Virus record (IMG/VR): IMGVR_UViG_3300030406_003266
Location: 2,797 to 26,452 of that record
DNA: 23,656 nt
Reading direction: 5' to 3' (one strand)
Origin: a virus
In this document: piece after piece, positions 1 to 23,656 of the stretch
Layout: each line of letters starts with the position of its first letter
Numbering within the stretch: the stretch's first letter is position 1
The notes under the pieces: model-generated
What the model saw: only the letters and a program-made list of their open reading frames with translations
Databases searched by the model: none
Told to the model about the DNA's origin: nothing
Translations under genes and position numbers: made by a program

Positions 1-400
1 TAATCTTGGTTTGCAATCCCTCTTGTATCTTTTCAAATACATCTTGGTTCTCTTCCTCAATCTTTTTAGACATGGCTTTGTCTTCAACGAACTGTGTTTT
101 GAATGGGAATAAATTCTTGGGTATGTCTTTCTTTACTTTGCATAAGAACTCTTGGTCCCAGGATCTAGTGATCTTGTATTGCAACCTAATATCTAGGGGT
201 ATGATATTTTCTAGAGGGACTCTAGTAGATCCACCTGTATTAGAAAGTTTCTTGATATGCTTCTGTATCTCAGGACGAGAAGCAATTTCGTTGTCTAGCT
301 CTGCACTAGCATCTTTTAGTTGAGCTTGCATTGTTAAATTCTTTTTCTTTTCTTTTAACAAATCTGCAAGGCAGAGTTCACTTATGTTTTTCTTTTTCAT
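1..400 (-). CDS. Hypothetical phage protein, partial (C-terminus off left edge)
   Basis: An open frame reads leftwards from ATG at 400 to the window edge, giving 133 codons without a stop. It begins MKKKNISELCLADL. A ribosome site (GGAG on the minus strand, about 407-411) lies 6 nt before the ATG, and a near-consensus promoter lies just upstream at 429-457. The protein is charged, with a Lys-rich N-terminal helix followed by a segment containing SWDQEFL and FPFKTQFVEDKAMS. I do not recognise the family with certainty; FPFKT...ED patterns resemble small phage proteins I have seen without known function. It is divergent from the regulator/primase operon, so it probably belongs to a different transcription unit. 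The plus-strand frame over the same bases has no ribosome site and is taken as a shadow. Confidence 0.8.
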   Translation of the reverse strand, partial: MKKKNISELCLADLLKEKKKNLTMQAQLKDASAELDNEIASRPEIQKHIKKLSNTGGSTRVPLENIIPLDIRLQYKITRSWDQEFLCKVKKDIPKNLFPFKTQFVEDKAMSKKIEEENQDVFEKIQEGLQTKI

Positions 401-428
401 TATCAGTCTCCAAACTTTTAATAACTCT

Positions 429-457
429 ATATTAGTTACATAAAAATTTCTTGTCAA
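429..457 (-). promoter_or_regulatory. Sigma-70-type promoter for the left minus-strand gene
   Basis: On the minus strand a perfect -35 box TTGACA (452-457) is followed by a 17-nt spacer and a -10 box TAATAT (429-434, 4 of 6 matches). Transcription would start near 422, leaving a leader of about 20 nt that contains the ribosome site of the gene starting at 400. Base matches are seen directly; activity is inferred. Confidence 0.7.
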
Positions 458-465
458 GTTAATAC

Positions 466-494
466 TTTACATTTAGTAAATAAGGATTTATTAT
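466..494 (+). promoter_or_regulatory. Sigma-70-type promoter for the regulator/primase operon
   Basis: TTTACA (466-471, 5 of 6 matches to -35), a 17-nt spacer, then TATTAT (489-494, 5 of 6 matches to -10). The start would fall near 501, just before the nested inverted repeats at 503-591. It lies back-to-back with the minus-strand promoter at 429-457. Confidence 0.6.
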
Positions 495-502
495 TCCAAT
501 CA

Positions 503-591
503 GACACGTTCCTTACGTTGCTATGTTCCATTGAATCAATGACCGATTTGCATAGCAAGTTTCAACGTCACCCGGAAACAAGGGGCGTGTC
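503..591 (+). promoter_or_regulatory. Structured leader or compound operator upstream of the Cro-like gene
   Basis: A set of nested inverted repeats fills the untranslated stretch. The outer helix pairs 503-514 with 580-591: twelve continuous pairs, two of them G-U. Inside it, ACGTTG (515-520) can pair with CAACGT (563-568), and TTGCTATG (518-525) with CATAGCAA (551-558); these two overlap and compete for 518-520. The innermost hairpin is CATTG (529-533) with CAATG (537-541) around a 3-nt loop. The predicted transcript start (about 501) falls just before the outer helix. It could be a cis-acting RNA, or, as DNA, a compound operator for the 63-aa regulator encoded next. I do not match it to a known riboswitch or ribozyme. 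Confidence 0.55.
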
Positions 592-614
592 GCCACATTA
601 AGAATAGGAGAGAC

Positions 615-806
615 ATGAAACTAAAAGACTACATCGAGAAGAGAGGCGAAGAACCGTTAGCCAAAGATCTAGGCGTATCGGTAGATACAATAAGATCCTG
701 GAGATACGGCAACAGACAGCCCTCTGTCAACCAAGCAAAGAAACTAATCAAACTGACTGGACATGCTCTCGATTGGGAAAGCATATACGGAAGCGTAGAG
801 GCGTAA
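615..806 (+). CDS. Cro-like helix-turn-helix regulator
   Basis: A 63-aa protein whose whole length fits a Cro/YdaS-like DNA-binding domain. The helix-turn-helix spans about residues 14-40, with PLAKDLGVSVDTIRSW then a turn and RQPSVNQAKKL. ATG 615 is preceded by AGGAG at 606-610. It is the first gene of the plus-strand replication operon and is followed after 1 nt by the primase gene, so they are probably co-transcribed. The nested palindromes upstream (503-591) and the divergent promoters (429-494) are natural targets for it, which would make it an autoregulator controlling the left gene and the replication operon. No partner CI-type repressor is seen, so a lysogeny switch is not implied. 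The family is recognised from sequence pattern; the regulatory role is inferred. Confidence 0.8.
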   Translation: MKLKDYIEKRGEEPLAKDLGVSVDTIRSWRYGNRQPSVNQAKKLIKLTGHALDWESIYGSVEA

Positions 807-807
807 T

Positions 808-2820
808 ATGTCTCTCGATTTACAATTCAATCTTGTTGGAGACGAGATCGATGATAAGTTACGCAAAGATATGTTGGTTTCATATTATGAAAACAACTTT
901 CATCTTATACCCTGTGGTTCAAGGGACGATGTAATACCAGATTATTTCAAAGCAAGGCATCCCAACGAAGAAGAAGATGTCCTTATCAAACGATGGTCAA
1001 AGACTCCAAGAGTCAAATGGTCTGACTACATAATCAATCAGCCAAGCAAAAAAGACATAGGCAGTTGGTACAAACAGTTTCCCAAATGCAATTGGGCAGT
1101 AGTAACAGGCATAACTTTTGTTGTATTAGATGCAGATTCGCAAGAGGCTTGTGAGTTTGTAGAGTCAGGCAAGATTACAAGAACGCCTCTCAAACAAAGA
1201 ACGCCCCGTGGTGGCTATCATTATTTCTACGCTATCAATCCTAATCTTACAATCAGAAACACAACAGGCAGATTAGACATCAGAGGTGAAGGTGGCTACG
1301 TCATGGTAAGCCCATCAAACAAATACATGTTTGAAACTGTGGACAACATCATCATAGATTCTATGGATGATCTACCCGTGCTCAACAGTCAGGATATGAA
1401 TGTTATCTATGACTTCAACAATGATGGCAAGATCAGTCTAGATAATAAGACACCTCTATCATTGGATGGTGTGCAATCTGGAATGCGTAACGATACGTTG
1501 GCAAGGCTTGTAGGCAAATGGATTCTAGAAGGTTGGGGCATGCGAGAGGTCATCATCAAAGCATTGGATTGGAATCAAACCAACAATCCTCCAATGAGCG
1601 TGCAAGAAGTATTACATACAACTAATAGTATTTGCTCTGGACATTTAAAAAGAAACCAAGAGGATACAGACGTTGGCATATTGAAATGGAATACAAGCCA
1701 ATGGCAGATAACACTAGCTGACGAACTCAAAGAGATTATGGATCAAGAAGATCCAATAGACCAACAGAAGAAACAAAAGGTAGTTGAAAGAGATCCATTA
1801 GGATTAAAAGCATTTAACGATCCCTTTTGGGATTCAATGGATTCAAGTCGTATCGAACAGTTTTGGGGTGATGCTTTTGTCTTTGAACAATCAAGAGTGT
1901 TGCTCCTTGGTAAGCCCAAGATAGGTAAATCACATTGGCTTGGGGCATTCGCTGCATCTGCTACGACAGGCACAGAGTTTATGGGCAAGCAGTTCTCTAG
2001 ACCTTTGAAGGTTATGTGGTTACAAGCAGAGATCATTCACGAGTTCTTGAAGAAGAGAATTGAAATGTATTACAGGCCTTATCATCACGACCCGGAACTA
2101 TACAACTTAGGCAAATCAAACCTGATAGCATCAGGCAGACTGAGAAAGAACATAATGAGAGATGGCGATATGGATTCAATAGCAGAAAGCATCGAGTATC
2201 ATAAGCCTGACTTATTAATGATTGATCCTATTATTAATTTCTTTAGTGGTGAAGAGAACTCTAACTCAGAGATCCACGAGATGTTATCAAGGGTTGATAA
2301 ACTTATAGAACTATTCAAGGTAGCAGTGATCATTGCTCACCATACAGGTAAAGAAAGGGCAGATGATCTGTCGTTCATGTCTGCTCGTGGTGGTAGTGCT
2401 TTTGCTGGTTGGATGGACTCAGGTATCAAGTTGTCAGGTACAAAACCAAACGTATCATTGTTCTACGAGGCAAGAAACGCAAGAGAGCCTGATCAACATC
2501 TAGCTTACTTTGACTTCGAGCGTGGCTTCTTTAGGGTGGTAGATGCACAAGACAGTCCTGATGAAGTAGAGATAGCTAGAGTTATAGCTGGAGCAATGAG
2601 TTCGTATAAGTTCTACACAAGGCAAGAGCTAGAGTTATTGGCTCGAACTGCATTGAAAGAGAAAGACTTAGCTTCGGGAGAAAGAGCAGCAAGGTACGGT
2701 GTATCACATGTTCAGAAGTATCTTGGAGATAAAGTAAAAACACATAGCGTACCAGGTAAGAACACTTGGTATTATTTAGAAGATAATCAAATGGAGAAAC
2801 CTTGGAGTAAAGATGATTAA
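808..2820 (+). CDS. Primase-polymerase / RepA-like helicase fusion
   Basis: A 670-aa replication protein. Residues about 60-190 look like the bifunctional primase/polymerase (Prim-Pol) N-terminal domain: VVLDAD gives the metal-binding D108 and D110, GGYHYF gives H138, and LDIRGEGGYVMVSPS follows. Residues about 355-560 look like a RecA-fold ATPase of the RepA/AAA_25 type, with Walker A GKPKIGKS at 368-375, Walker B DLLMID ending at D473, and an AHHTGK segment typical of this family. The C-terminal 90 residues may form a winged helix. The protein would make primers and unwind DNA at the phage fork. It starts 1 nt after the regulator gene, and its 3' end overlaps the Dcm gene by 8 nt. No separate DNA polymerase is seen in this window. 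Domain identity is firm; the exact helicase polarity cannot be judged. Confidence 0.9.
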   Translation: MSLDLQFNLVGDEIDDKLRKDMLVSYYENNFHLIPCGSRDDVIPDYFKARHPNEEEDVLIKRWSKTPRVKWSDYIINQPSKKDIGSWYKQFPKCNWAVVTGITFVVLDADSQEACEFVESGKITRTPLKQRTPRGGYHYFYAINPNLTIRNTTGRLDIRGEGGYVMVSPSNKYMFETVDNIIIDSMDDLPVLNSQDMNVIYDFNNDGKISLDNKTPLSLDGVQSGMRNDTLARLVGKWILEGWGMREVIIKALDWNQTNNPPMSVQEVLHTTNSICSGHLKRNQEDTDVGILKWNTSQWQITLADELKEIMDQEDPIDQQKKQKVVERDPLGLKAFNDPFWDSMDSSRIEQFWGDAFVFEQSRVLLLGKPKIGKSHWLGAFAASATTGTEFMGKQFSRPLKVMWLQAEIIHEFLKKRIEMYYRPYHHDPELYNLGKSNLIASGRLRKNIMRDGDMDSIAESIEYHKPDLLMIDPIINFFSGEENSNSEIHEMLSRVDKLIELFKVAVIIAHHTGKERADDLSFMSARGGSAFAGWMDSGIKLSGTKPNVSLFYEARNAREPDQHLAYFDFERGFFRVVDAQDSPDEVEIARVIAGAMSSYKFYTRQELELLARTALKEKDLASGERAARYGVSHVQKYLGDKVKTHSVPGKNTWYYLEDNQMEKPWSKDD

Positions 2821-4261
2821 GATATTAGATGTGTGTTCCGGGATAGGAGGATTCAGCCTTGGACTAGAAGCTACAGGTGGTTTTGATACTGTAGCTTTTT
2901 GTGAGTATGATGAGTTCTGTCGTAAAGTATTAAATAAACATTGGCCTGATGTGCCAATATATAAAGACCTAAAGGAGATTGGAAATGAACCAACAAGACT
3001 TATTCAAGAATTTGACCTCATCTGTGGAGGGGTCCCGTGTCAACCGTTCAGTGTCGCAGGAAAGAAAAAAGGCAAGGAAGACGACAGACACCTCTGGCCG
3101 TACATGTTTAAAATTATTAAGCACAAAAAACCCACTTGGGTCATTGTCGAAAACGTTGGTGGCTTCGTCAACGTGGCACTCGATGATGTGTGTCTTGACT
3201 TGGAAACCGAAGGTTACGCCACGCAATCGTTTATTATTCCAGCTTGCGGTGTCGAAGCTCCCCACAGAAGAGATAGAGTCTGGATCCTCGGAAAGCTTAT
3301 GGGCGACACCTCAAGCGATGGACGGTCTGAGAGTAAATCAAGTGAGAAAGAAGGAAGAGTTATCGAACAAAGCGAAGAAAGGAGGGTGCTCGAATCTAAG
3401 GGAGCAAGTGATGGAGGAGCCTCAGATGTGGATGACTCCAAGCGCAACGAACATATCGAAGAGATCGGAGGAGGGGATGGAGAAGAGAGAGAAGATGAGA
3501 AACGACAGGGGGAGGAAGACAGTACCTCCAGGATCTCTAGCGGAGCAAGTGGACTACGGGTATCCGATCAAGGACATGAAACAAGTGAGCATGTGGCCAA
3601 CTCCAAACGCTTGGGACTCAAACAGGGGTCCACGCAGTCAGAAGAATTTAAAGGAGAAAAAACATCAAATCAATCTAATAACAGCAATAAAAGACGCAGA
3701 GAGCGAGGATCCGCACAAGATGTGGCCGACTCCAGCAGCAAGGGATCACAAGGACACAGGGGAGAACACGGACTACGAGAAACTAGCGAAGAAGAGCAAG
3801 CTTTCAGGGGCGGTGAAGAGCGAGATGTATCCAACACCGAGAGCATCGGAAGTAGCAGCGACAATAACAGTAGAAGCAGCACTCAACAGGATAGAGAAGA
3901 CAGGGTACAAAGCGAATCTAGAGGAGAACGTAGCTCTGAGGGAACAGAAGATGTTTCTAACTCCGGGGGCAAACGAGGACGCAGCGGGCAAACCGACAGG
4001 CAAGATGCAAAGGATGTTGGGGAACTCACCGGAAGTCAGGAACACAGGGAAGGGAACGCTGAACCCGGATTGGGTGGAATGGTTGATGGGCTATCCTCCA
4101 GGTTGGACGGACATCACGGATTTGAAGTAGAACCCGACATCCCAAGGGTCGCAGAGAACATACCTGATCGAGTCAACAGACTCAAAGCATTGGGTAATTC
4201 AATCGTGCCTCAGATCATTTATCACATAGGCATGGCTATATTAGAAGAGGAGAGAAAATAA
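2813..4261 (+). CDS. dcm: DNA (cytosine-5) methyltransferase with disordered recognition region
   Basis: A 482-aa Dcm-type enzyme that would transfer a methyl group from S-adenosylmethionine to C5 of cytosine. Motif I is DVCSGIGGFSLGLE (from residue 6), motif IV GGVPCQPFS carries the catalytic C76, motif VI is ENV (113-115), motif VIII is HRRDRVWILG (151-160), and the motif IX/X end is RVNRLKALGNSIVPQI. Residues about 164-425, where a target-recognition domain is expected, are instead low-complexity Ser/Glu/Gly/Arg/Asp-rich, with recurring D-V-(A/S)-(N/D)-S elements. This is exactly the stretch that is dual-coded with the internal gene at 2985-4130. ATG 2813 has GGAG at 2804-2807 and overlaps the primase stop. 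In phages such enzymes usually protect DNA from restriction. Whether this one has normal target specificity is uncertain. Confidence 0.9.
   Translation: MIKILDVCSGIGGFSLGLEATGGFDTVAFCEYDEFCRKVLNKHWPDVPIYKDLKEIGNEPTRLIQEFDLICGGVPCQPFSVAGKKKGKEDDRHLWPYMFKIIKHKKPTWVIVENVGGFVNVALDDVCLDLETEGYATQSFIIPACGVEAPHRRDRVWILGKLMGDTSSDGRSESKSSEKEGRVIEQSEERRVLESKGASDGGASDVDDSKRNEHIEEIGGGDGEEREDEKRQGEEDSTSRISSGASGLRVSDQGHETSEHVANSKRLGLKQGSTQSEEFKGEKTSNQSNNSNKRRRERGSAQDVADSSSKGSQGHRGEHGLRETSEEEQAFRGGEERDVSNTESIGSSSDNNSRSSTQQDREDRVQSESRGERSSEGTEDVSNSGGKRGRSGQTDRQDAKDVGELTGSQEHREGNAEPGLGGMVDGLSSRLDGHHGFEVEPDIPRVAENIPDRVNRLKALGNSIVPQIIYHIGMAILEEERK
2985..4130 (+). CDS. WxTPxAxD-repeat protein encoded inside dcm in the +1 frame
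   Basis: A 381-aa frame lying entirely inside dcm. The internal ATG 2985 has its own AAAGGAG at 2971-2977, 7 nt away; a TTG at 2979 is a poorer alternative start. Residues 40-100 hold NPLGSLSKTLVASSTWHS, LTWKPKVTP, RLLFQLA and TEE. After that come six spaced units of the form [ML]-[WYF]-x-TP-x-A-x-[DNE], each followed by a basic stretch and an L-x(2,3)-V-like end. The protein closes with LNPDWVEWLMGYPPGW. I recall annotated phage proteins with WPTPTAxD repeats and an NPxWVEWLMGxPxGW ending near or over phage Dcm genes, but no known function. This makes both frames likely to be real. A role with the methyltransferase, such as supplying or modulating target recognition, is inference only. Confidence 0.75.
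   Translation: MNQQDLFKNLTSSVEGSRVNRSVSQERKKARKTTDTSGRTCLKLLSTKNPLGSLSKTLVASSTWHSMMCVLTWKPKVTPRNRLLFQLAVSKLPTEEIESGSSESLWATPQAMDGLRVNQVRKKEELSNKAKKGGCSNLREQVMEEPQMWMTPSATNISKRSEEGMEKREKMRNDRGRKTVPPGSLAEQVDYGYPIKDMKQVSMWPTPNAWDSNRGPRSQKNLKEKKHQINLITAIKDAESEDPHKMWPTPAARDHKDTGENTDYEKLAKKSKLSGAVKSEMYPTPRASEVAATITVEAALNRIEKTGYKANLEENVALREQKMFLTPGANEDAAGKPTGKMQRMLGNSPEVRNTGKGTLNPDWVEWLMGYPPGWTDITDLK
3297..3980 (+). repeat. Six dual-coded repeats within dcm and the internal gene
   Basis: Six related segments begin at about 3297, 3426, 3591, 3720, 3825 and 3951, spaced 105-165 nt. In the internal frame they read LWATPQAMD, MWMTPSATN, MWPTPNAWD, MWPTPAARD, MYPTPRASE and MFLTPGANE. In the dcm frame the same bases read MGDTSSDG, DVDDSKRN, VANSKRLG, DVADSSSK, DVSNTESI and DVSNSGGK. 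The repeat is therefore visible in two proteins from one DNA segment. Confidence 0.85.
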
Positions 4262-4560
4262 TGTTACCGAAAGAGTATCAAGATTATTTTGACAACATGA
4301 TGTCCAGAATGGACAACGCAAAGGTTCACAAATGCCCGGAGTGTGGTGAATCTAATTGGGGTATGACTATAGAACCTAGTGTATCTTTAGTCTGTAACAA
4401 ATGTGAGTATTCATATGTAGATGATCTACTGAATCGTATGATCGTACCGTATTTGCCTAAGACACAAAAAGAATATGAGGAACAGAAAAAGAATAATCCT
4501 CTTGTTCATTTAAGTGTTTTGAGCAAAGTGTTTAGATGTTTAGGAAAGAAGGAGAAATAA
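4261..4560 (+). CDS. Small zinc-ribbon protein
   Basis: A 99-aa protein with two CxxC knuckles, CPEC (residues 25-28) and CNKC (45-48), spaced as in a zinc ribbon that would bind one zinc ion. Its C-terminus is basic and Lys-rich. ATG 4261 overlaps the dcm stop by one base (TAATG), and GAGGAG lies upstream inside dcm, so translation is probably coupled. Zinc ribbons of this size in phages often bind nucleic acid or a host protein, but I cannot assign a family. Its place after primase and dcm suggests a replication or modification accessory role. Confidence 0.75.
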   Translation: MLPKEYQDYFDNMMSRMDNAKVHKCPECGESNWGMTIEPSVSLVCNKCEYSYVDDLLNRMIVPYLPKTQKEYEEQKKNNPLVHLSVLSKVFRCLGKKEK

Positions 4561-4562
4561 TT

Positions 4563-4721
4563 ATGCCTCAAAAGCTAACAGGACGAAAAAAAATTACAAA
4601 AGCCGGAAGAACAGCTCAAGATAATTTTATTAAACACGGCATTAGAAATATAGACGATCTGGATAAAAACTCTAGAACTTATAGAAGACTTGTAAAGAAA
4701 GGAAAAAATAAAAGTGTATAA
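4563..4721 (+). CDS. Small basic hypothetical protein
   Basis: A 52-aa, strongly basic protein starting MPQKLTGRKKITKAGR. ATG 4563 is preferred over an in-frame upstream start at 4536, because GGAG at 4551-4554 sits 8 nt before it and the upstream start would lie inside the zinc-ribbon gene. It is the last gene of the left plus-strand operon before the TGCAC-rich non-coding stretch. No family is recognised. High charge and size fit a small nucleic-acid-binding protein, but this is a guess. Confidence 0.65.
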   Translation: MPQKLTGRKKITKAGRTAQDNFIKHGIRNIDDLDKNSRTYRRLVKKGKNKSV

Positions 4722-5034
4722 AAAGTGCATAAATGAGTGCGTAAAGTATGTCGAAAAACGGCTGTGCAATGGCGAAAGGTCGAATTGCACATGCACCCCT
4801 GAAAGGTGCATTCTTAAAGGATTCTATAGGGTGTGCGGTTGTGCAGTTGCACATACCTGCACATATGCACATGCACCTCTGAAACCCTTGATTTTACTGG
4901 TACGTGCAGCTGTGCGCATGTGCATCTCTATAGAGAACTATAGATGGGTGGCTAAACGCACCCAATCTTTGATAGAGATAGGTTCTCTTAGATATACATA
5001 TATGTAACAATAAATACACATAAAATAACTAATT
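4722..5034. repeat. Non-coding TGCAC/GTGCA motif cluster upstream of terS
   Basis: This stretch has no convincing gene and is dense in TGCAC and its complement GTGCA. Two near-identical 19-bp copies lie at 4786-4804 and 4866-4884, with one difference (C or T) and exactly 80 bp apart. AGGTGCAT (4804-4811) and ATGCACCT (4871-4878) form an inverted repeat, and GTGCA-GT-TGCAC is a palindrome near 4840-4851. Further palindromes are CTCTATAGAG (4926-4935) and ACATATATGT (about 4995-5004), and TGGGTG/CACCCA makes a hairpin at 4945-4964. A related TTGCACAATGCAC occurs at 8935-8947. The position directly before the small terminase gene suggests a pac/cos-type packaging site or a replication origin; this is inference. 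Confidence 0.55.
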
Positions 5035-5571
5035 ATGGCAAACAAAAAATTAACTAAGAAACAGGAAAAATTTGTGGACTTGATGGTGTACCAAGATTAC
5101 AACCAGACTAAGTGCGCTCATCTTGCTGGGTATGAAAATCCCGGAGTAGCAGCAACTAGATTGTTGAGCGATCAACAGTATGCTCATGTGCAAGCTAGGG
5201 TGAGAGAGTTGAAGGCCATACAAAGAACGAAGAATGAAATTACTTACGAGGGGATTGCGAAGAAGTTAGGAGAGATCAGAGATGTTGCGTTGGCAGATGG
5301 ATCATATGGTCCAGCAGTTACGGCAGAGATTGCTAGAGCGAAACTCGCCGGGTTGATGGTAGATAGGAAGGAGCTGAAGATACATAAGATTGACAACATG
5401 AGTAGGGAGCAGTTGGAGGTAAGGCTACAGGAGTTGGTTAGAGAGAATCAGATTGTCATAGAGGGAGAGGTAGAAGTGGTTAAGGAGGATATGGTAGAAG
5501 ATGTTATTGAGGATGAGGATGTGGAGGATGATCTGGAGGAAGAAACTAATCTTCTTGAAGAATCCGGTTAA
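5035..5571 (+). CDS. terS: Terminase small subunit
   Basis: A 178-aa protein with the Terminase_2-type start LTKKQEKFVDLMV followed by NQTKCAHLAGYENPGVAATRLL, a helix-turn-helix that reads the packaging site. A central helical region follows, then a very acidic Glu/Asp/Val tail (about residues 140-178). TerS recognises phage DNA and stimulates the TerL motor. ATG 5035 lacks a clear ribosome site; the leader is AT-rich. Its stop overlaps the convergent xseB-like gene by 26 bp. It is unusual that TerL lies about 7 kb downstream, beyond two minus-strand gene blocks, instead of adjacent. The TGCAC-rich DNA immediately upstream could be its binding site. Confidence 0.8.
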   Translation: MANKKLTKKQEKFVDLMVYQDYNQTKCAHLAGYENPGVAATRLLSDQQYAHVQARVRELKAIQRTKNEITYEGIAKKLGEIRDVALADGSYGPAVTAEIARAKLAGLMVDRKELKIHKIDNMSREQLEVRLQELVRENQIVIEGEVEVVKEDMVEDVIEDEDVEDDLEEETNLLEESG

Positions 5572-5734
5572 GCTCTTCAGTAGATCTATCTAATTTGCGT
5601 TTGCAAAAGGCTTGGATCTTCATCCCTTTCTCAAATTCTTTAAGTGAATCCTCTAAAGTTAGATCCCCGGATTCTAGTTTGTTGATTGTATTTTCTAACT
5701 CTTGAATCGCTTCTTCGTATGTTGGCTCTCTCAT
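5546..5734 (-). CDS. xseB: Exodeoxyribonuclease VII small subunit homologue
   Basis: A 62-aa protein with the XseB pattern: TYEEAIQELENTINKLESG, then DLTLEDSLKEFEKGMK and a KLD-rich final helix. Bacterial XseB is about 60-80 aa and forms a helical hairpin that binds several-fold to the catalytic subunit XseA, making exonuclease VII for single-stranded DNA. No XseA is visible here, so the phage copy may act on the host XseA. ATG 5734 is chosen (MREPTYEEA); a TTG at 5743 would add three residues. Neither start has a clear ribosome site, which is odd in a block where most genes have a strong one. It is the last gene of the minus-strand block and its end overlaps terS convergently. Family identity is strong; role is inferred. 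Confidence 0.85.
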   Translation of the reverse strand: MREPTYEEAIQELENTINKLESGDLTLEDSLKEFEKGMKIQAFCKRKLDRSTEELNRILQED

Positions 5735-5756
5735 GCGAGCCAATCATAGCATTAGT

Positions 5757-5951
5757 TTATTTAAGTTTGAAACCTACAATGTATCCATGAATCATTTTGA
5801 TCTTGTAACCTTCCTCGATCATTTGCTTGGCTTCTTTGTTATTTTTTGTAATTCTTGCGTACCTAAATTTAGATTTGCGTTTTGCGACCAAACCATTAGC
5901 CTCTGATGGTAATTGGTTTTTCCATTTTTCTTGTAGCTTAATTAAATTCAT
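5757..5951 (-). CDS. Small basic hypothetical protein
   Basis: A 64-aa basic protein starting MNLIKLQEKWKNQLPSE and ending KIKMIHGYIVGFKLK. ATG 5951 is chosen over one at 5963: the ATGA overlap with the upstream stop (5948) and GGAG 6 nt before ATG 5951 both favour it. No family is recognised. It lies between the small protein at 5948-6166 and the xseB-like gene in one minus-strand operon. Confidence 0.7.
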   Translation of the reverse strand: MNLIKLQEKWKNQLPSEANGLVAKRKSKFRYARITKNNKEAKQMIEEGYKIKMIHGYIVGFKLK

Positions 5952-6166
5952 TCTGTTCTCCATATTCTGTAAGTACCGTCAGCTTCTTTTCTAAAAGTGA
6001 ATTTGCGATCCTTAAAGTTTTTAGTGTAGAAGTTCCCTCTGAATCTATAAACTTCTTTTTTGGTTAATCCAGGTATGCTATCACCAACATCTAGTTTATC
6101 TAAAGTATCAGTGAAAGCGTTATACGCTTTGCGTGTTGGAATATTTTTTTCTATTTTGAATGACAT
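5948..6166 (-). CDS. Small phage protein ending in a KFTFRK...YRIWRTE tail
   Basis: A 72-aa protein starting MSFKIEKNIPTRK. It has LDVGDSIPGL in the middle and KFTFRKEADGTYRIWRTE at the end. This arrangement (an MSFKIEKNhP start, a GDS turn, then KFxxRK...RhWR) resembles small uncharacterised proteins common in phages of marine and other Proteobacteria. Their function is unknown. ATG 6166 has AGGAG about 7 nt upstream. The stop overlaps the start of the next gene (ATGA), giving translational coupling. Confidence 0.8.
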   Translation of the reverse strand: MSFKIEKNIPTRKAYNAFTDTLDKLDVGDSIPGLTKKEVYRFRGNFYTKNFKDRKFTFRKEADGTYRIWRTE

Positions 6167-6181
6167 TCTCTCTCCTTGTTA

Positions 6182-6394
6182 TTAATTTTCATTCTGGTGA
6201 ATCAGTTTTGTTAGAAACCATCTGGCCTTTTTCAAATCTTCAACACCGTTCTTTTTCTCATATCTCCAGATGTATTTGATAATACTTCCTTTGAGATAAC
6301 CTCTGTAAGCTTCCTTGCTCATGCTTGACTCTATTGCGTCTATACATTCGATATCACTATCTTTGTAATGTTCCGGGTTAATGTTGTCTATCAT
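6182..6394 (-). CDS. DUF3310 family protein
   Basis: A 70-aa protein matching the DUF3310 pattern throughout: NPEHYK near the start, IECIDAIESSM, GYLKGSIIKYIWRYEKK, then EDLKKARWFLTKLI. DUF3310 proteins are widespread in tailed phages, sometimes fused to nucleotide-metabolism domains, and their biochemical role is not settled. The N-terminal NPxHY and the central helix with KYIWRY are the conserved parts. ATG 6394 lies inside the end of the preceding 43-aa gene (17-nt overlap). Confidence 0.88.
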   Translation of the reverse strand: MIDNINPEHYKDSDIECIDAIESSMSKEAYRGYLKGSIIKYIWRYEKKNGVEDLKKARWFLTKLIHQNEN

Positions 6395-6509
6395 CTTCTT
6401 TTATCTCTAAGATCCTGGGCAGTATTGCTACTACCCATTCTTGATCTTCTTCGTTAAGTGAATGAAAGATTTTAAGTAACTCAGTTATTTTAGTTTCATC
6501 ATCTGGCAT
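6378..6509 (-). CDS. 43-aa acidic hypothetical protein
   Basis: This frame reads MPDDETKITELLKIFH then LNEEDQEWVVAILPRI and ends in DDRQH. The start ATG 6509 overlaps the stop of the upstream gene by one base (TAATG), as at many junctions in this block, and its end overlaps the DUF3310 gene by 17 nt. No strong ribosome site is seen, so expression would depend on coupling. It is predicted to be helical. No family is recognised. The gene fills what would otherwise be a gap of more than 110 nt in a tightly packed operon. Confidence 0.6.
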   Translation of the reverse strand: MPDDETKITELLKIFHSLNEEDQEWVVAILPRILEIKEDDRQH

Positions 6510-6760
6510 TAGCTTTTCTCTGTTAGTTCAACTTCATAAAAATCTTCATCATAAGCTTGTTCGTTCCTTGCCCACTTCCAATCCATATCACATTCATGGT
6601 AGTTATGTTGCTCAATAACTCTTCCATTTTTTAATGCAATATAAAGTGTTGCGTATTTCACCCAATACTCTTTAACGTCTTTCCAATCAATATCTAAATC
6701 TTCCAAGTCAAATTGTAAAGTTTGTGTGTAATCAGCTTGAATGTATTTTGGTTTACTCAT
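6509..6760 (-). CDS. Acidic hypothetical protein
   Basis: An 83-aa acidic protein rich in Asp, Glu, Trp and Tyr. It starts MSKPKYIQADYTQTLQF, with repeated aromatic/acidic segments such as DWKDVKEYW and DMDWKWARNEQAYDEDFY. AAGGAG lies 7 nt before ATG 6760. The start overlaps the end of the upstream gene by 8 nt, and the stop overlaps the next start by one base. The strongly negative surface with many aromatics would suit a DNA mimic or a host-protein binder, but this is only a possibility. Confidence 0.72.
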   Translation of the reverse strand: MSKPKYIQADYTQTLQFDLEDLDIDWKDVKEYWVKYATLYIALKNGRVIEQHNYHECDMDWKWARNEQAYDEDFYEVELTEKS

Positions 6761-6986
6761 CCTCGTTCTCCTTTATAAATTCATTGCATGGTTCAATTAC
6801 CATTGGTTTATCAGGTAATTCTACTAACTCGTATGATTTTATTTCTTTGATAGCACCGTCAATTTCTCTAGGCGGATTTACAAGTATTTGATAATCAGCT
6901 TGAGCTATTGCTTCCTCTAAAGACTTTGCTATGACGCTACAATATTTAATCTGTTTTTTGGTTACTCTCAGGTTATATGTTTTCAT
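6753..6986 (-). CDS. Hypothetical protein
   Basis: A 77-aa protein starting MKTYNLRVTKKQIKY. The pattern of a strand, then SLEEAIAQADYQIL, then more strands suggests a small alpha/beta fold. The tail EFIKENEDE is acidic. GGGAG lies about 8 nt before ATG 6986, which overlaps the upstream stop by one base (TAATG). The family is not recognised; it belongs to the minus-strand operon of small accessory genes. Confidence 0.7.
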   Translation of the reverse strand: MKTYNLRVTKKQIKYCSVIAKSLEEAIAQADYQILVNPPREIDGAIKEIKSYELVELPDKPMVIEPCNEFIKENEDE

Positions 6987-7237
6987 TAGCTTCTCTCCCT
7001 GTATTTTTTAAATAGTTTTTTAACAAACGTAATTAGATTATCAAACTCATCATTGGGATCATTTTCAATCCAATTAACATCTCTGTTGATTTTAAGAGCT
7101 GAAATAATATCCTGTTCCAGAATCTCAGTAGTCAGTTCCTGATCTATTTTTTTATGTAGTTCACTAGCTAAAGGATTGCCAGGATGCACGGCCAATAGAT
7201 CCAAAAGCAAACCTTTTTCTTTGTCGCTAAGTATCAT
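6986..7237 (-). CDS. Helical hypothetical protein
   Basis: An 83-aa protein starting MILSDKEKGLLLDLLAVHPG, with NPLASELHKKIDQEL and a basic C-terminus (KKLFKKYRERS). ATG 7237 is used because AGGAG sits 7 nt upstream. The frame stays open to 7330, but that part overlaps the membrane-protein gene at 7248-7448 and begins at a non-ATG codon. No family is recognised. Predicted mainly helical. Confidence 0.72.
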   Translation of the reverse strand: MILSDKEKGLLLDLLAVHPGNPLASELHKKIDQELTTEILEQDIISALKINRDVNWIENDPNDEFDNLITFVKKLFKKYRERS

Positions 7238-7247
7238 TGTCGGACTC

Positions 7248-7448
7248 CTATATGTAAATGATTTCAAAACGTATCTCTTGGACTGTATCAAGCCAAAAGA
7301 ACACCACATAAATAAACAGAGACAAAGCAACTATTGATAACGTAGCTTTGATAACTGTCCTCCATTTGTATTTAATTAGGTCTATGACTTTGCTAATAAA
7401 GTTAAACACCTTCTCACGTTTCTGTATTTTCTTTTTTGGTCTACCCAT
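7248..7448 (-). CDS. Small single-pass membrane protein
   Basis: A 66-aa protein with a very basic N-terminus (MGRPKKKIQKREK; GRPKKK resembles an AT-hook core) and one clear membrane helix at about residues 33-53 (VIKATLSIVALSLFIYVVFF). By the positive-inside rule the N-terminus would be cytoplasmic. AAGGAG lies 8 nt before ATG 7448, and the start overlaps the upstream stop (TAATG). It may anchor or modify the host membrane. There is no lysis gene next to it, so a holin role is not supported. Confidence 0.75.
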   Translation of the reverse strand: MGRPKKKIQKREKVFNFISKVIDLIKYKWRTVIKATLSIVALSLFIYVVFFWLDTVQEIRFEIIYI

Positions 7449-7666
7449 TAGTCTTTCTCCTTAATTATTTTGTAGCCTAAATCTTCTTGTAAATGGTATG
7501 TATCGCTTCCATTCACCAATCCGTTACATTCAATACAAATTTGTAACGTATCTAAATCGTTTTCTTTCTGCACAACTTCCCAACCTTTATTACAACTAGA
7601 GCAAGTTTCAATAACTGTAAAGACTTCATCTTCTAGCTCAACTTTCATACCTGTTATATATCTCAT
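7448..7666 (-). CDS. Small zinc-finger-like protein
   Basis: A 72-aa protein with two cysteine pairs, CSSC (about residues 22-25) and CIEC (about 44-47), spaced as in a zinc ribbon. It begins MRYITGMKVELEDEVFTV. An AAGGAG ribosome site and a TAATG overlap with the upstream gene define ATG 7666. The stretch AGGAGAAAGACTAATG occurs in front of both this gene and the next one (7448), suggesting a copied translation start. Function unknown; a binding role through the zinc site is likely from the family pattern. Confidence 0.75.
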   Translation of the reverse strand: MRYITGMKVELEDEVFTVIETCSSCNKGWEVVQKENDLDTLQICIECNGLVNGSDTYHLQEDLGYKIIKEKD

Positions 7667-7902
7667 TAGTCTTTCTCCTTTTTTAAAACATCTTCAAGCA
7701 CATTTTCAATCATTCGCTTTGCCTCTTCTTCATCTGGTGCTATGTCCATACATAAATCCATAGAGTAAAGTAAAGTCATATAAGCAACATGGACAGGACT
7801 TAAATTAAGTAATCCTGTTCGCCCGGAGTTCACTAGGTTTTCCCACAACAGCTCATGTGCTAGTTCTTTTGTTTCTTCTTTTGTGATTGGTTGTTCTGAC
7901 AT
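7666..7902 (-). CDS. Helical hypothetical protein
   Basis: A 78-aa acidic, helical protein starting MSEQPITKEETKELAHELL and ending ENVLEDVLKKEKD. ATG 7902 is chosen. It overlaps the TGA of the preceding 44-aa gene (TGATG) and has GAGGG about 7 nt upstream. A longer frame to 7968 would need a TTG start inside that preceding gene. Family not recognised. Confidence 0.72.
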   Translation of the reverse strand: MSEQPITKEETKELAHELLWENLVNSGRTGLLNLSPVHVAYMTLLYSMDLCMDIAPDEEEAKRMIENVLEDVLKKEKD

Positions 7903-8036
7903 CACGCACCCTCTGTTGTATGTGCGTACAAATCTGCGCACTTGGTTTTTAGTTTTCCGCAAAGGCAATATAAATTGCGTTCTTCTTCTTCATAAGAGTT
8001 GCGTTCCCCACTTATGAATGCTTTTTTATCTTCCAT
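7902..8036 (-). CDS. 44-aa Cys-containing hypothetical protein
   Basis: This short frame starts MEDKKAFISGERNSYEEEE and then has YCLCGKLKTKCADLY, giving a CxC and a further Cys 7 residues on that could bind a metal. AAAGGAG lies 6 nt before ATG 8036, a strong ribosome site. The stop overlaps the next start (TGATG). These two signals support a real gene despite its size. No family is recognised. Confidence 0.68.
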   Translation of the reverse strand: MEDKKAFISGERNSYEEEERNLYCLCGKLKTKCADLYAHTTEGA

Positions 8037-8089
8037 TGGTTTCTCCTTTATTTAAAATCTTCTGGATCAAATTCTTCTATGGTATGTTT

Positions 8090-8398
8090 TCATTCGGCTA
8101 CCTCTTTTAATTTTTCTTGTTGCTCGTGTAGCCAGATGTGAGCAACTCCACATAAATGTTCATAGATAACATCTACTATTTGCTCTTGTATGGTTTCTCC
8201 ACCTAGCCCAGAACTCATATGCCACAAATCAGAATTGTTTGCGTATATCATTATTTGGTCGTAGGTATAGACAGAAATATTTGAGTCTACATATTCATGT
8301 AAATAATCTCCGCCATTCTCTAGGATCTCTTCTTTGTTATCCTCTAGCTCCTCTATCAATTCTTTTTCGATAAAGTATAAGTCGTGTTTATTTTCCAT
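8090..8398 (-). CDS. Acidic hypothetical protein
   Basis: A 102-aa acidic protein starting MENKHDLYFIEKELIEELE, followed by a segment rich in Tyr, Asp and Ile and a helical end (HEQQEKLKEVAE). ATG 8398 is preferred over in-frame starts up to 8443 because GGAG lies 6 nt upstream; AGGAGAAACTTATGG is identical to the start of the next upstream gene. After the TGA stop the same frame continues for 13 more sense codons, with an acidic EEFDPEDF-like tail, before TAA at 8048-8050. This suggests a shortened end or leaky stop. Family not recognised. Confidence 0.72.
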   Translation of the reverse strand: MENKHDLYFIEKELIEELEDNKEEILENGGDYLHEYVDSNISVYTYDQIMIYANNSDLWHMSSGLGGETIQEQIVDVIYEHLCGVAHIWLHEQQEKLKEVAE

Positions 8399-8408
8399 AA
8401 GTTTCTCC

Positions 8409-8873
8409 TTAACAAATTTTAAATCCACCTGAGTCTCTAACAAATGCTAGAAATTCTTTTACATTATCCACAGAGAAAGGATAGTTTTTATCCCAATCAT
8501 CTTTATCTAATTGGTCTAAATGTTCCTGTCTTTTATCTGCGTATCTTTGTACTGAACCTTCAAGCAATAAAGTTTCAAGTTTATGTGCTATTGCTTCGGC
8601 TTTAGTTTTGTTGATTAGATGTCCGTCATTGTAGTTTCCTGACTCAACATCTTCTTTTGTTAGTGTGTCATCACAAACGAAACAAATGTATTCCCACAAT
8701 GGCCTCCAATGCCACACATTATTTCTAAAATAATTTCCAGGATTTTCAGCTTGCCATTTACTGTAAGCCCTTAAATATTTGTCTTGTTCTTCGTCTGTTG
8801 ATTTATCCCAATTTATTTCTTGGGGAGCTTGTGAATTAATTTTTGGATTCTGTCCAAATAAGTCCATTCCCAT
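8409..8873 (-). CDS. Conserved phage protein of the MGMD...YFRNNVWxWRPLW type
   Basis: A 154-aa protein starting MGMDLFGQNP, with NYFRNNVWHWRPLWEYI in the middle and a Gly-Phe-rich end (FVRDSGGFKIC). An MGMDhxGxxP start followed by YFRNNVWxWRPLW is a recurring pattern among phage and some bacterial hypothetical proteins, and I know of no function. AGGAG lies 6 nt before ATG 8873. It is the promoter-proximal gene of the long minus-strand block that ends at xseB. I did not find a convincing promoter for this block in 8881-9000, although the region is AT-rich. Confidence 0.82.
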   Translation of the reverse strand: MGMDLFGQNPKINSQAPQEINWDKSTDEEQDKYLRAYSKWQAENPGNYFRNNVWHWRPLWEYICFVCDDTLTKEDVESGNYNDGHLINKTKAEAIAHKLETLLLEGSVQRYADKRQEHLDQLDKDDWDKNYPFSVDNVKEFLAFVRDSGGFKIC

Positions 8874-8934
8874 AAGTTTCTCCTAATAATAAAGTACATA
8901 CTCTAACATTTTTTCAGCTAAATACAACACATAA

Positions 8935-8947
8935 TTGCACAATGCAC
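8935..8947. repeat. TGCAC motif pair in front of the minus-strand block
   Basis: TTGCAC (8935-8940) followed by ATGCAC (8942-8947) resembles TTGCACATGCAC at 4785-4796 upstream of terS, with one extra A. It lies about 60 bp upstream of the first gene of the minus-strand block. A shared binding protein is possible. Confidence 0.4.
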
Positions 8948-9031
8948 AGGATAAACACGGATAAATAAAAATTGCAGTTTTTAGCTATTTATTTGCATTT
9001 CCCCACACACAGAGCCACCACCCCAAATTTT

Positions 9032-9122
9032 TTGCGTTCTCGTGCGTCCTTGTGCGTCCAGATGGGTATATTTTTGCGACCTTTTGCGTTCTATAGATCA
9101 GAACTTGCGAGCTTGTGCGTAC
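9032..9122 (+). repeat. Helically phased TTGCG/GTGCG motif array
   Basis: Seven copies of an 8-bp motif [T/G]TGCG[T/A]NC start at 9032, 9042, 9052, 9074, 9084, 9105 and 9115, all in the same orientation. Steps are 10, 10, 22, 10, 21 and 10 bp, close to whole turns of B-DNA, so the sites face the same side. A degenerate ATGGGTAT at 9062 fills one 10-bp slot. Examples are GTGCGTCC (9042, 9052), TTGCGACC (9074) and TTGCGTTCT (9032, 9084). Related copies recur at 9798, 9817, 9827 and 9908. No gene covers the array. It could bind an initiator or regulator cooperatively. Confidence 0.65.
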
Positions 9123-9159
9123 TCTGGTGTAACCTGGCCCAGGATCCAGATAAAGAAAC

Positions 9160-9241
9160 GCCCGGATAAGGCCGGGCATTTCCTCCGGGTCTTTCCCCGG
9201 CGTCATTCAGCCGGCTTGACAAAACAGAATACAATGCCGGC
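9160..9241. other. Cluster of CCGG-stem hairpins
   Basis: Non-coding DNA with GCCCGG (9160-9165) pairing with CCGGGC (9172-9177), then CCGGG (9185-9189) with CCCGG (9196-9200), then GCCGGC at 9210-9215 and again at 9236-9241. On the minus strand the first hairpin is followed by GTTTCTTTAT and could be a weak terminator. On the plus strand there is no T tract. The GC-rich stems contrast with the AT-rich surroundings. Confidence 0.5.
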
Positions 9242-9360
9242 ACAAGTTGGTTTCTTATATGTGAAAGAGAATGTAGGGTTGCCTTTGTAGGCCAGAGCAT
9301 CGTATGCCTTTTATTTCCTTTTACTCTTACCATATAACAGGGACCATTTAAAACTTTGGC

Positions 9361-9399
9361 GGAGCCACCCGGCTCAAGCTTGCGGGTCCCGGTAGCTCC
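9361..9399. other. Long imperfect hairpin in the control region
   Basis: GGAGC (9361-9365) pairs with GCTCC (9395-9399). After a mismatch, ACC pairs with GGT and the stem continues imperfectly. No T tract follows on either strand, so it is not an obvious terminator. The rest of 9242-9510 shows AT-rich DNA with an inverted repeat AATATTTTTGG (9413-9423) and CCAAAATATT (9448-9457), and no gene. Confidence 0.4.
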
Positions 9400-9510
9400 T
9401 ATGATTATGAATAATATTTTTGGCTCTTAAGTATTATCTCTCACCGACCAAAATATTTAACCCATAAACTTGTTACACATTATAGCAACTTTTACACACA
9501 AAACAACACT

Positions 9511-9523
9511 TATCTGTTATAAT
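9511..9523 (+). promoter_or_regulatory. Extended -10 promoter for the 64-aa gene
   Basis: TGTTATAAT (9515-9523) is an extended -10 element with a perfect TATAAT. There is no good -35 at the normal spacing. The 11-mer TATCTGTTATA (9511-9521) recurs at 22968-22978 in front of the structural gene at 23069. The start would fall near 9530, about 20 nt before the gene. Confidence 0.6.
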
Positions 9524-9552
9524 TATTCTGTTTAATAAATTGGAGAAACAAC

Positions 9553-9747
9553 ATGACAAGAAAACATTTTAAACAGCTTGCCCAGATGATTAAAGATAAT
9601 CATAGACTAGCAAGCGTTAGAGGAAATCCAATGCACGTTATCGATAGTGCTAATTTTATTGATGAGCTTTGCATTTTCTTAAAAACACAAAATCCACGCT
9701 TTCAAGAAGATTTATTTAGAGAGGCTTGCGGACAGATAACTTCTTAG
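9553..9747 (+). CDS. Small conserved phage protein
   Basis: A 64-aa protein starting MTRKHFKQLAQMIKDN, with a second helix INxL-like (FIDELCIFLKTQNPRF) and ending FREACGQITS. The pattern MTRKHF...hxxxLxxFhxxxNPxFDxxxFxxACG is one I associate with many short phage proteins of unknown function. GGAG lies 7 nt before ATG 9553. It is the only plus-strand gene in this interval, framed by its own extended -10 promoter and a strong terminator, so it is a one-gene transcription unit. Such isolation suggests separately timed expression. Confidence 0.8.
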   Translation: MTRKHFKQLAQMIKDNHRLASVRGNPMHVIDSANFIDELCIFLKTQNPRFQEDLFREACGQITS

Positions 9748-9760
9748 CAATCAAAAACAA

Positions 9761-9786
9761 AAAGCCCGGCTCGTCCGGGTTTTTTT
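9761..9786 (+). terminator. Rho-independent terminator after the 64-aa gene
   Basis: CCCGG (9765-9769), a 5-nt loop, CCGGG (9775-9779), then seven T (9780-9786). The preceding A run can extend the stem into the T tract. Confidence 0.85.
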
Positions 9787-9797
9787 ATGCCCGGCAC

Positions 9798-9834
9798 TTG
9801 CGACCTGGGCCGTAACTTGCGACCCGGTGCGTCC
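9798..9834 (+). repeat. Second TTGCGACC/GTGCGTCC motif group
   Basis: TTGCGACC at 9798-9805 and 9817-9824, then GTGCGTCC at 9827-9834, sit between two terminators that point towards each other. Steps are 19 and 10 bp. They match the motif of the array at 9032-9122; weaker copies follow at 9908 (TTGCGAAC) and 9924 (CTGCGAGC). Confidence 0.55.
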
Positions 9835-9863
9835 AAAAAAAAAGACCCGGCGTCTATGCCGGG
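9835..9863 (-). terminator. Rho-independent terminator for the minus-strand genes 10004-11267
   Basis: On the minus strand CCCGGC (9858-9863), a 6-nt loop and GCCGGG (9846-9851) are followed by TC and nine T (9835-9843). It ends the minus-strand operon to its right. The 140 bases from 9864 to 10003 hold no gene that I can support. Confidence 0.85.
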
Positions 9864-10003
9864 CCTTCTTATTAAGGTCTGGAGAAACCCAATCTAATGA
9901 AATAGATTTGCGAACTCTAACATCTGCGAGCCTGGAAGTAAACCGGGATCTATACCGGGATCTCCCCAGGTCCAGGATCCTAGGGGCTTTCACCCCCAGA
10001 CTT

Positions 10004-10165
10004 CTATTCCTCCTCCTCTTCTAGTATTTTGTTTATTAGGTGGGCAAATAGGCCACCACAAAGAAAGATCATAGCCCCAGGAACTATCCCAGCATATTCT
10101 GGGATAAGGGCTATAGTCATTATCAAAGCACAAGCTGAAATAAATCCATATAGCCCTTTAATCAT
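10004..10165 (-). CDS. Small two-helix membrane protein
   Basis: A 53-aa protein with two hydrophobic helices, about residues 7-22 (GFISACALIMTIALIP) and 28-46 (VPGAMIFLCGGLFAHLINK), and an acidic Glu-rich tail. ATG 10165 overlaps the upstream stop by ATGA, and GAGGAG lies 5 nt upstream, so the gene is well supported although short. The topology, with both ends on one side, resembles small holin-like or membrane-modifying phage proteins. There is no endolysin nearby to support a lysis role. It is the last gene before the minus-strand terminator at 9835-9863. Confidence 0.72.
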   Translation of the reverse strand: MIKGLYGFISACALIMTIALIPEYAGIVPGAMIFLCGGLFAHLINKILEEEEE

Positions 10166-10302
10166 CCTAACTCCTCATCATCCCATTTAAACTCCCAACC
10201 GAGTTCGAGACATAATTTTTTATATGTCTTTCTCCCACTTGATGTCATGCGTTGATATTCCCAACCCAAATCATCTACTAAGTCTTTTACATTTTCATTC
10301 AT
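10162..10302 (-). CDS. 46-aa hypothetical protein
   Basis: The frame starts MNENVKDLVDDLGWEYQRM, with SSGRKTYKKLCLELGW and an acidic end (WDDEELG). Two related LGWE segments (DDLGWEY and LELGWEF) give a small internal repeat. ATG 10302 is chosen because AGAGGA lies 8 nt upstream and the preceding gene stops at 10304, 2 nt before. The longer frame to 10374 would lie inside the preceding gene. Family not recognised. Confidence 0.65.
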   Translation of the reverse strand: MNENVKDLVDDLGWEYQRMTSSGRKTYKKLCLELGWEFKWDDEELG

Positions 10303-10303
10303 G

Positions 10304-10468
10304 CTATTGTTCCTCTGCTTCGACTTCATCATGACTATAAAGATGTTCCCATTCTTGTTCTTCTTCATGACCAAGTCTTTCTGCGTGCTCCCAATCCATA
10401 GCCATCACATAGCATTCTTCTCTGATGACTCTCTTTCTAATTAAGCGAAATTCTTTTGGCATACTCAT
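10304..10468 (-). CDS. 54-aa hypothetical protein
   Basis: A short frame starting MSMPKEFRLIRKRVIREE, then CYVMAMDWEHAERLGH and a Glu/His-rich acidic end. ATG 10468 overlaps the upstream stop by ATGA, and AGAGG lies about 7 nt upstream, both marks of a genuine coupled gene. It was recovered by reading between longer frames. The N-terminal basic strand followed by an acidic tail does not match a family I know. Confidence 0.68.
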   Translation of the reverse strand: MSMPKEFRLIRKRVIREECYVMAMDWEHAERLGHEEEQEWEHLYSHDEVEAEEQ

Positions 10469-10842
10469 GCTCTCACCTCTATGTATTCATGTGTAAGTTT
10501 GATGGTTAGTTTGCCACCCTCTCGCAAACGATTTAATTGAGATATTCCCATTGGGATATTTTGTGCGAAGTCATCACGACTGACTGCGTATGTTCTATCC
10601 CACAAGTCGCCATCTTTATCATACTTAGGATTAAATCCACTAGCATAGACAACATGCTCAACTTTTCTTTCACCATTTTTTAGATAGCAATTCATAACAT
10701 ATATGCCCTCATCTTTGACAAGCCAAAAAGACCTTTCGTCTGTTGTCTCATCGATATAGGCAGTTTTGAATTCCTTTGCGAATAAAGTCTCCCTTGCGAG
10801 AGACTTCAATTCTTTATTACTGTTAAAGGTTAAGGTAGTCAT
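10465..10842 (-). CDS. DUF3085-like hypothetical protein
   Basis: A 125-aa protein starting MTTLTFNSNKELKSLARETL, with RSFWLVKDEGIYVMNCY and HVVYASGFNPKYDKDGDLWD in the centre. The pattern (hhhVKDEGIYhM then hVYAxGxNPxxD) recalls DUF3085, small proteins found on phages and plasmids without known function; the match is tentative. ATG 10842 overlaps the upstream stop by ATGA, with GGGGAG 5 nt upstream. The C-terminal half (IPMGISQLNRLREGGKL) is less typical. It is co-transcribed with the gene at 10839-11267. Confidence 0.7.
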   Translation of the reverse strand: MTTLTFNSNKELKSLARETLFAKEFKTAYIDETTDERSFWLVKDEGIYVMNCYLKNGERKVEHVVYASGFNPKYDKDGDLWDRTYAVSRDDFAQNIPMGISQLNRLREGGKLTIKLTHEYIEVRA

Positions 10843-11267
10843 GCTATCTCCCCTTCACATTCTGAGGTATAGTTAAAGACTCCATCATTCTTCCTTCTGA
10901 TTCTTGCCACGAACTCATCAAAGCTATACTCTGATTGCTCTTCGAAATTTTCATATGGTAGATGCTCCCTTTCGACTATCTCCCAATTTTCTATAACATA
11001 CGTTCCATTGTCATAGTTATTGGTATCCAAACACTTGTAAGCACCAACGCCTAATGAAAGCGTGCCTCCTAAAGTATTGCCTATCAACTGCGACAGCCTA
11101 GCTATTGCGTATGAAGAATCATCATTACATCTAATCCCATACAGTTTAGCCACGTGAAGAAATGGCTCAACGCTATCACGTCCACCATTCCAATGAAGAT
11201 AAAGAGAATTCCAATCCTCTTTGGGAGTGTTTTTCTCTTTTATTGTAATTACTGCTCTATTTCCCAT
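10839..11267 (-). CDS. Conserved phage protein of the LYLHWNGGRDSVEPFL type
   Basis: A 142-aa protein starting MGNRAVITIKEKN, followed by LYLHWNGGRDSVEPFLHVAKLYG. This MGNRxxI...HWNGGxDSVExFL pattern is common in hypothetical proteins of phages and mobile elements from several phyla. No function is established as far as I know. The central part has a Gly-rich turn (LGGTLSLGVGAYKC) and a charged C-terminus. AAGGAG lies 9 nt before ATG 11267. It is the first gene of the five-gene minus-strand operon, behind an extended -10 element (11306-11314). Confidence 0.8.
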   Translation of the reverse strand: MGNRAVITIKEKNTPKEDWNSLYLHWNGGRDSVEPFLHVAKLYGIRCNDDSSYAIARLSQLIGNTLGGTLSLGVGAYKCLDTNNYDNGTYVIENWEIVEREHLPYENFEEQSEYSFDEFVARIRRKNDGVFNYTSECEGEIA

Positions 11268-11305
11268 TTTTATTTACTCCTTATAGTTTTATTAATGGAA
11301 GTTAA

Positions 11306-11314
11306 ATTTTAGCA
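11306..11314 (-). promoter_or_regulatory. Extended -10 promoter for the 10004-11267 operon
   Basis: On the minus strand TGCTAAAAT (11314 to 11306) gives TG-n-TAAAAT, an extended -10 with 5 of 6 matches. There is no strong -35 at 17 nt. The leader to ATG 11267 would be about 30 nt. Confidence 0.45.
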
Positions 11315-11344
11315 TAAAAACTGTTGTTTTGTGTAAAAAAAATG

Positions 11345-11364
11345 TATAATGAACGTAGTTCATT
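11345..11364 (+). promoter_or_regulatory. TATAAT promoter overlapped by a 17-bp palindromic operator
   Basis: TATAAT (11345-11350) is preceded by a weak -35 candidate (TTGTTT, 11324-11329, 15-nt spacer). It is overlapped by AATGAAC-GTA-GTTCATT (11348-11364), a perfect 7-bp inverted repeat around 3 bp. A protein bound there would block the start of the genes at 11401 and 11766. The 120-aa helical gene product or the Cro-like protein at 615 could be the binder. Confidence 0.6.
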
Positions 11365-11400
11365 AGCAATAAAGCAAATGACAAAATGGAGAAACCAAAA

Positions 11401-11763
11401 ATGGAAACATTAAAAAAGAAACTTGATTATCTAAAGATGAATCAAGAACGCATCCAAGAGTTAGAACTTACTGTTGAAGTGAGAGAACTCAAGGAGAGAC
11501 AGAGCATAGTTCAGGACCTAAGAAAGTCTATAAAGGATATGTTCTTGGAGAATCTGATCTTGAAACCTTTGGCCTTTGGGATTAGAAAAAATTTCCAGAT
11601 GTTCGCCAATCAGAACTTGAAAGATGTTCACATAGCGAAAGATAGGAAAAACATACAGGGGATTTTAAAAGGTGAGAATGAGCAGGCTACATTCAAGCTA
11701 ACTCACAAAGCACCTTATGAAATCAAATCATCATCCATATTAACTATTAAGGATTGGAGGTAA
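11401..11763 (+). CDS. Coiled-coil hypothetical protein
   Basis: A 120-aa protein whose first 60 residues are strongly helical and charged (METLKKKLDYLKMNQERI, then ELKERQSIVQDLRKS), likely a coiled coil. The second half is a mixed basic region (KPLAFGIRKNFQMF). ATG 11401 is used because GGAG lies 10 nt upstream; an in-frame ATG at 11386 has no ribosome site. It is the first gene after the palindrome-controlled promoter and is followed 2 nt later by the DUF1281-like gene. Family not recognised. Autoregulation through the palindrome is possible but not shown. Confidence 0.72.
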   Translation: METLKKKLDYLKMNQERIQELELTVEVRELKERQSIVQDLRKSIKDMFLENLILKPLAFGIRKNFQMFANQNLKDVHIAKDRKNIQGILKGENEQATFKLTHKAPYEIKSSSILTIKDWR

Positions 11764-11765
11764 TC

Positions 11766-12278
11766 ATGCCAAATCACACTACTAATTTTGTAACCATTGA
11801 AACTAATACCAACGTGCAAGAAGAGGTTCAAGCACTAGAGGAATTGAAGAACGACCTCAGAATAAAAGAGGATATGTTTGACTTCAATGGAATTATCCCA
11901 ATGCCTAAAGAAATCAAGAAAGGGGCAACTCTTGGGCATGATTTTGAAACAGGAGAGAAAATAGAACATAAGGATTATGTTTTAGATGGTGGAGTATATA
12001 AGCCAAAAAATCTAAGCACTAGAAAATATCTAATGATGGAATATGGAGCAGATAATTGGTATGACTTCGCTTGTCTTCATTGGGGAACTAAATGGAATGC
12101 TTATGAGTTTGAATTGTTTCAAGATGATACTCATATGCTTGATGTTAGTTTTTGCACTGCATGGGATTCACCAAGAGAAATTGCAGAGAGAATAAAAATA
12201 TATTGTGAGGAATATAATCTAATTCTAGATTGGTATGCTCAACATGAGTTTGAGGAGGGGACAGAGCAAATAGCCTAA
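11766..12278 (+). CDS. DUF1281/API92-like ferredoxin-fold protein
   Basis: A 170-aa protein with the features of DUF1281 (API92-like) proteins. It has MPNHTTNFVTIET at the start, MFDFNGIIPMPKEI near residue 40, then DNWYDFACLHWGTKWNAYE and VSFCTAWDSPREIAERI. The family is found on phages, plasmids and genomic islands; the fold is thought to be ferredoxin-like and the role is unknown. ATG 11766 has GGAGG 5 nt upstream. A TTG at 11754 would add four residues but would overlap the ribosome site. A strong terminator follows 20 nt after the stop. Confidence 0.85.
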   Translation: MPNHTTNFVTIETNTNVQEEVQALEELKNDLRIKEDMFDFNGIIPMPKEIKKGATLGHDFETGEKIEHKDYVLDGGVYKPKNLSTRKYLMMEYGADNWYDFACLHWGTKWNAYEFELFQDDTHMLDVSFCTAWDSPREIAERIKIYCEEYNLILDWYAQHEFEEGTEQIA

Positions 12279-12297
12279 TAGGAGTAAAGGCAGAAAG

Positions 12298-12323
12298 GGG
12301 AGGCGAAAGCCTCCCTTTTTTTT
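12298..12323 (+). terminator. Strong rho-independent terminator
   Basis: GGGAGGC (12298-12304), loop GAAA, GCCTCCC (12309-12315), then eight T (12316-12323). It closes the two-gene unit 11401-12278 and insulates it from the head operon. Confidence 0.93.
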
Positions 12324-12619
12324 GGGTCTCTATTGGATTGAGTTCCGATTTTTGCACTGCTCAAATTTTGACCACCTACCCCCACATATAAGTGGGTAGC
12401 AAAAAAAATATAGATATATATATAACTATCAACATCTACAATTACCCCAAAAACCATTTCACCCCCCCCTCTTCTCTTGGGACCCCTATTGCGATACTAT
12501 ATTTCACACAAAAAAAAACATTTTGGTATGTCAGGTCAAAACAATGAAACAGAGCAACCAAAAAATAAAAAACAAAAAACAAATATCACAAGCAATCAAA
12601 CAACAAAGAGACAGGCGAA
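12324..12619 (+). other. Intergenic region before the head operon
   Basis: About 300 bases without a supported gene. It contains an imperfect hairpin of CTACCC with GGGTAG (around 12375-12398), an AT-only alternating run near 12409-12424, a run of eight C near 12463-12470, and A-rich DNA up to the terminase start. I could not identify a convincing promoter with both boxes, although the late operon must start here or by read-through. The ribosome site before ATG 12620 is weak. Confidence 0.5.
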
Positions 12620-14083
12620 ATGGATAACGATCTAAAACACGTTTCGGACGATGCTCTAAAAGAGATTGTAATGATTCAGAATCGAATCAAACAACTTAGC
12701 GTTAAGGAGAAAGCACAGAAAGATTTCATCGAATACGTGAAGCACGTATGGGACGGCTTCATCGAAGGCGAGCACCACAGGCTTTTCGCTGAGAAGCTAG
12801 AGCGTGTAGCCCAAGGCAAGTGTAAACGCCTCATCGTTAACATGCCCCCACGTCATACCAAGTCTGAGTTTGCCTCTGTGTTCTTCCCGTCTTGGATCAT
12901 GGGATTGAACCCAGACATGAAGATTATGCAGACCACCCACACCGCCGAACTGTCGGCTAGGTTTGGTCGTAAGGTGCGTAACCTCATGGACACAGACGAA
13001 TACAAACAGATCTTTGATAAGGTGAGCCTATCGGCTGATAGTAAGTCGGCTGGCCGATGGGAAACCAACAAAGGCGGTGAATACTTCGCAGCAGGAGTCG
13101 GCGGAGCAATCACAGGGCGAGGTGCGGATCTCCTGATTATTGACGACCCCCATTCGGAACAGGATGCCCTCTCGCCCACTGCCCTTGAATCTGCCTATGA
13201 ATGGTATACCTCCGGTCCCCGCCAGCGTTTACAACCTGGTGGGACGATTGTGATAGTGATGACGAGATGGAGTACCTTGGATCTCACTGAGAAGCTAATT
13301 AAGAGAATGTCCGAAGACCACGCAGATCAGTGGGAGATCCTGGAGCTTCCTGCCATATTGGATGATGATACTCCGCTATGGCCGGGCTTTTGGAAGATTG
13401 AGGAGCTAGAATCTGTAAAAGCCTCTATTCCTATATCGAAGTGGAACGCTCAGTACATGCAGAATCCCACTTCAGAGGAAGGTGCTTTGATCAAAAGGGA
13501 TTGGTGGCAACTGTGGGAGCACGATGATCCACCGCCTTGTTCGTATATATTGCAGTCATACGATACCGCTTTTAGTTCTAAGGAGACGGCTGACTATAGT
13601 GCGATTACTACGTGGGGTGTGTTCAGGCCTAGTGACGGTGCACCTGAGTCGATTATATTGCTAGATGCTAAGAGAGGACGGTGGGATTTTCCTGATTTGA
13701 AGACAACAGCCTACGATGAATTTATATATTGGCAACCAGATATTGTGTTGGTAGAATCCCAAGCAAGTGGTACACCTTTGACGCACGAGTTGCGGATGAT
13801 GGGAATCCCGGTGGTGAACTATAGACCGACCAAAGGGAAGGACAAAGTTACAAGGGTTCACTCTGCTTCACCAGTGTTTGAGGCAGGAATGGTTTGGGCA
13901 CCAGATGCTATCTTCGCAGAAGAAGTTATCGAAGAATGTGCATCCTTTCCATTCGGTGAACACGATGACTTTGTAGATTCTACAACTCAGGCTATACTGA
14001 GATTTCGTCAGGGTAACTTCGTTAGATTAGCGTCAGACGAAGAGGACGATGAGCCAGTACCCAGAGAACGAATATATTATTGA
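12620..14083 (+). CDS. terL: Terminase large subunit
   Basis: A 487-aa packaging motor. The ATPase half has a Walker A-like PPRHTKSE (residues 76-83), Walker B LLIIDDPHS with D175/D176, and a coupling segment MTRW (214-217). The nuclease half has D315 in SYDTAFSS, E379 in VLVESQASG, and D450/D453 in HDDFVDST, the acidic residues expected of an RNase H-like nuclease. It pumps DNA into the prohead through the portal and cuts it. The length is normal for the family. ATG 12620 has only a weak ribosome site. It opens the plus-strand head operon. Its partner TerS lies about 7 kb upstream rather than next to it. Confidence 0.95.
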   Translation: MDNDLKHVSDDALKEIVMIQNRIKQLSVKEKAQKDFIEYVKHVWDGFIEGEHHRLFAEKLERVAQGKCKRLIVNMPPRHTKSEFASVFFPSWIMGLNPDMKIMQTTHTAELSARFGRKVRNLMDTDEYKQIFDKVSLSADSKSAGRWETNKGGEYFAAGVGGAITGRGADLLIIDDPHSEQDALSPTALESAYEWYTSGPRQRLQPGGTIVIVMTRWSTLDLTEKLIKRMSEDHADQWEILELPAILDDDTPLWPGFWKIEELESVKASIPISKWNAQYMQNPTSEEGALIKRDWWQLWEHDDPPPCSYILQSYDTAFSSKETADYSAITTWGVFRPSDGAPESIILLDAKRGRWDFPDLKTTAYDEFIYWQPDIVLVESQASGTPLTHELRMMGIPVVNYRPTKGKDKVTRVHSASPVFEAGMVWAPDAIFAEEVIEECASFPFGEHDDFVDSTTQAILRFRQGNFVRLASDEEDDEPVPRERIYY

Positions 14084-14094
14084 GAGGTAACAAT

Positions 14095-14925
14095 ATGGCA
14101 AGAAAAGCACTAACAAAAGCAGCTAAAGAAGCGGCTAAAAGAGCTAATCAGTATATGGGTGGTAGACCAGCAGGTTCGCCAAATAAATTATCAAAAGCAT
14201 TAGATAAAAAGACTAAAGCAAAAACAGCACCTAAAGCAAAAGCAAAACCTGCAAGACGTGGAAGACCAAAAGGTTCTACCAATAAAACCACAGGGGTAAC
14301 AGCTCAAAGAAGAAGTGCAAGAGCAACAAAAGCTAAAGGAACAGCTCCAGTACCAACTAAAGTACCTACAGCTGTAAAAGCAGCAGCAGCCGCACCCGCA
14401 GCTGGACTAACAGCGTTAGCTGTAACTAGCAATAGAAAGCCCTCTTCTAAAGCTACTGAAGTAAGTTTTGGAGAAGCTTTCAAAGCAGCTCGTAAGAAAG
14501 GTGAAGGAACTAAGTTTACCTACAAAGGAAAAGATTACACTGCTGTAACCAAAGACGATCTTAAAAGAAAAGGTTACGATGCCAACGAACTCAGGCAATA
14601 CATGAATAGAAAAGGTAAAGCCAGAGGTCCGTTGAACAGATTGGGACAAGGCGTTAAAAAAATTCTTCTAGGTAAGGACAAGAAGTTCGGTGGCGATAAA
14701 GGTGCTATTGATTTCATTAGAACACGTAAAAAGAAACCAACCACTAAAAAAGCCGGAGGAATGGTTAAGTCTAAAGGTATGCGTAATGGTGGTATGATGA
14801 AATCCAAAGGTATGCGTAGAGGTGGATCTGTAAAATCTAAAGGCATGAGAAGTGGCGGTAGAAATAAAGCTGTTGGAATTGCAAAAAGAGGTTTCGGTAA
14901 AGCCTATATAAATTCCAAAAGATAA
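14095..14925 (+). CDS. Basic AT-hook protein with tandem GGxxKSKGMR repeats
   Basis: A 276-aa, Lys/Arg/Ala-rich protein. Residues 23-30 (GRPAGSPN) and 54-60 (RRGRPKG) look like AT-hooks, followed by an Ala-rich hinge (96-110). A small domain at about 122-160 (SFGEAFKAARKKG, then FTYKGKDYTAVTK) resembles a motif seen in marine phage virion proteins. Three tandem 11-residue repeats follow: GGMVKSKGMRN (221), GGMMKSKGMRR (232) and GGSVKSKGMRS (243). The end AVGIAKRGFGKAY is basic. ATG 14095 has GAGAGGT 6 nt upstream; a TTG at 14080 is rejected. It sits between TerL and portal, so it is probably a virion or packaging protein that binds DNA; this is inference. Confidence 0.8.
   Translation: MARKALTKAAKEAAKRANQYMGGRPAGSPNKLSKALDKKTKAKTAPKAKAKPARRGRPKGSTNKTTGVTAQRRSARATKAKGTAPVPTKVPTAVKAAAAAPAAGLTALAVTSNRKPSSKATEVSFGEAFKAARKKGEGTKFTYKGKDYTAVTKDDLKRKGYDANELRQYMNRKGKARGPLNRLGQGVKKILLGKDKKFGGDKGAIDFIRTRKKKPTTKKAGGMVKSKGMRNGGMMKSKGMRRGGSVKSKGMRSGGRNKAVGIAKRGFGKAYINSKR
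14755..14853 (+). repeat. Three 33-bp coding repeats
   Basis: Three in-frame units of 33 bp encode the GG-(M/S)-(V/M)-KSKGMR-x repeats at residues 221-253 of the AT-hook protein. The units differ at several bases, mostly silently, suggesting that the protein repeat is maintained by selection. Confidence 0.8.
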
Positions 14926-14928
14926 ATC

Positions 14929-15183
14929 GTGGCTAGAAAGATAGCTAAATCTTTAATAAAAAAACTTGTTAAAGAGATTAAAGGATCTAAACCTACTAAG
15001 GAAGAGAAGAAAAGATACCGCACCGGCAAACAAGCCTATAAATCTGACATTCCGGAAGTACAAGAAGCTTTAGACGAAGCTTATGGAGGTTCAACTTTAA
15101 AAGTTATCAAGCCTGTTAAAAAAAGAAAAGGCGGTTTAGCTATCAAAGGTCAGGGGAGAGCATTTTTAAAAGGTGAGAGATAA
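14929..15183 (+). CDS. Small basic protein with a GGLAIKGQGRAF tail
   Basis: An 84-aa basic protein starting at GTG 14929 (MARKIAKSLIKKLVKEI). Its centre has a helical region (DIPEVQEALDEAYGG), and the end is KKRKGGLAIKGQGRAFLKG. Short phage proteins with this Gly-Lys-aromatic tail are recurrent in marine phage structural operons, but I know of no function. No strong ribosome site is seen before the GTG, and its stop overlaps the portal start by one base (TAATG). Its place between the AT-hook protein and portal suggests a packaging or virion role. Confidence 0.7.
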   Translation: MARKIAKSLIKKLVKEIKGSKPTKEEKKRYRTGKQAYKSDIPEVQEALDEAYGGSTLKVIKPVKKRKGGLAIKGQGRAFLKGER

Positions 15184-17648
15184 TGGCAGAAATAGACAAA
15201 GCAATTGATGCTGAAGAGCAAATAGATCTTCAAGTCAGAAATCGTGATAAGTCCATGGATATCGAAGTCGATGTGACTGAAGAAGATCCTGAACTTGATT
15301 CGTTTGAAGAACTAGAAGACGGTACTATTGCTTTTGGCAGTATGCCAGCCCCAATATTAGACACAGACTTCTCTGCCAATTTGGCAGATTTAATGGATGA
15401 TTCTGAACTCAACGTTTTAAAGAATGATTTAATGGATAACGTTGAGTCAGACAAAGACTCTCGTTCTGAATGGGAACAAACTTATCGTGACGGCCTTGAA
15501 TTCTTAGGCATGAAGTCAGAGGAAAGAACGCAACCATTTGAAGGTGCTTCAGGTGTGATGCACCCTTTATTGGCAGAATCCGTAACTCAGTTCCAAGCAC
15601 AAGCTTACAACGAACTACTACCATCTCAAGGACCAGTTAAGACACAAGTATTAGGTATGACTACTCCTGATAGCGAAGCACAGGCTTCTCGTGTTCAAGA
15701 GTTTATGAACTATCAGTTGATGCAAGTCATGAAAGAGTATGATCCTGAAACAGATCAAATGCTTTTCTATTTACCTCTGTCTGGTTCAGCTTTCAGAAAA
15801 ATATACTACGATCAAAACATGGGTAGAGCTGTATCTAAGTTCATACCAAGTGAAGATTTAATCGTTCCATATACGGCAACTGATTTACATAGTGCTACCA
15901 GAATTACACACGTAATAAACATGCCCATAAACGACATAAAGAAACTACAACAAATGGGTTTCTATAGCGATGTAAATGTCGAATCTGGAAATATGTTGGC
16001 TAGGGAAACTGACGAGATACAAGAAGAGATAGATGAAATACAAGGTGTAAGTCCTAGCTATAACGATGACGATACCTGCAAGGTACATGAGATACATACA
16101 GATTTAGATATACCGGGTTTTGAAGATCTTGATGCACAAGGAGAAGAAACAGGTATCAAGCTTCCATACATTGTTACGATAGCTAACAACAAAGTTTTAT
16201 CTGTTAGAAGAAATTACAGAGAAGATGATCCTTTAAAACAAAGGATTAATTATTTTGTGCATTACAAATTTTTACCAGGTCTAGGATTCTATGGATTTGG
16301 TTTGACTCACATGATTGGTGGTCTATCGAAAGCTTCAACATCTATACTGCGTCAGCTTATAGATGCGGGTACGCTTTCTAATTTACCTGCTGGATTCAAG
16401 GCTAGAGGAATCCGCATACGTAATGACGATCAACCTTTGCAACCTGGAGAGTTCAGAGATATGGATGCTCCCGGTGGTAGTTTGCGAGACGCTTTTGTTC
16501 CGCTACCTTTTAAGGAACCGAGTCAAACCCTACTCTCTCTCCTAGGGATCTTGGTAGACAGTGGTAGGCGTTTCGCATCTATCGCTGATATGCAAGTAGG
16601 TGATGCAAATCAGAACGCACCTGTAGGAACAACAATAGCGTTATTAGAACGTGGTACTCGTGTGATGAGTGCAATTCACAAAAGACTGCATTCAAGCCAA
16701 AGAATAGAGTTTGAAATACTAGCTAAAGTATTCGCAGACTCATTGCCACCTTCTTATCCTTACAATACTGCAAATGGCAATCAAATGATTAAGTCTATGG
16801 ACTTTGATGATAGGGTTGATGTTCTACCTGTTTCAGATCCAAATACTTTCTCAATGAGTCAAAGAGTCATGATGTCTCAAGAATTATTGAGAACCGTACA
16901 AAGCAATCCTCAAATACACGGTCCGCAAGGAATATACGAGGCTTACAGAAGAATGTATTCTTCTATGGGTGTGCAAAACATAGAACAGTTATTGCCTCCA
17001 CCTCCTCAACCACAACCTGTTGATCCTGCTAATGAAAATGCTGGATTAATAGCTAGTGTGCCACAACAGGCTTTTGCCGGACAAGACCACGATGCACACA
17101 TCAATAGTCACCTGTCTTTGTATGGAACGATAACTGCACAGGCAAACCCTATGGTGTTATCTTTGATACAAGCACATATTTATCAGCATATTTCATTTAG
17201 AGCTGCTGAAATTGTAGATCAACAGAATGCACAAGATCCTGAGTTCCAAGCAACTTTCCAACAGATACAACAATTACCACCGGAAATAGGTATGCAATAT
17301 CAACAGAAACTCCAAGAAAACGTTGCCAAGGATATAGCAGCAGTTGTATCGCAGTTAACAGAACAAATCAACGCTATGTTTATGCCACCTCCGCCACAAC
17401 CAGATCCTTTGGTCGAGTTGAGAGGAAAAGAGCTGGATATTAAAGCTGATGATGTTCAACGTAAACGTGAAGAGTTTGCTCAAAAACAAGAGTTTGATGC
17501 TATGAGAGCAATGGAGAATAACAAACTTTCAGAACAACGTTTGGCTATTCAGAAAGATATTGCTATCATGAAGGACGATATAGCTAGAGAAAGGATAGAT
17601 CAAGCTGCACAATTTAAAGCAATGGATATTATGAGAGGTAACAGATGA
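15183..17648 (+). CDS. Portal protein, P22-like
   Basis: An 821-aa portal. The N-terminal region contains SRSEWEQTYRDGLEFLGMK, then FEGASGVMHPLLAESVTQFQ, followed by QGPVKTQVLG, PSEDLIVPY and a central helical crown region, matching the P22-type portal family. P22 portal is about 725 aa, so this one is slightly longer. The C-terminal 150 residues are Gln/Pro-rich and then strongly helical (about 740-821), a likely barrel or coiled coil entering the capsid. Twelve copies would form the ring at one capsid vertex through which TerL pumps DNA. The start overlaps the preceding stop and its TGA overlaps the next gene (ATGA). Confidence 0.93.
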   Translation: MAEIDKAIDAEEQIDLQVRNRDKSMDIEVDVTEEDPELDSFEELEDGTIAFGSMPAPILDTDFSANLADLMDDSELNVLKNDLMDNVESDKDSRSEWEQTYRDGLEFLGMKSEERTQPFEGASGVMHPLLAESVTQFQAQAYNELLPSQGPVKTQVLGMTTPDSEAQASRVQEFMNYQLMQVMKEYDPETDQMLFYLPLSGSAFRKIYYDQNMGRAVSKFIPSEDLIVPYTATDLHSATRITHVINMPINDIKKLQQMGFYSDVNVESGNMLARETDEIQEEIDEIQGVSPSYNDDDTCKVHEIHTDLDIPGFEDLDAQGEETGIKLPYIVTIANNKVLSVRRNYREDDPLKQRINYFVHYKFLPGLGFYGFGLTHMIGGLSKASTSILRQLIDAGTLSNLPAGFKARGIRIRNDDQPLQPGEFRDMDAPGGSLRDAFVPLPFKEPSQTLLSLLGILVDSGRRFASIADMQVGDANQNAPVGTTIALLERGTRVMSAIHKRLHSSQRIEFEILAKVFADSLPPSYPYNTANGNQMIKSMDFDDRVDVLPVSDPNTFSMSQRVMMSQELLRTVQSNPQIHGPQGIYEAYRRMYSSMGVQNIEQLLPPPPQPQPVDPANENAGLIASVPQQAFAGQDHDAHINSHLSLYGTITAQANPMVLSLIQAHIYQHISFRAAEIVDQQNAQDPEFQATFQQIQQLPPEIGMQYQQKLQENVAKDIAAVVSQLTEQINAMFMPPPPQPDPLVELRGKELDIKADDVQRKREEFAQKQEFDAMRAMENNKLSEQRLAIQKDIAIMKDDIARERIDQAAQFKAMDIMRGNR

Positions 17649-17866
17649 GTTCAATCAGAAAAGAACAAGCAGAATTACATAAAAAACAACTGAAGCTAGA
17701 AGAGGAGCAAAGAATCAATGCCAATCAACAGAGCGTCAATGAAAATGCAAATATCGACATCAAGAAAATTGCGAAAAAAGCCGACAAAGAAGCGGAAAAA
17801 GTACTCGCAAAAGTTGTTAAAGAAAGCAAACCCAAAAAGAAAAGGGGTAGGCCTAAAAAGAAATAG
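17645..17866 (+). CDS. Coiled-coil protein with C-terminal AT-hook
   Basis: A 73-aa protein, helical and charged (MSSIRKEQAELHKKQLKLEEEQ), ending KPKKKRGRPKKK, which is a clear AT-hook core RGRPK. ATG 17645 overlaps the portal stop, with GAGAGGT upstream. The coiled coil plus a DNA-binding tail suggests a virion-associated protein touching packaged DNA, or a portal companion. The family is not recognised. It is the second AT-hook protein in the head operon. Confidence 0.75.
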   Translation: MSSIRKEQAELHKKQLKLEEEQRINANQQSVNENANIDIKKIAKKADKEAEKVLAKVVKESKPKKKRGRPKKK

Positions 17867-17889
17867 AATTAAAACTAAAAGGTAATACT

Positions 17890-18063
17890 ATGGAAAAAAC
17901 ACAAGGCGTAAAATCAAGCGTTACTATCAAAGACCAAGGCACTGTTAATTACTCTGAAGCAGAGAAAGTTGCTAACGGTAGTGCACCTAAACCATATGGA
18001 GCAGGTAAATCTCGTGGTGGTAAGGCTGCTTTGAGAGGAACTAAGTTTAGCGGAATTTATTAA
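17890..18063 (+). CDS. 57-aa protein with GGKAALRGTKF tail
   Basis: A short frame starting MEKTQGVKSSVTIKDQG and ending GKSRGGKAALRGTKFSGIY. AAAAGGT lies about 6 nt before ATG 17890, and the stop overlaps the next start by one base (TAATG), supporting a real gene. The Gly/Arg/Lys-rich tail ending in an aromatic resembles the tail of the 84-aa protein (14929-15183) and the end of the AT-hook protein. The function is unknown; small proteins with such tails occur near portal genes in marine phages. Confidence 0.72.
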   Translation: MEKTQGVKSSVTIKDQGTVNYSEAEKVANGSAPKPYGAGKSRGGKAALRGTKFSGIY

Positions 18064-19154
18064 TGGGTTTTTTTAAAAACCTACAAGGCTCTACAGCTGC
18101 TCCACGTTTACAAAACCAACAGTTTGGTGAGGTAGAGCGTATAGAGCGTATGCCATCTCCTCCACAACCCGTGCCAGCACCTCTACAACCCGTTCAACCT
18201 AGACCTAGTTTAGTTGTTGGCGGTCCAGCATTTTTTACACCTGAAGGCTATCAAGCCCCTGTTCAGCCAGAACAAGCTTTCATGCCTACGGATAGAAGAC
18301 CAGATCCTATAGGGGATAATTTCAGTAGACCATACGAAAGACCGATTATGCCTATGCCCATGCCTAGGCCTATTGATGTCCCTCAAGATAGAGCACCAGT
18401 AGTTCCTATAGAACAACCTAGAGAAACACTACCTGTTGATCCTGGACCAGTAAGACCAATGCCAATGCCAGAACCTACTCCACAGCCAAAGTATGATCCA
18501 TACGCTCCTAGTGAAATGGGAGCAAGAATTGCAGCTGGAGCAAGTGCTTATAGAATAGAAGGCGACCCTAGATCTGGTTATTTAATGAATATTTATTGGA
18601 TAGACGATGAAGGGAGAGTTGGAAATACCACAGAAGGATGGAGCAGAGTACCAAAACAATTTAGGAATAAAGTCTATAGAACCAAAGAAGAAGCAAAAGA
18701 AGCTGGAGAAAAGCTTAGAGAATATCAAGATACAGGCGGTGCAACATCTTCAACACCAAGAAGAACACCTGTTACTAAACGAGCTCCTGTAGTAGAAGCT
18801 CCTGTATTCGCTGGTGGTCCTAGTGGTGCTAAAACAATGCCAGAAAACATACCAGCAGTACAACCTGATAGTTTGTTACCAATGCCATCTCCTATTGATA
18901 TGGAGGCTGTTAAGGCTAGTTTAGCGGAGTATGGTATTACACCCAAAATTCCATCAGTTCCAGCACCTGTAGTTCCTCCAACTATACCTCAAACCATGCC
19001 TTCTATGCCATCGTTACCTTCTAGGCTAATGGGACTTAATATACCACTGCCCACACTTCCAACGCTTGGCGGTAGACCAAACTTAACATCATCAAGTTCT
19101 AGAACATTACCAGGTTCTAAGGAGAACCTAATAGGGTTGAGAGAGCAAAGATAA
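18063..19154 (+). CDS. Pro/Met-rich virion-region protein
   Basis: A 363-aa protein with long proline-rich stretches (PSPPQPVPAPLQPVQPRP; IMPMPMPRP; VRPMPMPEPTPQP) flanking a folded centre at about residues 150-225 (ARIAAGASAYRIEG, YLMNIYWIDDEGRVGNTTEGW, YRTKEEAKEAGEKLREY). The C-terminal third is again Pro/Ser-rich. The centre looks like a small alpha/beta domain. No family is recognised. Its length and position between portal and GroES suggest a structural or assembly protein. ATG 18063 overlaps the preceding stop by one base. Confidence 0.75.
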   Translation: MGFFKNLQGSTAAPRLQNQQFGEVERIERMPSPPQPVPAPLQPVQPRPSLVVGGPAFFTPEGYQAPVQPEQAFMPTDRRPDPIGDNFSRPYERPIMPMPMPRPIDVPQDRAPVVPIEQPRETLPVDPGPVRPMPMPEPTPQPKYDPYAPSEMGARIAAGASAYRIEGDPRSGYLMNIYWIDDEGRVGNTTEGWSRVPKQFRNKVYRTKEEAKEAGEKLREYQDTGGATSSTPRRTPVTKRAPVVEAPVFAGGPSGAKTMPENIPAVQPDSLLPMPSPIDMEAVKASLAEYGITPKIPSVPAPVVPPTIPQTMPSMPSLPSRLMGLNIPLPTLPTLGGRPNLTSSSSRTLPGSKENLIGLREQR

Positions 19155-19178
19155 AGTAACATAGGCAGGAGAGAGCCA

Positions 19179-19373
19179 ATGGATGCTGTAAATTTAGCAG
19201 AATATTTTTTTAAGACTTTAGACCAAAGAGAACAGAACGCAGTTGACATAATTGCGAGTGGCAATATAAAATCGATGGAGGATTACAAATACCTGATGGG
19301 GGAGTTATCAGCGATTCGCTCTCTCAGAGAAGATTTAAGAGAAACGCTGCATATGGATAACATCGATGAATGA
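19179..19373 (+). CDS. Small helical structural-operon protein
   Basis: A 64-aa protein predicted mainly helical: MDAVNLAEYFFKTLDQRE, then DIIASGNIKSMEDYKYLMGEL and RSLREDLRETLHM. AGGAG lies 7 nt before ATG 19179. Its stop overlaps the start of the co-chaperonin gene by 8 nt. Similar short helical proteins, with an N-terminal amphipathic helix and an LREDL-type C-terminus, occur next to portal or chaperonin genes in marine phages; the function is unknown. Confidence 0.75.
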   Translation: MDAVNLAEYFFKTLDQREQNAVDIIASGNIKSMEDYKYLMGELSAIRSLREDLRETLHMDNIDE

Positions 19374-19848
19374 AAAAGTCGCAAAAACAAAATTTGAAGA
19401 ATATAAAGAAAACATTGCAAAAGATAATCTAGAGCAATCTTCAGAACTAGATAAAGCTTTTGTAACACAAGAAGAAAGAGTTCTTAATCCAGAACTACTA
19501 AACAAATCCCTACTAGACAGAATGCCAAACCCATCCGGGTGGCGTTTGTTAGTTTTACCCTACAAAGGCAAAGGGGTTACAGAAGCTGGAATTCAATTAG
19601 TAAAAGAAACAGTAGATAGAGAAGCTTTGTCTACAGTCATTTGCTATGTACTAAAACTAGGACCGTTGGCTTATCAAGATCAAAATAAATTTGGTGATGA
19701 CCCTTGGTGTAAAAAAGGAGACTGGATACTGATAGGTAGATACGCTGGAACTAGATTTAGATTGGAAGATGATCACGAAGTTAGAATAATTAATGATGAT
19801 GAAGTGATAGCAACCATCTTAAACCCGGACGATATTAAATCTTTATAG
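19366..19848 (+). CDS. groES: GroES-like co-chaperonin
   Basis: A 160-aa protein. The GroES-like domain starts at about residue 55 with NPSGWRLLVLPYKGKGVTEAG, then IQLVKET corresponds to the mobile-loop region, followed by GYVLKLGP-like ICYVLKLGPLAYQD, WCKKGDWILIGRYAG and VRIINDDEVIATI. This matches phage GroES homologues, such as those of cyanophages, more than host GroES. The N-terminal 50 residues are an extra helical region. It would form a heptameric lid on host GroEL to fold the capsid protein; no GroEL is seen here. ATG 19366 overlaps the previous gene by 8 nt, with only a weak ribosome site. Confidence 0.85.
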   Translation: MNEKVAKTKFEEYKENIAKDNLEQSSELDKAFVTQEERVLNPELLNKSLLDRMPNPSGWRLLVLPYKGKGVTEAGIQLVKETVDREALSTVICYVLKLGPLAYQDQNKFGDDPWCKKGDWILIGRYAGTRFRLEDDHEVRIINDDEVIATILNPDDIKSL

Positions 19849-19857
19849 GAGCAAATA

Positions 19858-20874
19858 ATGGCAGAAGAAGCACAAAACATTGAAGAATTAGAAACCATCG
19901 ATGTAGAAATTACAGATGAAAAGATAGAAAAAGCTGCAGTCCCTGAACACAGAAGAGTAGAGGATGAGGTTCAAGAAGAGTCTGTAAACATTGATTTAGA
20001 TCAAAACAAGGAAGTTACTCCTGTAACTGAGGATGAAATAAAAGAAGATTTTGAAGTTTCTCCTCAAGTTGAAGAAAAAGCCAAAGATCAATCAGATATA
20101 GAGAAAAGAGCATCTCTTGCACAAAACAGGATTAACAAAGCAGTAGCACAAGCCAAAGAGTTTCAAAGAAGGGAGTTGATGGCCGTTCAATATGCTAAAG
20201 AGTTAAAAGAACAAAATGAGCAATTAAGGCAATCTCAAAAGTCTTTTCAAAATAGTTATGGAGATGAATTTACAAATCGTGTTGAATCTCAAATAACTTT
20301 AGCAAGACAAGCTTTAAAAACAGCCACTGAGTCCCAGGATCCTGATGCAATAGCTACAGCTACAGAAGCTTTAACAATGGCTACTTCAGATAAAGCTAGA
20401 CTTGAACAATATAGGCAAGATCAAAAAAGGTATGAAGAACAAGAAGCAGCTTATAACGAACAAGTTAAAAATCAACCAGATTACTTTGAACAACAACCAG
20501 TTCAAGAGTATGAAGATCCTTCAGACAATGCTAAAAGATGGGCACAAGAAAACACTTGGTTTGGAAAAGATCAAATTGCAACTTCAGTTGCTTTTGCAAT
20601 TCACAATCAATTAGAGAACGAAGGGTTTGACCTTGAGTCTGATGAATACTATAGTGAATTAAATAACAGAGTGCGACAAGAGTTGCCTCATAAATTTAAC
20701 GTGGAAGCGGACAAAAAACCCGTCCAAACAGTCGCTTCAGCCACACGCAATACATCGACAGGACGCAAACAAAATCGTATCGAGTTGACACCGAGCGAAC
20801 AAGCACTAGCTAAAAAGCTTGGAGTGTCATTTAAAGATTACGCAATACAAAAAGCGAGGTTAGAAAGATCATGA
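19858..20874 (+). CDS. Scaffold (capsid assembly) protein
   Basis: A 338-aa protein: a very acidic N-terminus (about 1-85, Glu/Asp/Val-rich), then long helices (SLAQNRINKAVAQAKEFQRREL, shortened here) with coiled-coil character to about residue 215, then WAQENTWFGKDQIAT, an acidic SDEYYSELNNRVRQELP segment, and a basic end (TGRKQNRIELTPSEQALAKKLG). This composition and the segment WAxxNxWFGxDxxxT recall scaffold or capsid-assembly proteins of P22-like and cyanophage-like viruses. It would guide capsid protein assembly and leave the prohead. AGGAG lies about 7 nt before ATG 19858. Confidence 0.8.
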   Translation: MAEEAQNIEELETIDVEITDEKIEKAAVPEHRRVEDEVQEESVNIDLDQNKEVTPVTEDEIKEDFEVSPQVEEKAKDQSDIEKRASLAQNRINKAVAQAKEFQRRELMAVQYAKELKEQNEQLRQSQKSFQNSYGDEFTNRVESQITLARQALKTATESQDPDAIATATEALTMATSDKARLEQYRQDQKRYEEQEAAYNEQVKNQPDYFEQQPVQEYEDPSDNAKRWAQENTWFGKDQIATSVAFAIHNQLENEGFDLESDEYYSELNNRVRQELPHKFNVEADKKPVQTVASATRNTSTGRKQNRIELTPSEQALAKKLGVSFKDYAIQKARLERS

Positions 20875-21374
20875 CAAAAGATAAAGAAACAGTGATTCAA
20901 GATGAAGATGTTAGAGCTTCAAGAAGTTCTGATACTAGAGCAAAAGACGAAAGACCAAAAGTCTGGAAAATGCCTTCTGCTTTAGAACTGCCAGAGGAAG
21001 TTATACAAAAAGCTGAATCTGAAGGTATAAAATATCATTGGATTAGAGAATCTGTACTAGGGCAAGATGACAAAACGAATGTCTCAAAAAGATTTCGTGA
21101 AGGATTCGTCCCGGTAAAGCCTGAAGAAATATCTGGATTTCACGATCTTCCTACAGTCGATGATGGTCGACATGCCGGCGTTATAGGTGTGGGTGGGTTG
21201 ATACTGTGCAAAATTGATAAAGAAATCGCAGATCAAAGAAACCAATTTTTTGAACAACAAACTCAAAACCAAATGACTGCCGTAGAGAACGACCTAATGC
21301 GTGAAGAGAATCCTGCGATGCCAATTTCAAGTAAAGTGTCATCAAAGGTTACTTTTGGAGGAAGCAGTAAGTAA
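20871..21374 (+). CDS. Conserved virion-region protein
   Basis: A 167-aa protein with YHWIRESVLGQDDKTNVSKR, FREGFVPVKPEE, GVGGLILCKIDKEI and a C-terminus that is Ser/Lys-rich (SSKVTFGGSSK). The pattern HWhRxxhLGxxDKTNVSxxFREGxxPV is shared by phage proteins of unknown function encoded between scaffold and capsid genes in marine phages. It is probably a virion component. ATG 20871 overlaps the scaffold stop by ATGA, with only a weak GAGG upstream. Confidence 0.8.
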   Translation: MTKDKETVIQDEDVRASRSSDTRAKDERPKVWKMPSALELPEEVIQKAESEGIKYHWIRESVLGQDDKTNVSKRFREGFVPVKPEEISGFHDLPTVDDGRHAGVIGVGGLILCKIDKEIADQRNQFFEQQTQNQMTAVENDLMREENPAMPISSKVSSKVTFGGSSK

Positions 21375-21412
21375 TTACTACTTCTATAATAAACATTAAC
21401 TAGGAAACTATT

Positions 21413-21991
21413 ATGGCAAATACAAATGCTAAATTCGGTTTAAGGCCTATAGGGAAACTTGGAAGCGGTGCTAATAGCACTGGTACTACTGAGTATAGAA
21501 TTCTTTCAGGCACAACCGGAAGTATCTTTACAGGCGACCCAGTAGTAATGAAAGCCACAGGCGGCATAGCTGTTGCTGCGGCTGGAGATTTATTACTAGG
21601 AGTCTTTCAGGGATGCCAGTACACTGATTCAGCGGGAGAGGTGCAATTTTCACCTTATTTCCCTGATGGTACTGTGACATCAGACGCAGTTGCTTTCGTA
21701 GTTGACGATCCTAATGCTTTATTTGAAGTTCAAAGTGCTGCTACAGGTAGTGTTACACAAACAGTTGTTGGCTTAAACGCTGACATTGTTTACGCTGCTG
21801 GTAGTACAACCACTGGTAAATCTAATGTAGATCTCAGTGGAACTATGGCTACAGGTACAGCTCAATGTAGAATTGTTGGATTTTCCAATGATCCAGAGAA
21901 CAATGCTCTTGGAACAGGAAGTCTTTCTACAAACGTCAACATGATTGTTAAAATTAACGAGCACTTCTATGCTCAAACTACAGGAGTTTAG
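21413..21991 (+). CDS. Probable capsid decoration protein
   Basis: A 192-aa protein rich in Gly, Ala, Thr and Ser, predicted as beta structure. It begins MANTNAKFGLRPIGKLGSG, with TGDPVVMKATGGIAVAAAGDL, then LGVFQGCQYTDSAGEVQFSP and a C-terminal NVNMIVKINEHFYAQTT. The length, composition and position immediately before the major capsid gene fit a head decoration or stabilising protein. It could instead be a minor structural protein. AGGA lies 7 nt before ATG 21413, and the next gene starts 2 nt after the stop. Confidence 0.7.
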   Translation: MANTNAKFGLRPIGKLGSGANSTGTTEYRILSGTTGSIFTGDPVVMKATGGIAVAAAGDLLLGVFQGCQYTDSAGEVQFSPYFPDGTVTSDAVAFVVDDPNALFEVQSAATGSVTQTVVGLNADIVYAAGSTTTGKSNVDLSGTMATGTAQCRIVGFSNDPENNALGTGSLSTNVNMIVKINEHFYAQTTGV

Positions 21992-21993
21992 TA

Positions 21994-22902
21994 ATGGCGA
22001 TTAATCGATCACAACTAGCTAAAGAGCTAGAACCAGGGCTAAATGCTTTGTTTGGAATGGAGTACGACCGCTACGAAAACGAACATGCTGAAATCTTTGA
22101 AACCGAGTCTTCGGACAGAGCTTTTGAAGAGGAAACATTGATCGTTGGTTTTGGTAATGCCAAAGTGAAAGCAGAAGGAAACGCTGTTGAATTTGATTCA
22201 GCTTCCGAAGGTTTCACTGCTAGGTATTCACACGAAACCATAGCTTTAGCGTTTGCTCTTACAGAAGAAGCAATAGAGGATAATCTTTATGACCGCTTGG
22301 GGGCTAGATATACCAAGGCGTTAGCGAGATCTATGGCTCATACTAAGCAAGTGAAAGCTGCTGCTGTATTGAATAATGCTTTCTCATCTAGCTTCACAGG
22401 TGGAGACGGTGTTTCATTAGTAAACACATCTCACCCTTTAGCTGGTGGAGGAACATTCTCAAACAGACCAAGCACTTACACTGACTTGAATGAGACTTCG
22501 TTAGAAGACGCTTTAATCGCAGTATCAACTTTTACTGACGACAAAAGCATGATTCTTGCTCTACAAGGTAAGAAGTTAATTATTCCACCACAATTACAAT
22601 TTGTGGCAGATAGACTACTTCAAACTCCGGGCAGAGTCGGAACTTCTGATAACGACATCAATGCTATTAGGAATATGGGTATGGTCCCTGAAGGTTATTC
22701 AGTTAACCACTTCTTAACAGACAACGATGCGTGGTTCTTGTTAACAGATTGTCCAGATGGATTTAAACACTTTGAGAGATCACCTCTTTCAACTTCTATG
22801 GAAGGTGACTTTGATACTGGTAATGTCAGGTTCAAAGCTAGAGAGAGATACTCATTTGGATTCTCGAATCCAAGAGCAGTGTTTGCATCTCAAGGAGCGT
22901 AA
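21994..22902 (+). CDS. Major capsid protein, Mu gpT-like
   Basis: A 302-aa protein matching Mu-like major head subunit (gpT) proteins along most of its length. It has LAKELEPGLNALFGMEYDRY at the start, SSDRAFEEETLIVGFG, FTARYSHETIALAFALTEEA, LARSMAHTKQVKAA and SMEGDFDTGNVRFKARERYS near the end. It is expected to adopt the HK97 fold and form the icosahedral shell. AGGAG lies 7 nt before ATG 21994. A strong terminator follows 25 nt after the stop. A P22-like portal beside a Mu-like capsid protein is a mixed arrangement. Confidence 0.92.
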   Translation: MAINRSQLAKELEPGLNALFGMEYDRYENEHAEIFETESSDRAFEEETLIVGFGNAKVKAEGNAVEFDSASEGFTARYSHETIALAFALTEEAIEDNLYDRLGARYTKALARSMAHTKQVKAAAVLNNAFSSSFTGGDGVSLVNTSHPLAGGGTFSNRPSTYTDLNETSLEDALIAVSTFTDDKSMILALQGKKLIIPPQLQFVADRLLQTPGRVGTSDNDINAIRNMGMVPEGYSVNHFLTDNDAWFLLTDCPDGFKHFERSPLSTSMEGDFDTGNVRFKARERYSFGFSNPRAVFASQGA

Positions 22903-22927
22903 GTTCTAGAGAACGTCTCGAAGAAAA

Positions 22928-22951
22928 GGGAGCTTTGGCTCCCTTTTTTTT
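22928..22951 (+). terminator. Strong terminator after the capsid gene
   Basis: GGGAGC (22928-22933), loop TTTG, GCTCCC (22938-22943), then eight T (22944-22951). An A-rich run before the stem makes it partly two-way. It separates the head genes from the following structural unit, which therefore needs its own promoter. Confidence 0.93.
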
Positions 22952-22967
22952 ATTTCATTTTTACTAA

Positions 22968-22980
22968 TATCTGTTATACA
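22968..22980 (+). promoter_or_regulatory. Extended -10 promoter for the gene at 23069
   Basis: TGTTATACA (22972-22980) gives an extended -10 (TG-n-TATACA). It sits in the 11-mer TATCTGTTATA that is shared with the promoter at 9511-9521. It lies directly downstream of the terminator, and a start near 22987 would open the leader just before the paired stems. Confidence 0.5.
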
Positions 22981-22990
22981 ATCGAAAGGA

Positions 22991-23047
22991 CTAGGATAAT
23001 AAATTGTTCTATAGACTGACCTAGCAGACAAGCCGAGACTATAGAAC
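22991..23047 (+). promoter_or_regulatory. Possible H-type pseudoknot leader
   Basis: CTAGG (22991-22995) can pair with CCTAG (23020-23024), and GTTCTATAG (23006-23014) with CTATAGAAC (23039-23047). The arms interleave, so both stems can coexist as a pseudoknot (5 and 9 pairs). The leader ends in a very strong ribosome site, AAAGGAGG, before ATG 23069. Confidence 0.5.
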
Positions 23048-23068
23048 TTATTTCCAAAGGAGGAAATT

Positions 23069-23575
23069 ATGGCAAAATCGACATTTTCAGGACCAGTTAA
23101 ATCTTTATCTGGTTTTATTTCAGCAGGTAATGCAGCAGTAGTCAGCTTAACAGCAGACACTACACTTACAGTAGCAGCACACGCAGGTAAAATTCTTACA
23201 TGTAATGATGCTGATGGTAAGTTCACACTACCAAGTATTGTAGCTACAGCACCAGGATCTGATGATGATCCTAATCAAACTAACAACTTGGGTGCAAGTT
23301 TCTTCTTTGTTGTAGAAACAGCAGCCACAGATATGGATATTAAAACTGACGGAACAGATAAGTTTGTTGGTGGTCTTTACACAGGCGTTAATAATGCTAC
23401 AGGTAAAACTTTCATATCTGGTGCATCTAACGATGTAATCACTTTGAATGGAACTACTAAAGGTGGTTTGGTCGGTAGTATTATTAAAGTAACTGCTATG
23501 GCTTCTGCCAAGTATGCAGTAGAAGGTATTACATTAGGTTCAGGAACTTTAGTAACACCATTTGCTGACGCTTAA
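23069..23575 (+). CDS. Probable virion structural protein
   Basis: A 168-aa Thr/Gly/Ala-rich, beta-rich protein starting MAKSTFSGPVKSLSGFISAG. The centre has a Gly/Thr-rich repeat-like region, with FFFVVETAATDMDI, TDKFVGGLYTGVN, VITLNGTTKGGLVGS and a stable C-terminus. The exceptionally strong ribosome site (AAAGGAGG 7 nt upstream) and separate promoter suggest a high-copy virion protein, perhaps a decoration or tail component. The family is not identified with certainty. It is followed after 13 nt by another structural gene. Confidence 0.72.
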   Translation: MAKSTFSGPVKSLSGFISAGNAAVVSLTADTTLTVAAHAGKILTCNDADGKFTLPSIVATAPGSDDDPNQTNNLGASFFFVVETAATDMDIKTDGTDKFVGGLYTGVNNATGKTFISGASNDVITLNGTTKGGLVGSIIKVTAMASAKYAVEGITLGSGTLVTPFADA

Positions 23576-23588
23576 TAGGGAGTAAATA

Positions 23589-23656
23589 ATGGCTGATACA
23601 GTAACTTCCCAAACTATTCAGGATGGTGAAAGAGTTGCTATTTTAAAGTTTACCAA
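23589..23656 (+). CDS. Structural protein, partial (N-terminus only)
   Basis: The first 22 residues are visible: MADTVTSQTIQDGERV then AILKFT. GGGAG lies 6-7 nt before ATG 23589. The start MADTVTSQTh-DGxR-hAhhKFT is typical of phage structural proteins in marine phages, usually followed by a beta-rich domain. The gene runs off the right edge. Confidence 0.7.
   Translation, partial: MADTVTSQTIQDGERVAILKFT

Follow-up and report, generated by a model that had tools for sequence, protein, structure and literature searches.

The window, a stretch of 23,656 nucleotides that is a portion of a 26.5 kb virus record, carries a dcm gene with a second gene nested inside it in the +1 frame. The two very probably encode a two-subunit phage C5-cytosine DNA methyltransferase, in which the nested (beta) chain would give target recognition and motif IX in trans to the Dcm (alpha) chain (Table 1). 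In the arrangement that we propose, the long frame would give an alpha chain made of the catalytic motifs I–VIII, a disordered linker, and motif X, and an internal Shine-Dalgarno sequence and ATG would start beta in the +1 frame. Beta would have an N-domain that overlies the codons of the catalytic core, followed by six target-recognition modules and motif IX, and would end where the motif X region of alpha starts; the Dcm frame stays open across the modules solely as a bridge. Alpha and beta would come together as a single enzyme, which would recognise its targets through the beta modules. The DNA that it methylates would be that of the phage itself, and protection from host restriction is the most plausible purpose. 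Phages exchange modules as cassettes, so the array probably determines the identity and number of the methylated sites, which would make the enzyme multi-specific.

Table 1. Features of the nested methyltransferase locus in the window (positions are those of the window).
Feature	Position	Strand	Remarks
dcm (putative alpha chain), 482 aa	2813..4261	+	C5 methyltransferase motifs I–VIII, predicted disordered linker, motif X; without a motif IX of its own
AAAGGAG Shine-Dalgarno sequence of the nested gene	2971..2977	+	7 nt 5' of the ATG; overlapped by an in-frame TAA (2970–2972)
Nested (putative beta-chain) gene	2985..4130	+	381 aa, +1 frame; phrog_1008, E=2e-38
Nested codons 1–40, N-terminal tail	2985..3104	+	Without measurable constraint; shadow of Dcm motif IV
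Nested N-domain (TSGRxCLxLL...LTWKxKxTPxxRLLFQL)	3090..3296	+	Overlies Dcm catalytic-core codons up to motif VIII
Dcm-frame linker beneath the modules	3293..4129	+	S/G/E/R-rich, stop-free, residues unconstrained
Putative recognition module 1 (LWATPQAMD...)	3297..3425	+	Family in 29 loci
Putative recognition module 2 (MWMTPSATN...)	3426..3590	+	Family in 29 loci
Putative recognition module 3 (MWPTPNAWD...)	3591..3719	+	
Putative recognition module 4 (MWPTPAARD...)	3720..3824	+	Family in 44 loci
Putative recognition module 5 (MYPTPRASE...)	3825..3950	+	Family in 42 loci
Putative recognition module 6 (MFLTPGANED...)	3951..4052	+	Family always final in the array
Motif IX-like element of the nested protein (GTLNPDWVEWLMGYPPGWTD)	4053..4112	+	Near-invariant in 75 diverse proteins
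Dcm-frame EPDIPRV and motif X (NRLKALGNSIVPQI)	4130..4216	+	Dcm conservation returns at the stop of the nested gene

The original prediction was that dcm contains a long internal frame with a start of its own. The nested ORF lies entirely within dcm (offset +1) and runs for 381 codons from its ATG to a stop at 4128–4130; the AAAGGAG 7 nt upstream, overlapped by a TAA in the nested frame, bears out the separate start. The motifs quoted for the product are all present (TWKPK, RLLFQLA, six xxTP modules, and the C-terminal WVEWLMGYPPGW). A frame open for 1.15 kb is far beyond chance. With the Dcm protein held fixed and its synonymous codons resampled, weighted by the codon usage of the other genes of the window, the nested frame was open in none of 20,000 resamplings (mean of 17.7 stops). 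With the nested protein fixed instead, the Dcm frame was open in 0/20,000 (mean of 34.1 stops). A Shine-Dalgarno match of at least 6 nt precedes the nested-frame start in 129 of 223 loci, compared with 7 for the third frame and 0 for the Dcm frame. A copy of the locus with 99% identity is present in another contig (L006), which speaks against a local sequencing error in the window. The search of the 381-aa protein against phage proteins, which had been suggested as a check, gave a profile match to phrog_1008 over residues 3–377 and tblastn matches in 76 annotated phage records (Paenibacillus, Lacticaseibacillus, Klebsiella, and others); no Pfam or NCBIfam family was matched by the nested protein.

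The Dcm protein matches PF00145 (E=5.7e-45) and has the hallmarks of C5 methyltransferases: motif I, the PCQ of motif IV, the ENV of motif VI, and the RxR of motif VIII. The PCQP, EN, and RxR columns are invariant in an alignment of 55 sequences. Its alignment with M.HhaI from the PDB covers residues 3–159, with motif X as a weak second match at 450–472. Motif X is in the same chain as motifs I–VIII (residues 455–468), and the helices modelled there by AF2 are confident. The recognition domain and motif IX are absent between motifs VIII and X of this chain and are found in the nested frame instead. Conservation drops from about 0.7 to 0.05–0.3 across residues 161–440 and recovers at residue 440 (nt 4130); residues 161–439 are unconserved, predicted to be disordered, and devoid of a motif IX. 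The AF2 model, built from a 55-row alignment, is confident only over most of the catalytic core (residues 1–165) and the motif X helix, and residues 166–448 mostly have a pLDDT below 50 and nearly no secondary structure.

Two small ORFs follow dcm in the window. One is zinc-ribbon-like (CPEC...CNKC; 4261–4560; weak match to Zn_ribbon_8) and starts on the final base of the dcm stop codon. The other, a cysteine-rich ORF of 97 aa with a GTG start (4714–5007), lies between dcm and the gene of the small terminase; it is overlapped by two minus-strand ORFs and may be spurious.

The N-domain of the nested protein is predicted to form a helix and a beta-hairpin (pLDDT of about 90 for the hairpin), and both frames are constrained from nested codon 41 onward. 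It is followed by an array of PTP modules of about 30–55 aa. We counted 713 of them in 225 nested proteins (median of 41 aa, at most 8 per locus), and clustering at 60% identity gives 165 families, of which 33 occur in at least five loci. Most of the common families are found at varying positions and next to varying neighbours, and one cassette type (xPTPNASDNRDRG...) is shared by marine phages and a P. polymyxa plasmid. The array ends in an element (LNPxWVEWLMGYP) that is placed directly 5' of motif X in the split and single-chain relatives described below. Its best reading is motif IX, mainly from this position and from the PTP-type relatives. A profile of the IX–X segment compared with two canonical methyltransferases aligned motif X alone; after Phasih and Nyxis had been added, the comparison gave 94%. 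Searched by HMM against PDB sequences, neither the nested protein nor the IX–X segment gave a useful match. The AF2 model of a minimal nested protein (L026, 174 aa, 75-row alignment) has a pLDDT of 64 and a pTM of 0.28, and Foldseek found no fold match for it in the PDB (best E of 1.3).

Scans of IMG/VR and GTDB contigs identified at least 545 viral and at least 256 genomic relatives; the analysis used the best 80 from each scan. All four landmarks are present in 226 loci, some of which are overlapping stretches of one contig; in these, the nested frame is +1, motif IX is in the nested frame, and motif X is in the Dcm frame. In later scans, 150 of 159 loci show this arrangement, the exceptions being partial contigs, one split locus, and apparent indels. 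Most loci were found with the nested protein as query, which biases the set towards a conserved nested frame; the full-length loci found with the Dcm protein as query (L006–L036) all keep the nested frame open. About five of the 226 loci have an internal stop in the Dcm frame, which could reflect decay or assembly error. The claim of a functional nested gene requires that no locus interrupts this frame and keeps Dcm, and there is no such case among the 226 loci: L110, L111, and L112 have stops in the nested frame only ahead of a duplicated or extra tail.

Some loci depart from the common layout in other ways. In EBPR siphovirus 2 (JF412297; L005, 491–2986), an intein with LAGLIDADG_3 and Hint domains sits within the catalytic PCQ motif of dcm, and the nested frame begins inside the intein-coding DNA, which fits a dispensable stretch of 40 codons at the start of the nested gene. 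The nested ORFs of L017, L051, L074, and L075 have a helix-turn-helix-like insert of about 110 aa in the module array, after WPTPTTMDTKEDS or WPTPTTMDSKEDS; its family is present in 15 loci, is dual-coded with the Dcm frame still open, and has weak matches to homeodomain/HTH Pfam entries. In the P. polymyxa plasmid pAP1 (L112, 2500–3560), the 3' tail is duplicated: the nested ORF stops at the first motif IX, additional stops follow before this frame reaches a second copy of motif IX, and the Dcm frame is open through both copies. In L133, L137, L183, and L262, both motif IX and motif X are out of step with the upstream frames, as if by one indel between the N-domain and motif IX, which may be a sequencing error or a real frame change. 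The matches in Citrobacter plasmids look like partial relics.

Relatives that code the same parts in other layouts place the modules in the enzyme. In 13 split loci of marine viruses, the Dcm frame ends a short way past motif VIII, and the nested protein continues in frame into motif X (RLKALGNSIVPQI). These loci have 206 Dcm-frame stops in 2,607 codons, compared with none in the 11,633 codons of 52 nested loci. Among the cassettes common to both kinds of locus (proteins at least 60%, and up to 90%, identical), 45 of the 48 split copies contain Dcm-frame stops, against 1 of the 141 nested copies. A separate gene codes for the module-IX-X part in Arthrobacter phage DrYang (gp77/78, 71 nt overlap) and Streptomyces phage Euratis (gp33/34, 32 nt overlap). 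Single chains, such as gp22 of prophiT49-1 (an M. abscessus prophage) and the enzyme of the mycobacteriophage Phasih, contain motifs I–VIII, PTP modules, a W-M-GW motif, and motif X. Since the PTP modules of the single chains stand between motif VIII and IX–X, they are at the position of the recognition domain of C5 methyltransferases. The module model scores 18.5, 12.9, and 10.9 in Nyxis gp77 and 11.8 and 9.3 in Phasih, against 5.0 for the best shuffled sequence. PHROG 1008 matches the C-terminal part of a single chain (2.8e-64), the separate gene (9.9e-72), and the nested protein (2e-38), and the module-IX-X part of Phasih has matches in 571 actinophage-type records. In Mycobacterium phage Nyxis (L274, 1994–2581), the beta chain of a split methyltransferase is gp77, whose frame extends without a stop for about 50 codons further upstream, under gp78; the annotated start may be too far downstream.

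We scored the substitutions between loci that are 75–97% identical by their effect in each frame, and bootstrapped the loci. Under the modules, dN/dS is 0.20 [0.18–0.22] in the nested frame and 1.67 [1.52–1.85] in the Dcm frame, these ratios being simple counts, uncorrected for multiple hits, from locus pairs that are not independent. Both frames are constrained at nested codons 76–110 (0.34 nested, 0.31 Dcm) and 41–75 (0.41 nested, 0.62 Dcm), and at codons 1–40 constraint is found in Dcm only (nested NN/NS of 0.96 [0.87–1.07], Dcm 0.25). Control values from phantom +1 frames were 1.40 for the 5' part of dcm and 0.97 for the upstream gene. The rate of change at Dcm-synonymous sites is 0.44–0.50 outside the overlap, 0.12–0.16 under codons 41–110, and 0.04 under the modules. 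Codon choice follows the overlap as well. Nested T-ending codons that would stop the Dcm frame make up 203 of 699 in the split loci and 0 of 3,634 in nested loci from the same marine set. In Dcm, Leu/Val codons that would interrupt the nested frame number 0 of 3,360 under it and 640 of 1,820 upstream. This avoidance in both directions, together with the stop counts, implies that selection keeps both frames open.

These patterns indicate that the nested gene is a protein-coding sequence under selection. It had been described as real and conserved, which holds with one correction: the conserved part starts only at about codon 41, and the first 40 or so codons have no measurable constraint. Constraint limited to the Dcm frame, which would have spoken against the claim, is not seen, the nested frame being the constrained one under the modules. 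That both frames are functional stands in so far as selection keeps both open, but not for the Dcm residues under the modules, which are unconstrained. The wider claim that two conserved proteins share the same 1.15 kb does not survive, since dual protein constraint is confined to nested codons 41–110, about 210 nt. Nor does the Dcm frame seem to carry the recognition region, as had been assumed: its residues under the modules are predicted to be disordered as well as unconstrained, and the recognition region would be that of the nested frame. Under the modules, the nested protein is thus the one whose sequence matters, with the Dcm frame merely kept stop-free.

The same evidence bears on other explanations of the locus. 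The nested ORF might be an untranslated shadow that looks conserved because Dcm is. This is scarcely credible, and we reject it for the modules on per-frame constraint, single-coding relatives, and codon resampling. The constraint under the modules lies in the nested frame and is absent from Dcm; in the split, DrYang, and Euratis forms, modules of this kind have a single coding frame, that of beta; and resampling under a fixed Dcm protein never left the nested frame open. A shadow would account at most for codons 1–40, with their lack of constraint. The resemblance of the N-domain is partly forced, because Dcm motif VIII dictates some of the +1 sequence, and the +1 frame of the Phasih single chain scores 17.7 bits with the N-domain model, yet is not a beta gene there. 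A real nested protein could still be a separate phage product, e.g., an anti-restriction or regulatory factor, which shares only the DNA with dcm and has no part in methylation. In favour of this, the nested protein has neither a Pfam or NCBIfam domain nor a fold match. Related single-chain methyltransferases, however, contain its modules and final motif, and the split loci have motif X on the nested protein, which makes this reading very unlikely. It is most likely that the nested and Dcm products belong to one enzyme as its two subunits and are not unrelated proteins.

Two further explanations keep the locus a methyltransferase and change how it is built. Programmed ribosomal frameshifting could fuse both frames into one long enzyme instead of two chains, and in the split loci one +1 shift past motif VIII would indeed yield the full I–X order. 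In the nested loci, however, the shifted product lacks motif X, so that two shifts would be needed; nested codons 41–110, which lie 5' of any shift, are constrained in the nested frame; a stop, a Shine-Dalgarno sequence, and an ATG are conserved just upstream; and M.EcoHK31I, as described in PMC3404938, functions as two polypeptides. We judge such a fusion unlikely. Alternatively, the Dcm frame could be complete, with recognition residues in its middle and beta an accessory chain that brings motif IX only. This is the assignment proposed for M.EcoHK31I in PMC3404938. The middle of Dcm is unconstrained, of low complexity, and predicted to be disordered, and it varies with the module content, all of which renders a complete Dcm a highly improbable reading here. 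We retain the two-subunit enzyme with recognition modules in beta.

A broader proposal, which we hold to be about evenly balanced between right and wrong, is that these loci form a widespread phage class. In this class, an exchangeable array of 1–8 modules on a nested, dual-coded beta would reprogram a shared catalytic chain for several sites at once; the 'recognition region' of alpha, possibly that of M.EcoHK31I too, would be a shadow that tethers motif X; and the N-domain of beta would be a new domain overprinted on the catalytic core. A literature search found no paper on the phage class, on the nested layout in phages, or on the constraint pattern. Long same-strand dual coding in prokaryotes has usually been argued from single cases. 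With hundreds of loci and their split and single-chain sister forms, the frame under selection at each place can be seen directly, and the evolution of overlapping genes becomes measurable. Annotated 'Dcm' proteins of the nested class are probably only half an enzyme: Dcm cloned without the nested frame should fail, and specificity would have to be predicted from a +1 frame that is usually unannotated. The cassette arrays would offer a natural set of swappable cytosine-methylation modules.

Several known systems share part of this organisation. Bacillus phage methyltransferases of the SPbeta/phi3T type have several recognition modules in one enzyme and are presumed to act in anti-restriction; unlike the window, they are single chains with canonical recognition domains, and have no PTP modules or nested gene (SPbetaL2 control). 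The phrog_1008 PTP-module methyltransferases of actinophages (Phasih, prophiT49-1 gp22, DrYang gp77/78) have the same modules, IX element, and PHROG, but are single chains or two genes with a short overlap. M.AquI (CYCGRG) has motifs I–VIII on one subunit and part of the recognition region with IX–X on the other (PMC3404938). The marine split loci, DrYang, Euratis, and Nyxis have this layout, whereas the window keeps motif X on alpha and has a fully nested beta. Paenibacillus phage Lily has the nested arrangement of the window in gp62/gp63, annotated by the depositors as 'g62 internal gene'. Its gp63 matches phrog_1008 (5.8e-44) and, unlike the nested protein of the window, has one short module; the record is without an analysis of function or evolution.

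The closest likeness is with M.EcoHK31I, whose smaller-chain gene also lies inside the larger gene in another frame, as the beta gene does in the window (2985–4130 inside 2813–4261). According to PMC3404938, which cites Lee 1995, M.EcoHK31I (YGGCCR) consists of a larger polypeptide with motifs I–VIII, X, and a predicted recognition domain, and a smaller one with motif IX only. The window likewise has a larger chain with I–VIII and X and a smaller chain with IX, and the landmarks are in the corresponding frames in the 226 loci. In contrast to M.EcoHK31I, with its recognition domain in the larger chain, the modules are here in beta and the middle of alpha is unconstrained. Beta has 1–8 exchangeable modules and can exceed 600 aa; the comparison with M.EcoHK31I is one of described layout. 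M.EcoHK31I is the described precedent for the layout of the window, and the putative recognition modules in beta are the difference. This layout, known from one bacterial enzyme, recurs here across hundreds of phages and bacterial genomes.
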